A DNA stretch of 64,000 bases from positions 62,001 to 126,000 of the forward strand of contig CANBSP010000002.1 of the NCBI GenBank assembly GCA_947372165.1. The letters run 5' to 3'. The notes under the pieces were generated by a model, which saw only the letters and a list, made by a program, of their open reading frames with translations, was not told the origin of the DNA and made no database searches. This document shows, piece by piece, positions 1 through 64,000 of the stretch. The DNA comes from Actinomycetota bacterium. Lineage in GTDB: Bacteria > Actinomycetota > Actinomycetes > Nanopelagicales > Nanopelagicaceae. Within the stretch, counting starts at the first letter, position 1; every line of letters starts with the position of its first letter. The translations under genes and the position numbers were made by a program.

Positions 1-1331
1 GGAAGATCGGCGAGTTTCACCAAGCCATCAGCGAGCCATTTTCCATAAGGCTGGGCCGTTGCTAACTGATCCTTGATCTCATCATCTTCAATGATTCGGC
101 CAGCTTCAATATCGACTAAGAACATTCGGCCAGGCTGTAATCGACCCTTTCGGACGATCTTCTCCGCTGGAATATCAAGCACGCCTACTTCTGAGGCCAA
201 GACCACGAGTCCATCATCTGTTACCCAGAAGCGAGATGGGCGAAGACCATTGCGATCAAGGACTGCTCCGACCTGCTTGCCATCTGTAAAGGTGACGCAT
301 GCTGGACCATCCCATGGCTCCATCATCGTTGCATGGAATGCATAGAAATCTCTACGCTCTTTCGACATCGTCGCATGGTTCTCCCACGCTTCAGGAATCA
401 TCATCAAGATTGAGTGTGGAAGTGATCGACCGCCGAGGTAGAGCAGTTCAAGAACTTCATCAAATGAGGCAGTATCGCTTCCCTCTGCATCAATGATTGG
501 GAAGATGCGATTGATATCGCCAGGAATCAGATCACTCGAAAGTAGCGCCTCACGAGCACGCATCCAATTGCGATTTCCCTTAACGGTATTGATTTCACCG
601 TTGTGGGCGATAAAACGATATGGGTGCGCAAGTGGCCATGATGGGAAGGTATTTGTGGAGAAGCGAGAGTGAACAAGAGCAAGCGGTGAAGTCACGCGCT
701 CATCGGAGAGATCTGGGAAGAACTCTTCAAGTTGGCCAGTTGTAAGCATGCCCTTATAAACAATCGTGGCAGAAGAGAGTGACGGGAAGTAGATCGGGAG
801 CGCATGTTCGATGCGCTTACGAATTACAAATGCGAGTCGATCAAGATCGAGACCAGACTCTTGGTTTTTACCCGCGATAAAGATCTGCATGAACTTCGGC
901 ATAACCGAGAGCGCAGTCTTTCCAAGACCTTCTGAATCAATTGGAAGTTCGCGCCAACCAAGAACAGCAGCGCTCTCTGATTCAACGATTTCGCGAATCG
1001 CTTCGTAATCAGAGAAAGATGGATCGATAAATGCGATACCCGTTGCATAACTTCCTACTTCAGGAAGTGAGAACCCTGCGACTTCTCGATAAAACTCATC
1101 AGGAATTCGGATCAAAATTCCGGCACCATCACCACTATCTGGCTCAGCGCCAGTTGCACCGCGATGCTCGAGATTGCGAAGTGCTTGCAGCGCCTGCGCC
1201 ACGATCTCATGTGTTGCGACCTTATTTAAGGTTGCTACAAGAGCAACGCCGCACGCATCATGTTCATCGGCAGGGTTGTAGAGCCCCTGCTGGGCTGGCA
1301 AAGCACTGAAAAGAGTCACAACTGCTCCCAT
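1..1331 (-). CDS. gltB: Glutamate synthase large subunit, N-terminal part (cut by window edge)
   Basis: The first 443 codons of the glutamine-hydrolysing chain of glutamate synthase are present; the rest of this roughly 1500-residue protein lies outside the window. It moves glutamine amide nitrogen to 2-oxoglutarate in the cytoplasm. Directly visible is a short propeptide ending at Cys27 in DACGVALVA, the N-terminal nucleophile of class II amidotransferases after cleavage, then [46 protein letters not shown] and [14 protein letters not shown], the usual GATase type 2 order. ATG at 1331 is the only start that leaves a normal propeptide. It lies 121 bp downstream of the VIT gene on the same strand. 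The trp-lgt-gltB order is common in Actinobacteria. Confidence 0.95.
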
Positions 1332-1397
1332 TGTCTGGATTAATCGAGAGTGAACGATTGGGACGACAATGGCCCATTACTTGATGGAGAACTACTG

Positions 1398-1433
1398 GCT
1401 GATCCACCGGGCTTGCCGGGCTGCTGGATCAGC
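1398..1433. other. Inverted repeat between the VIT gene and gltB
   Basis: GCTGATCCA (1398-1406) and TGGATCAGC (1425-1433) form a perfect 9-bp stem, and two CCGG tetramers in the loop could extend it. On the minus strand it follows the VIT stop and precedes gltB. The following bases lack a clear T-run, so it may be a weak terminator, a processing site or an operator for gltB. Nothing else is seen in this 121-bp gap. Confidence 0.4.
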
Positions 1434-1452
1434 GAGTAGGAAAGGCTACCAA

Positions 1453-2157
1453 TTAGAGACCAGAAAGGTGAACCAATGAGCCAATTCCGGCTGTGATCGC
1501 CATGCCTAGTCCGCCGCCAATTGTGACGCGCAGGACGGTAATTCCAAGCTTTGACCCCGATAGGCGCGAGCTAATCAAGCCTGTTCCAGCCAAGCCGAGC
1601 ATGGTGGCAATTACGATTCCCAAGGATTTATGAGCGAAGTGCCAGGAGAGCGCCCCGAAGAGCGGAATGATCCCGCCTGCGGTGTAGCTAATCGCCGAAG
1701 CGATTGCGGCTTGGGTCGGACGAGCCATGGTGTGCTCAAACTGTCCAAGTTCATCTCGTAGATGCGCCTCGAGCGGATCCTTCTCATGCATGACGCGGGC
1801 AACCTCTTTGGCAAGCTCGGGTGAGAGTCCACGTTCGACATAGATCTGGGCAAGCTCTGCCTCTTCACCTTCTGGATCAAGAGCGAGATGCTCGATCTCC
1901 ATGCGACGATCACTCTCTTCAATATCACTTTGTGATTGAACGGAGATGTATTCGCCTACAGCCATAGACATTGCACCTGCGGCGATTGCTGCAACACCGG
2001 TAACAGTCAGGCTCGCTGTTGGCGCTGCGGTTGCAATACCAATCATGAGCGAAGCAGTTGCGACCAGTCCATCATTTGCTCCGAGGACGGCAGCTCGCAA
2101 CCAGCCGGAGTTATGCGTCTTGTGGTGGAGATTGCGTTGGTAGACATCATCAATCAT
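1453..2157 (-). CDS. VIT1/CCC1-family iron/manganese transporter
   Basis: A 234-residue membrane protein of the VIT1/CCC1 family, which exports Fe(II) or Mn(II) from the cytoplasm. The N-terminal membrane part shows the family pattern LRAAVLGANDGLVATASLM (about residues 20-38) and GAMSMAVGEYISVQSQSD (about 61-78), whose Met and Glu residues belong to the metal path. A charged cytoplasmic segment (about 80-150, Glu-rich) resembles the metal-binding domain, followed by three hydrophobic segments. It starts 4 nt after the lgt stop. The bases TAGACT lie 6 nt before ATG, but a GGAGAGG ribosome site is also present, so both coupled translation and an internal promoter are possible. Metal specificity cannot be read from sequence. 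Confidence 0.88.
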   Translation of the reverse strand: MIDDVYQRNLHHKTHNSGWLRAAVLGANDGLVATASLMIGIATAAPTASLTVTGVAAIAAGAMSMAVGEYISVQSQSDIEESDRRMEIEHLALDPEGEEAELAQIYVERGLSPELAKEVARVMHEKDPLEAHLRDELGQFEHTMARPTQAAIASAISYTAGGIIPLFGALSWHFAHKSLGIVIATMLGLAGTGLISSRLSGSKLGITVLRVTIGGGLGMAITAGIGSLVHLSGL

Positions 2158-2161
2158 GGCC

Positions 2162-2995
2162 TCAGTCTACCTCTCCCGCTGATTCATTTCCCTCTAATCT
2201 CTCTAGTGCGCGGCTTCGCAACAAGGTGAACACAGCAGAAATTAGTCCACCCAGACTCACCCATTGATTCAGTCGCAAGCCAAAGATATGTGCGGCGGCA
2301 TCAATGCGCAGATATTCCGTCCCAGATCGCCCGAGACAGTAGAGGGCGATATAGGCGTAGAAGATATTTCCTGGTCTGGCCTTAAATCGAGGGGTGAGAT
2401 AGATAAGTACCGCGGCACAGAGGAAACACCAGAGCGCCTCATAGAGAAAGGTTGGGTGGAAGGTCGAGAATTTTTCAAAACCGAGCGGACGAAGTTGTTG
2501 TGGAATTTCTAGCCCCCACGGAAGATCTGTTGGGCGGCCAAAGAGTTCACCGTTAAACCAATTTCCGATTCGACCAATACCTTGTGCTACAAGTAAGCCA
2601 GGAGCAAGCGCATCAGCGAAGTGCGCAAAGCTCGCCGATCGAGCTTTTGATCTGAAGACGAAATAAGCGACGAGGGTGCCGAGGGCAATGGCTCCCCAGA
2701 TACCCATACCGCCATCCCAAATCTTGATGGCGTCGAGTGGATGGCCACCTTTACCAAAATATCTCTGCGGGGATGTCACAACGTGATAGAGGCGCCCACC
2801 AATAACTCCGGCAGGAATAGCGAATACTGCGATATCTGTAATCTCATCTGGATTGCCGCCGATATCTCTATAGCGTGCACGACCAATGAGAATCGCTGCG
2901 ATAACTCCGAGAAGAATGCAGAGCGCGTAGAAATGAAGAGTAAACGGACCAAACGCCACCGCGGAGTGCGATGGCGTCGGGATAAAACTCTTCAC
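2162..2995 (-). CDS. lgt: Prolipoprotein diacylglyceryl transferase
   Basis: Lgt (277 aa, normal length) moves diacylglycerol from phosphatidylglycerol to the lipobox cysteine of prelipoproteins on the outer face of the membrane. The signature GRIGNWFNGELFGRPTD starts at residue 141; HPTFLYE is at 180-186 and GRSGTEYLR at 222-230, matching the essential Arg/Glu regions. The segment IWDGGMGIWGA (about 92-102) has Trp where the E. coli enzyme has His103, as I recall for many Gram-positive Lgt proteins. Seven or so hydrophobic segments are visible. It starts 5 nt after the DsbA-like stop and lies in the trpA-lgt neighbourhood typical of Actinobacteria. Confidence 0.95.
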   Translation of the reverse strand: MKSFIPTPSHSAVAFGPFTLHFYALCILLGVIAAILIGRARYRDIGGNPDEITDIAVFAIPAGVIGGRLYHVVTSPQRYFGKGGHPLDAIKIWDGGMGIWGAIALGTLVAYFVFRSKARSASFAHFADALAPGLLVAQGIGRIGNWFNGELFGRPTDLPWGLEIPQQLRPLGFEKFSTFHPTFLYEALWCFLCAAVLIYLTPRFKARPGNIFYAYIALYCLGRSGTEYLRIDAAAHIFGLRLNQWVSLGGLISAVFTLLRSRALERLEGNESAGEVD

Positions 2996-3000
2996 TCGGT

Positions 3001-3702
3001 TTACTTCACTCCAGCTGCAGCTAAATCTTTCTTGAGAGCTGCGAGATCTAGATAATGCGCTTGGTTAAGTTGAACGCCATTAATGAACAGTGTTGGCGTC
3101 GAGTTCACATTCTTCTTCGCGGCATCGGCCTCAACGTTATTCGTCCACTTTGTGTACTTGCCTGCATCGATGCACGACTGTGTTCTCTTGCTTGTATCGC
3201 CTGCGGTTATTGCCAAAAGTTTGAGAGTTGCATTGGTCCACGTGCCAGAGTTCTCTGATCCGGGTTGGTTGTTATAAAGAGCGGTATGCATATCTAAGAA
3301 TTTTCCGTTATCTGCAGTACAAGCCGCAGCAGATGCTGCAAGGATCGACTCAGGTCCAATGAATGTCATCGGATGGAAAACTGCCTTGATTTTGCCGGCG
3401 CGAATCAACCCATTGAGGTAATTGCCCGCAATATCTTCAAATTCACGGCAATGTGGGCATTGGAAATCTTCCCAAATATCGATCCGGGTCTTCGCATCTT
3501 TATTGAAGACAATTCCGTAACCATCTGTAGCTGAGACCGATGAAGGAATGGCGACGTGGCTATTGGTTTTATTGGAGAGAACGGAGAAGATCACTCCGAC
3601 CGCGACCACGAAGAGGACCATGCCGATGGCAAGGTTTCTTGTTGTGCTCTCTTTAGCCTTCTTTACAGAGTTCTTCTTCTCACTCACTGTGGTCTCCATC
3701 AT
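3001..3702 (-). CDS. DsbA-like membrane-anchored thioredoxin-fold protein
   Basis: A 233-residue thiol oxidoreductase. A Lys-rich cytoplasmic start is followed by one membrane helix (about 24-42), then an extracytoplasmic DsbA/thioredoxin-4 domain with the redox motif C82-P-H-C85 in EDFQCPHCREFED and the cis-proline segment STPTLFING near residue 204. It probably forms or isomerises disulfides in exported proteins. The start is uncertain: two ATGs (3702, 3699) overlap the MauE-like gene by about 20 nt, while an in-frame GTG at 3687 gives a GTGAGTGA overlap with the upstream stop and leaves the membrane anchor intact. The adjacent MauE/DoxX-like gene is probably its redox partner. Confidence 0.85.
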   Translation of the reverse strand: MMETTVSEKKNSVKKAKESTTRNLAIGMVLFVVAVGVIFSVLSNKTNSHVAIPSSVSATDGYGIVFNKDAKTRIDIWEDFQCPHCREFEDIAGNYLNGLIRAGKIKAVFHPMTFIGPESILAASAAACTADNGKFLDMHTALYNNQPGSENSGTWTNATLKLLAITAGDTSKRTQSCIDAGKYTKWTNNVEADAAKKNVNSTPTLFINGVQLNQAHYLDLAALKKDLAAAGVK

Positions 3703-4186
3703 TCTTTGGCTCTAATTCGATCTCTTTATCCTCTTTATCAATGCCAAACTTACCCTGAGGGAAGCGGTAGAGATAAATAGCGGTAAGCGTGAGTCCTAAA
3801 TCTCTCAGGATCTCTTGCAGATATTTGGTATGGCCGGCTGCGACCTGACCTCCGCCACCGAAGCAACCACAATCGATGCTCAGCCCGCGAGCCCACGCTT
3901 GTGAGATTGCCCCAACAAAGAGGAGCATCAACAATCCCCCAAAGATCGCGGCATACCGAACTGCTAATCCAACGACCAGCAGGAGCCCTGCCCCCATTTC
4001 GAGCCATGGAAGTGCGAGCCCGAAGAGATTGGCGATTGTGACAGGTAGCAACTTGTAAGCGCGCACCGCCATCTGCGCCTCGGCTGGAGATTTAACTTTG
4101 AGGTAACCCGCAAGAATAAGGACAGCCCCAAGGAGAATTCGTCCAATGAGTGTGAGCCACGGTTGGATCTTTGCGCCAGGCTTCAT
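3680..4186 (-). CDS. MauE/DoxX-like membrane protein, likely redox partner of the DsbA-like protein
   Basis: A 168-residue protein with four hydrophobic helices and an acidic cytoplasmic tail. The motif DCGCFGGGG, with C106 and C108 after the third helix, is typical of MauE-like members of the DoxX superfamily, thought to exchange disulfides in the membrane in the way DsbB or VKOR does. It overlaps the trpA stop by ATGA and runs into the DsbA-like gene, so all three are translationally coupled. A role in reoxidising the DsbA-like protein is inferred from the cysteines and the pairing; electron acceptor unknown. Confidence 0.75.
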   Translation of the reverse strand: MKPGAKIQPWLTLIGRILLGAVLILAGYLKVKSPAEAQMAVRAYKLLPVTIANLFGLALPWLEMGAGLLLVVGLAVRYAAIFGGLLMLLFVGAISQAWARGLSIDCGCFGGGGQVAAGHTKYLQEILRDLGLTLTAIYLYRFPQGKFGIDKEDKEIELEPKNDGDHSE

Positions 4187-4989
4187 CGACGAACTCCTTG
4201 CGCAAGTGATGACGCGAGTGCTCGTACGCGCTCGCAGGCCTCATCGATAGTCGCACTCTCTTGAACCTCGCGGATGAATGCTGATCCCACAATGACACCA
4301 TCTGCATAGGCGGCAACTTCATGCGCTTGAGTGGCATTTGAGACACCGAGCCCTACCGCTACTGGCAAATCACTGGTCGATCTGATTCGGGAAACAAGAT
4401 CTCGAGCATCTCCTGAAACAGAAGTGCGAGTTCCTGTTACACCCATAAGGGATGCGGCATAAATAAAGCCCGAGCACTGTGATGTCACAAGTGGCATCCG
4501 GTTCTCTGATGTACTGGGCGCGACAACATAGATTCGGTTGATCTCTGAATCTTCTGCGGCCTTTGACCATTGAGATGATTCCTCAACAGTGAGATCCGGC
4601 GTAATGACACCCGAACCACCAGCGGCCTTCAGCGAGGCAGCAAAGGCTTCAACACCGTAACGCTCGATGGGATTCCAATATGTCATCACGACAGCTGGCA
4701 CTCCGAGTTTTGTCGTTGCAGCCATGAGATCAAAGACATCGCTTGCTCCGGTGCCATTCTTTAACGATTGCTCTGCTGCATCTTGAATGACTGGCCCATC
4801 CATAACTGGATCGCTATAAGGGAATCCAATTTCTATCGCATCAACCCCGCCCTCGACCATCGCAGCGATTACTCGTGAAGAGTGGGCGATGGAAGGAAAG
4901 CCAGCAGGTAAATATCCGATAAGCGCAGCGCGATTCTCTGCCTTCACTCGAATAAAGAGATCAGAGAGCGGTGTTGAATAACTGACCAT
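4183..4989 (-). CDS. trpA: Tryptophan synthase alpha subunit
   Basis: TrpA (268 aa) cleaves indole-3-glycerol phosphate and channels indole to TrpB. Catalytic Glu53 (AIEIGFPYSDP) and Asp64 (VMDGPVIQDA) are present, with a normal TIM-barrel length and the phosphate-binding loop GVTGTR plus AVGLGVSN. Its ATG shares one base with the trpB stop (TAATG), which enforces coupled translation of the two subunits. Confidence 0.97.
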   Translation of the reverse strand: MVSYSTPLSDLFIRVKAENRAALIGYLPAGFPSIAHSSRVIAAMVEGGVDAIEIGFPYSDPVMDGPVIQDAAEQSLKNGTGASDVFDLMAATTKLGVPAVVMTYWNPIERYGVEAFAASLKAAGGSGVITPDLTVEESSQWSKAAEDSEINRIYVVAPSTSENRMPLVTSQCSGFIYAASLMGVTGTRTSVSGDARDLVSRIRSTSDLPVAVGLGVSNATQAHEVAAYADGVIVGSAFIREVQESATIDEACERVRALASSLAQGVRR

Positions 4990-6197
4990 TAGAGTGGAAT
5001 TCCAAAGTACTGGGCGGCTGTCTGAACATCCTTATCGCCGCGACCAGAGTTGTTAATGAGAAGAATTGCATCGGGACCTAACTCGCGACCCACGATCAGA
5101 GCGCCAGCTAACGCATGCGCAGTCTCAATCGCAGGGATGATTCCCTCTGTTCGAGAGAGAAGAGAGAAAGCTTGCATCGCCTGATCGTCGTTTATCGCAC
5201 GGTACTCGGCTCGGCCAATGTCATGAAGGTAGGCATGCTCAGGTCCTACGCCTGGATAATCCAAACCTGCTGAGATTGAATGAGATTCGATGGTCTGACC
5301 GTTTGCATCTTGCAAAACATAGGTACGTGTTCCGTGGAGAACTCCAGGAGATCCACCAGTTATTGTGGCCGCATGCTTTCCGGTCTCAACGCCACTTCCG
5401 CCTGCTTCAAAACCAATCAACCGAACATCTGCATCATCGATGAAGGGATGGAAAATCCCAATCGCATTTGACCCGCCACCAACGCAGGCGAGAACGGCAT
5501 CAGGAAGACGTCCTACTTCGGCGAGCATTTGTGCTCTCGCCTCGACTCCAATCACTCTATGGAAATCGCGCACCATCTCGGGGAATGGATGCGGACCTGC
5601 AACCGTTCCCAATAAGTAATGTGTGGTCTCAACATTGGTGACCCAGTCGCGCATCGCTTCATTAATGGCATCCTTGAGCGTCTTAGATCCTTGAGTCACT
5701 GGCACAACTTCGGCACCGAGTAACTTCATGCGAGCTACATTGAGCGCCTGGCGCTTTGTATCTTCTTCGCCCATGTAGACGACACATTCAAGACCCATCA
5801 AGGCAGCCGCAGTTGCTGATGCAACGCCATGCTGACCTGCGCCAGTCTCGGCGATGATGCGCTTCTTCCCCATGCGTTTTGTGAGGAGAGCTTGACCTAA
5901 GACATTGTTGATCTTGTGGCTACCGGTGTGATTGAGATCTTCGCGCTTTAAAAATATTCGTGCGCCACCAGCATGTTCAGCAAAACGCTTCGCCTCAGTA
6001 ATGATGCTTGGTCGACCGGTATATGTGCGGTGAAGCTCTGCGAGTTCGGCTTGAAAAGATGGGTCACTCTTTGCCGCAAGATGGGCTGCCTCTAATTGAT
6101 CAAGAGCGCCGATGAGCGCCTCTGGGACGAAACGTCCCCCGTAATTGCCAAAGTGGCCAAGGATTGCTCTTACCTGCGCAGTGGCCTCTGGAGTCAT
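4989..6197 (-). CDS. trpB: Tryptophan synthase beta subunit
   Basis: TrpB (402 aa) is the PLP enzyme that joins indole and serine. Lys95 in [17 protein letters not shown] is the Schiff-base lysine, and [12 protein letters not shown] is the PLP phosphate loop. [10 protein letters not shown] is the conserved loop with the catalytic Glu. All key residues are intact and the length is that of a TrpB1-type subunit that pairs with TrpA. It lies 20 nt after trpC. Confidence 0.97.
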
Positions 6198-6217
6198 AGA
6201 CGTAAAGTACCAGCAGC

Positions 6218-6991
6218 CTATAAAGCGAGCAGGGTCGAAATGGCAGCGCGGGGATCCCCAGCGCGAACGAGCGTTTCCCCTACCAGAATCGCATTGGCAC
6301 CGAGGGATTCAACCGATTCAACCTCGCTGCGCTGAGATATTCCAGATTCGGCGACTTTGATGATGCCAGCCGGGATCAACGGAAGTAACTCCGTGAAGGC
6401 CGCGGCGCTAACTTCGAGAGTCTTGAGATTGCGGGCATTGACACCAATAATTTCAGGTGAGGCCGCCATCGCGCGCTCGAGCTCTTCTTGATTATGAATC
6501 TCAACCAAGATATCCATCCCGAGCTCTTTCGCCATCTGGTGAAAATCGAGGTACTGAGATTGGCTCAGACCAGCGACGATCAAGAGGAGAAGATCGGCAC
6601 CAAGAACTCGAGACTCCAACACTTGGTACTCGGTAACAATAAAATCCTTGCGAAGCATGGGAATAGAAACTGCAGATCGAACATCGAGAAAATCTTTGAT
6701 GGATCCTTTAAACCTGCGCTCTTCCGTCAAGACGCTGATCACGCTCGCACCGGCTTCTTCGTATTGCAGAGCAAGGCCAATGGGGTCTGCGATCGCGCTG
6801 AGGTCACCCTTAGACGGTGAAGCGCGTTTAACCTCGGAGATAATCTTCATGTCCGATCCAGTTAAGGCTTGCTTTGCACCACGAAGTGGCTCTGCATCTC
6901 CCAGTTGTGCGGTTAACTGCGCGAGCGGAATTGCGCGTCGTTCAAGATCTTCTAAGACGCCTTCGATAATTGATTCAAGGACCGTACTCAT
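6218..6991 (-). CDS. trpC: Indole-3-glycerol phosphate synthase
   Basis: TrpC (257 aa) closes the indole ring from CdRP. The signature [13 protein letters not shown] (residues about 52-64) carries the catalytic Lys, and [12 protein letters not shown] and [13 protein letters not shown] follow in the family order, with the phosphate site VAESGIS. It is monofunctional, with no fused TrpF domain, consistent with PriA supplying that activity. Its ATG overlaps the stop of the small membrane ORF by ATGA. Confidence 0.96.
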
Positions 6992-7137
6992 AAGGTTGGA
7001 TCCTTATCCTCATTGAGATCAGCCCAGGGTGTCTGTGGTTTGCGTTCGTAGGTGCGTCGCTTCTCGCTCTTTCTAGATCGGCGAAGGAGAAAACCAACAG
7101 CCAGAATCATGACCATTAAAAGTGCGCTCTTGCTCAT
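6988..7137 (-). CDS. 49-residue single-helix membrane protein between trpE and trpC
   Basis: A short ORF read directly from the sequence: one hydrophobic helix (about residues 4-18), then an Arg/Lys-rich stretch and an acidic tail ending NEDKDPTL. It is locked into the operon by ATGA overlaps at both ends, the first with the trpE stop and the second with the trpC start, which is strong evidence that it is translated. Other Actinobacteria carry a longer Trp-operon-associated membrane protein (TIGR02234) in this slot; this may be a shrunken counterpart, but only position supports that. No function is assigned. Confidence 0.72.
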   Translation of the reverse strand: MSKSALLMVMILAVGFLLRRSRKSEKRRTYERKPQTPWADLNEDKDPTL

Positions 7138-8624
7138 GGAATCCTCACTAAATTATTCGCTGCTGCGATAGCGCCTAATACCGCGGCAGCCTTGTTCTGA
7201 CATTCAAGATCTTCTGACTCCGGGACGGAATCGGCGACAATTCCTGCACCAGCTTGGACATATGCCTTGCCACCTTTAATAACAGCGGTTCGGATTGCGA
7301 TACACGAGTCAATATTTCCGCAGAAATCGAAGTAGCCGATTGTTCCGCCATAGATTCCACGACGCGTAGGTTCTAATCTCTCAATGATCTCCATGGCACG
7401 AGGTTTTGGTGCGCCGGAGAGCGTGCCTGCAGGGAATACCGCAAAGAGTGCGTCAGCCGGAGATGAGGACCGAGACAGTTTTCCTATTACAGTAGAGACG
7501 ATGTGCATCACGTGTGAGTAGCGCTCTAAATGCATGAACTCGACAACATCCACTGATCCAGCTTCGCAGACTCGGCCAAGATCATTACGTCCCAGATCTA
7601 CTAACATCAAATGTTCGGCTCGCTCCTTGGGATCCGCCAAGAGCTCTTCACCATTTCGTTGATCGATCTCAGGATCATGTGAACGTGGACGTGTGCCGGC
7701 TATGGGGTGAACCATGACCTCATCACCTGTGATCTTTACCAAGGCTTCTGGGCTTGATCCAACAATCTCCAAACCGTCATCGAATCGGAATAGATACATA
7801 TAAGGACTTGGGTTACGCAGTCGCAAAGTGCGATAGATGTCAAAGGCATCTGCCGTGGCATCCATAGTAAAACGTTGCGATAAGACCACCTGGAAAGCTT
7901 CGCCTGAACGGATCTCTTCCTTGATGAGTTCTACCTTGCTTCGATAATCTTCCGAGGAGATATTTCGAGTATAGGTAGGCTCGACCTTCTCGAGTGGTTC
8001 GAAGATGGTCGGTTCAATCGAAGTGTTTAATGCGCCAACCATCTGATCGAGTCGGGCCAATGATTCGTTATATGCCTCATCGATGCGATCTTCAGTGCCA
8101 TCCCAGTTGATTGCATTAGCAATTAAGGTAAGTGAACCAGTCAGGTGATCAAAGATCGCCAGATCCGAAGTCAGCATGTAGGCAATTTCGGGTAGCGATA
8201 CATCCTCTGTCGCAAGTGATGGAAGTTTCTCTAATCGACGGACGATGTCGTAACCGGCATAGCCAACGAGACCTCCAGTAAGGGGTGGCAGGCCAGGAAT
8301 GATCGGACTTTTAAGATGGCCGGCAGTATTTTTTAGAGCTTCAAGTGGATCAATCCCCTGTGGGACTCCAGCTGGTGCTCTCCCCTTCCATATTGCCAAG
8401 CCATTCTCTTCTGTGAGCGTCGCTAAATTGTTTACGCCAATAAATGAGTAACGCGACCAGACGCCACCATGTTCGGCAGATTCCAACAAGAATGTGCCGC
8501 TACGTTCGCCGGCAAGTTTGCGATAGACCGTGAGCGGACTCTCTTGATCGGCAAGAATCGTTCGCCAAACAGGGATCACATTGTGGTTGCGCGCATAATC
8601 TCTGAACTGCTCAAGGGTCATCAT
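7134..8624 (-). CDS. trpE: Anthranilate synthase component I
   Basis: TrpE (496 aa) makes anthranilate from chorismate using ammonia from TrpG. The allosteric tryptophan-binding motif LLES is at residues 46-49, so feedback inhibition is expected. The chorismate-binding core is intact: GEAFQVVLSQRF, IAGTRPRS, LVDLGRNDLGRV and PAGTLSGAPKPRAME. No amidotransferase domain is fused, and neither trpG nor trpD is in the window. It overlaps the hisI stop by ATGA, so the trp genes are a physical continuation of the his genes. Confidence 0.97.
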   Translation of the reverse strand: MMTLEQFRDYARNHNVIPVWRTILADQESPLTVYRKLAGERSGTFLLESAEHGGVWSRYSFIGVNNLATLTEENGLAIWKGRAPAGVPQGIDPLEALKNTAGHLKSPIIPGLPPLTGGLVGYAGYDIVRRLEKLPSLATEDVSLPEIAYMLTSDLAIFDHLTGSLTLIANAINWDGTEDRIDEAYNESLARLDQMVGALNTSIEPTIFEPLEKVEPTYTRNISSEDYRSKVELIKEEIRSGEAFQVVLSQRFTMDATADAFDIYRTLRLRNPSPYMYLFRFDDGLEIVGSSPEALVKITGDEVMVHPIAGTRPRSHDPEIDQRNGEELLADPKERAEHLMLVDLGRNDLGRVCEAGSVDVVEFMHLERYSHVMHIVSTVIGKLSRSSSPADALFAVFPAGTLSGAPKPRAMEIIERLEPTRRGIYGGTIGYFDFCGNIDSCIAIRTAVIKGGKAYVQAGAGIVADSVPESEDLECQNKAAAVLGAIAAANNLVRIP

Positions 8625-8971
8625 TTCTCTAACTCGATCCCTCGATGAAAGCAGGTGCGTTCACCGGTATGACAAGCAGCTCCGCTTTGATCAACCATGA
8701 GGAGCACTGCATCACCGTCACAGTCATAAGAGAGCGAGATGAGTCTTTGAGTGTGACCAGATGTGAGGCCCTTCTCCCAGAGTTCATTCCGACTTCTGCT
8801 CCAGTATGTGACGCGCGAGGTGGCAAGGGTGAGATTCAAAGCTTCACGATTCATCCAGGCAACCATCAAGACCTCTTTCGTCTGATGATCCTGAGCGACT
8901 GCAGCGATCAAATCCCCACGATTCAATATTGCTTCAATCTCTGATGGAAGAACCGGGCTACTCGAACTCAT
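8621..8971 (-). CDS. hisI: Phosphoribosyl-AMP cyclohydrolase
   Basis: HisI (116 aa) opens the adenine ring of PR-AMP in histidine synthesis. The zinc and catalytic motifs are visible: MNREALNLTLA, YWSRSRNELWEKG, SGHTQRL, DCDGDAVLLMVDQ and ACHTGERTCF, including the conserved Cys and Asp ligands. It is the single-domain form; the HisE pyrophosphohydrolase is not fused and not in the window. A 54-nt gap separates it from hisF. Confidence 0.96.
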   Translation of the reverse strand: MSSSSPVLPSEIEAILNRGDLIAAVAQDHQTKEVLMVAWMNREALNLTLATSRVTYWSRSRNELWEKGLTSGHTQRLISLSYDCDGDAVLLMVDQSGAACHTGERTCFHRGIELEK

Positions 8972-9011
8972 GGGCTTATTCTGCCCTATTTGCGGGCAAC
9001 GGCGCCTTCAA

Positions 9012-9033
9012 CCGACTACAACTGACTACAACC
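9012..9033. repeat. 10-bp tandem repeat at the hisF 3' end
   Basis: Two copies of a CTGACTACAA-like unit with a third partial copy span the hisF stop codon and the start of the hisF-hisI gap. It is short and weak, but follows the same gene-boundary pattern as the clearer 9-bp repeats elsewhere in the window. Confidence 0.45.
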
Positions 9034-9784
9034 TGATTGCATAGCCTTTATCGGCAAGGTCAGCCTTCACTTGCTCAATTGTGAAAGTCCCAAAATGGAA
9101 GACACTTGCCGCAAGGAGCGCATCAGCTCCGGCATCGAGGGCTGCAGCGAAATCTTCCAACTTACCAGCGCCGCCACTTGCGATCACTGGGACGTGAGAG
9201 ACCGCCCGAACCGCACGGATCATCTCGAGATCAAATCCGGCGCCTGTGCCATCAGCATCCATCGAGTTAAGGAGGATCTCACCGACGCCCCGACTAATGC
9301 CTTCTTCAATCCAGGCCAGCGCATCGATACCCGCGCTCTTTCGACCACCATGAGTGGTTACTTCATAACCAGAAGGGGTCGATGCTCGTCTCGCATCTAC
9401 CGATAGAACAAGAACTTGGTTGCCAAAGCGATCAGCAATCTCATTGATGAGTGTTGGTCGCCCCAACGCAGCAGTATTAATCGAGACCTTATCTGCACCG
9501 GCGCGCAGCAATTGATCGACATCACTCACTTCGCGAATTCCGCCACCAACAGTCAATGGGATGAAGACTTGTTCTGCTGTTCGACTCACCATCTCAAGAG
9601 TTGTCGATCGATCTTCAACCGAGGCAGAAATATCCAGAAATGTGAGTTCGTCGGCTCCGGCATCTCCATAAAGTTTCGCTAATTCGACCGGGTCACCAGC
9701 ATCACGCAGGTTCTCAAAATTCACACCTTTGACCACTCGTCCGCCTGCTACATCAAGGCAGGGAATGATCCGCTTAGCGAGCAT
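9026..9784 (-). CDS. hisF: Imidazole glycerol phosphate synthase cyclase subunit
   Basis: HisF (252 aa) is the TIM-barrel partner of HisH that forms IGP and AICAR from PRFAR. Catalytic Asp11-type and Asp130-type residues are in [15 protein letters not shown] and [19 protein letters not shown] and LTVGGGIR are phosphate-site motifs. I place the start at ATG 9784, which makes a TAATG overlap with the priA stop and begins [11 protein letters not shown]; an in-frame GTG at 9793 would add three residues. The protein ends soon after the last helix (GYAIRL). Confidence 0.96.
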
Positions 9785-10506
9785 TAATGACACGTCGCAA
9801 TCGCTTCTTCCAATGTGAAAGCTCCTGCATATAACGCCTTGCCGACAATTGCACCTTCGACTCCGATGCTCGTGAGAGATTTAATTGCTTCGAGATCGGC
9901 CAACGTAGATACACCACCGCTTGCAACAACAGGTTTTGATGTTGCTGCGCAGACCTCACGTAAGAGTTCGAGATTTGGGCCGGTAAGAGTTCCATCTTTT
10001 GCAACATCTGTGACGATATATCGCGCGCAGCCATCGCGATCCAAACGAGTGAGAGTCTCGAAGAGATCTCCGCCTTCGCGCGTCCAACCACGTGCTGCAA
10101 GTGTGTGGCCTCGAACATCTAGCCCTACTGCAATCCGATCGCCGAATTCCGAGATGACCTTTGCAGTCCACTCTGGATCTTCTAAGGCAGCTGTACCAAG
10201 ATTCACGCGCTCGCATCCAGTGGCAAGTGCACGACGAAGTGATTCGTCATCCCTGATTCCGCCTGAGAGTTCGACACGCAGATCTACGCTCTTAATGACC
10301 TCTTCGAGAAGTGAGGCGTTGGTGCCAATACCAAAAGCGGCATCGAGATCAACGAGGTGGATCCACTCGGCGCCAGCTGCAAGAAATTCACGTGCGACTT
10401 CACGAGGATCGCCATATTGGCTTTCCGCGGCAAGTTCGCCTTGAACCAGGCGCACTGCTTTGCCACCTTTAACATCAATTGCAGGTAGGAGTTCTAGCTT
10501 GCTCAT
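9784..10506 (-). CDS. priA: Bifunctional phosphoribosyl isomerase (HisA/TrpF, PriA type)
   Basis: A 240-residue TIM-barrel isomerase beginning [15 protein letters not shown]. The sequence follows actinobacterial PriA closely as I recall it: [11 protein letters not shown]-like and [10 protein letters not shown] segments, [21 protein letters not shown], the RGWTR loop with the tryptophan associated with dual specificity, and [10 protein letters not shown] with the second catalytic Asp. PriA enzymes isomerise both ProFAR (His) and PRA (Trp). No trpF lies among the trp genes, which supports the dual role. ATG 10506 overlaps the hisH stop by ATGA; the ORF is open five codons further upstream but that is not needed. 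Confidence 0.92.
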
Positions 10507-11099
10507 AAGGTCTCTGCCCAATTCTTAATTAATCGCGCGCCGGCTCTTCCACTCTTCTCTGGGTGGAATTGCGTCGCGCTTAGTGGTCCCTTTTCAATGG
10601 CGGCAATAAATGGTTCGCCGTAGGTGGTTCGTGTAATTCTCGCATCAGCAACCGATCCTTTCGCCGCATACGAGTGAACAAAGTAGAACGATTCATTTTC
10701 CACTCCGGCGAAGAGATACGACCCATCCGCGACATCGACGGTATTCCAGCCAATATGGGGCAATACGGGTGCGTCGATCTGTGAAACGGAACCAGGAAGT
10801 ACTCCTACTCCCTCATGTTCGCCCTTTTCATTTCCTGCCGAAAAGAGAATCTGCATCCCGACACAAATACCAAGTGTGGGACGTCCAGCACTCACACGTT
10901 CGCGAATAATCTCAGCTCCGCCGATGGCATGAAGTTGTGCCATACAGGCACCAAATGCACCTACGCCAGGGACTACAAGGCCATCTGCGTTCAGCGCATG
11001 ATCAGCATCTGAAGTGATGATGACTTTCTGGCCCGAGAGTTCAAAGGCGCGTTCAGCAGAGCGCAGATTCCCGGATCCATAGTCAAGAATCGCTATCAA
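10503..11099 (-). CDS. hisH: Imidazole glycerol phosphate synthase glutaminase subunit
   Basis: HisH (198 aa) hydrolyses glutamine and feeds ammonia to HisF. The class I amidotransferase triad is visible: Cys79 in TLGICVGMQ, and His179 and Glu181 in QFHPEKSG. The oxyanion-strand region PGVGAFG (44-50) is also present. It overlaps the hisB stop by ATGA. Confidence 0.96.
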
Positions 11100-11692
11100 A
11101 GAACGCCTTTAGTTGACGGGATTCCAGCAACGCCATCACGTGAGACAGCATCGCGCAAGGCTCGAGCAACTGCCTTGAACTGCGCTTCAAAGACGTGGTG
11201 GGCATTTCGTCCCTCAAGAACACGCACATGCAATGCAATGTGAGCTTCGGCGACAATCGACTCCCAAATATGACGACCAAGAGTTGTGTCGAAGGTTCCG
11301 ATCAATTCAACAATTTCAGGTTGGCGGTGAACGAGGTAAGGGCGACCAGAGAGATCAACTGCCGCTTGAACCAAAACTTCATCGAGTGGAACCATGGCAT
11401 CACCAAATCGACGGATACCGGCCTTATCGCCTAGTGCTTCGCGAAGTGCCTGGCCAAAGGCGAGAGAGGTATCTTCAACGCTGTGGTGTGAATCAACATC
11501 GACATCACCCTTTGTCAGGACGGTGAGATCAAAGCCAGAGTGCTTTCCAAGTTGCGAGAGCATATGGTCAAAGAAGGGGACGCCTGTCTCCACGCTAATC
11601 TGGCCGCTGCCGTCGAGATTAATCTCAACGCTCACACTCGACTCTTTGGTCTCGCGAACGACCTTAGCAATACGGGATGTACCTGCGCTCAT
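11096..11692 (-). CDS. hisB: Imidazoleglycerol-phosphate dehydratase
   Basis: HisB (198 aa), monofunctional and of normal length, dehydrates IGP using a Mn cluster bound by His/Glu motifs: FDHMLSQLGKHSGFDL, DSHHSVEDTSLAFGQAL and NAHHVFEAQFKA. A strong AAAGAGGAG ribosome site precedes ATG 11692. This is the first gene of the run not overlapped by its upstream neighbour: a 59-nt gap follows hisC and holds a small palindrome at 11718-11731. Confidence 0.97.
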   Translation of the reverse strand: MSAGTSRIAKVVRETKESSVSVEINLDGSGQISVETGVPFFDHMLSQLGKHSGFDLTVLTKGDVDVDSHHSVEDTSLAFGQALREALGDKAGIRRFGDAMVPLDEVLVQAAVDLSGRPYLVHRQPEIVELIGTFDTTLGRHIWESIVAEAHIALHVRVLEGRNAHHVFEAQFKAVARALRDAVSRDGVAGIPSTKGVL

Positions 11693-11751
11693 AGCTCCTC
11701 TTTCCGATTACCTACCGCCGAATTGATTCGGTTAAAACTTTCAGGTGCTTA

Positions 11752-12903
11752 TTATGACTCACGCGCATGGATTGCCGCTAAAAATTCATCATTCTCGGCC
11801 GCAGTTCCAATTGTTACGCGCAGATAGCCTTCTAGGCCGATATCTCGAATCAAGACTCCCTGATCGAGAATCCTCTGCCAGAGTTCGTGGCTGGGAATAT
11901 CAAAGCCGGTGAAGAGGATGAAATTGGCGGCGCTAGGAAGCGGCTTTAAACCAGCCAAGGTGAGAGCCGCTCTCACTCGCTCGCGTTCACTTTTAATCTC
12001 ATCCAGACCTGCTTGCATCACATCGGCATGTGCGATGGCAACCTGCGCAGCAGCTTGAGTCAAAGCGCTCAGGTGGTACGGCAAGCGAGTAACCAGCATT
12101 GCATCAACAACGGATGGGTGCGCAACCAGGTATCCGACTCGAACGCCGGCGAAGGCAAAGGCCTTACTCATTGTTCGCGAAACAACTATCTGCGGATATC
12201 GCTTAATGAGGGTGACTGCTGATTCTTCATCTGAGAACTCCGCATATGCCTCATCTACAACGAGGAGTGCGCGAACATCGCCAGCCGCACGAGCGATAGT
12301 TTCAATATCCGAAATCGAGGTTGGAGTTCCCGAGGGGTTGTTGGGAGTTGTGAGGAAGACCAATGATGGTTTCACCTCTCGAATGCCGGCGGCAGCCCCT
12401 GCTGCATCAATGGCAAATTCAGAATCTCTACTGCCAACGATCCACGATGTACCGGTGATATTGGCGATCATTGGATGGACTGAATAAGAAGGTGTGAAAC
12501 CGATTGCGGTACGAGCGCTTCCGCCAAATGCTAGGAAGAGAGTTTGAAGAATCTCATTGCTGCCGTTCGCGGCCCAGATATTGTCGGCGGTAAAGAATGT
12601 CTCCGAACGATCGTTGATGTACTTGGCAAGTGCCGAACGAAGTGCGAGAGCATCACGATCTGGATATCGATTGAGCCCAGAAGCGACGTTTGCTAACGCA
12701 TCCATCATTGCATCACGGACTTCATCGGGCAGTGAGTGGGGATTCTCATTTGTATTCAGAGCAATGACATCACTCATCTGTGGCGCACCGTAAGGAGTTG
12801 ATGATTTCAGGCCAGCGCGAAGCGGTAGCCAGGTTGGCCAGGTTGACCAGGTTGACCAGGTTGGCCAGTTAGCTGCTTGAGATGATGGATCCTTCGAACT
12901 CAC
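11752..12903 (-). CDS. hisC: Histidinol-phosphate aminotransferase with a Trp-rich N-terminal extension
   Basis: HisC (383 aa) is a fold-type I PLP aminotransferase. Lys247 in [17 protein letters not shown] is the Schiff-base lysine; [16 protein letters not shown] and VVDEAYAEF are PLP and substrate motifs. The conserved family start corresponds to [17 protein letters not shown] (from residue 26). The 25 residues before it contain [13 protein letters not shown], encoded by a 9-bp tandem repeat, so this extension looks like repeat expansion at the gene 5' end. Its ATG overlaps the hisD stop by ATGA; a downstream in-frame start would remove the repeat peptide but lose the overlap. Confidence 0.94.
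12828..12868. repeat. 9-bp tandem repeat inside the hisC N-terminus
   Basis: About four and a half copies of GCCAGGTTG/ACCAGGTTG in tandem with only G/A variation between copies. The unit length keeps the frame and encodes the Trp-Pro-Thr / Trp-Ser-Thr repeat just before the conserved HisC fold. Confidence 0.85.
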
Positions 12904-14255
12904 TCTAATACTCCCAGATTCTCGATTCGTACACTGATCGCCTGACCGTGCGCTGGTAAATCTTCGGCATTTGCCAAGGTGATGACATTCTGAGAAATAT
13001 CGCGAAAGGCTTGCTCGCCATATTCAATAAAGGAGACGCCGCGCAAGAAGCTTTGGACCGAAAGGCCACTGGAGTGGCAGGCACATCCCCCAGTGGGAAG
13101 GACGTGATTTGAACCCGCCGAATAATCTCCAAGAGAGACGGGCGAGAAACGACCGAGGAATACTGCGCCAGCATTTCTGATTTTGGCTGCAACTGCCCGT
13201 GGGTCTGCGACGATGAGTTCTAGGTGTTCGGCTGCATACGCATTCACTACATCAATGCCTTGTTCGAGTGAGTCGACGAGAACAAGAGCGGATTGAATTC
13301 CAGAGAGTGCAATTCGTACTCGTTCGTGGTGCTTTGTATCAGCGCTTCGAATATCCAATTGTGCACGCACTTCACTAAGAAGCTTCTCTGATGTCGTGAC
13401 CAATACTGAAGCTGCAATCGTGTCGTGCTCGGCCTGACTAATGAGATCAGCCGCAACTTCGCTCGCAATCGCGCTCTCATCGGCAAGGATCGCAATCTCT
13501 GTTGGCCCAGCTTCTGAATCGATACCGATCTTGCCACGCAGAGCTCGCTTCGCTGCTGCTACATAAATATTTCCCGGGCCGGTGACCATATCTGCGCTTT
13601 CACAGAGTCCAGCAACTCCATAGGCAAACATCGCAACTGCTTGAGCGCCACCGACGGCATAGACCTCAGTGATACCAAGGAGTGCACAGGTAGCAAGGAT
13701 GGTTGCATTGGGATATCCGCCATTATCAATCTGCGGAGGCGATGCGACGGCGATGCTAGGAACTTTAGCGATCTGCGCAGGTACAACATTCATGATGACC
13801 GAACTTGGGTAGACCGCTCGCCCACCGGGTACGTAGAGTCCCACTCGGTCAACGGGAATCCATTTTTGTTCGACGCTCGCACCATCAACCACGTCAGTAT
13901 GTGTAACCCTACGTACTTGGTCGGCATGCACTTTGGTGATCCGGCGAATTGCCTCTTCCAGTGCAGAACGAATCGCTGGGTCTAACGCCGCAAGAGATTG
14001 CGCAATCACTGATTCCGGAACACGGACCTGCACCGGGGCAATACCGTCAAACTTTTTACCCAGTTCGATTAAGTCAGCTTCAGTGCCATTCTTGACCTGC
14101 TCCAAGATCGGCTCGATAGCTCGCATCGCAGTCGCAATATCCAGTGTCGCCCGAGGAAGCTCGCTCTGATATTCAGATTTTGAGAGCCCCTTCCCGCGCA
14201 AATCCAGGCTGCGGATAGCCAACGGCTCGAGATTCTCGGGATTCACGGGGTTCAC
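12900..14255 (-). CDS. hisD: Histidinol dehydrogenase
   Basis: HisD (451 aa) performs the last two steps of histidine synthesis with NAD and zinc. Motifs in order: [65 protein letters not shown], and NHVLPTGG. It probably starts the his-trp transcript. The start is GTG 14255; there is no Shine-Dalgarno sequence, but TAGACT lies exactly 6 nt upstream. The first codons ([10 protein letters not shown]) come from a degenerate 9-bp repeat. Confidence 0.96.
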
Positions 14256-14257
14256 AG
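14231..14257. repeat. Degenerate 9-bp repeat at the hisD start
   Basis: Three 9-bp units (GATTCTCGG, GATTCACGG, GGTTCACAG) sit at the 5' end of hisD and encode an NPV/NPE/NLE series ahead of the conserved enzyme. Confidence 0.55.
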
Positions 14258-14261
14258 GAGA

Positions 14262-14267
14262 AGTCTA
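14262..14267 (-). promoter_or_regulatory. Probable -10 box of a leaderless hisD mRNA
   Basis: TAGACT on the minus strand, 6 nt before the GTG start. The spacing would put the transcript start at or next to the start codon. The upstream bases contain CTCCT rather than a ribosome-binding sequence. Confidence 0.6.
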
Positions 14268-14311
14268 GAGGTTGCGAAGGCTTGGTCGCCCCGCCATTTA
14301 ACGTCAGGAAG

Positions 14312-17300
14312 CTAGGCCAGCAGGCAATCTGCCCCAAGAATCTGTTTCAGATCAGCGGAGAGGCTCGGTGACGATGTAACGCGGAGATTGTCATCAATAG
14401 CCATGACGGTACTCCCCTTGCTATCTTCGATGCGCAGGTGCACTTCGCGATTGCCAGGGTGGGATCGAAGGATCTCCTTCATCCGTTCAACAATAGGTGC
14501 CGTTACTCGCGTCGAGTCGATCGTGATCAATACCGGTCCTGTTGGTGCAGCGCTCACATCAGGCATCGACATATCAAGAGCAGTAATACGAAGATTCTCT
14601 TCTCGGCGATCTATACGCCCACGTATCACAACGACTCGATCCTCGATCAAGTTCATGGCATGGGTGGTGTACGTATTGGCAAAGAACATGACATCCGCGG
14701 ATCCTTCAAGATCTTCGATGGTGACAATCGCCCACGAGTTGCCATTTTTGGAGACCTTGCGTTGTACTTGTGTAATAAGTCCACCAATAGATACGACAGC
14801 TTCGTGGCCTACCGAATCATCAGAGAGTGCAGAGATCGGCAAATCCACCGCCGCGCGCAAAATATGTTCAACGCCAAAGAGTGGGTGGTCTGAGACGTAG
14901 AGTCCTAACATCTCTCGCTCATAACTGAGCAGCAGGGTCTTATCCCACTCATCCTTTGGAATATCGAGTTCAACGCCACTGACTGCCGAACTTTCGGGCG
15001 ATGCGCCAAAGAGATCGTATTGACCGATCGACTCTGCTCGCTTGCTCTCCATGACGGAGTCAATCGCAGAAAGGTAAACCATCATCAAACCTCGTCGGGT
15101 ATGGCCTAGTGAGTCAAAGGCGCCGGCTTTGATGAGAGATTCAATTGTCTTCTTATTACAGACTTGTTGATCCGCCTTTGCTAAGAAATCACCAAAGGAT
15201 TCATAGCGGCCCCTCTCTTTGCGAGCGGCCACAATCGACGCCGTGACATTTTCGCCAACATTGCGGATCGCGCTGAGCCCGAAGCGAATATCAGTACCAC
15301 GAGGGGTGTAATCGGATTCTGATTCATTTACATCTGGTGGAAGTACTTTGATTCCCATACGGCGGCACTCGCTCAAGTAGAGCGCACTCTTATCTTTATC
15401 GTCACGTACGCTGGTGAGAAGCGCAGCCATATATTCGGTTGGGAAATTGGCCTTGAGGTAGGCGGTCCAGAAAGATACGACGCCATATCCTGCGCTATGC
15501 GCTCTGTTAAAGGCATAGTCAGCGAATGGGATCAACGTCTCCCAGAGCTTGGCGATCGCAGCCTTCGAGAAGCCATTCTCAATCATTCCTGCTTCGAAGT
15601 TCACAAACTCTTTATCCAGAATATCTTTCTGCTTCTTACCCATCGCCTTACGGAGCAGATCCGCACGACCGAGCGAGAAGCCCGCTACCTTCTGGGCGAT
15701 CGCCATCACCTGCTCTTGATAAACGATCAAACCATATGTATTTCCTAGGATCTCCGCGAGTGGCTCTGAGAGTTCGGGATGGATCGGGACAACGGCTTTT
15801 CGTTTGTTTTTACGGTCGGCATAATCATTATGCGCATTCACACCCATAGGACCCGGGCGATAGAGAGCGATCACTGCCGAGATATCTTCAAAGGAGTCAG
15901 GTGCCATCTGTCGAAGAAGTGCACGCATCGGCCCACCATCGAGTTGGAATACACCGAGAGTATCGCCACGACCGAGAAGCTCAAATGTTTTCTGATCCGC
16001 AAGTTCAAGATCTTCTAGGACGACATCTATGCCTTGATTCGCTTTGATATTTAAGAGAGCTTCATCCAAGACAGAGAGATTGCGCAGGCCGAGGAAGTCC
16101 ATCTTCAAGAGACCGATCGATTCGCATGCGCCCATATCGAATTGCGTGATGATTGCACCATCTGCTTCGCGGCGATGGATAGGGATCACATCAAGGAGTG
16201 GGTACTTACTTAAGATGACACCAGCGGCATGGACTCCAGATTGGCGCTTCAACCCTTCTAATCCTCGAGCGGTATCTACGATTCGCTTTGAATCCGGATC
16301 CGTCTCATACATAGCGCGGAATTCACCGGCTTCGCCATATCGCTCATCTTTTGGATTAAAGATGCCTGACAAGGTGATGTCTTTGCCCATCACTGTTGGA
16401 GGAAGTGCCTTCGTTAGCTTCTCGCCATTTACGTAGGGATAACCAAGAACTCGAGTGGAATCTTTCAGCGCCTGCTTCGATTTAATATTGGAATATGTGA
16501 TGATCTGCGCAACGCGATCCTCACCATATTTATCAGTTGCGTAAGCAATCATTTCGCTACGTCGACGTTCATCAAAGTCCAAGTCGATATCCGGCATTGA
16601 GATACGTTCTGGATTGAGGAAGCGCTCGAAGAGTAATCCGTGACGGATTGGATCGAGTTGAGTGATGCCGAGTGCATAGGAGACCAGTGAACCGGCAGCA
16701 GAACCACGTCCTGGCCCAACTCGAATTCCTACCTCACGGGCATGCTCGCAAAGGTCTGCAACAACGAGGAAGTAACCCGGGAAGCCCATGCTGATCATGG
16801 TCGATAGCTCGTAATCAAGTCGCTCTTGGTATTCCACGGGAAGCTCTCCCCCAAGGTGCTGCTTCATTCCGTCAGTGGCCTTTTTGCGAAGCCATGAATC
16901 TTCACTCTCCCCGGCAGGAACCTCGAATTGTGGCAAGAGATTCTCGTGATCGCGCATGGTTGTATTACAGCGTTCGGCGATTAGGAGCGTGTTATCGCAG
17001 GCTCCTTCAAGCTCAGAGAATGCTTCACGCATCTGAGCCGCTGATTTGAGGTAGAACTCGTCGTTATCGAATTTAAATCGCTTCGGGTCGGCGATCGTCG
17101 ATCCGCTCTGGACGCAGAGAAGTGCGGCATGTGCGCCGGCATCTTCATGCTTTGTGTAATGGAGATCATTGGTCGCAAGTAATGGCAATCCAAGATCTTT
17201 GCCTAATTTGAGAAGGTCGGCCTTCACTCGGGATTCAATCTCGATCCCATGATCCATAACTTCGAGGAAGAAGTTCTCTTTGCCGAAGATATCCCGGAGC

Positions 17301-17845
17301 TCACTCGCTGCCTGCTTCGCCTCTTTATACGCGCCCATCCGAAGACGAGTCTGCACTTCGCCACCAGGACACCCTGTTGTTGCGATGATCCCTTTGGAAT
17401 ATTGAGCGAGAAGTTCGCGATCCATGCGTGGCTTGTAATAGAAGCCTTCCAGGGATGCGAGCGATGAGAGCCGGAAGAGATTTCCGAGACCTTCATTATT
17501 CTCAGCAAGGAGCGTCATATGTGTATATGCGCCACCGCCGGAGACATCATCCTCGCCGCCGTCGGCCCACTTCACTCGACTCTTATTGAAACGAGAATCT
17601 GGGGCGACATATGCCTCAATACCGATGATCGGCTTAACGCCAGCCTTGCGTGCTTGCTTATCAAATTCATAGGCACCGAAGACATTTCCATGATCGGTGA
17701 TCGCAATTGCCGGCATTTCAAGGCGAGCAACTTCTTTAACAAGTTCTTCAACGCGCGCAGCACCATCGAGCATCGAGTACTCAGTATGTACGTGGAGATG
17801 AACGAAGTTCTCTCCACTCTTTTCGGGTGCTGGCAGATTGGACAC
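14312..17845 (-). CDS. dnaE: DNA polymerase III alpha subunit (replicative)
   Basis: DnaE (1177 aa) is the chromosomal replicase. An intact PHP domain opens the protein (FVHLHVHTEYSMLDGA, residues 14-29; TDHGNVFG at 50-57). Polymerase motifs follow: GPGRGSAAGSLV (378-389), the catalytic PDIDLDFDERRR (418-429) and SGVHAAGV. The thumb/fingers region contains GVFQLDGGPMR and AFNRAHSAGYG, and an OB-fold near the C-terminus includes VSIGGLITQVQRK. Start GTG 17845 is preceded by TAATCT 8 nt away and no clear ribosome site. The lspA-rluD-dnaE order is usual for Actinobacteria. Confidence 0.97.
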   Translation of the reverse strand: MSNLPAPEKSGENFVHLHVHTEYSMLDGAARVEELVKEVARLEMPAIAITDHGNVFGAYEFDKQARKAGVKPIIGIEAYVAPDSRFNKSRVKWADGGEDDVSGGGAYTHMTLLAENNEGLGNLFRLSSLASLEGFYYKPRMDRELLAQYSKGIIATTGCPGGEVQTRLRMGAYKEAKQAASELRDIFGKENFFLEVMDHGIEIESRVKADLLKLGKDLGLPLLATNDLHYTKHEDAGAHAALLCVQSGSTIADPKRFKFDNDEFYLKSAAQMREAFSELEGACDNTLLIAERCNTTMRDHENLLPQFEVPAGESEDSWLRKKATDGMKQHLGGELPVEYQERLDYELSTMISMGFPGYFLVVADLCEHAREVGIRVGPGRGSAAGSLVSYALGITQLDPIRHGLLFERFLNPERISMPDIDLDFDERRRSEMIAYATDKYGEDRVAQIITYSNIKSKQALKDSTRVLGYPYVNGEKLTKALPPTVMGKDITLSGIFNPKDERYGEAGEFRAMYETDPDSKRIVDTARGLEGLKRQSGVHAAGVILSKYPLLDVIPIHRREADGAIITQFDMGACESIGLLKMDFLGLRNLSVLDEALLNIKANQGIDVVLEDLELADQKTFELLGRGDTLGVFQLDGGPMRALLRQMAPDSFEDISAVIALYRPGPMGVNAHNDYADRKNKRKAVVPIHPELSEPLAEILGNTYGLIVYQEQVMAIAQKVAGFSLGRADLLRKAMGKKQKDILDKEFVNFEAGMIENGFSKAAIAKLWETLIPFADYAFNRAHSAGYGVVSFWTAYLKANFPTEYMAALLTSVRDDKDKSALYLSECRRMGIKVLPPDVNESESDYTPRGTDIRFGLSAIRNVGENVTASIVAARKERGRYESFGDFLAKADQQVCNKKTIESLIKAGAFDSLGHTRRGLMMVYLSAIDSVMESKRAESIGQYDLFGASPESSAVSGVELDIPKDEWDKTLLLSYEREMLGLYVSDHPLFGVEHILRAAVDLPISALSDDSVGHEAVVSIGGLITQVQRKVSKNGNSWAIVTIEDLEGSADVMFFANTYTTHAMNLIEDRVVVIRGRIDRREENLRITALDMSMPDVSAAPTGPVLITIDSTRVTAPIVERMKEILRSHPGNREVHLRIEDSKGSTVMAIDDNLRVTSSPSLSADLKQILGADCLLA

Positions 17846-17869
17846 GATTGGTGAGATTACTACTCTCTC

Positions 17870-18814
17870 TTAGTCGCGCTCTTGATTGGCCTCGAGCAGG
17901 CTCAAGGTGCGTGTCAGGTCGGCTGGGTATGGGGATGAGAAGTGGAGATCGGCACCGGTAATGGGGTGCTTCAGGGAGAGCTCGCGAGCGTGCAGCCATG
18001 GGCGGTTCATCTCGAGGCGGTCGGCGATGGTGTGGTCCGCCCCATAGGTGAGATCGCCTACCAATGGGTGATGCAAAGCCGAGAAGTGAACGCGAATCTG
18101 GTGGGTCCGACCTGTCTCCAACTCAATCTCGAGCAAGGAGACGGCGCGGAAATATTCCAGTGCCTTGTAATGGGTGATGCTCGGCTTACCTTCCGCCACC
18201 ACAGCAAATCGATAATCCTCTTTTGGATGGCGATCAATCGGCGCATCAATCGTGCCCTCTGATGGATCCATGTGTCCTTGCACGAGTGCGTGATAAACCT
18301 TTCCTACTGTGCGATCTCTAAATTGATCTTTGAGATGTGCGTAGGAAGCCTCATCTTTCGCAACGACCATCAACCCTGTTGTTCCAACATCGAGACGATG
18401 CACGATGCCTTGTCGCTCTGCGGCACCACTTGTCGAGACGTTATAACCAGCCGCAATCACGGCACCAATAACTGTTGGTCCGGTCCATCCTGGACTTGGA
18501 TGTGCTGCAACACCAGCAGGCTTATCAATAACAATAATGTGGTCATCGTTGTAGATGACACTCAGACCTTCGACCGGTGTAGGTGTGAGCGTCGGTGCGC
18601 TCTTCGCTGCAGGCATGATGATCTCGAGCAGATCTCCAGTTCCAACCTTCTCAGATTTACCGAGTGGCTTACCTTTGCGAGTGACCTCCCCAGCTTCGAG
18701 AAGTAGAACCACTACTGATCGAGAGAGTCCTAAGAGGCGTGCCAGAGCAGCATCGGCTCGCTCTTGATCCAATCCCTCGGGAATGGCCAGAATCTTTACT
18801 TCGCGATCACTCAC
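17870..18814 (-). CDS. rluD: RluD-family 23S rRNA pseudouridine synthase
   Basis: A 314-residue RluA/RluD-type enzyme: an N-terminal S4 RNA-binding domain (ERADAALARLLGLSRSVV), then the catalytic core with HRLDVGTTGLMVVAKD, whose Asp is the nucleophile, and ETGRTHQIRVH near the C-terminus. I choose GTG 18814, which gives VSDREVKILAIPEGLD as start and a GTGAGTGA overlap with the lspA stop, as in other actinobacterial RluD N-termini. ATG pairs further upstream (18844 or 18907) would add 10-31 residues including TKVTKVTKVTE from the repeat inside lspA. It probably modifies 23S rRNA; the exact positions cannot be told. Confidence 0.9.
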   Translation of the reverse strand: MSDREVKILAIPEGLDQERADAALARLLGLSRSVVVLLLEAGEVTRKGKPLGKSEKVGTGDLLEIIMPAAKSAPTLTPTPVEGLSVIYNDDHIIVIDKPAGVAAHPSPGWTGPTVIGAVIAAGYNVSTSGAAERQGIVHRLDVGTTGLMVVAKDEASYAHLKDQFRDRTVGKVYHALVQGHMDPSEGTIDAPIDRHPKEDYRFAVVAEGKPSITHYKALEYFRAVSLLEIELETGRTHQIRVHFSALHHPLVGDLTYGADHTIADRLEMNRPWLHARELSLKHPITGADLHFSSPYPADLTRTLSLLEANQERD

Positions 18815-19400
18815 TTTTTCCGCCGCCTTTATTTCTTCCATCATCAACGCCTCTGTGACTTTTGTGACTTTTGTGACTTTTGTGATCGACCGTCTGGTCA
18901 TCGGCACGAGGTGTTTCTGGCGGGATATTTCTTATAACGAGGACCGCCACAAGAATTGCTCCGATAACAATAGAGGAATCTGCCAGGTTAAATGTCGGCC
19001 AATCAGGAATTTCGATCCAATCGATGACCTGCCCTGAGAGTGCACCAGGTGGGCGCATGATCCGATCGATCATATTTCCAGTGATTCCACCGACCACCAG
19101 ACCGGCACCGGCAATCCAGCCCCTGTGGGTCATGCGGCTGGCTCGAATCAGGATCAAAGTTGCCACAGCGAGCGAGAATGCGCTCAGAAGTGTCGTCCTA
19201 TTTGTAGCGATGCTAAAGGCTGCTCCCGAGTTATAGCGAAGGTGAAAGGTGAGGAGATTGCCGATGACCCGCACTGGTTCGTCCCCCAGCGATGAAAGGG
19301 CAAGAGATTTCGTCGCACAGTCGAGACCAGCAACGAGGAAGAGTGTGAGGAGAAGCTGGCGCTTTGGCGCGATCAGCGACGTTCTTCTTTTTGCTTGCAT
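18807..19400 (-). CDS. lspA: Lipoprotein signal peptidase with a His/Lys-rich tail
   Basis: LspA (197 aa, usual about 160-170) cleaves signal peptides of diacylglyceryl-modified lipoproteins in the membrane. The catalytic aspartates are in GNMIDRIMRP and FNLADSSI; four hydrophobic segments are clear. The C-terminus extends about 35 residues past the last helix and includes HKSHKSHKSHR from a 9-bp tandem repeat, then GGGKSE. It works after Lgt, encoded at 2162. Its ATG overlaps the 3' end of the DksA-like gene by 28 nt. Confidence 0.94.
   Translation of the reverse strand: MQAKRRTSLIAPKRQLLLTLFLVAGLDCATKSLALSSLGDEPVRVIGNLLTFHLRYNSGAAFSIATNRTTLLSAFSLAVATLILIRASRMTHRGWIAGAGLVVGGITGNMIDRIMRPPGALSGQVIDWIEIPDWPTFNLADSSIVIGAILVAVLVIRNIPPETPRADDQTVDHKSHKSHKSHRGVDDGRNKGGGKSE
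18854..18885. repeat. 9-bp tandem repeat in the lspA 3' end
   Basis: Three perfect TGTGACTTT units and a partial fourth. In the lspA frame they encode His-Lys-Ser repeats in the cytoplasmic tail. They also lie in the open region upstream of the rluD start. Confidence 0.85.
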
Positions 19401-20272
19401 GCCATGCAGAGTGTTGCTCGTGGGAAGACTTGGAGGCGAGCCTTGCCAATCGGATTAGCGCACTCTTCGCAGCGACCATAACTCTTCGAATCGATACGGG
19501 CAATCGCGCGTTCGGTTTGAAGAACCATATCTTGGGCGTTGTAGACAAGTGACATCTCGTGTTCGCGTTCAAATGTCTTTGTACCTGCATCGGCTTGGTC
19601 ATCGCCAGCGCCAACGCCAGCAGAGACAATGAGATCTTCCATCTCGCCTTCGGCCTCTTGCAGTTCAGCTTTCAAACGGAGGAGATCCTTCGCGAGTTCA
19701 GAGCGCATGGACTTTAACTCAGCGGCAGTCCATGTTCCTTCACTCTCTGAGATGACAAAGGGTGCAGGTGCAGCCTTAATCGGCTTAAGAGGTGCAACTT
19801 TCTTACCAGCCTTGATTGGCCGAGGAGGAGGTGGCATGACCAGGCGGCGCTCTTCAACGACAACCTCTGGACCATTATTTACTTCACGTGGAGTGACGGT
19901 AATAGTTGTGGAATCACCAGTAGTGGTGCTTTGGAGTTTCGCAGGAAATGGTTTGCCTGGCGCCTTCTTCTTTGCCAATTGTGGCTTCACAATATTTGGT
20001 GAGCGAGTAGTAGGTGCAGCCTTCTTGACTGTATTGGCTGTCTTAGCGGGTGCCGCTTTCTTCGCAGGGGCAGCCTTCTTAACTGGGGCAGCTTTCTTGG
20101 CAGGCGCGGCTTTCTTGGCAGGCGCAGCTTTCTTCACTGGTGCCGCCTTCTTCACTGGGGCAGCCTTTTTAACTGGGGCTGCTTTCTTGGCAGGCGCGGC
20201 TTTCTTGGCAGGCGCGGCAGGCTTCTTTCCAGCTTTCAATTTATTCAATGCTTTAGTCACTGCCTTCTTCAT
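19373..20272 (-). CDS. DksA/TraR-type zinc-finger protein with Lys/Ala/Pro-repeat N-terminus
   Basis: A 299-residue protein in two parts. Residues about 1-90 are low-complexity, with more than ten copies of AAPAKK/AAPVKK resembling histone H1-like or HU-tail sequences. Residues about 185-299 form a DksA/TraR domain with a coiled region (ELAKDLLRLKAELQEAEGEM) and a C4 zinc finger (CEECANPIGKARL ... CMACKQ). The C-terminal part suggests RNA-polymerase secondary-channel binding; the basic tail suggests DNA or RNA binding. DksA-like proteins with basic tails occur next to lspA in Actinobacteria. AGAGG lies 5 nt before ATG. Function is inferred from domains only. Confidence 0.82.
   Translation of the reverse strand: MKKAVTKALNKLKAGKKPAAPAKKAAPAKKAAPVKKAAPVKKAAPVKKAAPAKKAAPAKKAAPVKKAAPAKKAAPAKTANTVKKAAPTTRSPNIVKPQLAKKKAPGKPFPAKLQSTTTGDSTTITVTPREVNNGPEVVVEERRLVMPPPPRPIKAGKKVAPLKPIKAAPAPFVISESEGTWTAAELKSMRSELAKDLLRLKAELQEAEGEMEDLIVSAGVGAGDDQADAGTKTFEREHEMSLVYNAQDMVLQTERAIARIDSKSYGRCEECANPIGKARLQVFPRATLCMACKQKEERR
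20041..20250. repeat. 18-bp-based repeat encoding AAPxKK units
   Basis: Repeated GCAGCTTTCTTGGCAGGC-like units (one per AAPAKK) run through the 5' part of the DksA/TraR-like gene. The copies differ in several bases, so this is an older coding repeat rather than a fresh slippage tract. The antisense strand is open through it and gives a spurious long ORF. Confidence 0.8.
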
Positions 20273-20430
20273 TGTTACCTCTTTGGGTTACCTCTGATGC
20301 GCGAGAGGCACAGGCTAGAACTTATAAGCACTAAACGCCAACTTCGCCGCGCTAGACTTCCCCTTCTACGCGGGCGCAGCAGTAATGCCCACCAAGACCC
20401 ACTGAAGAGTTATGAGAAAAGGCGGAGATT

Positions 20431-23400
20431 GTGGCTGAAGCAGGAGTAGGCAGATTTAAAGCGCTCGCCCCTGCTATTGACCTGCCCGCGACCGAGCACG
20501 AGATCCTCTCCTTTTGGGAGCAGAACTCCATCTTCGCCAAAAGTATTGCCGCTCGTGATGGCGCACCTCGATGGACATTCTATGAAGGCCCGCCTACTGC
20601 CAATGGCAAGCCTGGTACCCACCACATCGAAGCTCGCGTCTTCAAAGATCTCTTTCCTCGTTATCAGACGATGAAGGGAAATCAGGTAATCCGTAAAGCA
20701 GGGTGGGATTGCCACGGACTCCCAGTCGAGATTGCGGTCGAGAAAGAACTCGGCTTCACCGGTAAGGGCGATATCGAGAAATTTGGCATTGCCGCATTTA
20801 ACGAGAAGTGCCGTGAATCAGTTCAACGCCATGTGAGTGAATTTAGCCAGATGACACATCGAATGGGATTCTGGGTTGATTTCGACGATGCATATTGGAC
20901 AATGTCACCAGAGTATGTCGAGAGCGTTTGGTGGTCACTCCAACAGATTTTCAAAAAGGGACTCTTGGTACAAGATCATCGAGTAGCTCCGTACTGCCCT
21001 CGATGCGGAACTGGACTCTCTGATCACGAGTTGGCTCAAGGATACGAGACGGTGCAGGATCCATCGGTCTATATCCGTTTCAAAGCAACATCAGGAATCG
21101 CGGCCGAATATGGCGCCTCATTCTTAGTATGGACGACGACGCCATGGACTCTCGTTTCAAATACTGCAATCGCCGTCAACCCATCTGTGAACTACCAGAT
21201 TATTGAAGTGAAGAATGAAGATGGGACAGAGAGATTGGTCGTCGCTGAAAATCTCGTCGCGACTATCGCAAAGGCTGATGAGATTACTGTCATCGCAAAT
21301 ATCCTCGGAAGTGATCTAGAGCGTGCAACCTATACCCGCCCCTTTGATCTTCTCGAGATTCCCGATGCACACTTCATTGTGCTCGCTGACTATGTCACGA
21401 TCGAGGATGGAACTGGTCTCGTTCACCAAGCACCAGCGTTCGGCGCAGATGATTTACAAGTCTGTCGCTCATACGGACTTCCCGTGGTTAATCCAGTCGC
21501 ACCAGATGGCACATTTCTTCCAGAAGTAGATCTCGTAGGGGGAATCTTCTTTAAGGATGCCGACAAGATTCTCATTAAGGATCTCAAAGCTCGGGGCTTG
21601 ATGTTTAAGCACACTCAATACGAGCACTCCTACCCACATTGCTGGCGCTGCCACACCGTACTTATCTATTACGCACAACCTTCTTGGTATATCCGTACAA
21701 CTGCGATTAAGGATGCCCTTCTTCGCGAGAATGCCAAGACTAATTGGCATCCTGAGACTATTAAGACTGGCCGCTTCGGTGACTGGCTCAACAACAATAT
21801 TGACTGGGCGGTCTCTCGAAACCGTTATTGGGGAACTCCGCTGCCAATCTGGCGTTGCCCAGAAGGCCACCTTTATTGCGTTGGTTCATTAGCCGAACTC
21901 TCCACTCTCAGTGGAAGAGAGTTGGCAGCGACTGACCCACATCGACCATTTGTTGATGACATCACCATCCCTTGCACTGAGTGTTCGGGGACTATGGTTC
22001 GAGTCAATGAAGTCATTGACTGTTGGTATGACTCTGGCGCTATGCCATTTGCACAGTGGGGTTATCCTCACAAAGAAGGTTCGGTCGAAAAATTCCAGGC
22101 TGCCTACCCGGCTGACTTCATCGCTGAAGCGATCGATCAGACTCGTGGCTGGTTCTACACACTCATGACGATCGGCACCTTAGTCTTCGATCAGAGTTCG
22201 TACGAGACCGTACTCTGCCTTGGACACATCTTGGATAAAGATGGTCGCAAGATGAGCAAGCATCTCGGAAATGTTCTTGAACCTATCCCGCTTATGGATC
22301 AACATGGTGCTGATGCAGTGCGTTGGTACATGCTTGCCGCCGGATCCCCATGGTCTTCCCGACGCGTGGGCCACGATGCGCTCTCTGATGTCGTGCGTAA
22401 GACACTTCTCACCTATTGGAACACAGTCTCCTTCTTTGCGCTCTACGCCAAGGCAGCCGACTTCATCTTAGATCAGAACGTCACTACATCGACTGCCACT
22501 ATGGACCGATGGATTCTCTCGGAGTTAAACCTCCTCATCTCCAACGTCGATAAGGCATATGCCGAATTCGATTCACAACAGGCCGGAAAGCTCTTAGCTG
22601 CATTTATCGACGATCTCTCCAATTGGTATGTCCGCCGCTCACGTCGACGTTTCTGGGATGGCGACGCTGCAGCGCTGACCACGCTCTTTGAAGCGCTTAA
22701 GGTACTCACCCAACTTCTTGCTCCAATGATTCCTTTTATCACCGAGCATGTCTGGCAAGAGTTAATTCGAAGCGCTGATCCGACAGCACCAGAATCTGTC
22801 CATCTCACAGATTTCCCGGTTGCCGATTCGGCGCTCGTAGATCTCCCACTCTCCCATTCAGTCCAACTCTCTCGGCGGTTAGTCGAACTTGGACGAGCAG
22901 CGCGAGCTGAGTCAAAGATTAAAATTCGCCAACCGCTCGGCCGCGCCTTGGTTGCAGCCCAGGGTTTCGATGCCATGGATCCAGAGATTCGTGCCCATAT
23001 TGCTGACGAACTCAACGTTCTTGATCTCGATGATCTCGCCAAAGCAGATGGTGATCTCGTTGATGTTTCGATCAAGGCAAACTTCCGCACAATTGGCGCT
23101 CGTTACGGCGCTGATGTCCAAGCGATTGCAAAGGCGCTCCTCGCTACCGATCACACCACTAGCGTGCGAACAATCCGAAGCACTGGCTCACTTGAGATCT
23201 CCTACGACGGTAAGGTCGCAGAGCTTGAGTTAGAGGATCTCGTTATTACTGAAACTCCGAAGAGCGGCTGGTCGGTCGCCTCCCACGGTGGCGAGAGCGT
23301 TGCGCTCGATCTAGAGCTCACCGCAGAACTCATCCAAGCCGGTCTGGTTCGCGAGATTATTCGTGCAATCCAAGAAGAGCGCAAGAGTTCAGATTTTGAT

Positions 23401-23577
23401 ATCTCAGATCGCATCGTCGTTCAATGGAATGGCACACCTGAGGTAGTTGCAGCATTCACCGCGCAATCACCATTTATCGGCGAAGAAGTTCTCGCACGTG
23501 AGATTTCTCAGGACAAAACTCTTGAGATCAAAGATCTTGAGATTGGGCTTGCGCTCTCACTCAAGAAGAGTGAGTAG
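20431..23577 (+). CDS. ileS: Isoleucyl-tRNA synthetase, eukaryote-type (IleRS2)
   Basis: IleRS (1048 aa). The ATP-site HIGH motif appears as GTHHIEAR within GPPTANGKPGTHHIEAR, the variant I know from actinobacterial and eukaryote-type IleRS, commonly less sensitive to mupirocin. The KMSKS loop is intact in DGRKMSKHLGNV. The editing domain is present (WTTTPWTLVSNTA), and a C-terminal anticodon-binding and extension region completes the long form. GTG 20431 follows AAGGCGGAG. The 158-bp divergent gap to the DksA-like gene shows no T-box: no TGGxACC box or antiterminator. It ends convergent with yggT. Confidence 0.96.
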   Translation: MAEAGVGRFKALAPAIDLPATEHEILSFWEQNSIFAKSIAARDGAPRWTFYEGPPTANGKPGTHHIEARVFKDLFPRYQTMKGNQVIRKAGWDCHGLPVEIAVEKELGFTGKGDIEKFGIAAFNEKCRESVQRHVSEFSQMTHRMGFWVDFDDAYWTMSPEYVESVWWSLQQIFKKGLLVQDHRVAPYCPRCGTGLSDHELAQGYETVQDPSVYIRFKATSGIAAEYGASFLVWTTTPWTLVSNTAIAVNPSVNYQIIEVKNEDGTERLVVAENLVATIAKADEITVIANILGSDLERATYTRPFDLLEIPDAHFIVLADYVTIEDGTGLVHQAPAFGADDLQVCRSYGLPVVNPVAPDGTFLPEVDLVGGIFFKDADKILIKDLKARGLMFKHTQYEHSYPHCWRCHTVLIYYAQPSWYIRTTAIKDALLRENAKTNWHPETIKTGRFGDWLNNNIDWAVSRNRYWGTPLPIWRCPEGHLYCVGSLAELSTLSGRELAATDPHRPFVDDITIPCTECSGTMVRVNEVIDCWYDSGAMPFAQWGYPHKEGSVEKFQAAYPADFIAEAIDQTRGWFYTLMTIGTLVFDQSSYETVLCLGHILDKDGRKMSKHLGNVLEPIPLMDQHGADAVRWYMLAAGSPWSSRRVGHDALSDVVRKTLLTYWNTVSFFALYAKAADFILDQNVTTSTATMDRWILSELNLLISNVDKAYAEFDSQQAGKLLAAFIDDLSNWYVRRSRRRFWDGDAAALTTLFEALKVLTQLLAPMIPFITEHVWQELIRSADPTAPESVHLTDFPVADSALVDLPLSHSVQLSRRLVELGRAARAESKIKIRQPLGRALVAAQGFDAMDPEIRAHIADELNVLDLDDLAKADGDLVDVSIKANFRTIGARYGADVQAIAKALLATDHTTSVRTIRSTGSLEISYDGKVAELELEDLVITETPKSGWSVASHGGESVALDLELTAELIQAGLVREIIRAIQEERKSSDFDISDRIVVQWNGTPEVVAAFTAQSPFIGEEVLAREISQDKTLEIKDLEIGLALSLKKSE

Positions 23578-23593
23578 ATCGAGAGGTTTCTGA

Positions 23594-23653
23594 CGTTACA
23601 AAGCGCTTATAGAGTGCTTACAAACTGCTTACAAACTGCTTACAGAGTGCTAA
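23594..23653. repeat. 11-bp tandem repeat between ileS and yggT
   Basis: Four to five imperfect copies of AAACTGCTTAC/AGAGTGCTTAC fill the 62-bp gap between the convergent ileS and yggT genes and reach the yggT stop. Two copies are identical. Wag31/DivIVA is often encoded in this slot in other Actinobacteria. Confidence 0.7.
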
Positions 23654-23924
23654 CAAAGTTAGAGAGCATCTGCACAACGATAAAGATCAAGATAAATGAG
23701 AGATCGATCGCGACTGGTCCCAACCGAAGCGGTGGAATGAATCGACGAACAAAGCCAATGACCGGATCTGTAATTGCGTAGATAGCTTCGGCAATCGCCA
23801 AGATGATTCCCTTAGGTCGCCACTGGGCAGCAAATACTCTGATGTAATCGAGAATCAATCGGCCAAAGAGTGCGAGGACGAAGAGTCGAAGAAGAAGATG
23901 AATGAGAAGAATGATGAGCGTCAT
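23640..23924 (-). CDS. YggT-family membrane protein
   Basis: A 94-residue protein with two hydrophobic helices (about 5-30 and 65-90) joined by the family segment YAITDPVIGFVRRFIPPLRLGPVAIDLS. YggT proteins follow sepF in many Actinobacteria and are thought to help division or osmotic balance, but no biochemical role is settled. GAAGGAAG precedes the ATG, and the gene starts 15 nt after the sepF stop. Confidence 0.88.
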   Translation of the reverse strand: MTLIILLIHLLLRLFVLALFGRLILDYIRVFAAQWRPKGIILAIAEAIYAITDPVIGFVRRFIPPLRLGPVAIDLSFILIFIVVQMLSNFVSTL

Positions 23925-23938
23925 AAGTGAAGCTTCCT

Positions 23939-24436
23939 TCAGCTCTGGTTAAAGAAACTCGCCTCAGCGGCAGCGGCCTTATGCTCGGATGAGACGCGCA
24001 CATTTGCTGGAGTGAGGAGAAAAACCTTTGAGGTGACGCGTTCGATGCTGCCGTGGTGGCCGAATACGAGACCAGATGCAAAATCAACAATGCGCTTACG
24101 TTCTGAATCATCCATATCAGTGAGATTCATGAGCACTGGTTGACCTTCACGGAAGTGTTCGCCCACAGTACGAGCTTCACTGTAAAAACGTGGATGGATG
24201 GTGAAGATTGAATCCAAGATCGGCAATTCGGTCTGCAACACAGGCGCTGCGGCAACGGGTGTCACCGACGTAACTCGCTCGCGAATGGGAGCTGATGCGC
24301 TTACACGCACAGCAGCAGCAGGAGGCGTCACGCGAACGCTCTTTTGCGGAATCTCCAATGCAACGGTTGTCTCAAAATCTGCCTCGTCATCAACAAGTCC
24401 GAGGTAGCCTGCAATCTTCTTAAATCCTTTTGCCAT
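23939..24436 (-). CDS. sepF: Cell division protein SepF
   Basis: SepF (165 aa) is the membrane anchor of FtsZ in Actinobacteria, which lack FtsA. It starts with an amphipathic membrane-targeting helix (MAKGFKKIAGYLGLV), followed by a flexible Ala/Pro/Val linker, and a C-terminal SepF fold from about residue 80 (HPRFYSEARTVGEHFREGQP, VLMNLTDMDDSERKRIVDFASGL, KVFLLTPANV). Its start has no ribosome site but TAAACT 6 nt upstream, so it probably has its own leaderless transcript. Confidence 0.93.
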   Translation of the reverse strand: MAKGFKKIAGYLGLVDDEADFETTVALEIPQKSVRVTPPAAAVRVSASAPIRERVTSVTPVAAAPVLQTELPILDSIFTIHPRFYSEARTVGEHFREGQPVLMNLTDMDDSERKRIVDFASGLVFGHHGSIERVTSKVFLLTPANVRVSSEHKAAAAEASFFNQS

Positions 24437-24442
24437 GGGTGA

Positions 24443-24448
24443 AGTTTA
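24443..24448 (-). promoter_or_regulatory. Probable -10 box of a leaderless sepF mRNA
   Basis: TAAACT on the minus strand, 6 nt before the sepF ATG and inside the yggS 3' end. The same hexamer at the same spacing precedes the hydrolase gene at 52824. Confidence 0.6.
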
Positions 24449-25126
24449 TGCGGGAGTCGGGCGTGAACCGAGGATTGAACTGCCCACCCGGATATGTGTC
24501 GCACCGCTGGCGATCGCCTCCTCAAAATCTCCACTCATCCCCAATGAGAGTTTGCTCAATCCGCAGCGAGAAGCTGCCGTCGCAATAGTTTCAAAGGAGT
24601 GGCGAGGATCGGCAGCGATTGGCAGCACCGCCATCACTCCAACTGGCCTCACCTGTGAGAATTTTTCGGTCGATTGTAGAAATTGCGGGAGTTCATCGAG
24701 AGCGATGCCACCCCGGTCGCGGCGCTGCGGTTCAAGGTTGATCTGGATGAAAAATTCACGATTCTCCCCCCACTCGATCAGGGCTCTCTCGCATTTAGCA
24801 GCATGCTCGAGAGAATCGAGTGAATGGATTGAGTCCGCCCAACCCATAATGGAGGAGATCTTTCGGCTCTGAATCTGGCCTTGGAAATGCCATCTGGCAT
24901 CCGTCGGCAAAAGGACTGACTTCGAAGCTCCCTCATCATCCCGATTCTCGCCAAAGTCTCGGATACCGAGTTCATAGAGTGATTGCGCATCCTCTATCGG
25001 GAAGAACTTCGAGACCGCTATCAATGTGATCTCATCGACTCCTCGACCGGCAGCCGTAGCGGCAGCCAGGATGCGTTGTTGAACTGCTTCGAGATTTTCT
25101 CGAATCTCTTCGTGCCGGGCACTCAT
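24446..25126 (-). CDS. PLP-homeostasis protein, YggS/PROSC family
   Basis: A 226-residue single-domain TIM-barrel PLP-binding protein. The PLP lysine lies in TLIAVSKFFP; RWHFQGQIQSRK, NLEPQRRDRGG, GVMAVLPIA, LSLGMSGDFEEAIASGATHIRVGSSILG follow in family order (the last split as LSLGMSGDFE and IRVGSSILG). It buffers free pyridoxal phosphate and sits next to sepF in most Gram-positive genomes. It overlaps the pgeF stop by ATGA. Confidence 0.93.
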   Translation of the reverse strand: MSARHEEIRENLEAVQQRILAAATAAGRGVDEITLIAVSKFFPIEDAQSLYELGIRDFGENRDDEGASKSVLLPTDARWHFQGQIQSRKISSIMGWADSIHSLDSLEHAAKCERALIEWGENREFFIQINLEPQRRDRGGIALDELPQFLQSTEKFSQVRPVGVMAVLPIAADPRHSFETIATAASRCGLSKLSLGMSGDFEEAIASGATHIRVGSSILGSRPTPA

Positions 25127-25758
25127 AATGAAATTACTCCCGCCTGCCTACCGGTCGATTTGTCACGACGAAAGGAGAAGAACTGGGAATTTTCACGAGT
25201 GCAGAGACCAAGGGCATGAGTATCAATCCCGCGTTCGCGCAGAATCTGGATCGTTCCGCGCGGTAGATCCAATGCATGTTGCGTGGCGGATGTGGCAGAT
25301 CCCGGGAAGAAGGTGGTCACTTCGTCGTACATCTCTGGCGATACCTCATAACAATTGCCACAGATCGATGGCCCAATCCAGGCAAAAATTCCGCGGGCTC
25401 CTAGCCCTTCCATCAAATCGAGCGTCTTATCAATGATGCCATTTGTCATCCCCACTCTGCCCACGTGAACCGCTGCAACACATGTCGGAGAACTGAGAAG
25501 TAGTGGGATGCAATCGGCCACTAGAACAGCCAAGCCAAGACCGGGCTGTTGCGTAACAAGGGCATCAGCCTCTAAGTCGATCTCGCTTGCCGAGTTCACG
25601 GTGAGAACAACATCGCTATGGGTTTGGTGCATGAATTGAATAGTTGGAATTTGTAGATCGCGAGAGAGCGAAGATCGATTGGCGTGAACCGTGATCGGAT
25701 CTTCTCCTGTGTGTAAGGCTAAGTTATGCGGAGCTGACGTGAAATGGATCTTTGGCAT
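25123..25758 (-). CDS. Laccase-domain purine-nucleoside or peptidoglycan-editing factor (YlmD/PgeF)
   Basis: A 211-residue protein of the multicopper-polyphenol-oxidase-like family, now known as YlmD/YfiH/PgeF. Family landmarks: MHQTHSDVVL, DALVTQQPGLGLAVLVADC, IPLLLSSPTCVAAVHVGRVG and GPSICGNCYEV, with the Cys/His zinc ligands. Members have been reported as purine nucleoside enzymes and as editing factors that remove L-Ser misincorporation in peptidoglycan. The position after ftsZ fits a wall link. It starts 9 nt after the ftsZ stop. Confidence 0.88.
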   Translation of the reverse strand: MPKIHFTSAPHNLALHTGEDPITVHANRSSLSRDLQIPTIQFMHQTHSDVVLTVNSASEIDLEADALVTQQPGLGLAVLVADCIPLLLSSPTCVAAVHVGRVGMTNGIIDKTLDLMEGLGARGIFAWIGPSICGNCYEVSPEMYDEVTTFFPGSATSATQHALDLPRGTIQILRERGIDTHALGLCTRENSQFFSFRRDKSTGRQAGVISL

Positions 25759-25767
25759 GCCAAAGAG

Positions 25768-26934
25768 TTACTTCATGAAATCAGGCACATCAACATCTTC
25801 GTCATCTTGAGCGACGAGATCTTCAAAGGTGATCTTCCGACGTGGGCTCTGCACGGTCGGGATACCGCCAGTGTTCTCATTGATGCCGAGATCAAGGGCT
25901 ACCGCCAGCGGATCATTGGCCGGGATTGGGTCTGCTTGACCCGAGAGCGATGCGGCATTGATAACCGGCATATCTACCTTCTTAGGCTCTCCCCCATCGA
26001 ATCCCGCGGCGATTACAGTGATACGGACTTCATCACCAAGTGCATCGTCGATCACTGCACCAAGGATGAAGTTTGCATCTGGGTGCGCGCACTTTTCAAC
26101 CATTTCAGCGGCTTCTGAGAGTTCGAAGAGACCAAGATCAGATCCGCCGGCGATCAACATCAAGACGCCACGGGCGCCATCGATGGAAGCTTCCAAGAGA
26201 GGACTCGCGATAGCGAGTTCAGCGGCGCGCACTGCTCGTGCCTCTCCCCTTGCTGATCCAATACCCATGAGGGCAGATCCTGCACCTGACATCACACTCT
26301 TCACATCAGCGAAGTCGAGATTAATCAACCCTGGTGTCGTGATCAGATCCGTAATTCCCTGGACGCCAGCGAGCAAGACTGCATCTGCACTCTTAAATGC
26401 ATCAACGGTAGTGATTGTGCGATCAGAGATTGCGAGTAGTCGATCATTAGGAATAACAATCAATGTATCTACTTCTGCTCGAAGATTCGCAATACCTTCT
26501 TCGGCTTGAGCAGTGCGATGTTTTGCTTCGAATGAGAATGGCTTTGTCACTACGCCGACTGTTAACGCGCCCAACTCTTTTGCAACTTTCGCAACTACGG
26601 GCGCACCGCCGGTACCTGTTCCGCCACCCTCACCTGCAGTCACAAAGACCATATCGGCGCCACGCAACATCTCTTCAATTTCATCGATGTGATCAAGAGC
26701 AGCTTGACGACCAACTTCCGGTGCGGCACCTGCGCCAAGACCCCGTGTTGATTTGCGTCCAATATCTAACTTCACATCTGCATCAGACATGATCAACTGT
26801 TGTGCATCTGTATTGATTGCAATGAACTCAACACCTTTGAGTCCGGCTTCAATCATTCGATTGACTGCATTGACTCCACCGCCGCCGATACCTACGACTT
26901 TGATTACTGCCAAATAGTTCTGCGGTGTTGCCAC
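25768..26934 (-). CDS. ftsZ: Cell division tubulin FtsZ
   Basis: FtsZ (388 aa) polymerises into the Z-ring with GTP. N-terminal [15 protein letters not shown], the tubulin signature [14 protein letters not shown], the synergy loop [11 protein letters not shown] and an intact C-terminal tail [12 protein letters not shown], the part that binds SepF. Start is GTG 26934 with AGGAAG upstream. The 118-bp gap to ftsQ may hold a separate promoter, as expected for a highly expressed ftsZ, though I cannot fix its boxes. Confidence 0.97.
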
Positions 26935-27052
26935 AATGTGCCTCTTCCTGTTCTCTAAATCTCTACTTGAGAGTTAAAGTAAAAGTTATTCCGATAGCAG
27001 AAAGTAAAGGTGGGACCGCCCTCGTGCAATGACCGACACGAAATGGCTGAAC

Positions 27053-27784
27053 TTATTTTGTAATAGGTGAAAGTGGATCCGAGAGATTAAAGATCTTTGA
27101 TTGTGAATTCTCTTTCATCGCCAAGAGCTTCTCGTAGACCTGAATCTTTAAAGAGAGATCGCTGCTATCTCCCCAGATAATCCTTATGGTTCGCTTCTTT
27201 GAGAGCGCCACTGTCATCTCGAGATCATTCGCACTTTTGACAGCGAAAGACTGCGCTTTCTCTAAGAATGAGCCTGGCAATGCCGTCAACAAATTGGCAA
27301 TGGATTGCTTGGCTGAGATTGAGGTCGAGTAAAGGTTGATGATCGGAACACCGGAGTAGCTCAGTGGCGAAGTGAAATCCTCACCCTTGGCATCGAAATA
27401 TCCCATGGATGAATCTGGCAAGAGATAGGAAGCGACCGGCTTCTTCTCAACAACTGCGATGGTCAGTTTTCCATTGAGCCAGTTGCGTCCGACGCGAACA
27501 TTCTCAATCCACGTACTCTTTGTAATTGCTCTCTCGATTGCGTGGACATCGATGCGCGCAAGTGGTTCTCCGATTCGAATCGATGGTTTCACCGAAGAGA
27601 TCTCTTCCGTGATTACCGATACTTGCCCAGTGCCATTGATCGCAATCTCTTTGAGTGAGAGCAACTGCGACCAACCAAGGACATATGCCAAGAGAACGAT
27701 CAGCAGGAGTGAGAGCACGATTCCGGGGAAATGTCGGATTCGAGAGAGAGTGCGTTTTGAACGCTTTCGTCGTGGAATTCTCAT
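27053..27784 (-). CDS. ftsQ: Cell division protein FtsQ
   Basis: FtsQ (243 aa): Arg/Lys-rich cytoplasmic start, one membrane helix (about 20-40), then a POTRA domain (LLSLKEIAINGTGQVSV) and the beta domain with STWIENVRVGRNWLNGKLTIAV and GYFDAKGEDF. It links early and late divisome proteins outside the membrane. It starts 3 nt after murC. Confidence 0.9.
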   Translation of the reverse strand: MRIPRRKRSKRTLSRIRHFPGIVLSLLLIVLLAYVLGWSQLLSLKEIAINGTGQVSVITEEISSVKPSIRIGEPLARIDVHAIERAITKSTWIENVRVGRNWLNGKLTIAVVEKKPVASYLLPDSSMGYFDAKGEDFTSPLSYSGVPIINLYSTSISAKQSIANLLTALPGSFLEKAQSFAVKSANDLEMTVALSKKRTIRIIWGDSSDLSLKIQVYEKLLAMKENSQSKIFNLSDPLSPITK

Positions 27785-27787
27785 AAA

Positions 27788-29176
27788 TCAGAGAGATTTC
27801 AAAATTACTGGAGCAAGTGCATTGACATCGCCTGCACCCATTGTCATCACAACATCACCGCCCTTTGCCGTGGCAGCGATATTTTCAACGACGGTCACCA
27901 TAGATGGTTCAAAGTGGACCTTTGCTGGATCCATCTTCGAGGCGATGAGTAAGGATGAGACTCCTGGGATCGGCTCTTCACTCGCTGCATAAACCTCGAG
28001 CAGATAAACCTCGTCAGCTAACTCGAGTGCCTCCGCAAACTCTGCGGCAAAGGCTAAAGTTCGGCTATATCGATGAGGCTGGAAAATGACGATCACTCGC
28101 CCTGCTTCGGCAAAGCGCCGGGCAGTTTCCAAGGTGACCCGGATCTCTGTTGGGTGATGGCCATAGTCGTCGATGACTCTTATGCCATTGACCTCGCCTT
28201 TGAGTTCAAAGCGGCGACGCGATCCTGAGAATGAGGCAAGGCCATCCATCGCAGAACGTGCGGGAACTTCCAGAAAAGTACTAACAGCAAGTGCCGCTGT
28301 GGCATTAAAGAGATTGTGTCTGCCAGGGACCATGAGTTCGAGCTCTCCTAGAACCTTGCCATTATGAAGAATTCGAGCAGCACCGCGATCCGCAGTCAGA
28401 CCTACTCGAGATATCTGCCAATCACACTCCCCCTCACCATAGCTGGCGATGGTGATATCTGTACGAGTGATTCGGCGCAGGAGTTCTTGTACTCCTAAAT
28501 CGTCAGCACAGAGAACAAGGAATCCACCGCTCTGAATTGAATGTACAAACTCTAAGAAGAGTTCGTAGATCGATTCAAGAGTTGCGAAATGGTCAACGTG
28601 ATCGAGTTCGATATTTGTAATGATCGCACCAAGCGGTTTATAGGCCAGGAATGAGCCATCACTCTCATCTGCTTCTGCGACAAATATATCGCCCGATCCA
28701 GCATAGGCATTCACGCCGGATGCATTGATCATGCCCCCGATTGCAAAGGATGGATCCAGGCCGGCGTTCTGGAGAGCGACCGTCAACATTGATGTCGTTG
28801 TGGTCTTTCCATGTGTCCCAGCAACTGCAACAGAACGTTTGCCTTCCATCAGGAGTGCCAGAGCTTGCGCTCGAGCGATCATGGGAAGGCCGGCAACTTC
28901 AGCGGCAATTCGTTCCGGATTAGCGGCAGAGATCGCAGTGGAGAGAACTAATAGATCGACGCCTTCAATATTTTTTCCATGATGACCAATAAAGATCTCG
29001 GCGCCCATGGTGCGTAGATTTTCCGTGACCGTGGAATCTTTAACATCAGATCCCGAGACGGTGATTCCCTGCGAAAGCATGATCTTGGCGATACCGCTCA
29101 TGCCCGCCCCGCCGATTCCTATGAAGTGCACCTTCATCTGACGCAGCGACGTTAATGAGAGCCCAGAACTATTCAT
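27788..29176 (-). CDS. murC: UDP-N-acetylmuramate--L-alanine ligase
   Basis: MurC (462 aa) adds L-Ala to UDP-MurNAc. The Rossmann motif is HFIGIGGAGMSGIA, the ATP site is AGTHGKTTTTSM, and central DESDGSFLAYKP and C-terminal DDYGHHPTEI motifs are intact. It overlaps murG by ATGA. Confidence 0.97.
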   Translation of the reverse strand: MNSSGLSLTSLRQMKVHFIGIGGAGMSGIAKIMLSQGITVSGSDVKDSTVTENLRTMGAEIFIGHHGKNIEGVDLLVLSTAISAANPERIAAEVAGLPMIARAQALALLMEGKRSVAVAGTHGKTTTTSMLTVALQNAGLDPSFAIGGMINASGVNAYAGSGDIFVAEADESDGSFLAYKPLGAIITNIELDHVDHFATLESIYELFLEFVHSIQSGGFLVLCADDLGVQELLRRITRTDITIASYGEGECDWQISRVGLTADRGAARILHNGKVLGELELMVPGRHNLFNATAALAVSTFLEVPARSAMDGLASFSGSRRRFELKGEVNGIRVIDDYGHHPTEIRVTLETARRFAEAGRVIVIFQPHRYSRTLAFAAEFAEALELADEVYLLEVYAASEEPIPGVSSLLIASKMDPAKVHFEPSMVTVVENIAATAKGGDVVMTMGAGDVNALAPVILKSL

Positions 29177-30273
29177 CGTAACCCTCGTTGCTTGAGTTCG
29201 GCTAAAACGATAGCCCCGAGACGCTCATCTGCATCAAGGACGAATGCTGGCTGGCTTGATCGAGATCTAAAATCAGCCGCCATTTTCACATACGAGATAA
29301 AGTGTTCAGAGAGGTAACGTGCTGAGAAATCCCCCTCTGGGATCGAGACTGCGGCACCAATAGCGGTTAATTCCCGCGCATTTGTCCGTTGTTCACCATT
29401 TCCGATACCCAGTGGAACTATCACCGCAAAGGTCTGCAAGATTCCAAGTTCTGCGCAAGTCACTGCGCCACCTCGCGAGATAACAAAATCAGCAGCGACC
29501 ATCGACTCGGCCATATCTGAGATATAGGAAAGTGGCAGGTAATTTTTACTTCTCTCGGGAAGTGGGTTGCCCTTGCCCATCGCATGCACGATCTGAATCC
29601 CAGCCAATTGGGTTTGAGGCAAAATTTCTTGGATAACTTCATTGATTCTGCGAGATCCTTGGGATCCTCCGAAGATCACAATAATTGGTTGAGCCGGGTC
29701 AAATCCCCATTGCTGCGCCTTCGATTCTCTCAGAGAGTTCCGATCGCCCTGTGATGCATGTGCAAGTGTACGTATGCTCTCTCGAACGGGCATTCCCACT
29801 ACCGTCGCCCCGGCCCAATGACTATCCACTTCTTGAGTGCTCGAAAAGGCAACTGTGAGCCTCGCTCCTAATCGTCGACCAAGATTATTTGCCATACCTG
29901 GTTTTGTATTAGCTTCGTGGATCAGGATCGGTATTCGCTTCAATCGACCCACGATGTAGGTTGGAGCGCAGACATATCCACCAAATCCCACGATGAGATC
30001 AGTGCCAGTAAGCGCTCGCGAGATTTCTAGCAGTGATCTCGTAAAGCGAAATGGCCAGAGCAGAGTTGAAATCCTGATCTTTCGAGGAAATGGCGCCTTC
30101 GTGATGGGGTGGAGATGGAAACCACTCTCGTGCATGAGTGAGGAGTCCAACGCGGCCGACGTTCCGATAAATTCACATTCAAGCGATGGCTCTTCACCCG
30201 TTAACCAACGTGCGAGAGCAAGCGCAGGCTCGATATGGCCAGCGGTGCCAGCTGCAGCTAATGCGACTCTCAT
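29173..30273 (-). CDS. murG: UDP-GlcNAc:lipid I N-acetylglucosaminyltransferase
   Basis: MurG (366 aa) makes lipid II on the inner membrane face. AAAGTAGHIEPALALA is the first G-loop; VGFGGYVCAPTYIV and IPILIHEANTKPGMAN lie in the N-domain; IIVIFGGSQGSRRINE and SRGGAVTCAELG bind the UDP-sugar. In G-loop 1, GTAGHI replaces the more common GGTGGH, a modest substitution. It starts 6 nt after ftsW. Confidence 0.95.
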   Translation of the reverse strand: MRVALAAAGTAGHIEPALALARWLTGEEPSLECEFIGTSAALDSSLMHESGFHLHPITKAPFPRKIRISTLLWPFRFTRSLLEISRALTGTDLIVGFGGYVCAPTYIVGRLKRIPILIHEANTKPGMANNLGRRLGARLTVAFSSTQEVDSHWAGATVVGMPVRESIRTLAHASQGDRNSLRESKAQQWGFDPAQPIIVIFGGSQGSRRINEVIQEILPQTQLAGIQIVHAMGKGNPLPERSKNYLPLSYISDMAESMVAADFVISRGGAVTCAELGILQTFAVIVPLGIGNGEQRTNARELTAIGAAVSIPEGDFSARYLSEHFISYVKMAADFRSRSSQPAFVLDADERLGAIVLAELKQRGLR

Positions 30274-30279
30274 AGAGCC

Positions 30280-31491
30280 CTATTCTGCCTTTGCTTGACG
30301 CTTTGCACGTAGCGCGGCGCGAACTTCTGGGTCACGTCTGATCACCGAAAGCACAAAGCCAACGCCTATGAAATCGGCAATCAGCGCCGATCCACCATAA
30401 GAAATAAAGGGCAGGCTCACACCAACTACTGGCAAGAGTCCGATATCTGAACCAATATTTACAATAACCTGAAGTAAGAACCAGGCTCCGATACCAGCAC
30501 AGGCATATTTATAGAAGAGATCCTTTGTGTGGAGCGCCGTCCGCAGGATGCCGTAGATGAGTGCGGCATACATAGTGAGAACAATAAGAGTGCCCAAGAG
30601 GCCAAGCTCTTCCCCAATGACCGAGAAGATAAAGTCAGTGTTTGCTTCAGAGAGGTTCGCCCATTTCTGTCGACTAGCCCCGAGCCCTACTCCGAAGAAT
30701 CCCCCACTTGCTAGACCCATAATCGAGTGCGCGGTCTGCCAACCAGCAAGTTTGTAGACACTTGGTGAGAACGGGTGGAGGAATGCGCTGAAGCGCTGAA
30801 GGCGATTTGGCGATGTTACGACGAAGAATGCAACACCCATCATTCCAAGAAGCGCCGTACCTAAAAGAACTCGAGAATCAACGCCGGCGATAAAGAGCAT
30901 CACAAAGGCTATTCCCATAACGATCAGAGCAGTTCCAAGATCCTTTCCCGCCATGATGACTACTAAGAAGATCATCGGTGCAGGTGCCAGAGTCTTTAAA
31001 AGGTCGAATGGCCCACGCTCTTCGTTTCGATCGTGGAATCGACGCATGATCAGAGAACACCAGAGAATCAAAAGTATCTTTGCAAATTCACTGGGTTGAA
31101 TTGTGAAGGAGCCAAATCCAATCCAAGCACGATTGCCGTTGATATTTTTTCCAATTACTGGAGCGAAGGGAAGAATCAAAGTAACTCCGCCAATGACCAG
31201 AGCGGTTCGAGCCACCTTCTCCCACAATGCGCGCTTTAAGTGGATCGCGAGATAGAGCGCTGATCCGCCGAGTGCGATAAAGAGAAGTTGCTTAAGGAAG
31301 ATCGAATACGTTGATCCGGTCGTCTCAAAGGCCTTTACGGATGACGAGGAGAGCACCATGACGATACCCAAACCCGTGAGAAGAGAGGTTGAGGCGACGA
31401 TTAAGAAATACGCTGCAGTGGGTTTCTGAAAGAAATTAACATAAGCAGTTCTTCCGTAATTAGTGCGTGAGTATTCCTCTTCCTTACTCAT
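30280..31491 (-). CDS. ftsW: Lipid II polymerase of the septum, FtsW (SEDS family)
   Basis: FtsW (403 aa), a SEDS glycosyltransferase with about ten membrane helices. Signature segments are NGNRAWIGFGSFTIQPSEFAK (split as NGNRAWIGFG and IQPSEFAK), AGKDLGTALIV, GLASGGFFGVGLGASRQKW, and LPFISYGGSALIA. The true start is ATG 31491 (MSKEEEYSR), overlapping the murD stop by ATGAGTAA; an upstream open frame of 50 codons is only murD read in another frame. Its partner FtsI is in the same cluster. Confidence 0.95.
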   Translation of the reverse strand: MSKEEEYSRTNYGRTAYVNFFQKPTAAYFLIVASTSLLTGLGIVMVLSSSSVKAFETTGSTYSIFLKQLLFIALGGSALYLAIHLKRALWEKVARTALVIGGVTLILPFAPVIGKNINGNRAWIGFGSFTIQPSEFAKILLILWCSLIMRRFHDRNEERGPFDLLKTLAPAPMIFLVVIMAGKDLGTALIVMGIAFVMLFIAGVDSRVLLGTALLGMMGVAFFVVTSPNRLQRFSAFLHPFSPSVYKLAGWQTAHSIMGLASGGFFGVGLGASRQKWANLSEANTDFIFSVIGEELGLLGTLIVLTMYAALIYGILRTALHTKDLFYKYACAGIGAWFLLQVIVNIGSDIGLLPVVGVSLPFISYGGSALIADFIGVGFVLSVIRRDPEVRAALRAKRQAKAE

Positions 31492-32872
31492 GGGCGCTCC
31501 CAGCTTTGATCTGATCGCGCACGGTCTTGGCGAAGAGGTCGCCACGATGGGCATACGAAGTGAATTGATCCATTGAGGCACAAGCCGGAGCGAGTAAGAC
31601 GGTATCCCCTGATGTTGCGAGTGACTTTGCCTTGCTAACAATCTCGTTCATCAGATCCTCTGGTGTTCCGTCGCCATTGATACGAATGACTGGAACGCTC
31701 GGCGCATATTCAGCCAGCGCCGCAGCGATCAACTCTCGATCGCTTCCGATTAAGAGCGCTGCCTTAAGACGAGGTGCTGCTCGCTTGACCAGCTGATCCA
31801 TCTTGGCACCCTTCGCCAAACCACCAGCGATCCAGATGACTGAAGTATGCGAGAGGATTCCCGCGATCGCCGCGTGGGGATTTGTCGCCTTGGAATCGTT
31901 AATCCATGAGATTCCATTCAATTCGAGTACGAGCTCGAGTCGATGGTGGTCGAGAAGAAATGAAGAAAGGCCGCGCTTGATCTCTTCGTGTGAAATACCA
32001 ATAGATCGGGCCAAGCCTGCGGCTGCTAAGGCATTAGAAACATTATGCGGAACTTGCGGAGTGATATCTGCGAGTTCGGCCAAGACATGAGCCTCCCGCG
32101 GATCTGTTCCAAAGGCACGGTCTATCAATAAATCCTCGACCAGGCCCAACTCCCCCGGTGCTGGCGTCTCAAGTGAGTAGAAGATCTTCTCTCCTTTGAA
32201 GGAGGTACTTCGTGCAACTACTTCAGAGTCCATGGCATTCAAGATCGCGCGATCAGAGCTTGCTAAGAGTTGCATCTTCGAGTTTGCATAAGAGTCGAAT
32301 GACCCATGCCAATCAATATGGTCTTCCGCGATGTTGAGTACCGCTACCGCCGCATATTCAGGTAGCAAGCTCCATTCAATCTGAAAGGAAGATAGCTCTA
32401 ATGCAAGAATATTGAGTTCTGGGTTGGCCATCAGTGCTGAGATGACTGGATCGCCGACATTGCCGCACGCAACGCCAGTGAGGTGAGAGGCCTGCAAGAT
32501 GGCGGCCATCATCTGAATAGTTGTCGTCTTGCCATTTGTGCCGGTGAGCGCGATCCATCGTTGGTCTGGTGCCACTTCATTCTTATAGAGCCAAGCCAGA
32601 TCAATATCAGAGATGAGCTGCACTCCAGCCGACCGAAGGCTCTCCACCATTGGATGATCCTTGCGCCAACCAGGTGAGACAATCGCAACTCCATATTTTT
32701 CAGGTGTTACGAGCGATGCTAAAGCTTTCGATCCTGACGTTATCGTTTCACGTTCGTCATAAATGTCATACTCCGTGCCTTTGCTCTCCAGGAATGCAAT
32801 GATCGCACGACCGCTTACACCAGCACCAAGTACCGCAATCGGTTTACTGAGTAACTCTTGAAGAGATTTCAC
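31484..32872 (-). CDS. murD: UDP-N-acetylmuramoylalanine--D-glutamate ligase
   Basis: MurD (462 aa) adds D-Glu. Motifs: AVLGAGVSGRAIIAFL at the N-terminus, ATP site ALTGTNGKTTTIQMM, LELSSFQIEW, NIAEDHIDWHGS, NDSKATNPHA and the C-terminal LLAPACASMDQF. It follows mraY without a gap. Confidence 0.97.
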   Translation of the reverse strand: MKSLQELLSKPIAVLGAGVSGRAIIAFLESKGTEYDIYDERETITSGSKALASLVTPEKYGVAIVSPGWRKDHPMVESLRSAGVQLISDIDLAWLYKNEVAPDQRWIALTGTNGKTTTIQMMAAILQASHLTGVACGNVGDPVISALMANPELNILALELSSFQIEWSLLPEYAAVAVLNIAEDHIDWHGSFDSYANSKMQLLASSDRAILNAMDSEVVARSTSFKGEKIFYSLETPAPGELGLVEDLLIDRAFGTDPREAHVLAELADITPQVPHNVSNALAAAGLARSIGISHEEIKRGLSSFLLDHHRLELVLELNGISWINDSKATNPHAAIAGILSHTSVIWIAGGLAKGAKMDQLVKRAAPRLKAALLIGSDRELIAAALAEYAPSVPVIRINGDGTPEDLMNEIVSKAKSLATSGDTVLLAPACASMDQFTSYAHRGDLFAKTVRDQIKAGSAHE

Positions 32873-33931
32873 TTATCGAACAACCCACTGAGCGTAAAAG
32901 AGTCCGAGGCCGGATGCGACACAGATTCCTGCGATGATCCAGAATCGAACAACGATCGTCACCTCGCCCCACCCTGACAATTCAAAGTGATGCTGAAGCG
33001 GCGCCATCTTGAAGAAACGTTTTCCTTTGGTCGCCTTGAAGTACAAGACTTGGATAATCACTGAAAGAGTGATGATGATGAAGAGTCCCCCGAGGGGAAT
33101 CAGAAGTAATTGGGTTCGAAGCGTGATCGCCATGCCAGCAATAGCTCCACCTAGTGAGAGTGATCCGACATCACCCATAAATACCTTCGCTGGCGAAGTA
33201 TTCCACCAGAGAAATCCGGTACATGATCCAGCGAATGCAGCTGCAAGAACTGCAACATCGAGTGGGTCACGAACGGCATAACAATGCGCAGCTTGCGTGT
33301 AGTCACAACTCTGCCTGAACTCCCAGATGCCAATGAGGACGAAGGCCAAGAAAGCCATAATCGCTGCGCCACTCGCCAAGCCATCTAGGCCATCGGTGAG
33401 GTTCACGGCATTACTTGTGCCGATAATGAGCAGGAGAATCCAGAGAACGACAAGCGCGCTACCTAGGATCAATGAGGTATCTCGAACGGTTGATAGATGC
33501 TTGGAGATCGGCGCTAAGCCATACTTATCAACGAAGTGAAGTCCGGCGTAACCGAATGCACCCGCCACCAAAGTTTGACCGGCAATTTTGGCACGAGCGG
33601 TTAATCCTAATGAGCGTTGTTTAACAATTTTCAGCCAGTCGTCGAGGAAGCCGACAACTCCTAACCCGCCGACCATTGCAAGAATGAGGAGTGCTGAGGT
33701 GCTGATATCAGATCCTGCAAGCAGGTGGGAGGTCAGGTATGCAATGAGTACTGAGACTAAGATGACAAATCCACCCATGGTCGGCGTACCACGTTTTACT
33801 TGGTGAGCAGTTGGGCCATCGTTTCGAATCTGTTGACCATAGCCGCGCTTTGTGACGAGACGAATGAAGAGTGGGGTAAGGAACATCGATAGAAACAGTC
33901 CGGATGCGCCAGCGTAGAGAATGCCCTTCAT
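32873..33931 (-). CDS. mraY: Phospho-MurNAc-pentapeptide transferase
   Basis: MraY (352 aa) makes lipid I from UDP-MurNAc-pentapeptide and undecaprenyl phosphate. About ten hydrophobic helices; the catalytic cytoplasmic motifs HQVKRGTPTMGG, GFLDDWLKI, NLTDGLDGLA and VFMGDVGSLSLG carry the expected Asp residues, and the histidine loop MAPLQHHFELSGWGE is present. It overlaps murF by ATGA. Confidence 0.97.
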   Translation of the reverse strand: MKGILYAGASGLFLSMFLTPLFIRLVTKRGYGQQIRNDGPTAHQVKRGTPTMGGFVILVSVLIAYLTSHLLAGSDISTSALLILAMVGGLGVVGFLDDWLKIVKQRSLGLTARAKIAGQTLVAGAFGYAGLHFVDKYGLAPISKHLSTVRDTSLILGSALVVLWILLLIIGTSNAVNLTDGLDGLASGAAIMAFLAFVLIGIWEFRQSCDYTQAAHCYAVRDPLDVAVLAAAFAGSCTGFLWWNTSPAKVFMGDVGSLSLGGAIAGMAITLRTQLLLIPLGGLFIIITLSVIIQVLYFKATKGKRFFKMAPLQHHFELSGWGEVTIVVRFWIIAGICVASGLGLFYAQWVVR

Positions 33932-35313
33932 GAGTGGCTCCCTCCTTCTCTCTTCATCAATGATTGAACAAGTTGATCTGAAAGTTCATTGAGCCCCTCA
34001 GCTCGAGAGGCTTTCACAAGTATGCAATCTCCGGCTTCAATATTCTCGGCAAGCTCGACTGCATCAGAAACTTGCGCACAATGGTGCACAGTGATCTCTC
34101 CTCCGGTTGTGTCGTAAAGATTACTTCCAACGGTGACCAGGTGATCTACTCCCAACGCATCAGCAAGTCTGCCAATTTCCTGATGGGATTCTCGTTCGGA
34201 CTCGCCGAGCTCGTGCATCTTCCCGAGGAATGCCCAGGATGATCCGCCCCGCTCTTGCGCAAAGAGTGCCAAGGTGCGTAGCGCCGCCGCCATGCTCTCT
34301 GGGTTGGCATTGTACGAATCGTTAATGAGAACGTAATCTCCCATATCGTGGAGTTCCATCCGCCACTTACTCGAACTTTCGGCGGTGGAGAGAGTTGCAG
34401 CGATAGTTTCGATTGGAATGTCGAGTGCTGTGGCGATCGCAGCCGCAGCCAAGGCATTTGCTATCTGATGTGCCCCAAGCAACCGCAGGCTTACAGCTGC
34501 GCGACCTGCGCGGGTGACAAGATCAAAGTGGGCACGACCCTCGCGAATCTCAACATCTGCAGCTCGGACTTCGCATTGAGATCTCTCGCCAAAAGTGATG
34601 CGAGTGAGATCCGATCTCCCAGATCCCATGTGAGGAGTGAATTCATCGTAGGTACCAAGAATTGCGATCGACCCACTTGGAAGCGAATCGATCAACTCTG
34701 CCTTTGTGGCGGCGATCGCCTCCTTATTTCCAAATTCACCGATATGCGCGCTGCCAACGACTAACACCGCACCAATTGTGGGCGAGGCGATTTCACATAG
34801 CGCCTCGATATCGCCTTGATGGCGTGCACCCATCTCGAGAACGCAGTACTTCGTTTGATCGGTACAGCGCAAGATCGTCAGCGGTAAACCAATTTCATTA
34901 TTAAAGGATCCGGCAGGCACGACCGTCTCACCTTGCGTCATCAGAATATGACCCAGCAGTTCTTTTGTCGTCGTCTTTCCTTGTGATCCAGTAATTGCGA
35001 TAAAGGTGCAACCCTGACTCTTTGATCGAGCCAATTGCGCTAACGCGCTCAATGCTCTATGGGAATCTTGGACGAGAAATGACGGTCCCGAAATCTTTCG
35101 AGTCGTTATAGCGAAATGTGCACCAGATGCGATAGCTGCTTCTGCAAAGTCATTGCCATCGGCTTGCTCACCCGGCATAGCGATAAAGAATGTGCCAGGC
35201 TGTGCATCACGTGAATCAATGACCGGGTAATCAGTAATAATCGTCTCGAGATCTAATCCAACTACCTCTGCTTCGATCGCAGCTGCAATCTCACCTACAG
35301 TTAATGAAATCAT
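33928..35313 (-). CDS. murF: UDP-MurNAc-tripeptide--D-alanyl-D-alanine ligase
   Basis: MurF (461 aa) adds D-Ala-D-Ala. ATP site AITGSQGKTTTKELL, then EMGARHQGDIEAL, the Lys-carbamate region and NDSYNANPESM. The P-loop reads GSQGKTTT rather than GTNGKTTT, a substitution that occurs in MurF. No ddl is in the cluster, so D-Ala-D-Ala comes from a gene elsewhere. It overlaps murE by ATGA. Confidence 0.97.
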   Translation of the reverse strand: MISLTVGEIAAAIEAEVVGLDLETIITDYPVIDSRDAQPGTFFIAMPGEQADGNDFAEAAIASGAHFAITTRKISGPSFLVQDSHRALSALAQLARSKSQGCTFIAITGSQGKTTTKELLGHILMTQGETVVPAGSFNNEIGLPLTILRCTDQTKYCVLEMGARHQGDIEALCEIASPTIGAVLVVGSAHIGEFGNKEAIAATKAELIDSLPSGSIAILGTYDEFTPHMGSGRSDLTRITFGERSQCEVRAADVEIREGRAHFDLVTRAGRAAVSLRLLGAHQIANALAAAAIATALDIPIETIAATLSTAESSSKWRMELHDMGDYVLINDSYNANPESMAAALRTLALFAQERGGSSWAFLGKMHELGESERESHQEIGRLADALGVDHLVTVGSNLYDTTGGEITVHHCAQVSDAVELAENIEAGDCILVKASRAEGLNELSDQLVQSLMKREGGSHS

Positions 35314-36788
35314 CCAAGCCTCTCAATCGCTCGGGCCAATTCAATTCGATCTTCAAAAGGATGCTTAACGCCATTTATCTCTTGCCCAGATTCGTGACCC
35401 TTGCCCAGAATAATGACAGTGTCACCCTGCACTGCCTCACTCACTGCTATTGCGATAGCGCCACGACGATCAACTTCGATTGAGATTTTCTCGTTAGCGC
35501 TCTTTCCATTGAGCATATGGGCGAGAATAAGCTCTGGATCTTCACTTCGCGGGTTATCACTTGTAAAGATTGCTAGATCGCTGCCAGTCACAAGTGCATC
35601 ACCCATCAATGGGCGCTTACCGGCATCACGATCTCCCCCGCATCCCAAGAGTGCGATGACTCGACCAGGAGTAATTTCGCGCACCGCAGCCAAGACCCGC
35701 GATACGGCATCTGGTGTGTGAGCAAAATCCACGAGCGCAAGAAAGTTCTGGCCAATGTCGACTCGTTCGAGTCTGCCTGGTGCCCCGACTAATTTTTCGA
35801 GATCTCGCCCAACGGCGAGATGGTCTAACCCGGTAGATACACCAAGTGCCACGGCAAGCAAGGTGTTGTCGAGATTATGAGCGCCCACAAGTGGGACGGT
35901 TCCTTCAATCAAAATCCCGCCGATACCTCGGATCGCTACTTCATAACCACCGTTGATCGGGTGGATAGATGTGTAGTGCCAATCAGCATCCTTATCATCA
36001 CGAGAGATGGATTCGGTCGGAATCTCGGCCTTCTCATAAAGAATTCTTCCCCACGTGTCATCAATATTAACGAGGGCTCGATTGGCATATTCACCGGTAA
36101 AGAGTGAACTCTTCGCCGCAAAATAATTTTCCATCGATCCATGAAAATCGAGATGATCTTGAGTGAGATTCGTAAATGCGACCAACTCGAAATGAGCACC
36201 TACAGCTCGGTTATTTGCAAGCGCGTGAGAACTAACTTCCATCACTAGATGGCTCAGAGCACGTTCGCGCATCGCTGCAGCGATTGCCTGAAGTTCGGTT
36301 CCTTCGGGTGTTGTAAAGGATGCAGGATAGAAGTCGCTTCCGATATTGATACCGACCGTGCCGATCATGCCAACATCTCGTTGTTGCAATCGCCAGAGCT
36401 GGTAGAGCAGCGAAGCGGTCGTAGTCTTTCCATTCGTGCCCGTTATGCCGACACTCATCATGGCCGAGAACGGACGGCCGTAGAACCACGAGGCGATATC
36501 CGCTGCCACAGACCTAGGATTTGGGTGCACGATGAGTGGCAGCCTCTCGCCAATAATCTGGGCACCAGCAGGATCAGTGAGAACCGCAACTGCGCCGGAT
36601 GTAATTGCATTATCAATAAAGGTTGCACCATGAGCCTTGCTTCCAGGCAAGGCGATAAAGAGATCTCCTGGTTGTAAATATCGAGTGCTACTCGATAATC
36701 CTTGGAACTCCCCCGGAATAGAAGAATCGATTGCGAGGAATCGAGAAAGCTCTGAAAATGCTTTTGAGTGGTGATTAATGGGTCGCAT
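35310..36788 (-). CDS. murE: UDP-MurNAc-dipeptide--meso-diaminopimelate ligase
   Basis: MurE (492 aa). ATP site GITGTNGKTTTASLL, EVSSHALANNR, TNLTQDHLDFHGSM, and the specificity motif DNPR in FTSDNPRSEDPE. DNPR marks enzymes that add meso-diaminopimelate rather than lysine, so the wall is of the mDAP type. ATG 36788 overlaps ftsI by 14 nt. Confidence 0.96.
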   Translation of the reverse strand: MRPINHHSKAFSELSRFLAIDSSIPGEFQGLSSSTRYLQPGDLFIALPGSKAHGATFIDNAITSGAVAVLTDPAGAQIIGERLPLIVHPNPRSVAADIASWFYGRPFSAMMSVGITGTNGKTTTASLLYQLWRLQQRDVGMIGTVGINIGSDFYPASFTTPEGTELQAIAAAMRERALSHLVMEVSSHALANNRAVGAHFELVAFTNLTQDHLDFHGSMENYFAAKSSLFTGEYANRALVNIDDTWGRILYEKAEIPTESISRDDKDADWHYTSIHPINGGYEVAIRGIGGILIEGTVPLVGAHNLDNTLLAVALGVSTGLDHLAVGRDLEKLVGAPGRLERVDIGQNFLALVDFAHTPDAVSRVLAAVREITPGRVIALLGCGGDRDAGKRPLMGDALVTGSDLAIFTSDNPRSEDPELILAHMLNGKSANEKISIEVDRRGAIAIAVSEAVQGDTVIILGKGHESGQEINGVKHPFEDRIELARAIERLG

Positions 36789-38562
36789 TCGCCACCTTCA
36801 ATGCTGCAGCGGTAAGCGGATAATGAATGGTCGATGGAGCAGTTGGCGCAATATGTTTTGATTGCAAGACAAAGCTCATTACTTTCTTGAAGACTGGACC
36901 GGCAACCATTCCGCCGAAGTGTTGACCTTGTGGAGCTTGTACAACCACACTCACAACGTAACGAGGTGCATCTGCAGGCGCGAAGCCGATAAATGAAGCG
37001 GTGTATCCGCTGTATCTGCCGTTGCCATTTGCTCGCATCGCAGTTCCCGTCTTACCTGCGACTCGATAACCGGCAATCGCTGCTTCCGGAGCAGTTCCTT
37101 CAGGTCCTACAACGCTCTCCATCATGAGGCGCATTTGGGTAGCAGTCGCAGAACTCACAACTCGAGTCGTCGATGCTGGTTTTGACGCGGTGAAATTTCC
37201 ACTTGGATCAAAGTAACCAGAGACCACATTGGGAGTCACACGCACGCCATCATTGGCAATAGTTGCAAATACGCTTGTTGCTTGAAGTGCCGTCAGCGAA
37301 TATCCCTGGCCAAAGGCGATAGTTGGCGCAGACGTTGCAGACCAGGTTGATACAGGATGAAGAATTCCCTGCGTCTCTCCCGGTAAGTGTGATCCGGTGA
37401 ATTGGCCAATTCCAAATTTTTGAAGATACGAGAAGATCGTGTCATTGCTCATCATTGCGCCAACTTGAATTGCACCTGTATTACTGGATTCTGCAAGTGC
37501 TCCAGTAATTGTCAATGATTTAGTCGCATGCGGCTGGTGGTCGTGGAAGACCGTTCCACCTACTTTAAGTGTGTAAGGGATTGTCAGTACCGACGTTGGA
37601 GTGATCTTCCCTTCCTCCATCGCCGCTGAATAGGTAATGATCTTTCCAACCGATCCTGGTTCGTAAGCATCGGTGACAGCTGGATTGCGCAACACAGCGA
37701 GATCTTTGATGGACTTACTTGGATCAAAAGTTGGAGCTGAAGCTTGTGCCAAAATCTGACCGGTTTTTGGATCCATCACAACAACAGTTCCTGAGACTGC
37801 ATGGGCTTTCTTTACTGCAGCCGAGATGGCATCTTGTGCAACCCACTGGATATCGCGGTCGATTGTGAGTTGAACACCAGTGCCAGGTTTGACTTCGGTG
37901 ATCACCTCTTTCGAACCGGGAATCACTGTTCCAGCGCCATTGGCAAAGAGGTAACGACCATTGGTGCCAGCAAGCGTTGATTCCAGGCTCTCTTCGATTC
38001 CACCAGCTCCGACGCCCGCGTCATTGATCTTTCCAATCAGCGATGCAGCCAGCGTCCCAGTGGGATAGTCCCGAACATAGGATCGTTCGGAATAGAAGCC
38101 GAGCAATCGATTCGCTAACCCACCAGGTTGCTTTGTGACCTGGTTGTTGTAATCGGTGAGCGCTTGATTGAGGGTATTCCAAATCGCCGGTTGAACCTGT
38201 TTGGCGACTATTTGGTAGCGCTTAATTCCAGTGAGCAAGGGAAGGAGATCACTGGAAGCCATGGATAAATATGGCGCGACGAAGGCCGCAGTTTTTGCTG
38301 GATCTGAGATTTGAACTTGGTCGACCACAATATTGATCGCCACAACGCTTCGAGCGAGTTGAACGCCGTTGATATCGGTGATCGTGCCACGCGGAGCAAG
38401 CAGGACAGAGGAGTTAAGAAGCTCGGAGTTAGCTCGAGCGGTATATCCACCGGCTTGAACTGCCTGAACATCAATAAGACGAAGGCCGAAAAGCAGGAAT
38501 ACACCGGCAGCAAAACTAACCAATTGCATAATGCGTTTAGTGGTTAGTTGCGATTCACTCAT
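36775..38562 (-). CDS. ftsI: Septal peptidoglycan transpeptidase FtsI (class B PBP)
   Basis: FtsI (595 aa): one membrane helix (about 11-30), a pedestal dimerisation domain, and a transpeptidase domain with S304-V-G-K307, S359-S-N361 and KTG in VAGKTGTAM. Class B architecture without PASTA domains. It overlaps the FtsL-like gene by ATGA and works with FtsW. Confidence 0.96.
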   Translation of the reverse strand: MSESQLTTKRIMQLVSFAAGVFLLFGLRLIDVQAVQAGGYTARANSELLNSSVLLAPRGTITDINGVQLARSVVAINIVVDQVQISDPAKTAAFVAPYLSMASSDLLPLLTGIKRYQIVAKQVQPAIWNTLNQALTDYNNQVTKQPGGLANRLLGFYSERSYVRDYPTGTLAASLIGKINDAGVGAGGIEESLESTLAGTNGRYLFANGAGTVIPGSKEVITEVKPGTGVQLTIDRDIQWVAQDAISAAVKKAHAVSGTVVVMDPKTGQILAQASAPTFDPSKSIKDLAVLRNPAVTDAYEPGSVGKIITYSAAMEEGKITPTSVLTIPYTLKVGGTVFHDHQPHATKSLTITGALAESSNTGAIQVGAMMSNDTIFSYLQKFGIGQFTGSHLPGETQGILHPVSTWSATSAPTIAFGQGYSLTALQATSVFATIANDGVRVTPNVVSGYFDPSGNFTASKPASTTRVVSSATATQMRLMMESVVGPEGTAPEAAIAGYRVAGKTGTAMRANGNGRYSGYTASFIGFAPADAPRYVVSVVVQAPQGQHFGGMVAGPVFKKVMSFVLQSKHIAPTAPSTIHYPLTAAALKVANATH

Positions 38563-38957
38563 TTCTGGGCGCCGCTCAATTCAATGAATGATGGTGAAGA
38601 AGTTGGTGTCATTCCAAGTTTAATAGCCGAGGCGGAGAGTGCGACCGGCGAACTCTTCTGAGCAGCTGCTCGTAAGATCGCATCTCGTTCATCATTGACT
38701 GTATTCATCTGATGCTTCAGGCGTTGTAAAACAAATGCATCTTGGTTCAATGAGGTATTGATGACAAGGAGTGCGACCAGGCTTGCCATAAAGACTGAAG
38801 CGAGAATGGTGATGAATGCCCGCAACTGGATCTCTTCGCCCGCTTCGACTCTAAGTTCGGGGACGAGACGAAGAACGACTTTCGTCGAACCATTAACGAC
38901 CGCGGCTCGTGACCGAGCGATTGTTGGAGCTATAGGAGCAAAGAGCGCAATTGCCAT
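38559..38957 (-). CDS. ftsL: FtsL-like division protein
   Basis: A 132-residue bitopic protein in the usual ftsL slot between rsmH and ftsI. A basic cytoplasmic part (about 1-45), one membrane helix (about 47-68), then a short periplasmic coiled segment with heptad-like spacing (LQRLKHQMNTVNDERDAILRAA split across about 75-96). FtsL proteins are poorly conserved, so identity rests on size, topology and position. It shares one base with the rsmH stop. Confidence 0.82.
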   Translation of the reverse strand: MAIALFAPIAPTIARSRAAVVNGSTKVVLRLVPELRVEAGEEIQLRAFITILASVFMASLVALLVINTSLNQDAFVLQRLKHQMNTVNDERDAILRAAAQKSSPVALSASAIKLGMTPTSSPSFIELSGAQK

Positions 38958-39910
38958 TATGCCGCCACCCGTTCAACTGCACGAAGCCGCATCGATTGAG
39001 CACGTGGATTGACTTCAATCTCTTCATCACTTGCCGATTCGCTTCCGGAGATGAGCAAACGATATTTCGCTGCCGAATTTGGAAGATCAATGGGTAGGCC
39101 AAGTGGGGTCCCTGACTTACAGACTTCAGCGATCGCCGATTTCACAATCTTGTCTTCTAAGGATTGATAAGACATGACGACAAGTCGACCATCAATCGTG
39201 AGAAGTGAGAGCGCAGCCGGAATTGCCTTCGTTAAGATTTCAAGTTCTTGATTGACCTCGATACGAAGTGCTTGGAAGGTGCGTTTTGCAGGGTTGCCAC
39301 CAGTACGACGGGTAGCTGCCGGGATGCTCTCTTTCACAAGATCAGCAAGTACTTTTGTGCTGTTTAGGGTGCCTGCAGCACGTGCCTCAATAATTCGGTC
39401 GACAATACGTGGCGCAAATTTTTCATCGCCGTAATTTCGGAGTACGCGAATCAATGCATTTCGCTCGTATGTCATTAAAACTTCAAAGGCTGAAATGCCA
39501 CGAGATTGATCCATGCGCATATCAAGTGGTGCATCTTGGGAGTAAGCGAAACCGCGATCTGCCACATCGAGTTGCATTGATGAGACGCCGAGATCGAAGA
39601 GAATTCCATCCACTGACTCGATCTCTAGTGAGGCCAATACTTCTTCTATTTCACTGTAAACGGCGTGAACAATAATGATTCGAGAGCCAAATTCTGCAGT
39701 GCGAGTACGAGCTATTTCAATTGCGGCGAGATCTCGATCCAAACCAATAACGGTAAGTTCTGGGTAGCGAGTAAGTAATTCGAAGGTGTGGCCCGCAAGT
39801 CCGAGAGTTGCATCGATGACATATGCACTCTTCTTCTCGGAAATTGCCTTCTCGATGGCAGGAGCAAGCAGGGCGATGCATCGGTCAAGTGCGACTGGTA
39901 CATGTTGCAT
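38957..39910 (-). CDS. rsmH: 16S rRNA m4C1402 methyltransferase
   Basis: RsmH/MraW (317 aa) methylates N4 of C1402 in 16S rRNA. SAM-binding YVIDATLGLAGHTFELL, GLDRDLAAI, DGILFDLGVSSMQLD, RGFAYSQDAPLDMRMD and the C-terminal VMSYQSLEDKIVK are intact. In the first motif many homologs read GxGGHS where this has LGLAGHT. Start ATG 39910 follows AAGGGGAAG. Confidence 0.95.
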   Translation of the reverse strand: MQHVPVALDRCIALLAPAIEKAISEKKSAYVIDATLGLAGHTFELLTRYPELTVIGLDRDLAAIEIARTRTAEFGSRIIIVHAVYSEIEEVLASLEIESVDGILFDLGVSSMQLDVADRGFAYSQDAPLDMRMDQSRGISAFEVLMTYERNALIRVLRNYGDEKFAPRIVDRIIEARAAGTLNSTKVLADLVKESIPAATRRTGGNPAKRTFQALRIEVNQELEILTKAIPAALSLLTIDGRLVVMSYQSLEDKIVKSAIAEVCKSGTPLGLPIDLPNSAAKYRLLISGSESASDEEIEVNPRAQSMRLRAVERVAA

Positions 39911-40114
39911 CTGCTTCCCCTTTCTTGCTATTCGCTTTTTTCTTTTTCTTCTCTTGATCTACTTCTCGTGATGTACTTCTTGATCTACTCGTGGATCTGC
40001 TCCACACCCCTGCTTCTTTACTTAGGTCACTACCGACCGACGGATCTTGGGGGGATATCGGCGCCGGGGAAGAGGCGTCGATAACTGAAGATCGGCAGTG
40101 GCCTAAATAAAGAT
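39911..40114 (-). other. rsmH leader / mraZ-rsmH gap
   Basis: A 204-bp stretch with no convincing gene. On the minus strand it has degenerate repeats of a GTAGATCAAGA-like unit (39950-40000), an A-rich purine tract, and a good ribosome site before rsmH. An internal promoter or processing region is possible; I cannot define it. Confidence 0.4.
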
Positions 40115-40555
40115 TTAGAAGAGTCCTGGAAGCACCTCCGTCGATACATCTGCAAAGCCCTTCTCGCGATCTGCGAGGTAGGTGTTCCATGCAGTTGCAT
40201 CCCAAATCTCTAACCGGGTATTGGCGCCGATAACGACGCACTCTTTTTCGAGGCCGGCATAGGTGCGCAGACCGGCAGGAATAGTGACGCGTCCTTGTTT
40301 GTCAGGAGTCTCATCGTGGGCTCCGGCGAACATGACGCGCATGTAATCTCGAGCCGCCTTCTCGGTGACGGGTGCTTGACGAAGGCGGTCGGTGATTGCT
40401 GAAAATTCACGTGCTGGAAAGACATAGAGGCAACGCTCTTGGCCCTTGGTAATGACGAGGCCTTTTGCAAGCTCTTCTCGGAATCTGGCGGGCAAAATAA
40501 TGCGCCCTTTTTCATCGAGCTTGGGTTCATGGGTACCGAGAAACATCGTGCCCAC
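40115..40555 (-). CDS. mraZ: Transcriptional regulator MraZ
   Basis: MraZ (146 aa) carries two SpoVT-AbrB halves, [16 protein letters not shown] (about 15-30) and [13 protein letters not shown] (about 90-102). It is the first gene of the division cluster and in characterised bacteria represses its own operon by binding TGG-containing direct repeats. Five such repeats lie 93-142 bp upstream of its ATG. GGGGAGG precedes the start. The gene is divergent from the ABC exporter. Confidence 0.95.
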
Positions 40556-40562
40556 CTCCCCT

Positions 40563-40589
40563 TTACGCCTGTTGCGCCCTTTGCGCCCG
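40563..40589. repeat. 9-bp tandem repeat in the mraZ leader
   Basis: Three units, TTACGCCTG, TTGCGCCCT and TTGCGCCCG, just upstream of the mraZ ribosome-binding site. Confidence 0.6.
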
Positions 40590-40618
40590 TTTTATTCCTA
40601 CGAGCTCTTGCTTTTACG

Positions 40619-40638
40619 CTTAAATCCCCCGATTTAAG
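40619..40638. promoter_or_regulatory. Perfect palindrome between mraZ and the MraZ boxes
   Basis: CTTAAATC and GATTTAAG are 8-bp arms separated by four C residues. It lies between the repeat array and the mraZ start, in the position of a core promoter or operator, and could also form an RNA hairpin. No known factor is assigned. Confidence 0.55.
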
Positions 40639-40647
40639 GTCGTGGCA

Positions 40648-40697
40648 CCACTTTACTCCACTTTTCTCCATTTTCAACCATCTACGACCACTTTCTT
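40648..40697 (-). promoter_or_regulatory. MraZ operator: five 10-bp-phased TGG repeats
   Basis: On the minus strand TGG recurs every 10 bp (plus-strand CCA at 40648, 40658, 40668, 40678 and 40688). Three copies are AAAGTGG and one AAAATGG. Direct TGG repeats one helical turn apart upstream of mraZ are the known binding pattern of MraZ, so autoregulation of the dcw cluster is likely. Confidence 0.8.
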
Positions 40698-40770
40698 TCC
40701 CTTTTACCCCCCCATGCACCCCATCGGACTCCACCAGCCAAAGCTTCACAATTCGGGCACTTTCTGGGGC

Positions 40771-40776
40771 TAGAGT
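40771..40776 (+). promoter_or_regulatory. Probable -10 box of a leaderless ABC-exporter mRNA
   Basis: TAGAGT ends 7 nt before ATG 40784 with no ribosome site between them. Confidence 0.5.
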
Positions 40777-40783
40777 TCGCCAA

Positions 40784-41737
40784 ATGAGCACAATTGATCC
40801 CGCCACAGGCGGAAAAGAGCCTCTGATCATCGCCCGAGGCCTGCGCAAGGAGTACGGCGACTTCACAGCGGTCGATGGGATCGATTTCCAGGTCAATCGA
40901 GGGGATTCCTTTGGCTTTCTCGGGCCAAATGGCGCCGGAAAATCCACGACGATGCGCATCATCGCCGCCACCCTCACCCGCTCTGGCGGAGATATCTCCA
41001 TCTTGGGTAAAGACCCAGAAGTGCGCGGGCCAGAAATTCGTGCCCACCTCGGTGTTGTTCCTCAACAAGATAATTTAGATAACTCACTTACTGTTGAAGA
41101 TAATCTCTATGTCTACGGTCGCTACTTTGGGCTCTCAAGAACTTTTATTCGCAACAAGATTGAAGAGCTTCTCGCATTCGCACAACTTGAGGAGAAGCGC
41201 GGCGTAAAAGTTGAAGCCCTCTCAGGCGGAATGAAGCGCCGACTTACGATCGCACGCGCGCTTGTCAGCGAACCAGAAATTTTAATGCTCGATGAACCGA
41301 CGACGGGATTAGATCCGCAGGCGCGACATATTCTTTGGGACCGACTCTTCCGCTTGAAAGAACAAGGCGTCACTCTTCTTATTACAACCCACTACATGGA
41401 TGAAGCAGAGCAACTCTGCGATCGCCTCATGGTGATGGATAAAGGTCGCATCATGGCGGAGGACTCCCCCGCAAACCTCATTAAGACTTACTCCACTAAG
41501 GAAGTCCTTGAAGTTCGCTTTGGCTCAGATCGCAATGCGCAATTTGCTGATCAACTTCGTTCGATGAGTGACCGCATCGAAGTTCTTCCCGATCGCGTCT
41601 TGATGTATTCCGATGATTGCGAATCTCTCCTTCACGAGATTGTTAGCAAGGGTATGCAACCAACGACATCATTAGTGCGTCGAAGCTCTCTTGAGGATGT
41701 CTTCTTGCGCCTCACCGGACGTTCGCTGGTTGAATAA
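40784..41737 (+). CDS. ABC exporter ATP-binding protein (DrrA/CcmA-like)
   Basis: A 317-residue ATPase: Walker A GPNGAGKST, Q-loop VVPQQDNLD, signature LSGGMKRRL, Walker B ILMLDEPTTGLDP and H-loop ITTHYMDEAEQ. The DrrA-like C-terminal extension (about 225-317) is present. It pairs with the two ABC-2 permeases that follow by TAATG and ATGA overlaps. Substrate is unknown; this class exports drugs, polyketides or lipids. The start is ATG 40784 (MSTIDPATGG); the open frame upstream of it has atypical low-complexity sequence and crosses mraZ. Confidence 0.92.
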   Translation: MSTIDPATGGKEPLIIARGLRKEYGDFTAVDGIDFQVNRGDSFGFLGPNGAGKSTTMRIIAATLTRSGGDISILGKDPEVRGPEIRAHLGVVPQQDNLDNSLTVEDNLYVYGRYFGLSRTFIRNKIEELLAFAQLEEKRGVKVEALSGGMKRRLTIARALVSEPEILMLDEPTTGLDPQARHILWDRLFRLKEQGVTLLITTHYMDEAEQLCDRLMVMDKGRIMAEDSPANLIKTYSTKEVLEVRFGSDRNAQFADQLRSMSDRIEVLPDRVLMYSDDCESLLHEIVSKGMQPTTSLVRRSSLEDVFLRLTGRSLVE

Positions 41738-42576
41738 TGTCTACTACTGATTTCAGCCGTAAGGGATCGTTGCAGATCATCAATGTCGAAAAGATTCTCC
41801 GCATGGGTTCTTTCTATGTTGCACAAGCTCGAATTCGCAATATCTGGCAGTGGAAATGGTCGGTACTTGGTGAAGCGGTAGCGAACCCGATGTTCTACCT
41901 GCTCTCGATCGGCATTGGAATTGGCAAGATTGTAAATTCTCATCAATCCGTAGGCGTCGATGGCGTGAAATACCTGACTTTCCTAGCTCCGGCACTCCTT
42001 GCCGCAACCTGTATTCAAGGCGCAGTGGGCGAAGCCACCCACCCCGTGCTTGAAGGTTTTAAGTGGGCAAAGGGATTCTTCGCTATGAATGCAACGCCGA
42101 TCACGGGCGAGCAGATTGCCAATGGCGTACTTCTTGGCGCAATGGCGCGAGTAACCTTTGGATGCGTTATCTACTACACAGCGCTCTATAGCTTTGGCGC
42201 AGTTCACGGATTGCATACGCTCTGGCTTATCCCGATGACACTCTTTGCTGCAAATTCCTTTGCAGTCTTGATGATGGGCATCTGCGCAGCGATTAAGAAT
42301 GATGATCTCTTTCTCAATATGGTTCAGCGCTTCCTCATCATGCCGCTCTTTCTCTTCTCTGGAACCTTTTACTCACTCTCCTCTATGCCGAAATTTCTTC
42401 AGATTATTGGTTGGGCATCACCGCTCTGGCACGCAACCGAGGTTGGCCGTTGGATCTCCTATGGCCATCACATCAGCCATGGGGCTCTACTCTTCCACTT
42501 CTCCTATATGACCATCATGACAATCGTCGGTTTTAAAGTCTCACATCACTTCTTTGTGAAGCGACTGGCAAAATGA
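41737..42576 (+). CDS. ABC-2 type permease, first subunit
   Basis: A 279-residue protein with six hydrophobic segments and the ABC-2 pattern (ARIRNIWQWKWSVLGEAVANPMFYLLSIG; PLFLFSGTFYSLSSMPKFLQ). The N-terminal about 25 residues are cytoplasmic. It is followed directly by a homologous permease, so the channel is probably a heterodimer. Confidence 0.88.
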   Translation: MSTTDFSRKGSLQIINVEKILRMGSFYVAQARIRNIWQWKWSVLGEAVANPMFYLLSIGIGIGKIVNSHQSVGVDGVKYLTFLAPALLAATCIQGAVGEATHPVLEGFKWAKGFFAMNATPITGEQIANGVLLGAMARVTFGCVIYYTALYSFGAVHGLHTLWLIPMTLFAANSFAVLMMGICAAIKNDDLFLNMVQRFLIMPLFLFSGTFYSLSSMPKFLQIIGWASPLWHATEVGRWISYGHHISHGALLFHFSYMTIMTIVGFKVSHHFFVKRLAK

Positions 42577-43403
42577 AGACGAGCGATGCAGTATTAATTG
42601 CCGAATCTCTCAAGGGGAGATTTGCTGAAGGTACATATTCACGTCGGGCTCGTGCCGTGCTCGAGCATCGCCGAATCGCCTTCAAACAAGGACATTGGAT
42701 CGTTGTACTCAGTGGCTTCGTAGAACCAATTCTCTACCTCTTCTCATTTGGCTATGGCGTTGGAAAGTTGGTCGGGAGAATTCAGGTCACTCCTGGACAT
42801 TGGGTCTCTTATGCTCAATTCATCGCACCAGCACTTCTTGCAACATCAGCGATGAATGGCGCAATCTACGACTCGACCTGGAATGTCTTCTTTCGCTTGA
42901 AATATGACGGGACATATAAGGCGATGCTCGCCACCTCACTTGGACCTTTGGATGTCGCATTGGGCGAGATCGGCTGGGCGCTCTTCCGAGGACTGATTTA
43001 CGCAACAGGATTTACCGCGATTGTTATGCCTCTTGGCATTATCAAGGGTTGGTATGGACTCCTCGCGATTCCGGCAGCGGTCATCATCGCCTTCGGTTTT
43101 GCATCGATCGGCATGCTCTACACAACCTATGCAAAATCCTTCGCGCAGATGGATTGGGTCAATATCGTGATGCTCCCGCTCTTCCTCTTCTCGGGATCTC
43201 TCTATCCACTCTCTATCTATCCCGAGTGGCTTCGCTATGTGATTGAAGCCCTGCCGCTCTATCACGGCATTCAGATTGTTCGCTGCCTATCCCTTGGGAT
43301 CATTCAGTGGAGTTTGCTCGTCCATGTTGCATACTTTGTCGTGATGATTGGGATTGGCGTGACATTCACAACCCGACGCATGCGTGCGCTCTTTATGCGC
43401 TAA
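42573..43403 (+). CDS. ABC-2 type permease, second subunit
   Basis: A 276-residue paralogue of the preceding permease, sharing PLFLFSGSLYPLSIYPEWLR and the six-helix plan. ATGA overlap with the first permease. Together with the ATPase it makes a complete three-gene exporter; no biosynthetic gene nearby indicates what it exports. Confidence 0.88.
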   Translation: MKTSDAVLIAESLKGRFAEGTYSRRARAVLEHRRIAFKQGHWIVVLSGFVEPILYLFSFGYGVGKLVGRIQVTPGHWVSYAQFIAPALLATSAMNGAIYDSTWNVFFRLKYDGTYKAMLATSLGPLDVALGEIGWALFRGLIYATGFTAIVMPLGIIKGWYGLLAIPAAVIIAFGFASIGMLYTTYAKSFAQMDWVNIVMLPLFLFSGSLYPLSIYPEWLRYVIEALPLYHGIQIVRCLSLGIIQWSLLVHVAYFVVMIGIGVTFTTRRMRALFMR

Positions 43404-43440
43404 CTGATTTTTCTTACTTAATACTTGTTCTAGCGAGCAA

Positions 43441-43830
43441 TTACTTGTTGTTGCGGTCATCCCAGCGACGCTCTAATCGATCGCCCCATCCAGATCCACC
43501 AGATCCACCAGATCCACCATTACCCTTGCCAGCAGATTTGCCTACTGCTCCGGATCCGCGGATCTGGCGTAGTGAAAAATTCGAGATCGCAGTAAATGCA
43601 CCTGCGAGAGCGATCACAAATCCGATGACTCCGATAGGAGTGCTCTTCGCGATGAGGCCAGCAATCAGAACAGCAAGTCCGGCGAGCACTGCAACGAAGC
43701 CGAAGAGGACCCGTGAAGCTTGGCGGGTACGGGCCTTACCTGTCAGCGCGCCAACAAGCCTTGGATCGTCAGCAGCAAGAGCTGCCTCCATCTCGGCGAG
43801 GAGCTTCTGTTCATGTTCGGAGAGTGCCAC
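43441..43830 (-). CDS. DUF3040 small membrane protein with Gly-Ser repeat tail
   Basis: A 129-residue protein typical of Actinobacteria: ALSEHEQKLLAEMEAALAADDPRL at the N-terminus, two hydrophobic helices (about 38-80) and a basic tail. The tail holds GGSGGSGGSG from a 9-bp repeat, then GDRLERRWDDR. Function of the family is unknown. Start GTG 43830, with TAATCT 6 nt upstream inside the dinB 3' end. Confidence 0.85.
   Translation of the reverse strand: MALSEHEQKLLAEMEAALAADDPRLVGALTGKARTRQASRVLFGFVAVLAGLAVLIAGLIAKSTPIGVIGFVIALAGAFTAISNFSLRQIRGSGAVGKSAGKGNGGSGGSGGSGWGDRLERRWDDRNNK
43492..43518. repeat. 9-bp tandem repeat encoding (GGS)3
   Basis: Three perfect AGATCCACC units in the DUF3040 gene, giving a flexible Gly-Gly-Ser linker before the C-terminal tail. 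Confidence 0.85.
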
Positions 43831-43836
43831 GTAGAT

Positions 43837-43842
43837 AGATTA
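43837..43842 (-). promoter_or_regulatory. Probable -10 box of a leaderless DUF3040 mRNA
   Basis: TAATCT on the minus strand, 6 nt before the GTG start; no ribosome-binding sequence is present. Confidence 0.5.
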
Positions 43843-43845
43843 TCT

Positions 43846-45033
43846 CTATTCAGCGGAATCGTCAGCCTCGGAATTATCGACCAGGCTAGCGGGCCTCACG
43901 CTCCCCTGGCCAAAGCGGCGAATCGCCGCATCCATCGCCTGAGTGGCTTCGCGCCAGCCCTTTTCACGCTCGCCAAGAAGTAATTGCTGCGGCGCCCCTG
44001 TGCCATCGCTGAGATTCTCCAAGGAGACACCTACCAAGCGGATGCGGGCTCGATCTAGGCCGAGGGCGCGATAGAGAGTCCGAACTACTTCATAACATTC
44101 ATGCACTCCGCTGATGGGCAGCGCGAGAGTCTTGGATCGGCTGATCGTTGTGAAATCTGCAAAGCGAATCTTGATTGCAACGGTTCGGGCTACTAGCCCG
44201 CGTTCGCGCAGTCGATGAGTAGATCTCTCCACCATATGGAGTAGCTCGCGCAAAATCTCTTCGTGATTATCAAGATCGATGAGAAAGGTCTCTTCGGCGC
44301 CGATGCTCTTATCAGGTTCATCGATGGAGACGCTTCGATAATCTCGGCCCCAAGCAAGTTCGAAGAGTGTCTCACCACTCGCCTGACCAAGTGCTCGTAT
44401 CAATGTCTGACGTGGTGTCTTGGCGATATCACCAATCGTTCGTAATCCGATCTTCTGCAACTCTTCATTGGTCTTTGGTCCAACTCCCCACATTGCACCA
44501 ACAGGAAGCGGATGCAAGAACTCGAGTACTCGATCGGGGTGAATCTCTAACATGCCATTCGGCTTGGCATAGGTCGATGCAAGTTTTGCTATGAATTTTG
44601 AGGAAGCGATTCCAACCGAGCAGGTTATCCCCTCTTCGCTCTCGATTCTGGCGCGAATCTTTGCGCCGATTGTTCTGCCATCTCCGTGCAATCTCTTACT
44701 TCCTGTGACATCAAGGAATGCTTCATCCAGTGAGATTGGTTCGACGAGCGGGGTAAATGCTTGAAAGACCTCCATGATGTGACTTGAGACTTCGGCATTA
44801 CGTTCCATATTGACAGGCACGAAGACTGCCTGTGGCGCTAACCGTCGAGCTTGCCCAAGTGGCATTGCAGATCTGACACCTAACTTGCGTGCTGCATAAT
44901 TTGCCGAAGAGACAACTCCTCGCGCACCCATGCCAACGACGACCGCCTTACCTTTGAGTGTCGGATCATCTCGCTCTGCGACAGAGGCATAGAAGGCATC
45001 CATATCAATATGGAGGATGGTGAGTTCGTTCAT
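43846..45033 (-). CDS. dinB: DNA polymerase IV (Y-family)
   Basis: DinB (395 aa) is a catalytically complete Y-family polymerase: HIDMDAFYASV (residues 8-18) and SLDEAFLDVT hold the metal-binding acidic residues, RKLGVRSAMPLGQA is the fingers region, and helix-hairpin-helix GVGPKTNEELQKIG follows. QQLLLGE near the C-terminus resembles a beta-clamp peptide. This separates it from ImuB, the inactive Y-family protein usually paired with DnaE2. I use ATG 45033 (MNELTILHIDMD), which sits beside the dnaE2 stop. Confidence 0.93.
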   Translation of the reverse strand: MNELTILHIDMDAFYASVAERDDPTLKGKAVVVGMGARGVVSSANYAARKLGVRSAMPLGQARRLAPQAVFVPVNMERNAEVSSHIMEVFQAFTPLVEPISLDEAFLDVTGSKRLHGDGRTIGAKIRARIESEEGITCSVGIASSKFIAKLASTYAKPNGMLEIHPDRVLEFLHPLPVGAMWGVGPKTNEELQKIGLRTIGDIAKTPRQTLIRALGQASGETLFELAWGRDYRSVSIDEPDKSIGAEETFLIDLDNHEEILRELLHMVERSTHRLRERGLVARTVAIKIRFADFTTISRSKTLALPISGVHECYEVVRTLYRALGLDRARIRLVGVSLENLSDGTGAPQQLLLGEREKGWREATQAMDAAIRRFGQGSVRPASLVDNSEADDSAE

Positions 45034-45034
45034 C

Positions 45035-48000
45035 TCACTCACTAACTGCTCGCTCACGAGAGTTGAGATTACGCCACTTCTCATACGATGCACCTAGCTC
45101 CCACGCCTTTGTGGCCCGAATAGATAGGCCTCGCGGGCCGGTTCGGCGAATCTCCCCGCGGACTAAGAAGAGTTGTGAGCTATAGAGCAGTGCGGCAGAG
45201 CTCTCTTGGACATCTTCAAAGAAGGTAATGTCATTACAACCATAACTATCATCGATAGTGAGGAAGATGACCCTTCGGCCAGAACGAACTGGCGGGGTTT
45301 GAAGCGCAACTTTCACGCCAGCAACAAGGACTGTGCTTCCTGCGCGATGGTGGATCAACTCAGAGGATTTCACTGCTCCGATCTCATTGAGGAAATCACC
45401 ATAGAAATGAAGCATGTGATGAGAGATATCCATGCCGGTGAGATTGATCTCGTTCTGAACTTTCTCTGACTGCGTGAGATCGGCAAGCCCGGTTGGCTGA
45501 AGAGGTGGTGGTGTTAACCCGAGGGTGAGTTGGCTATTAGAACTCCTAGAGTTCCTAGAGTTCCTAGAGTTCCTAGAGTTCCTAGAGCTCTTTGATGAGG
45601 ATAATTTATAGAGATCCTGGGCATAGAGCATGAGATCTCTTCTATTGAGTGATCCCTCTACTGGTTCGGCATGAAGTCCATGCAAGTGATCAAAGGCACC
45701 GACCAAGATCAGCGCTTGTGCAGTTGGATATGAAGAGCCAGAACGGATAACAAAATCACCCAGATCAAGGTAAGGGCGAGCGCGAAGAATCTTCTCAATC
45801 TCATTCTCACTAATTCCTGCAATATCGCTGATAGCCATACGAATCGCATAACCTCGAGCATCCGGTAATGAAAGTGGCGACCCAGTACTCGCAAGATCTG
45901 GTGCAAGGTAGGGTGCCCGTACTACATGAGGAGATTGGCTATCTATCTTCTCTACTCGATAGCTACGATCAGATGCATTGATATCGATAGGCGCAATTGC
46001 GATTCCCCATTGGCGAGCTTCATCGAGAATTAATCGCTTTGGGTACATCCCTGGATCATGAGTAAGTGCACCTGCAATAAAAGCTGCAGTGTGATGGGCT
46101 TTAAGCCATGCAGATTGATAGGTAGGGAGTGCAAAGGCGGCGGCATGTGCTTTACAGAATCCAAAGGAGGCGAAGGCGCGCAGAACCTCCCAGACCTTAT
46201 CGATCACTTTCATCTCAAAGCCTTGGGCGAGGGATATCGGATAGAACCAATCACAGACAATCTGTTGACCCTCGAAGGTGCCTAGTTGGCGGCGGCGTTC
46301 ATCTGATTCAGCCAGCGTCGAGCCAGTCATCGCTGCGATAAGGCGTATTACCTGCTCATGGAAGACAACCACTCCCTCGGTCTCATCCAAGATCGGATCA
46401 AGTGCTGGGTGCAGCGTCATGCGAGATCGATGGCCGTGGCGAGTATTGATGAAGGGGGTAATCATGTCGCTCTTCACCGGGCCTGGCCGGAAGAGAGAGA
46501 TATCGATAATCAAATCGGTAAAGGTTGAGGGCGCAAATTTTCCGACCAGCTCGCGTTGACCAGGGCTCTCTACTTGGAAGATTCCTAAGGTGCGAGTTGA
46601 TTTTATAAGATCAAATGTCTCTTTATCCTTGAGCGAGATTGCATCGATATCAACCGCCTCGCCCTCCACTCTCTCAATCTCAGAGAGCGCATAGGAGATC
46701 GCAGATTGCATGCGCACGCCAAGGACATCAAGCTTTAAGAGTCCAATCGCCTCGACATCATCTTTATCGAAGTAGAGCATCGGATAGTTGCTAGCATTTC
46801 TTAGCGTTGGAGAAACATCCATTAACTTTGCATCAGAGAGCACAATCGCACATGGGTGCATCGAGAGGTGGCGAGGCAGGCCATCAATTCGCCCTGCTAG
46901 CTCGATCGCCATCTTCATAATCGGCGTATCTAGTTTGAGATGCTTAAGCTCTGGCAGATTGGCTAGCGCCTTACCAATATTCTTCGCTCGAATATGAGGC
47001 ATCGATTTTGCAATGAGATCGATCTCCATCGGAGATATGCCGAGAGCGGCACCGACATCTCGGATGGCATGGCGAGCTCGATAGGTATCAACCATCGCAA
47101 CCGTGGCAGTTCGTTCGCTGCCATATCGATCAAAGATTGCATCGTAGATCTCAAGCCTTCTCGCCGACTCAACATCGATATCGATATCTGGTAACTCACC
47201 TCGCAGGGTTGAGCAGAATCGTTCCATCAAGAGGCCTTGCTCTATTGGTTCGACGCCAGAGATCCCTAAGAGATAGCAGATGAGGGATCCCGCACCACTT
47301 CCCCGTGCCGCTACGCGGATTCCTCGTTCGCGTGCCATATCCGTAATATCGGCGACGGTGAGAAAGTAGGATTCAAAACCGAGAGTGCTAATCGTTGCTA
47401 ACTCTTCTTCGAGTCTTGTAGCAGCAGCGACCGAGTCGGCGGCTGAGTATCTGCGCAAGAGCCCACTCTCTGCCCGACTGCGAAGTTGGCGCGTCATATC
47501 TGCATGGTTCTTTGCTCCTACAACGCTGCTCTCTGGCAGGTGGACTCCCCCCAATCCAATATCGCGGCGGGGTGAGAGGTGAGATCTCTCGGCAAAGAGT
47601 TGGGTATCTCTGAGAAGAGAGCTGCCATCTCGCTCACCAGCCATCCTTGCAATCTCATGAGCAACAAAGGCCATCTCCTCATCACTCTTGAGATATCCCT
47701 CGCTATTGCGCCGTTCGACATTGCTCTGATGGAGCGGAACTAAGAGTCTGGCTGAATCTAAGACATCTGCGACTGGACCATCGCAACGGTCGAGCATTCG
47801 CGCTGCATTGGTGAGTACTGCAGGAATCTTATGGTCGCGCGCAAAGCCGAGCGCCTTTGCTGCATAGGGAGTTGAGAGTGGACCATCACCTCTCACAAGA
47901 TGCGATGTGCACTCAATAATCTGTTCGGCAAAGAGATCTCGAGTGGCGTTATAGATTGAGATCGCAGAGTCATATTTACGTGCGGCGATACTCTGCGCAA

Positions 48001-48382
48001 GTTGTGAATCGTGGCCATGCATAATGAAGAGATCTGAAGAGTAGCGAGATTCCTGCTCGAGAATTTCATAGGTAAGAAGGTTCTCGCTATTTGATCTATT
48101 GATGGCGCTGATGAGGCGATAGAGCGCCGAGAGCTTTCCTGATTGAGCAAGAAGTGTCACGCGATACTTCTTCTGAATAAAACTGAGATTTACTCCCAGG
48201 ATGGGTGCGATCCCATGAGCTTCACAACTTTGTGCAAAACGAATCGCGCCAGCCATTCCATCACGATCAGTGAGGGCAAGTGATCCCATCCCCAAATCTG
48301 CCGCCTTAGCAACGAGCGCGTCAGGTTGGGCTGTTCCATATTTAAAGGAGTAGCCACTTGAGAGGTGCAGGTGAGTAAACAT
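45035..48382 (-). CDS. dnaE2: Error-prone DNA polymerase III alpha-like subunit
   Basis: DnaE2 (1115 aa) resembles DnaE but has an altered PHP start, FTHLHLSSGYSFKYGTA, instead of the HLHVHTEYS of the replicative enzyme at 14312. The polymerase core is intact: VAARGSGAGSLICYLLG, PDIDIDVESARRLE, GIFQVESPGQRELV and FGFCKAHAAAFA. DnaE2 enzymes perform SOS mutagenesis. A Ser-Arg-Asn repeat (about residues 932-948) links the core to the C-terminal OB part. Start ATG 48382 chosen from the conserved beginning; an open frame continues upstream into the neighbour. It is the middle gene of a three-gene cassette led by an SOS box. Confidence 0.92.
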   Translation of the reverse strand: MFTHLHLSSGYSFKYGTAQPDALVAKAADLGMGSLALTDRDGMAGAIRFAQSCEAHGIAPILGVNLSFIQKKYRVTLLAQSGKLSALYRLISAINRSNSENLLTYEILEQESRYSSDLFIMHGHDSQLAQSIAARKYDSAISIYNATRDLFAEQIIECTSHLVRGDGPLSTPYAAKALGFARDHKIPAVLTNAARMLDRCDGPVADVLDSARLLVPLHQSNVERRNSEGYLKSDEEMAFVAHEIARMAGERDGSSLLRDTQLFAERSHLSPRRDIGLGGVHLPESSVVGAKNHADMTRQLRSRAESGLLRRYSAADSVAAATRLEEELATISTLGFESYFLTVADITDMARERGIRVAARGSGAGSLICYLLGISGVEPIEQGLLMERFCSTLRGELPDIDIDVESARRLEIYDAIFDRYGSERTATVAMVDTYRARHAIRDVGAALGISPMEIDLIAKSMPHIRAKNIGKALANLPELKHLKLDTPIMKMAIELAGRIDGLPRHLSMHPCAIVLSDAKLMDVSPTLRNASNYPMLYFDKDDVEAIGLLKLDVLGVRMQSAISYALSEIERVEGEAVDIDAISLKDKETFDLIKSTRTLGIFQVESPGQRELVGKFAPSTFTDLIIDISLFRPGPVKSDMITPFINTRHGHRSRMTLHPALDPILDETEGVVVFHEQVIRLIAAMTGSTLAESDERRRQLGTFEGQQIVCDWFYPISLAQGFEMKVIDKVWEVLRAFASFGFCKAHAAAFALPTYQSAWLKAHHTAAFIAGALTHDPGMYPKRLILDEARQWGIAIAPIDINASDRSYRVEKIDSQSPHVVRAPYLAPDLASTGSPLSLPDARGYAIRMAISDIAGISENEIEKILRARPYLDLGDFVIRSGSSYPTAQALILVGAFDHLHGLHAEPVEGSLNRRDLMLYAQDLYKLSSSKSSRNSRNSRNSRNSRSSNSQLTLGLTPPPLQPTGLADLTQSEKVQNEINLTGMDISHHMLHFYGDFLNEIGAVKSSELIHHRAGSTVLVAGVKVALQTPPVRSGRRVIFLTIDDSYGCNDITFFEDVQESSAALLYSSQLFLVRGEIRRTGPRGLSIRATKAWELGASYEKWRNLNSRERAVSE
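45542..45589. repeat. 9-bp tandem repeat inside dnaE2
   Basis: Four perfect GTTCCTAGA units with one diverged unit and a partial flank. They encode SRNSRNSRNSRN in a linker of DnaE2. The unit is in frame, so copy changes would alter only linker length. Confidence 0.88.
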
Positions 48383-48404
48383 GGCGAATGCGAAGTGCTC
48401 TTCC

Positions 48405-48827
48405 TTATGCCGGCCGTGATGTCGGGCGGATCTGCCACTGTCCAGTGATCTCATCGAGTTCGATCTCAAAGGTAGCGAGCGCACCAACCGGTGCCGCCTC
48501 TACTCGCCAGATTGCGCGAGCCCCATCATCAAAGATGGATTGTTCGAGATGCTTCTGGTGGTGCAGACGCATCCCATCATCGATCCGATTCCACCACCCA
48601 CCAGATTCGCGCCAGCGAGAGAGAACGGCATGGATATGAAAGCGCTTGCCTTTGTAGAGGAACTCGATGGGTTCACCTTCGGGCGCCAATACAGCTGGTA
48701 TGGCTGGTATGGCTGGTATGGCTGGTATGGCTGATACAGCTGACACAGCTGGTACGGCCGATACAGAGGGACCCACTGGCTCGGCTGAGCGGGCGGGGGT
48801 GGCTGGGGTTTGAGTTGATTCGAACAT
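48405..48827 (-). CDS. DUF6504-like small protein, first gene of the mutagenesis cassette
   Basis: A 140-residue protein. Residues about 20-50 are a Val/Ser/Ala/Pro and Ile/Pro/Ala repeat from a 9-bp tandem; the rest holds EPIEFLYKGKRFHIHAVLSRWRE, WWNRID, AIWRVEA and a short beta-rich end (FEIELDEITGQWQI). This matches, from memory, the DUF6504 domain found beside Y-family polymerases and DnaE2 in Actinobacteria. Its ATG lies in the centre of a perfect palindromic SOS box. A role as an accessory mutasome subunit is inferred from position. Confidence 0.7.
   Translation of the reverse strand: MFESTQTPATPARSAEPVGPSVSAVPAVSAVSAIPAIPAIPAIPAVLAPEGEPIEFLYKGKRFHIHAVLSRWRESGGWWNRIDDGMRLHHQKHLEQSIFDDGARAIWRVEAAPVGALATFEIELDEITGQWQIRPTSRPA
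48694..48756. repeat. 9-bp tandem repeat in the DUF6504-like gene
   Basis: Seven 9-bp units; four are identical GCTGGTATG and three are variants. They encode IPA/VSA/VPA triplets between the N-terminus and the conserved domain. Confidence 0.88.
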
Positions 48828-48836
48828 ATGTTCGAA
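48819..48836. promoter_or_regulatory. LexA/SOS box over the start codon of the mutagenesis cassette
   Basis: TTCGAACATATGTTCGAA is a perfect 18-bp palindrome and contains TCGAAC-N4-GTTCGA, the LexA site of Actinobacteria. The minus-strand ATG at 48827 is its central ATG. Repressor bound here would cover the transcription start. Confidence 0.88.
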
Positions 48837-48841
48837 AGATA
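48836..48841 (-). promoter_or_regulatory. Probable -10 box of the mutagenesis cassette
   Basis: TATCTT on the minus strand, 8 nt before the ATG and touching the SOS box, so LexA would block this promoter directly. Confidence 0.5.
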
Positions 48842-48871
48842 GTCCTCCCCACCGACAGTGGCAAGGCTGGC

Positions 48872-48916
48872 CTGATTCCCCTGATTCCCCTGATTCCCCT
48901 GATTCCCCTGATTGGC
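48872..48916. repeat. 9-bp tandem repeat in the divergent gap before the TauE gene
   Basis: Four perfect CTGATTCCC units and a partial fifth occupy the intergenic region between the SOS cassette and the TauE/SafE gene. This copy is not in a convincing coding frame. Confidence 0.88.
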
Positions 48917-48950
48917 AGGCAGAAGCTCACATACCTGCCACCATAAGCCC

Positions 48951-49700
48951 ATGGTCCTCATACAGGCGCTCCTTGCCGGCTGCTTTATCGGCTCGGTATT
49001 GGGTTTTGTAGGCGCAGGCGGTGCGATGGTCTCTGTCCCCATCCTGCTCTACATCTTCCACTTCACGAACCAGCAGGCGACGATCGCAGCTCTTGTCATT
49101 GTGGGTCTTGCTGCAGCATCTGGGGTCATTCCAAAATTCAAGAGCAAAGAAGTTCTTGTTCGAGAAGCGGTCTCCATCTGGGCGATTGGCCTGGTCGCAA
49201 CCCTCTCCATGACAGCGCTGGCAAGCCATATACATCCCAACGTTCTGCACATCGGTTTTGCACTCGTTCTCATTGTTGCAGGTGGCTCAATGCTTCGTGG
49301 ACCCATCACGGCAGACCCAGAACACCGGATGTCTCTACCAGTTCTCATCCTCGTATCACTGATTGTCGGCACACTCACTGGCCTCTTCGGTATCGGTGGC
49401 GGCTTTCTTGCCATTCCAGTACTCGTCCTCTTTTATAACACGCCCCAAAATAAGGCGGCCGGGACATCACTGCTGATCATCACGATGAACTGTGCAACAT
49501 CATTTTTTGAACGCTATAAGAGTTGGCACGTCGTGGAGTGGAAGACACCCTTCACCATTGCACTGGTTGCAATCGTCATCTCGCGCCTGGCATCTCAGCG
49601 GAGCGGAAAGGTAAATGCCAAGCTGCTACGTAGAGCATTTGGTTATCTGCTCTTTAGCCTCTCGGCATTCACCATCCTTAAAACTTTCTTCCTCAACTAA
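48951..49700 (+). CDS. TauE/SafE-family membrane transporter
   Basis: A 249-residue protein of seven or eight hydrophobic segments with the family pattern in two halves: FIGSVLGFVGAGGAMVSVPIL (cut here at 20: FIGSVLGFVGAGGAMVSVPI) near the N-terminus and GTLTGLFGIGGGFLAIPVL in the middle. The family exports sulfite, sulfonates or other anions. Start is ATG 48951 (MVLIQALLAG). No neighbouring gene reveals the substrate. Confidence 0.85.
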   Translation: MVLIQALLAGCFIGSVLGFVGAGGAMVSVPILLYIFHFTNQQATIAALVIVGLAAASGVIPKFKSKEVLVREAVSIWAIGLVATLSMTALASHIHPNVLHIGFALVLIVAGGSMLRGPITADPEHRMSLPVLILVSLIVGTLTGLFGIGGGFLAIPVLVLFYNTPQNKAAGTSLLIITMNCATSFFERYKSWHVVEWKTPFTIALVAIVISRLASQRSGKVNAKLLRRAFGYLLFSLSAFTILKTFFLN

Positions 49701-49718
49701 CCTCAGTTAAGTCCGTAT

Positions 49719-50660
49719 CTAGCTCTTGCGCTGATACCACTTTCGCCAGATCAGTCGATGAACCGGTATCCAGTAAGGGATTCGAGAGATAATCGGTAAC
49801 AATGGCAAGAAGATCAAACCAAGGCTCAAGACTCCCATCAGTGACATCACAAGGATGTCAGCATTGCCTGACGATTTGAATGGTTCGATCTGATACCAGA
49901 GTGAATAGAGCCACAACCATGATTGGCCCGGCCATGATCCAGTCTCATTCATGACGCCCCATTGATCGCCACTTAAATGTTGAGCTGCAGCTTTATCTGG
50001 GAAATAAGTACCACTATCTGCCAAGAAGAGTAGAGGCTTTGTAAAGTTAGTAGGGAGGTTGGTATCACTTGTTGTGAGTGCGCCGTCGAGCGCGCCACTC
50101 TTGGCCATCGAAAAGAGCGATGTCACAAGTGTTGGAACCGGTCCAAACTTTCCAGTGGGGTCGGCGATCGATAAGGCTTTTCCATCCTTTGAGAGTGCGT
50201 CGGCGTATGCACTTGCCCACTCAATCTCCTGCTTCGCAGAAGCTGCGCCCCAGGTAGCGATGGCGGATTTCGTCACGCTATCAGGCTCGATTGAGAGCGG
50301 TTCAATCACAAAACTCTTTGCTGGGTCGATTGGAATGCGAACGCCTGCGATCTTCCCCAGGTTCACTGGGCCAATATTTTGACCGCTGCCATTGGTGTTA
50401 TATGGCGGACCATAGGAAGCGCTCGTAGTCGTTCCAGCGAGCTCACCTGCCGCTGTCTGCACGAAATCTGCCGGAGCCTCGGTCGCCCAGGATTGCATCG
50501 TGAGCGCCTTCTCATCCGGAGAACTGAAGAGTGCAGCGAGTGAGAGAGCAAGGAAACCGACCACGACGACTGCAATGACGATCTCTTTCACAAGATCATA
50601 TTCACGAAGCGGGCCACTCCATTTTTTCGATGGATCAATACTTGAACGGTTATATTTCAT
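49719..50660 (-). CDS. Cytochrome b subunit IV-like protein with large extracytoplasmic insert
   Basis: A 313-residue protein, last gene of the split cytochrome b operon. One membrane helix (about 27-49), then about 190 mostly polar residues (about 50-240) rich in Ala, Ser and Thr, then WPGQSWLWLYSLWYQIEP and one or two hydrophobic helices (DILVMSLMGVLSLGLIFLPL). The end region resembles the C-terminal cytochrome b/subunit IV fold around the Qo site, but the usual PEWY motif is not seen. No CxxCH is present. The insert has no recognised domain. It starts 2 nt after the b6-like gene. The call rests on gene order plus weak motif likeness. Confidence 0.6.
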   Translation of the reverse strand: MKYNRSSIDPSKKWSGPLREYDLVKEIVIAVVVVGFLALSLAALFSSPDEKALTMQSWATEAPADFVQTAAGELAGTTTSASYGPPYNTNGSGQNIGPVNLGKIAGVRIPIDPAKSFVIEPLSIEPDSVTKSAIATWGAASAKQEIEWASAYADALSKDGKALSIADPTGKFGPVPTLVTSLFSMAKSGALDGALTTSDTNLPTNFTKPLLFLADSGTYFPDKAAAQHLSGDQWGVMNETGSWPGQSWLWLYSLWYQIEPFKSSGNADILVMSLMGVLSLGLIFLPLLPIISRIPYWIPVHRLIWRKWYQRKS

Positions 50661-50662
50661 CG

Positions 50663-51271
50663 TTACTCTCCTGCCTCATCAATAGGTGGTACAACGCCTC
50701 TTTTGCGAACCAGTATTACGTGCCAGATCACAATCGCGCCAAGTGCAAGTGGAAGGAGTGAAACGTGCAGCAGAATCGCCTGGCCAGTATTGAGAGTGTT
50801 AAAGAAGGCGCCGATGCCTACCGCATTGAAGCCATCTTTAGCCTGGGTGGCAATCCACTGTGAATCGAAGTTAGTTTGAATAATGTAACCGGTAAAACCC
50901 GTGATGATCGATGCGAAGAATGCAAGACACCCTGTGATCCAGGTAGCGAGTCTTCGACCACGCCATGCTGCCATCCAGAATTTGCCCCAAAGGTGCACAA
51001 CCATGAAGACGAAGAAGAGTTCGACGCTCCAGAGGTGAACTGAGTTCACATAGTGGCCGATCTTGGAGGTGTGCCACCATTCTGGACCTTCAAGGGTGAG
51101 ATAGAGGCCAGAGGCGATTAGCATAATAAAGGCTGCGAGAGTGGCGACGCCAAAGATATAAATCCAGGAAGCAACGTAGGCAGGTTGATGATCGGGAAGG
51201 AGATCCTCAGGCTCAAACTTCTCTAAAGTGGCCGCCCTAACACGACCAGTCCATGATGCTTTCGCGCTCAC
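50663..51271 (-). CDS. Cytochrome b6-like diheme membrane subunit
   Basis: A 202-residue N-terminal cytochrome b domain standing alone. Four membrane helices (about 33-58, 77-100, 112-131, 166-188). Heme ligand pairs are His79/His93 and His169/His184. The second pair has 14 residues between, as in b6-type rather than bc1-type proteins. RKRGVVPP after the last helix is a normal b-domain end. No N-terminal Cys for a covalent heme ci. Actinobacteria normally have a fused QcrB of over 500 residues, so this split b6-like subunit is extra or divergent. It overlaps the small membrane gene by ATGA. Confidence 0.82.
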   Translation of the reverse strand: MSAKASWTGRVRAATLEKFEPEDLLPDHQPAYVASWIYIFGVATLAAFIMLIASGLYLTLEGPEWWHTSKIGHYVNSVHLWSVELFFVFMVVHLWGKFWMAAWRGRRLATWITGCLAFFASIITGFTGYIIQTNFDSQWIATQAKDGFNAVGIGAFFNTLNTGQAILLHVSLLPLALGAIVIWHVILVRKRGVVPPIDEAGE

Positions 51272-51474
51272 TTTTTACCTCCTGCTTTCGCGCTCTGGCT
51301 TTTAGGCTTTTCATCAGTAGTCTTTTCATGATTGGGAAAGGGCAGAAAGAGCGCGATCAGGAAGAGAACCGCCATCGAAATAATGATGGTGAGGTTTCCG
51401 GCCGAGACCGAAAATGGGCCGAAGCTCAGATAATGGGCAGGGTGGTTAAGGTCAATTGAGAATATTTTCAACAT
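51268..51474 (-). CDS. 68-residue single-helix membrane protein leading the cytochrome b operon
   Basis: One hydrophobic helix (about 25-46) after a short segment with HPAHYLSFGPFSVSAG, then a Lys-rich cytoplasmic tail. It overlaps the b6-like gene by ATGA and is probably a small structural subunit. I do not recognise a family. The PAHYLSFGPFSVSAGN segment could face the quinone side, but that is only a guess. Confidence 0.65.
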   Translation of the reverse strand: MLKIFSIDLNHPAHYLSFGPFSVSAGNLTIIISMAVLFLIALFLPFPNHEKTTDEKPKSQSAKAGGKK

Positions 51475-51650
51475 AATCTTTGGCTCTCCTTCTTGATTCT
51501 CTTGCTGGCCGGGCCTTACATGCGTGACTTACAGGCTCAATAATTGCCCAACGATTGAGAGTTGTTAGATAATTTACTTGTGCTAGCACTCAATTAAGAG
51601 GATGATGAAAATTACAACGAGCCACTCGGCTCAGGCCAGAGGAGATCACC
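51475..51650. other. Divergent promoter region between the cytochrome b operon and the HTH gene
   Basis: A 176-bp gap. On plus, TTGCCC and TAGATAAT are 16-17 bp apart and could form a promoter; further down GTGCTAGCAC is a 10-bp palindrome close to the HTH start. The minus-strand promoter for the cytochrome operon must also lie here but I cannot fix it. Confidence 0.35.
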
Positions 51651-51965
51651 ATGGATATCAGAATATTGATGCGAGATCTCACACCCTTTGAACGCCTTGT
51701 TGCCGAGCACATGTGCGATGGACTCTCAAACGCCGCGATTGCGCGCGAGACCGCTCACACTGAAAAGGTTATTGAGAACACAATCTCCCGCATGTCTAAA
51801 GCTTTTAGCATCCAATCCGGGCCTGATGTAAATCTGCGAGTCCTCCTTGCACTCGCCTATCGCGCGCACTTTGGGGATGGATCATTTGAGAAGCTTGGGC
51901 TCGACTGTGTTCATGCCGAAGTTGGTCCAGATGGGCGCACCTACTGCAATCGCCACCTCGATTAA
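51651..51965 (+). CDS. Short LuxR/GerE-type HTH protein
   Basis: A 104-residue protein made mostly of a LuxR-type DNA-binding domain (LTPFERLVAEHMCDGLSNAA, IARETAHTEKVIENTISRMS, residues about 10-55), without a receiver domain. The tail has two cysteines (LGLDCVHAEV and TYCNRHLD). A strong AGAGGAGA site precedes ATG. Divergence from the cytochrome b operon suggests it may control that operon; the cysteines might sense redox state or metal, which is speculation. Confidence 0.78.
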   Translation: MDIRILMRDLTPFERLVAEHMCDGLSNAAIARETAHTEKVIENTISRMSKAFSIQSGPDVNLRVLLALAYRAHFGDGSFEKLGLDCVHAEVGPDGRTYCNRHLD

Positions 51966-52069
51966 TCGCGGCTTCACTTCACACACTATTCTCTAGATCA
52001 CATCTGCTGTAGGGATAGCACTCGTATTTTTCCTATCGAATGACCTAACACTCCTCAATACTTAGCGCC

Positions 52070-52095
52070 AGATGAGATTTCTTCCTATCTCATCT
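52070..52095. other. 9-bp inverted repeat after the HTH gene
   Basis: AGATGAGAT (52070-52078) and ATCTCATCT (52087-52095) with an 8-nt loop. The stem is A/T-rich and followed by TTGT, so it may be a weak terminator for the HTH gene or an operator of the next gene. Confidence 0.4.
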
Positions 52096-52137
52096 TGTAC
52101 AAGTCGAATAGACATGAGTAGAGACGGGGATTGCAAA

Positions 52138-52728
52138 ATGAAGAGAAGAGCTTTCGATAGAATAACAAGCACAGTAGGTCTACTTCTAGCCGTTATTTTA
52201 TTGATCGGTGGCGGCCTCCTTACGTGGGGTGGAACGTTTGCTAATAACCAAGTGAAGGACCAACTTGCAGCACAGAAGATCACACTCCCTGCCGCTACAC
52301 ATAATCCAAAAGAGAGTGCCGATGTCACAGCCTTTTTCAAGGCTAATGGCGGAAAAATGATGACTACTGGTAAGCAAGCACAGATGTACGCAGATCACTA
52401 CATCGCCTTCCACCTTCAAGGCATTGGTGGCGGCAAGGTCTACTCTGAACTCTCAGGTGAAGAGATGGGTGTGAAAGCGGCGCTCACAGCAGATCCAACA
52501 AATGCTGTGCTCTCTGCAAAGGTTGCCGCACTTGACGGCCAAGTAAATACCGTCTTCAAGGGTGAATCGCTACGCGGAATGCTCTTGAATGCATATGCCT
52601 TCTGGCAACTCGGTCAGATAGCAATGATCGCTTCTTGGGTCACCTACTTTGGCGGATTGCTCTTCTTGATCTTGGCACTCATGGGCTTTGCTCATTCACG
52701 CAGAGCCTCTGAAGAGGATGCAATTTAA
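52138..52728 (+). CDS. Two-helix membrane protein of unknown function
   Basis: A 196-residue protein with an N-terminal helix (about 10-31), about 110 polar residues facing outside, and a C-terminal helix (about 163-186) ending in a short charged tail. Actinobacterial proteins of this shape are sometimes labelled aromatic ring-opening dioxygenase LigA; I see no dioxygenase motif and do not adopt that name. Motif-like segments are MYADHYIAFHLQGIGGGKVY and FKGESLRGMLLNAYAFWQLG. ATG 52138 follows GAGACGGGGA; the frame is open 22 codons further upstream but lacks support. A strong terminator follows. Confidence 0.72.
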   Translation: MKRRAFDRITSTVGLLLAVILLIGGGLLTWGGTFANNQVKDQLAAQKITLPAATHNPKESADVTAFFKANGGKMMTTGKQAQMYADHYIAFHLQGIGGGKVYSELSGEEMGVKAALTADPTNAVLSAKVAALDGQVNTVFKGESLRGMLLNAYAFWQLGQIAMIASWVTYFGGLLFLILALMGFAHSRRASEEDAI

Positions 52729-52761
52729 CGCTTCCAACCTTTTAGAGGGTTGAGAAGGTTG

Positions 52762-52798
52762 AGAAGAGAGCCCCTGCCAATCCCAGGGGCTCTCTTCT
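52762..52798 (+). terminator. Strong intrinsic terminator
   Basis: A perfect 15-bp stem (AGAAGAGAGCCCCTG and its complement) with a 7-nt loop, followed by a T/C-rich run. It ends the transcript of the two-helix membrane protein and separates it from the carotenoid operon starting 26 bp later. Confidence 0.9.
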
Positions 52799-52811
52799 TT
52801 CTTCTCTGAGA

Positions 52812-52817
52812 TAAACT
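52812..52817 (+). promoter_or_regulatory. Probable -10 box of a leaderless hydrolase/carotenoid mRNA
   Basis: TAAACT ends 6 nt before ATG 52824. Because the terminator stem ends at 52798, there is no room for a normal promoter plus leader; a -35 region would overlap the terminator arm. Confidence 0.6.
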
Positions 52818-52823
52818 GCACAC

Positions 52824-53612
52824 ATGTTTGAACTCTGGAATTCCCGGGTGGGAAGTGGCGAGCCGCTCCTGCTCATCCACGGCATGGGCTCAGATCACAC
52901 GGCATGGAAGCTCATCACTCCCGAGCTCGCAAAAAAATTTGAAGTTATCACAATCGACCTACCTGGCCATGGCTTCAGTAGTTTGCCAGGCGGCATGCGG
53001 ATGGATGCCGCATCACTTGGCCAATTAATCTTTGATCATATGAGTCGATGGGGCTATGAGAAGTTCCACGTTGTTGGAAGTTCACTCGGTGGGTGGATTG
53101 CGCTGGAGATGGCTGCGGCAAATCCTGATCGAGTACGCTCCTTAACGGGCTTGGCGCCAGCAGGACTCTGGTTGGTCCCAGAGACAAGACGTCACCCGAT
53201 CTCAGCAGTCTCTCGCTACATGGCATCGACAACCCATCCAATTGCCCCACACTTACTTCGTTATACCTGGGCGAGAAAAATTGGTTTCGCCATGGTGAGC
53301 CCTCAATGGGAATCACTCCCGCTGGAAATCTGCATCGATGCTGCGCGAGCAATGGGTAGCTCGAAGGGATACTTCCCAGCATGGGATGCGATGCTTGGTC
53401 TGCGTTTTGATAAAGAGATCTCACCGAGCATTCCCATCACAATTCTCTTCGGAGATACCGATAACACTCTTCCAGCCCGATATTCGCAAGAGCGTTCTCT
53501 TGTGCCCGAACATGCTCGCTGGATCACACTCCCCCAAGCTGGCCATGCGCCTATGTGGGATAGCGTGCCTGCTGTTCTTGAAGAAATTCACCAGATAACT
53601 TCTGCCACATGA
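52824..53612 (+). CDS. Alpha/beta hydrolase, first gene of the carotenoid operon
   Basis: A 262-residue alpha/beta hydrolase: oxyanion region LLLIHGMGSDHTAW, nucleophile Ser87 in VVGSSLGGW, acid Asp211 or Asp213 in LFGDTDNTLP and His241 in AGHAPMWD. The order and length are those of small esterases/lactonases of the MhpC type. Its stop overlaps the crtA-like start by ATGA, so it belongs to the carotenoid operon, perhaps acting on an acylated or glycosylated product. Substrate unknown. Confidence 0.85.
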   Translation: MFELWNSRVGSGEPLLLIHGMGSDHTAWKLITPELAKKFEVITIDLPGHGFSSLPGGMRMDAASLGQLIFDHMSRWGYEKFHVVGSSLGGWIALEMAAANPDRVRSLTGLAPAGLWLVPETRRHPISAVSRYMASTTHPIAPHLLRYTWARKIGFAMVSPQWESLPLEICIDAARAMGSSKGYFPAWDAMLGLRFDKEISPSIPITILFGDTDNTLPARYSQERSLVPEHARWITLPQAGHAPMWDSVPAVLEEIHQITSAT

Positions 53613-54298
53613 TGACCTATCTCTTCCTCTGGAAGATAGAACGTCGCAATCTCTCGCGCGCACTCTTTCATATGGCGATTGATCGAATATCACTCACCAG
53701 GGATCCACGAGTCGCCTTCTTTAAATCTTTAGGAACCGGGACCGGCACCACCTTTACTCCTACCGATGCTGATATCTCCACCTGGGGACTCTTGGTGACG
53801 CTGAATGGGAGTGAAGATTCCACTGATTCAATCTCAGCCATGAGAGCGATCTCTGCTTGGCGCAGTTTTGCAGTAAGTGAAGAGCTCTTCCATCTTGATC
53901 CAATCGCTTCACATGGACTCTGGGCAAAGCGCGATCCCTTTCTGCCATCAGATTCGATGAGATCAGAGAAGTGGATCGGTGAAGTTGCGACGATTACTCG
54001 CGCGCGAATTAAGTGGCACGAGAATCTTCGCTTCTGGCGAGCAGTTCCAGAGGTGACGCGCTCACTCCATGATTCGGACGGCCTTATAAAAGCGATCGGC
54101 ATTGGTGAAGCCCCCATTGGATTGCAAGGCACTTTCTCCTATTGGCGCTCGCAAGAGGACCTTCGGGCCTTCGCTTATAAAGGCGCCGCCCATCAACGAG
54201 CGATTGAAATGACTGCCGAGCGCAATTGGTATGCCGAAGAGCTCTTCGCTCGCTTTGCTGTTCGCAAGCACGAACTATCCATTCTGCGACCGAACTAG
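53609..54298 (+). CDS. Spheroidene monooxygenase-like protein (CrtA family)
   Basis: A 229-residue CrtA-type protein. The conserved C-terminal half shows GIGEAPIGLQGTFSYW, SQEDLRAFAYKGAAHQ, and NWYAEELFARFAV. CrtA introduces a keto group at C-2 of acyclic carotenoids in purple bacteria. The presence of CruF- and CrtD-like proteins next to it supports oxidation of an acyclic psi end. Two adjacent ATG codons start the gene. Reaction in this organism is inferred. Confidence 0.78.
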   Translation: MMTYLFLWKIERRNLSRALFHMAIDRISLTRDPRVAFFKSLGTGTGTTFTPTDADISTWGLLVTLNGSEDSTDSISAMRAISAWRSFAVSEELFHLDPIASHGLWAKRDPFLPSDSMRSEKWIGEVATITRARIKWHENLRFWRAVPEVTRSLHDSDGLIKAIGIGEAPIGLQGTFSYWRSQEDLRAFAYKGAAHQRAIEMTAERNWYAEELFARFAVRKHELSILRPN

Positions 54299-54322
54299 CC
54301 CTTATTAGGGCAGAATTGCCCC

Positions 54323-55135
54323 ATGTCCCTTCGCCAGTACCGCCCGCGCGCAAGAAGTCGCCGGCTGCTCTCTGGCAAGATGGCTTTAACTCTTAACTTG
54401 CTCTTAGTTCTTTCCATTGCACTGCAGATGTCCTACCCACTCATCCATGGCTCTGCACTCACCATCGTGACTGTACTCACCGTCTATTTCGGTGCAGCAA
54501 CAATGATTATCCATTCACACTTCGCCTTTGGTCTTCGGTTCTCATCTTCACTTCTCATCATTACTTTTATCTATGCACTCGCAGTTGAGATAATCGGAAG
54601 TAAAACTGGTTGGCCGTTCGGTACCTATCACTACGACCACTCACTCGGTCTTGCTATCGCGGGAGTTCCTCTTGCTGTTCCATTCGCCTGGATCATGGCT
54701 ACATATCCACTCCTTATTGTTGCCAGACGCATAGGAAAGGGTTGGGTCTTCCTCTATGGTGGCTTTGCTCTCATGGCCTGGGATTTATTCCTCGACCCAC
54801 AGATGGTGAGTGCGCATAGATGGCAGTGGGTTTTTAAAGGAAGAGCCACTCCCTTTGAACCAGAAATTCCATTATCCAATAGCGTCGGCTGGCTCTTAAC
54901 TGGCATGGGAATCATGGCGCTTCTCCATTGGGCGCTCCCTGAAGCTCGCAGAAAACATGGCGCATCACTCCTTATTCCAAATATCTTCTTGGGCTGGTTG
55001 CTCTTCTCTGGGATCGTCGGAAATCTCTTCTTCTTCCATCGTCCTGGGGTCGCGCTCATCGGAGGGCTCGCCTTTGGTTTAGCGCTCGCCCCATATTTCT
55101 TCGAACTTCGTTTTGGCCGCCCGGATACTTTCTAG
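54323..55135 (+). CDS. cruF: Carotenoid 1,2-hydratase-like membrane protein (CruF family)
   Basis: A 270-residue protein with about seven membrane helices and the CruF/DUF422 signatures GTYHYDHSLGLAIAGVPLAV and MAWDLFLDPQMV. CruF adds water across the C-1,2 double bond of psi end groups, giving the hydroxyl that CruG or others glycosylate. A short inverted repeat (GGGCA/TGCCC) lies directly before ATG 54323. Next to cruG as in other Actinobacteria and cyanobacteria, although there they need not be adjacent. Confidence 0.85.
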   Translation: MSLRQYRPRARSRRLLSGKMALTLNLLLVLSIALQMSYPLIHGSALTIVTVLTVYFGAATMIIHSHFAFGLRFSSSLLIITFIYALAVEIIGSKTGWPFGTYHYDHSLGLAIAGVPLAVPFAWIMATYPLLIVARRIGKGWVFLYGGFALMAWDLFLDPQMVSAHRWQWVFKGRATPFEPEIPLSNSVGWLLTGMGIMALLHWALPEARRKHGASLLIPNIFLGWLLFSGIVGNLFFFHRPGVALIGGLAFGLALAPYFFELRFGRPDTF

Positions 55136-55141
55136 CATCTC

Positions 55142-56236
55142 ATGAGCTCTCTGCACTCACCTCTTTTCATTATCTCCGTCCTCGCGACCCTCTCTTTTCT
55201 GATCACAGTTCTGAACTTCATCACGATGCGCAAGGTTGTAGATAGAGAGTCCCGAGTCACTGAATCCGTCGCGGTACTTGTTCCTATGCGCAATGAGGAG
55301 TTCAATGTCGAGGCTCTCTTAACTTCACTTCTTGCATCTCGGGGCCTTACCGAGGTGGAGTATTCCGTTCTCAATGATGGTTCGACTGACCAGACCGGTG
55401 AATTGGTCTCCGGCTATCGCGATCGAGTGCGCACTCTTCAAGGCGCGCAATTACCACAAGGGTGGCTGGGCAAGCCATATGCCTGCCAGCAACTTTCTCA
55501 GGAATCTAAGAGCAAGTATCTCGTCTTCATTGATGCCGATCTTCGAGTAAGACCTAACGCCATCGCTGCCTCGATCTCCTTCATGGAGAAAACGGGATGG
55601 GATTTCATCTCACCCTATCCAGCCGAGCACGGTAAAACTTTCCTCATGCGGATCTTCCAACCACTCTTGCAGTGGTCCTGGCTGGCTTCTGTTCCACTTC
55701 GGCTCGCCGAACGTACTGGCCGTGCCTCAATGGTGATTGCAAATGGCCAATTCTTTATCGTGCGGCGAGATGCATACGAAAGTATTGGCGGGCACGAAAG
55801 CGTCAAAGGCGAAGTTCTTGAAGATCTCTGCTTGGCACGCAACCTCGTCGCAGCTGGATTTAAGGGCGGTGTGGCAGAGGCAAGCGCGATCGCCGAATGC
55901 ACCATGTATGAAGAGAATGCTGATCTCATCTCTGGCTATACCAAATCGCTCTGGACTGCTTTTGGTGGTCTCGGTGGAACCATCGCAACAATGGCGATAC
56001 TCGTTCTTACCCAAGTTCTCCCGATTATTCTCATCATTGCAGGAGTTCAAGCCGCATTCATTCCATTTCTGCTTGTCGGCACCACCCACCTTCTTGCCGC
56101 GATCCGCGTTCGGACTGCTCCGATTAATCTCCTTCTGCACCCACTTGCAACGCTCATTCTGATAGCGCTTATTTGTGAGTCTTATCGAAGAAAATCACGT
56201 GGGCAGTTGGAATGGCGAGGCCGTAGAGTTATCTAA
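55142..56236 (+). CDS. cruG: Carotenoid glycosyltransferase, GT2 family (CruG-like)
   Basis: A 364-residue membrane glycosyltransferase: N-terminal helix (about 8-28), GT-A domain with VLVPMRNEEFNVEALL, NDGSTDQTGE, DADLRVRPNA and GEVLEDLCLARNL, then three C-terminal helices. The plan equals CruG, the carotenoid 2-O-glycosyltransferase partner of CruF. It follows cruF by 6 nt and shares TAATG with the crtD-like gene. The sugar is unknown. Confidence 0.8.
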   Translation: MSSLHSPLFIISVLATLSFLITVLNFITMRKVVDRESRVTESVAVLVPMRNEEFNVEALLTSLLASRGLTEVEYSVLNDGSTDQTGELVSGYRDRVRTLQGAQLPQGWLGKPYACQQLSQESKSKYLVFIDADLRVRPNAIAASISFMEKTGWDFISPYPAEHGKTFLMRIFQPLLQWSWLASVPLRLAERTGRASMVIANGQFFIVRRDAYESIGGHESVKGEVLEDLCLARNLVAAGFKGGVAEASAIAECTMYEENADLISGYTKSLWTAFGGLGGTIATMAILVLTQVLPIILIIAGVQAAFIPFLLVGTTHLLAAIRVRTAPINLLLHPLATLILIALICESYRRKSRGQLEWRGRRVI

Positions 56237-57765
56237 TGCGTAAAGTTATTGTGATTGGCGCGGGTATGGGCGGGATGGCGGCAGCAGCGCGTCTAGCTAG
56301 AGCAGGCTTAAGCGTTGAAGTTTTTGAAGCATCAGATCGCATAGGCGGAAAATGTCGGACTGAATGGATCGGCGATTACGCTTTTGATACAGGTCCATCC
56401 CTACTCACCATTCCAGCGGTCTATCGCGATCTCTTTAAAAAGACTGGCAAGCGCCTCGAGCTTGTGAAAGAGATTGAACCCGTTGATCCAGCCTTCGCCT
56501 ATCACTTCGCCGATGGCACCTCTTTTAATTTTGCCAACGTGGATCTCCCCCAGATCAGCCAAACCTTAGACCTTACCTTGGGCAAGAAGGCTGGCGATGA
56601 ATGGCATGCAATCATGCAGCGAGCAGAAGCGATGTGGGATGTGGCTCGTGGTCCCTTCATCGAATCTGAACTCCCCTCGATTCCTGCACTCCTGCGGCGA
56701 AAGGGCTTCTTGAAGGAGCTCAAGCAAATTGCGCCCTTCACATCACTCGATCAGATCACTGACCATTACACCTCAAATCCTTATTTAAAGAAGATCATTC
56801 ATCGCTATGCAACATATACGGGATCTGACCCACGAAAGGCACCTGCCGTTCTGCTCACCATCGCCTTTGTCGAAATCACATTCGGTGCCTGGCATGTCAA
56901 AGGTGGCCTCGGCACATTGGCCCAAGCACTTGCCGATCGTTGTAACGAGTTAGGTGTGACCTTCCACCTCAACACTCCCGTTGAGAAGATCAACACCGAA
57001 TCAGGGATTGCGAGGTCGATAACCGTCGCAGGCCAAGTGATCGAGGCTGACTACATCATCTCCAATGCTGATTCGGAAATTACTTTCAATAGCCTCATTT
57101 CATCACAGGAGAAAGGCGCCAAGCGTGAGCGTCGCAAGCTGCGCAAGGCGACTCGATCGCTCGCTGGCTTCTCACTTCTCCTTGGCCTCGATAACTCAAA
57201 GGTGAAAGGCGATCTGCCGGAGTTATCTCATCACAACGTCTTCTTCCCAGAAGAATACGATGCTGAGTTCATTGATATCTTCGATAAGAATCAACCCGTT
57301 GAAGATCCCACAATCTATATTTGTGCCCCGCGCGATTCATCGATGGTGAAGGGCGAGAATAAAGAAGCCTGGTTTGTCTTAGTGAATGCACCGCGACATG
57401 ATCCCGAGAATGGCTGGGATTGGACGAAGGAGCCCGAGAAATATGCTGCGAAGATTCTGGCGAAACTTGATTCGCTCGGTCTAAAAGTCTCTGAACGTTT
57501 AGACCTTATGGAGTTTCGAACCCCTTATGACCTTGAGGTATCTGCCAACGCACCAGGTGGTTCGATCTACGGAACATCGAGCAATGGCAGTCGGGCCGCA
57601 TTCACACGCGCAAAGAATACGAGCGATATTGAGAATCTCTATTGTGTTGGTGGGTCGGCCCATCCAGGTGGCGGCCTCCCGTTAGTTGGGATGAGTGGTG
57701 AATTAGTTGCTGAGGCGATTATTAAGGCGCAAGGCGGAGTAGGAATCGCGAAGGACTACCACTAG
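56236..57765 (+). CDS. CrtD/CrtI-type carotenoid desaturase or oxidoreductase
   Basis: A 509-residue FAD protein: IVIGAGMGGMAAAARLARAG at the N-terminus, RIGGKCRTEW, FDTGPSLLTIPAVY, and the C-terminal FAD contact GGSAHPGGGLPLVGMSG. A second enzyme of this class, closer to phytoene desaturase, is encoded at 60318. With cruF and cruG directly upstream, the likely role is 3,4-desaturation of a 1-hydroxy end group (CrtD). The last 63 bp overlap the convergent phosphotransferase gene. Confidence 0.8.
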   Translation: MRKVIVIGAGMGGMAAAARLARAGLSVEVFEASDRIGGKCRTEWIGDYAFDTGPSLLTIPAVYRDLFKKTGKRLELVKEIEPVDPAFAYHFADGTSFNFANVDLPQISQTLDLTLGKKAGDEWHAIMQRAEAMWDVARGPFIESELPSIPALLRRKGFLKELKQIAPFTSLDQITDHYTSNPYLKKIIHRYATYTGSDPRKAPAVLLTIAFVEITFGAWHVKGGLGTLAQALADRCNELGVTFHLNTPVEKINTESGIARSITVAGQVIEADYIISNADSEITFNSLISSQEKGAKRERRKLRKATRSLAGFSLLLGLDNSKVKGDLPELSHHNVFFPEEYDAEFIDIFDKNQPVEDPTIYICAPRDSSMVKGENKEAWFVLVNAPRHDPENGWDWTKEPEKYAAKILAKLDSLGLKVSERLDLMEFRTPYDLEVSANAPGGSIYGTSSNGSRAAFTRAKNTSDIENLYCVGGSAHPGGGLPLVGMSGELVAEAIIKAQGGVGIAKDYH

Positions 57766-58341
57766 CGCGATCAATTGCATCACAAGCCAGAGGATGGCCG
57801 TGAAAGTTACTGCCTTCAAACCGATTGAGAACTCAAGAAGTGCGACGGCTAAGAAGATCGCGCGAACGGGACGTTCGCAGATTGTTACAACCCCAATTGC
57901 GCTATGGCCAAGTCCTGCCGCACGCGCCCGGACATACTCTTGAATCAAAGCTGCCGTCCAGGCCAAGGCAATAACAAGGACTGGTGCACCAATTCGATAG
58001 AAGGTGAGCGCCCAGAAGAACTCAACCACCCGATCAACGACTGAATCAAGTTCGGCTCCCCAGAGCGTTACCTTCTTCGCCACAATGGCAAGAGATCCAT
58101 CGATGCCATCGGCAATCAAGGAGAGTAAGACGAGGAAGATCGCAGCACTGCGTTCTGATTGGTACCACGTGAGTACGCCGAGCCCAAGTCCCAGATAGGT
58201 AATGAGATCAGGAGATATCTTGAGGAAGTGGAGTGGTTTAACGAGAAGGAAAGAGATCGTGAGCCATCCCTTTATAAATCCTGTGACAGGTACATTTCCA
58301 TGGAGTCCACTCCATGCCCTGAAGAACTCTTCTCTATCCAC
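57703..58341 (-). CDS. CDP-alcohol phosphatidyltransferase family protein with one motif change
   Basis: A 212-residue membrane protein with about six helices. The family motif reads D78-x2-D81-G82-x2-A85-x9-G95-x3-D99-x3-D103; all four Asp residues are present but Arg after A85 is Ile86. The family transfers a phosphoalcohol from CDP-diacylglycerol or related donors. Substrate cannot be told. GTG 58341 overlaps the metF stop (GTGGATAG). Its 3' end overlaps the crtD-like gene by 63 bp on the opposite strand. Confidence 0.82.
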   Translation of the reverse strand: MDREEFFRAWSGLHGNVPVTGFIKGWLTISFLLVKPLHFLKISPDLITYLGLGLGVLTWYQSERSAAIFLVLLSLIADGIDGSLAIVAKKVTLWGAELDSVVDRVVEFFWALTFYRIGAPVLVIALAWTAALIQEYVRARAAGLGHSAIGVVTICERPVRAIFLAVALLEFSIGLKAVTFTAILWLVMQLIALVVVLRDSYSALRLNNRLSN

Positions 58342-59209
58342 GGTTGTGAAGGCCTAAGTTTTTCGCAATCTCCGTCATCGATGAGGCATTATTCATCGTG
58401 TAGAAATGTAAGCCTGGCACCTTAAGTGCAAGTAATTTCTCGGCTAACTCAGTTGCGAGTTCGATGCCATAGCTTCGAATACCAGCAGCATCTTCGCCAA
58501 GTTCACTCACTCGAAGACGGATTTCTTCGGGGATTGGAGTACCGGAGAGTTCGGCCATTCTCGTTAAGCCTTTGCCATTGGTGATCGGCAAGATTCCAGC
58601 AATAACGGGCAACGTGGATCCGCGCGCGGCGAGGGCGTCGATCATGCGCTCATAGGAAGAGCTCTCAAAGAAGAACTGCGTCGTTGCAAAGGTCGCACCG
58701 CGTTCCTCTTTTCGAATCAAGGTATCGATATCGCGTGCAAAATCACCGTTCGATGCTGGGTGGCCATCTGGAAATGCCGCTACACCCACCTCGATGCCGC
58801 CTTCGCTCATAGCCAAGTCAACGAGTTGATCAGCATGATCAAATCCACCGGGCGTCGTGACCCACGGTGCGCGTGGTCCGCCTACGGGATCCCCGCGAAG
58901 AGCCAAGATGCGAGTAATACCCGCACTCTTGTAATGACGAAGAATCTCGGTGAGCTCATCCTTTGTTGAACCAACGCAGGTCAAGTGAGCCACAGTTGAT
59001 AAGCCCGTCTTTGTTGTGAACTCTTCGGCGATCCTGATTGTTCGATCTCGAGTGCTTCCACCAGCACCATAGGTGACCGATACAAAATCCAAGGCAAGGG
59101 TCCGCAGGCTCTCGACCGCACTCCAGAGTCGGGCCTCTCCCTCGGCATCCTTGGGAGGAAATAGCTCGACCGAGAAGGTGGTTCTCGGAGTCTCAACAGG
59201 CGTAACCAT
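58334..59209 (-). CDS. metF: 5,10-methylenetetrahydrofolate reductase
   Basis: MetF (291 aa) makes 5-methyl-THF for methionine synthesis. FSVELFPPKDAEGEARLW, SVTYGAGGSTRDRT, VAHLTCVGSTKDEL, ALRGDPVGGP and ATTQFFFESSSYERM are the FAD and folate motifs, with the catalytic Glu in the first. Start ATG 59209 (MVTPVETPRT) is preferred over an upstream frame that would run into idsA. Only 24 bp separate it from the divergent idsA start. Confidence 0.95.
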   Translation of the reverse strand: MVTPVETPRTTFSVELFPPKDAEGEARLWSAVESLRTLALDFVSVTYGAGGSTRDRTIRIAEEFTTKTGLSTVAHLTCVGSTKDELTEILRHYKSAGITRILALRGDPVGGPRAPWVTTPGGFDHADQLVDLAMSEGGIEVGVAAFPDGHPASNGDFARDIDTLIRKEERGATFATTQFFFESSSYERMIDALAARGSTLPVIAGILPITNGKGLTRMAELSGTPIPEEIRLRVSELGEDAAGIRSYGIELATELAEKLLALKVPGLHFYTMNNASSMTEIAKNLGLHNRG

Positions 59210-59217
59210 AGAGAGGC

Positions 59218-59227
59218 AGGGTACCTT
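59218..59227. promoter_or_regulatory. Overlapping divergent -10 boxes of metF and idsA
   Basis: On minus TACCCT (59218-59223) ends 8 nt before the metF ATG; on plus TACCTT (59222-59227) ends 6 nt before the idsA ATG. Both sit in a 24-bp gap around GGTACC. Neither gene has a ribosome-binding site within the gap that would fit a leader. Confidence 0.55.
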
Positions 59228-59233
59228 TACCGC

Positions 59234-60310
59234 ATGGAATCGCGCGAATATCCCACTCTGCCTGCGCTCCGAGAATCGATCAATACCGCACTCGCCGCAT
59301 TTATTGAGGCTGATAACCATTACCTCACATCGATCGGCCCAGAACTCCTCCCTGTGGCTGATGCCTTAAAGAATTTCTTACTCGATAGCGGCAAGAGGTT
59401 TCGGCCACTCTTCGCAGCTGTGGGATATCTCGGAACTGGTGCCGAGCTCTCCCCTCAGATCTTTACCGCGCTCTCTAGCGTCGAGCTCATCCACGTCTGT
59501 GCACTCATCCACGATGATGTGATGGATGCATCAGATACTCGACGCGGTGCACCTGCTATTCATAAACTCTTCGAAGGAATGCATGGCGCCAAATCTCTCA
59601 GTGGCTCGGCCGAACAATTTGGGGTTGCAAGTGCGATTCTGCTCGGAGATCTTGCCCTGATCTGGGCGGCAAAGATGTTGCATGAATCAAAGATCTCTTC
59701 AGATCAGATTATCTCTTCCTTGCCAATCTTTGATGAGATGCAGGTCGAGCTTATGGCCGGTCAATATCTTGATATCCATGAGCAAGCGCTCGCGAGTGAG
59801 AGCGTTGAACGATCACTTCGCGTCGCTCGGTACAAATCAGGTAAGTACAGCATCGAGCGTCCACTTCACTTTGGTGCAGCAGTGGCAAATAGGAATCCCG
59901 AGTCTCTCTATCCCATCTATTCTGCCTATGGGATTCCACTCGGTGAGGCTTTCCAACTTCGCGATGATCTACTCGGCGTCTTTGGTGATGCTGCTTCGAC
60001 TGGCAAGCCAGCTGGCGATGATCTCCGAGAAGGAAAGCGTACGGTCATGATGGCGATGACACATGAGCGAGCATCCTCAACTCAACGCGCAACAATAAAG
60101 GAGCTCTTCGGTCGGCCAGATCTTTCAGCAAGCGATATCGAGGCGCTTCGGTCAATCATCATGGATAGTGGCGCACATGATGAAGTCGAACTTCTCATCA
60201 CAAAGCTCACGGATGAGGCCTGTGCTGCCATCGATAACCCGCTTGTTACGAAGCATGCGCAAGAACTACTCCATCAAATGGCGACAATCGCTACCAAGAG
60301 AAGTGTGTGA
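59234..60310 (+). CDS. idsA: Geranylgeranyl/polyprenyl diphosphate synthase
   Basis: A 358-residue trans-prenyltransferase. First Asp-rich motif D94-D-V-M-D98 in IHDDVMDASDTRRG, the second FQLRDDLLGVFGD, plus GKRFRPLFAAVGYLG near the N-terminus. The size and the neighbouring crtI make GGPP for carotenoids the likely product, though chain length cannot be fixed by eye. It is followed by crtI after 7 nt. Confidence 0.9.
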   Translation: MESREYPTLPALRESINTALAAFIEADNHYLTSIGPELLPVADALKNFLLDSGKRFRPLFAAVGYLGTGAELSPQIFTALSSVELIHVCALIHDDVMDASDTRRGAPAIHKLFEGMHGAKSLSGSAEQFGVASAILLGDLALIWAAKMLHESKISSDQIISSLPIFDEMQVELMAGQYLDIHEQALASESVERSLRVARYKSGKYSIERPLHFGAAVANRNPESLYPIYSAYGIPLGEAFQLRDDLLGVFGDAASTGKPAGDDLREGKRTVMMAMTHERASSTQRATIKELFGRPDLSASDIEALRSIIMDSGAHDEVELLITKLTDEACAAIDNPLVTKHAQELLHQMATIATKRSV

Positions 60311-60317
60311 AGATTTA

Positions 60318-61802
60318 ATGGCAAAGCAGATCAAGGGACCAACCGATCACGTCGTTATTGTCGGCGCAGGTCTTGCCGGGCTCAGTACAGCGCTTCGGTT
60401 AGCTGGCGCTGGCCGCAAAGTCACTGTTCTCGAGCGCGAGAGCGTCCCGGGTGGGCGAAATGGTCTTCTCAATAAAGAAGGCTATGCCTTCGACACAGGT
60501 CCAACCGTGCTCACCATGCCATCGCTCATCGCAGATGCCTTTGCCTGTGTCGGGGAGGATATGAAGGATTGGCTCGAACTTATTCCAGTCTCACCGCTCT
60601 ATCGTGCCTTCTATGACGATGGCTCCCAGCTCGATGTCCATGCAGATACTGCGCGAATGCAAGAAGAGATTCGAAACGTCATTGGCGAAGATGAGGCGCG
60701 CGGCTATGCCAAGTATGTCGATTTCGTCACGAAGCTTTATAAGTATGAGATGAATGATTTCATCGATCGCAATATCGATAGCCCGCTCAATCTGGTCACC
60801 CCAAACCTAGCGCGACTTGTCGCACTAGGTGGATTCCGCCGATTAGCTCCGAAGGTTGAACAATTCCTTAAAGACCCTCGCACCCAACGCGTCTACTCCT
60901 TTCAAGCGATGTATGCCGGCGTGAGCCCGCAGCAAGCTCTCGCTATCTATGCTGTGATCGCTTACATGGATTCAGTCAATGGTGTCTTCTTCCCTAAGGG
61001 TGGCATGCATGCCGTCCCTCGCGCACTCGCTGCTGCAGCAGCAAAGCACGGCGTTGATTTCCATTACAACACGACTGTTGCAGAGGTCGAACACCATAAT
61101 GGACGTGCAACTGCGGTCATAACCGAGGCGGGCGAACGCTTTGAATGCGATGTTGTTGTCTTAAATCCAGATCTACCTGTTGCGTGGCGAGAACTGCTCG
61201 GCAAGACGCCGCGAAAGGTTGCAAAGCTGCAGTACTCCCCTTCTTGCGTGACACTCCTTGTTGGATCAAATAAGTCCTACGACCGACTCGCTCATCACAA
61301 TATCCACTTTGGAAAGTCTTGGGATGGCGTCTTTGATGAGTTGATCAATAAGAAGATCTTGATGACCGACCCAAGTCTGCTTGTCACGGTGCCAAGCATG
61401 GACGATCCATCACTTGCACCTGCTGGAAAGAACTCCTATTACGTACTCTTCCCTACCCCTAATCTCACCGCAGATATTGATTGGAAGAAGATCGGCCCAC
61501 GCTATCGCGACCAGATGATTGCCACTTTGGAGGCACGAGGGTACGAGGGCTTTGGTGACTCAATTGAAGTCGAACATATGATCACCCCGCTTGATTGGCA
61601 GGCAATGGGAATGGAGGCTGGCGCACCATTTGCTAGCGCCCATACATTTATGCAGACCGGGCCCTTTAGACCCCGCAATATCGCGCAAGGTTTTGAGAAT
61701 GTGGTCTTTGCTGGGTCCGGTACTCAACCTGGCGTTGGCGTACCCATGGTCTTAATCTCGGGACGCCTTGCTGCCGAACGTATCGTCGGAAGCATCAAGT
61801 AA
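60318..61802 (+). CDS. crtI: Phytoene desaturase
   Basis: CrtI (494 aa). HVVIVGAGLAGLSTALRLAG is the FAD-binding motif; VPGGRNGLLNKEGYAFDTGP and VLTMPSLIADAF follow; the C-terminal signature FAGSGTQPGVGVPMVLISGR is complete. It desaturates phytoene towards lycopene. ATG 60318 is chosen; an open frame upstream belongs to idsA read in another frame. No crtB, cyclase or blh gene is adjacent. Confidence 0.92.
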   Translation: MAKQIKGPTDHVVIVGAGLAGLSTALRLAGAGRKVTVLERESVPGGRNGLLNKEGYAFDTGPTVLTMPSLIADAFACVGEDMKDWLELIPVSPLYRAFYDDGSQLDVHADTARMQEEIRNVIGEDEARGYAKYVDFVTKLYKYEMNDFIDRNIDSPLNLVTPNLARLVALGGFRRLAPKVEQFLKDPRTQRVYSFQAMYAGVSPQQALAIYAVIAYMDSVNGVFFPKGGMHAVPRALAAAAAKHGVDFHYNTTVAEVEHHNGRATAVITEAGERFECDVVVLNPDLPVAWRELLGKTPRKVAKLQYSPSCVTLLVGSNKSYDRLAHHNIHFGKSWDGVFDELINKKILMTDPSLLVTVPSMDDPSLAPAGKNSYYVLFPTPNLTADIDWKKIGPRYRDQMIATLEARGYEGFGDSIEVEHMITPLDWQAMGMEAGAPFASAHTFMQTGPFRPRNIAQGFENVVFAGSGTQPGVGVPMVLISGRLAAERIVGSIK

Positions 61803-61808
61803 GACTTC

Positions 61809-62357
61809 TTAAATCAAGACCGTAATCGGAACCTTGATCCCTGAGGCTAAGAACTTTTCGCGTCCGCCCAGGCCATCGATCTCCATAAGTACTGCGACGC
61901 TATCGACGATCGCCCCGCATTGTTCGATCAACTTTGCAGCAGCGCCAAGTGTCCCGCCGGTTGCTAAAACATCATCGATGAGGAGAACGCGCTCGCCGGT
62001 TTTAAGAGCATCAATATGAATTTGAAGTGTCGCTTCGCCATATTCAAGGGCATAGCTATGTGAGTACGCCTCATAGGGCAACTTGCCGCTCTTGCGGATG
62101 GGAACGAAACCCTTACCTGTTAATTGCGCAATAGCACTTGCAAAGATGAAGCCACGTGCTTCTACTCCGGCAACAAGATCGTAGGAGTCACTGACTTCAG
62201 AGAAGGCGCGAACCGTCTTCGCAAAAGCTGCTCCTTCGCGAAGCAGTGGCGTGATGTCCTTGAAGAGGATGCCTTCACTTGGAAAGTTCGGAACATCACG
62301 AATCAGGCCCCGAAGGAGATCCTTCAGAGCCTGATCGGTGATATGTGAGGTATTAAT
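61809..62357 (-). CDS. apt: Adenine phosphoribosyltransferase without a canonical start codon
   Basis: Apt salvages adenine with PRPP. Reading the frame back from the stop gives 183 codons with LIRDVPNFPSEGILFKDITP, VAGVEARGFIFASAIA, VPIRKSGKLPYEAY and the PRPP loop VLLIDDVLATGGTL, all intact, for a normal length near 180. No ATG, GTG or TTG occurs in frame before codon 93. ATT at 62357 overlaps the permease stop as TAATT, just where TAATG would be expected; the next candidate is CTG at codon 11 (172 aa). The start at 62357 is thus the best guess, and a sequence error of one base is possible. Confidence 0.82.
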   Translation of the reverse strand: MNTSHITDQALKDLLRGLIRDVPNFPSEGILFKDITPLLREGAAFAKTVRAFSEVSDSYDLVAGVEARGFIFASAIAQLTGKGFVPIRKSGKLPYEAYSHSYALEYGEATLQIHIDALKTGERVLLIDDVLATGGTLGAAAKLIEQCGAIVDSVAVLMEIDGLGGREKFLASGIKVPITVLI

Positions 62358-63871
62358 TACTTGCTAATCCAAAGATTAATTGGAGATTGCAAGAAGTAGA
62401 TCACGAAGAGTCCAGATACTACGTAAAGAAGCGCATGGACTTCCTTAGCGCGACCTTGAACTACGCGGACTAAGACGTGAGACAAGAATCCTGCACCGAT
62501 ACCTACTGAGATGTTGTAGGTAAATGGCATCAGAATGATGCTCAAGAACGCTGGGATTCCAATGCCGTAATCAGACCATTCAACTTCCTTGATCTGAGAC
62601 ATCATCAAGAAACCAACGATGACGAGAGCAGGGGTTGCAGCCTCGTAAGGAATGACCTTAACGAGAGGTGCGAGGAATGTTGTGAGCAGGAAGAGAACTC
62701 CAGTCACGACTGAGGCAAGGCCGGTCCGAGCACCTTCACCAACACCTGAAGCTGATTCAATGTAAGAGGTGTTGGAGGAGATGCTTCCAACGCCGCCTGC
62801 AGCTGCTGCAAGTGAGTCAACAAAGAGGATCTTGTTGTTATTAGGGATATTGCCCTGAGCATCGATCAATCCAGCTTCGGTACCAATCGCTGTGACGGTT
62901 CCGACTGTATCGAAGAAGTCAGAGAGGAGAAGTGTGAAGACGAGGAGCACTGCTGCAACGATAGATACTCCAGCTACATGGAATCCACCGAAAAGGCTGA
63001 AGTGACCAAAGAGGCTGAAATCTGGCTTAGCAACAATGTTGTGAGGGATCGAAGGAACGTTGAGTCCCCAACCCTTTGGGTTGATGTAATCGCCCGATGG
63101 AATGACGAAACCCTTGTAATCAGCGGGCATCTTGCCGCCGAATACATTCGTGACCACGCCTGCAGGAAGATAGTTTTCACCGATCTTGAAGGCCTTCTCG
63201 ACGATGATGGAGAGAACTGTTGAAGCTACAACTCCGATCAAGATCGCACCCTTGATCTTACGAACCATGAGGATGATCATCAAGATGAGTCCAAAAGCGA
63301 AGACGAGGATTGGCCAGCCAACGAGGTTTCCGTTATCGCCAAGGGTTACAGGAACTGGTCCTTGACCTGTACGACGAACGAATCCGGAGTCGACAAGACC
63401 GATCAAAGTAATGAAGAGTCCGATACCGACTGAAATAGCAATTTTGAGTTGTTGTGGCACAGCACGGAAGACCGCGGTGCGGAATCCGGTGAGTACCAAA
63501 ACGGTAATGATGATTCCCTCAACGACGATAAGGCCCATTGCATCTGCCCAAGTCATTCGAGAAGCAATTCCAACTGCGACGAAGGTGTTAAGACCAAGTC
63601 CGGTTGCAAGCGCTAACGGGAAGTTAGCAAATGCGCCCATAAGCAGGGTAAGTAACCCAGCCATGAGTGCGGTCATCGCAGCGATTGCTGCAAAGTTTGC
63701 ACCAGTGGTTCCACCACCGAGGTAGTGGCCAGTTGAGTCTTTAGCGCCACCAAGAATAAGTGGGTTTAACGCGACGATGTAAGCCATAGTGAAGAAGGTG
63801 ACGAAACCGCCACGAATTTCACGAGCTACAGTCGATCCGCGCTCAGAGATCTTGAAGAACGAATCAAGCAT
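62357..63871 (-). CDS. Purine permease, NCS2/AzgA-PbuG type
   Basis: A 504-residue transporter with about 13 hydrophobic segments. EIRGGFVTFFTMAYIVALNP opens it; ATGLGLNTFVAVGI, LSDFFDTVGTVTAIG, SNTSYIESASGVGEGARTGL and related segments follow, as in guanine/hypoxanthine/adenine permeases of the AzgA group. It is probably co-transcribed with apt, pairing uptake with salvage. AGAAAGG precedes ATG 63871. Confidence 0.9.
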   Translation of the reverse strand: MLDSFFKISERGSTVAREIRGGFVTFFTMAYIVALNPLILGGAKDSTGHYLGGGTTGANFAAIAAMTALMAGLLTLLMGAFANFPLALATGLGLNTFVAVGIASRMTWADAMGLIVVEGIIITVLVLTGFRTAVFRAVPQQLKIAISVGIGLFITLIGLVDSGFVRRTGQGPVPVTLGDNGNLVGWPILVFAFGLILMIILMVRKIKGAILIGVVASTVLSIIVEKAFKIGENYLPAGVVTNVFGGKMPADYKGFVIPSGDYINPKGWGLNVPSIPHNIVAKPDFSLFGHFSLFGGFHVAGVSIVAAVLLVFTLLLSDFFDTVGTVTAIGTEAGLIDAQGNIPNNNKILFVDSLAAAAGGVGSISSNTSYIESASGVGEGARTGLASVVTGVLFLLTTFLAPLVKVIPYEAATPALVIVGFLMMSQIKEVEWSDYGIGIPAFLSIILMPFTYNISVGIGAGFLSHVLVRVVQGRAKEVHALLYVVSGLFVIYFLQSPINLWISK

Positions 63872-63893
63872 GAGGGACCTTTCTAATTTTTTA

Positions 63894-63915
63894 ACGAGGG
63901 TGGTTGCGACCTCGT
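63894..63915. promoter_or_regulatory. Hairpin in the purine permease leader
   Basis: ACGAGG (63894-63899) and CCTCGT (63910-63915) form a 6-bp stem just upstream of the ribosome site of the permease. No purine-riboswitch core is visible in the 129 bp available; a translational control element is possible. Confidence 0.35.
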
Positions 63916-64000
63916 GTGAAGTGACGGCTCACAGACCGGGGAATGGGTAAAGGGTAGAAGACAGAACGTACTTTCTCAGGTATCCCACTCTCGACTTTGG

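What the first reader, a model, noticed from the sequence alone, without database searches (positions are those of the whole stretch)
49719..52728. Split b6-type cytochrome b with a large extracytoplasmic insert, no Rieske, and a private HTH gene
Seen: three coupled minus-strand genes (68-aa one-helix protein; 202-aa diheme b domain with His79/93 and His169/184; 313-aa subunit IV-like protein with a polar insert of about 190 residues and no PEWY). Known: Actinobacteria normally use a fused QcrB beside QcrA and QcrC, and b6-type spacing of the second His pair (14 between) differs from bc1. No Rieske, c-type cytochrome or oxidase gene lies near. A divergent 104-aa LuxR-type protein with two Cys and a two-helix secreted-loop protein follow. 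Inference: a quinone-linked electron-transfer module with an unknown partner, perhaps reading redox state outside the membrane.
Basis: partly seen in the sequence, partly recalled or inferred. Interest (0 to 1): 0.68.

Follow-up and report, generated by a model that had tools for sequence, protein, structure and literature searches.

The report
Rieske-unlinked split cytochrome b with cap
Three adjacent genes encode one heme-containing membrane protein related to the core of respiratory complex III, but with altered quinol-site residues, a roughly 200-residue domain outside the membrane, and no usual partner genes beside it, so these bacteria probably carry a second, undescribed way of moving electrons across their membrane.

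Summary
Three coupled minus-strand genes (68, 202 and 313 aa) form an operon conserved across Actinomycetota and a few neighbouring phyla. The 202-aa protein is a b6-type diheme cytochrome b; all four His ligands are invariant in 45 sequences. The 313-aa protein has no Pfam match, but the predicted structure of a natural three-part fusion from another genome superposes on cytochrome b helices A-F (Z 19, rmsd 3.0 A). So the 313-aa protein is helix E, a helical extracytoplasmic insert of about 200 residues, and the ef/F region; helices G and H are absent. In one clade the first two parts are fused, in another all three, which shows they make one protein. The genome also has a normal ctaE-qcrCAB-ctaCD cluster. 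Rieske and c-type genes are not neighbours of the operon in about 80 loci, and the Qo residues (Arg before the first His, cd1 'PW', PEWY) are replaced by other invariant residues. Two reader claims fail: the HTH gene is order-wide, not private, and 14-residue His spacing also occurs in the genome's own QcrB. Caveat: the genome holds three other exported Rieske genes, and one (DoxX-Rieske) co-occurs with the operon. Electron partner and direction are unknown.

The parts
51268..51474 (-). 68-aa one-helix subunit (N-terminal helix of the fused homologues), motif LxHPAHxxxxGPxxxSxxNL
   Evidence: ORF; homologue upstream of the cytochrome b gene in about 90 loci; fused to the 202-aa part in 11 loci and to all parts in about 10
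50663..51271 (-). 202-aa b6-type diheme cytochrome b domain (helices A-D), His79/93 and His169/184
   Evidence: PF13631, PF00033, PDB cytochrome b6; ligands invariant in 45 homologues
49719..50660 (-). 313-aa subunit: helix E (residues about 23-45), extracytoplasmic helical insert (about 46-246), ef helix and helix F (about 247-283), basic C-terminal tail; no helix G/H
   Evidence: no Pfam match; models; superposition of the fused homologue on cytochrome b helices A-F; fusion to cytochrome b in 14 loci
51651..51965 (+). 104-aa LuxR-type HTH protein, divergent neighbour; not part of the conserved module
   Evidence: weak GerE match; orthologues in most sampled genomes of the order, with or without the operon
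52072..52728 (+). two-helix membrane protein with extracytoplasmic loop; recurrent but not constant neighbour
   Evidence: homologues near the operon in the same genus or close relatives (L015, L017, L018, L020, L151) and in two other lineages (L081, L070)

Best explanation
The three genes make one membrane cytochrome with about seven transmembrane helices. It has two b hemes stacked across the membrane and a large cap outside, built into the loop between helices E and F where complex III has its quinol-oxidation (Qo) site. It is a second bc-type cytochrome b that works without a dedicated, co-encoded Rieske or cytochrome c subunit. Electrons pass through the two hemes between the menaquinone pool at a conserved inner-side site and a donor or acceptor that binds at the remodelled outer site under the cap. 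Shown: operon and fusion, heme ligands, predicted cytochrome b fold, replaced Qo residues, separate qcrCAB, no linked partner. Inferred: heme loading, inner quinone site (conserved Arg189 and Gly192 align with the b6 positions after helix D), transmembrane electron flow. Unknown: partner and direction. I slightly favour menaquinol-driven reduction of an outer-side partner.
For: Heme ligands invariant in 45 of 45. PF13631/PF00033 and b6 hits. Fused homologue model pTM 0.85, insert pLDDT mostly 96-98, superposes on cytochrome b over model 98-600, 277-287 residues at about 3.0 A, Z 19. Gene fusions, each state a single group on the tree. Own genome has ctaE-qcrCAB-ctaCD elsewhere with QcrB carrying PDWY. 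Qo region replaced by other conserved residues: Asn76 for Arg, Gln132-x-Asn134-x-Asp136-x-Gln138 for the cd1 PW stretch, PGQSW for PEWY. One Rieske ORF, about 10 kb away, in about 80 loci and no convincing c-type cytochrome nearby. No conserved Cys and only one well-conserved His (His228) in the insert. No recurrent functional neighbour.
Against: No biochemical data. Which inner and outer sites bind quinone is inferred from aligned residues. Three unlinked exported Rieske proteins exist in the genome and DoxX-Rieske presence is associated with the operon, so a trans-acting Rieske is not excluded. No redox cofactor can be assigned to the cap.
Confidence: 0.5

Rival explanations
1. It is a disguised Rieske/cytochrome b complex: the cytochrome pairs in trans with an unlinked exported Rieske protein, most likely the DoxX-Rieske fusion, and oxidises menaquinol in a modified Q cycle.
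For: Own genome has a DoxX-Rieske protein and two more exported Rieske proteins. DoxX-Rieske is in 43 of 49 operon-bearing against 57 of 102 operon-free genomes of the order (Fisher p 9e-5); all 8 operon-bearing genera are among the 10 genera that have it. Fused DoxX-Rieske ORFs occur in four operon-bearing genomes of another family.
Against: Genomes are not independent and small genomes lack both, so genome reduction may explain the association. DoxX-Rieske is common without the operon. In the single-contig genome G243 the only hit to this query was a QcrA-like Rieske. Canonical Qo residues and PEWY are gone, and the cap sits where a Rieske head would dock (inference). The other two Rieske families show no association.
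Confidence: 0.2
2. It is an outer-side metal, oxygen-species or small-molecule reductase or oxidase working like cytochrome b561 proteins (for example ferric reduction or superoxide oxidation), the cap being the substrate-binding lid.
For: Self-contained operon with no partner genes; many invariant polar and aromatic residues in the cap and at the outer end of the b domain.
Against: No metal-ligand cluster in the cap, and no recurrent iron or oxidative-stress gene neighbourhood seen; substrate not identified.
Confidence: 0.17
3. A membrane redox sensor that reports the quinone or outer redox state, coupled to the divergent HTH protein.
For: HTH gene is divergent from the operon in much of the genus.
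Against: HTH orthologues occur in many genomes lacking the operon, and the operon occurs in other genera with the HTH gene elsewhere. The operon carries no known signalling domain.
Confidence: 0.05

Closest known systems
Cytochrome b6 and subunit IV of the b6f complex (PetB/PetD)
   Same: Split cytochrome b, diheme, His spacing 13/14, helices A-D in one chain and E-F in the next; conserved Arg and Gly after helix D
   Different: No linked Rieske or cytochrome f, 200-residue cap in the E-F loop, no helix G, no PEWY, Arg before first His replaced by Asn; the 313-aa protein matches no Pfam model of subunit IV
Actinobacterial QcrB of the bcc-aa3 supercomplex
   Same: Homologous helices A-F (superposition Z about 18), menaquinone-using phylum, same His spacing
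   Different: QcrB is a single long chain beside qcrA and qcrC with PDWY; this genome has both
ExtP b-type cytochrome of selenite/tellurite reduction gene clusters
   Same: b6-type cytochrome b; NCBIfam match for the 202-aa part at 2.7e-13 but far below the cut-off (50 of 290 bits)
   Different: No c-type cytochromes here; 313-aa cap subunit has no match
SoxC-type archaeal cytochrome b
   Same: Very weak NCBIfam SoxC match of the 313-aa C-terminal part (0.068) and of the 202-aa part (0.057)
   Different: Not significant; no Rieske or oxidase genes nearby

Membership tests
Cytochrome b / b6 fold family (PF00033/PF13631) | four-helix diheme b domain with two His pairs | tested here: met
   fused model superposes on cytochrome b
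Cytochrome bc complex (bc1/b6f/bcc) catalytic core | Rieske iron-sulphur subunit encoded with or near cytochrome b | tested here: not met
   one Rieske ORF, about 10 kb away, among about 80 loci; unlinked Rieske genes exist in the genome
Cytochrome bc complex (bc1/b6f/bcc) catalytic core | c-type cytochrome subunit with the complex | tested here: not met
   no convincing c-type gene near; the only PF13442 hits in the own genome are the two domains of QcrC
[quoted passage not shown]
   aligned position reads PGQSW with P, G and W invariant; the profile alignment there is weak (E 0.011)
Cytochrome b C-terminal family (PF00032) / subunit IV | sequence match to the family model | tested here: inconclusive
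   no match for the 313-aa protein or anywhere in the own genome, but own QcrB and the Corynebacterium glutamicum control were missed too, so the model is insensitive in this phylum
Cytochrome b C-terminal family (PF00032) / subunit IV | helices E and F placed as in cytochrome b | tested here: met
   predicted model of the fused homologue aligns over 98-600 with cytochrome b to about residue 317-333
Cytochrome bc complex (bc1/b6f/bcc) catalytic core | quinol:cytochrome c oxidoreductase activity | not testable with these tools
   needs purified protein

The most novel reading that the evidence does not exclude
An unrecognised class of Rieske-independent cytochrome b complex, widespread but patchy in Actinomycetota, in which an extracytoplasmic domain without conserved cofactor ligands, inserted at the Qo site, takes the place of the Rieske and cytochrome c subunits and directs electrons to a new outer partner.
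Probability: 0.4. Interest if true: 0.8.

Novelty: new variant of a known kind. Interest (0 to 1): 0.6.

Why it matters
Cytochrome b is normally the heart of complex III, working with Rieske and c-type partners. A conserved version without linked partners and with a remodelled Qo site, kept in 1.3 Mb streamlined freshwater genomes beside a normal bcc-aa3 cluster, points to a second quinone-linked electron route whose partner is unknown. It occurs in culturable Arthrobacter, so it can be tested directly. My searches of the open-access library found no description of it; papers outside that library were not searched.

Tried and rejected
(1) Conserved neighbours as a clue to function: clustering of ORFs in 80 loci and a Pfam scan of 109 neighbours gave no recurring partner. 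(2) PDB search with the 313-aa model: no Foldseek match below E 3 and only Z 2.4 by VIA-align; this does not show that the cap fold is new, because it was not folded alone. (3) Profile-profile comparison of the 313-aa family with cytochrome b C-terminal sequences: only E 0.011, probability 3.8%, though the alignment falls on PEWY/KAPWY. (4) Secreted 206-aa and Tat-type 173-aa Rieske proteins as partners: no association with the operon. (5) Plasmid search: none. (6) Paper searches on Rieske-less cytochrome b, Nanopelagicales respiration, DoxX-Rieske: nothing on this operon.

Full report
Observation. The window lies in a 1.36 Mb, 94% complete actinobacterial genome; its nearest relatives are freshwater actinobacterial MAGs, and I infer the Nanopelagicales (acI) lineage. 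Three minus-strand genes overlap or nearly touch: 68 aa (51268-51474), 202 aa (50663-51271), 313 aa (49719-50660). The 202-aa protein matches Cytochrom_B_N_2 (4e-12) and Cytochrome_B (3.8e-7) and aligns with cytochrome b6 chains in the PDB. The other two proteins have no significant Pfam or NCBIfam match.

Conservation. The 313-aa protein was found in 29 of 101 genomes of the family, in 49 of 151 sampled genomes of the order, in 10 other genomes among 396 sampled across the phylum, and in 260 stretches of the genome collection, of which the best 80 were kept. These include cultured Arthrobacter and Pseudarthrobacter, Microbacteriaceae, Acidimicrobiaceae, Solirubrobacterales, Jatrophihabitans, Dormibacterota and single Chloroflexi, Acidobacteria and Saccharibacteria bins (the last three may be mis-binned). 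In nearly all loci long enough to show it, the order small gene, cytochrome b, large gene is kept.

One protein in three pieces. In 11 loci the 68- and 202-aa parts are one ORF; in 14 loci the 202- and 313-aa parts are one ORF, and in about 10 of these all three are one ORF of some 600 residues. On a maximum-likelihood tree of 92 sequences each fused state needs one change only against the other fused state (support 100/99), rows with separate genes being left out of that count; one fused row (L097) stands apart from the main fused clade. The tree largely follows taxonomy, consistent with mainly vertical descent and loss; its root is a midpoint root only.

Fold. A natural fused homologue (L080) was predicted with 101 sequences: mean pLDDT 87.7, pTM 0.85, most of the insert 96-98. 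VIA-align gives Z 19.2, 277 residues, rmsd 3.0 A against mitochondrial cytochrome b and about 18 against mycobacterial and corynebacterial QcrB, spanning model 98-605 and ending near residue 317-333 of mitochondrial cytochrome b. From established knowledge of cytochrome b this range covers helices A-F; G and H are missing. The window's own 313-aa protein was predicted separately: pLDDT 83.5, helix 23-45, helical insert, helices 247-256 and 267-283. By the positive-inside rule and cytochrome b topology the insert lies outside the membrane (inference).

Active-site residues. All four heme His are invariant in 45 sequences; Arg189 and Gly192, which align with the b6 positions after helix D, are invariant. 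The Arg three residues before the first heme His is Asn in 45 of 45, and the cd1 'PW' stretch reads Gln-x-Asn-x-Asp-x-Gln-Trp, with Q132, D136, Q138, K145 and D146 invariant (b6 positions read from the alignment). At the PEWY position the family reads P-G-Q-S-W with P244, G245 and W248 invariant, and Glu239 is invariant just before it. The profile alignment that places this motif is weak; the structure supports it. Within the insert there is no conserved Cys and only one well-conserved His (His228), so no heme c, iron-sulphur or usual copper site can be assigned.

Rest of the chain. The same genome has ctaE, qcrC, qcrA, qcrB (531 aa, PDWY) and ctaCD in one cluster on contig C1 (gene names from sequence features). 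QcrB has the same His spacing, 13 and 14, as the split protein, so spacing does not distinguish it. PF13442 finds only the two QcrC domains. PF00355 finds five Rieske domains: QcrA, a 102-aa one beside suf-like genes, and three that look exported: a DoxX-Rieske fusion, a secreted 206-aa protein and a signal-bearing 173-aa protein.

Test of a trans-acting Rieske. DoxX-Rieske occurs in 43 of 49 operon-bearing and 57 of 102 operon-free genomes of the order (p 9e-5; at genus level 8 of 8 against 2 of 7, p 0.007). The other two Rieske proteins show no association. Four operon-bearing genomes of another family carry a DoxX-Rieske in one ORF, while in single-contig genome G243 the query found only a QcrA-like Rieske. 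Relatedness and genome size are not controlled, and three candidates were tried, so this is a lead only.

Neighbours. No gene family recurs around the operon across lineages, and no Rieske or convincing c-type cytochrome lies near it apart from one Rieske ORF about 10 kb away in L072. Many loci are shorter than 10 kb on one side, so the count is a lower bound. The 104-aa HTH gene has close orthologues in most of 61 genomes of the order, many without the operon, but sits beside the operon in much of this genus. The two-helix protein at 52072-52728 lies near the operon in the genus and in two other lineages.

Verdict. The best reading is a second, Rieske-unlinked b6-type cytochrome b complex with a remodelled outer site capped by an inserted domain, carrying electrons between the menaquinone pool and an unknown outer partner. 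The anatomy is well supported; partner, direction and catalysis are inference.

Noticed in passing
G000:C8:785-1672 (locus L140), also L146-L149: DoxX-Rieske fusion protein, widespread in the order (100 of 151 genomes) and present as a single ORF in another actinobacterial family; associated with the cytochrome operon.
   Followed up: partly
window 52072-52728; L081:8123-8815; L070:4623-5345; L151:2629-3264: Two-helix membrane protein with an extracytoplasmic loop near the operon in several lineages; may be a common actinobacterial protein or an accessory partner.
   Followed up: partly
window 51651-51965: 104-aa LuxR-type HTH protein with two C-terminal Cys has close orthologues, usually one per genome, across most of the order.
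   Followed up: yes
window 48912-49697: TauE/SafE family sulfite exporter-like gene downstream and convergent, conserved beside the operon only in close relatives.
   Followed up: partly
L105 and L106 (G257): Two deeply diverged copies of the large gene and cytochrome b gene in one genome, at about 37% identity and on a long branch of the tree; no 68-aa homologue was detected there.
   Followed up: no
G022: A same-genus genome, 99% complete, lacks both the operon and the HTH orthologue, as if both were lost together.
   Followed up: no
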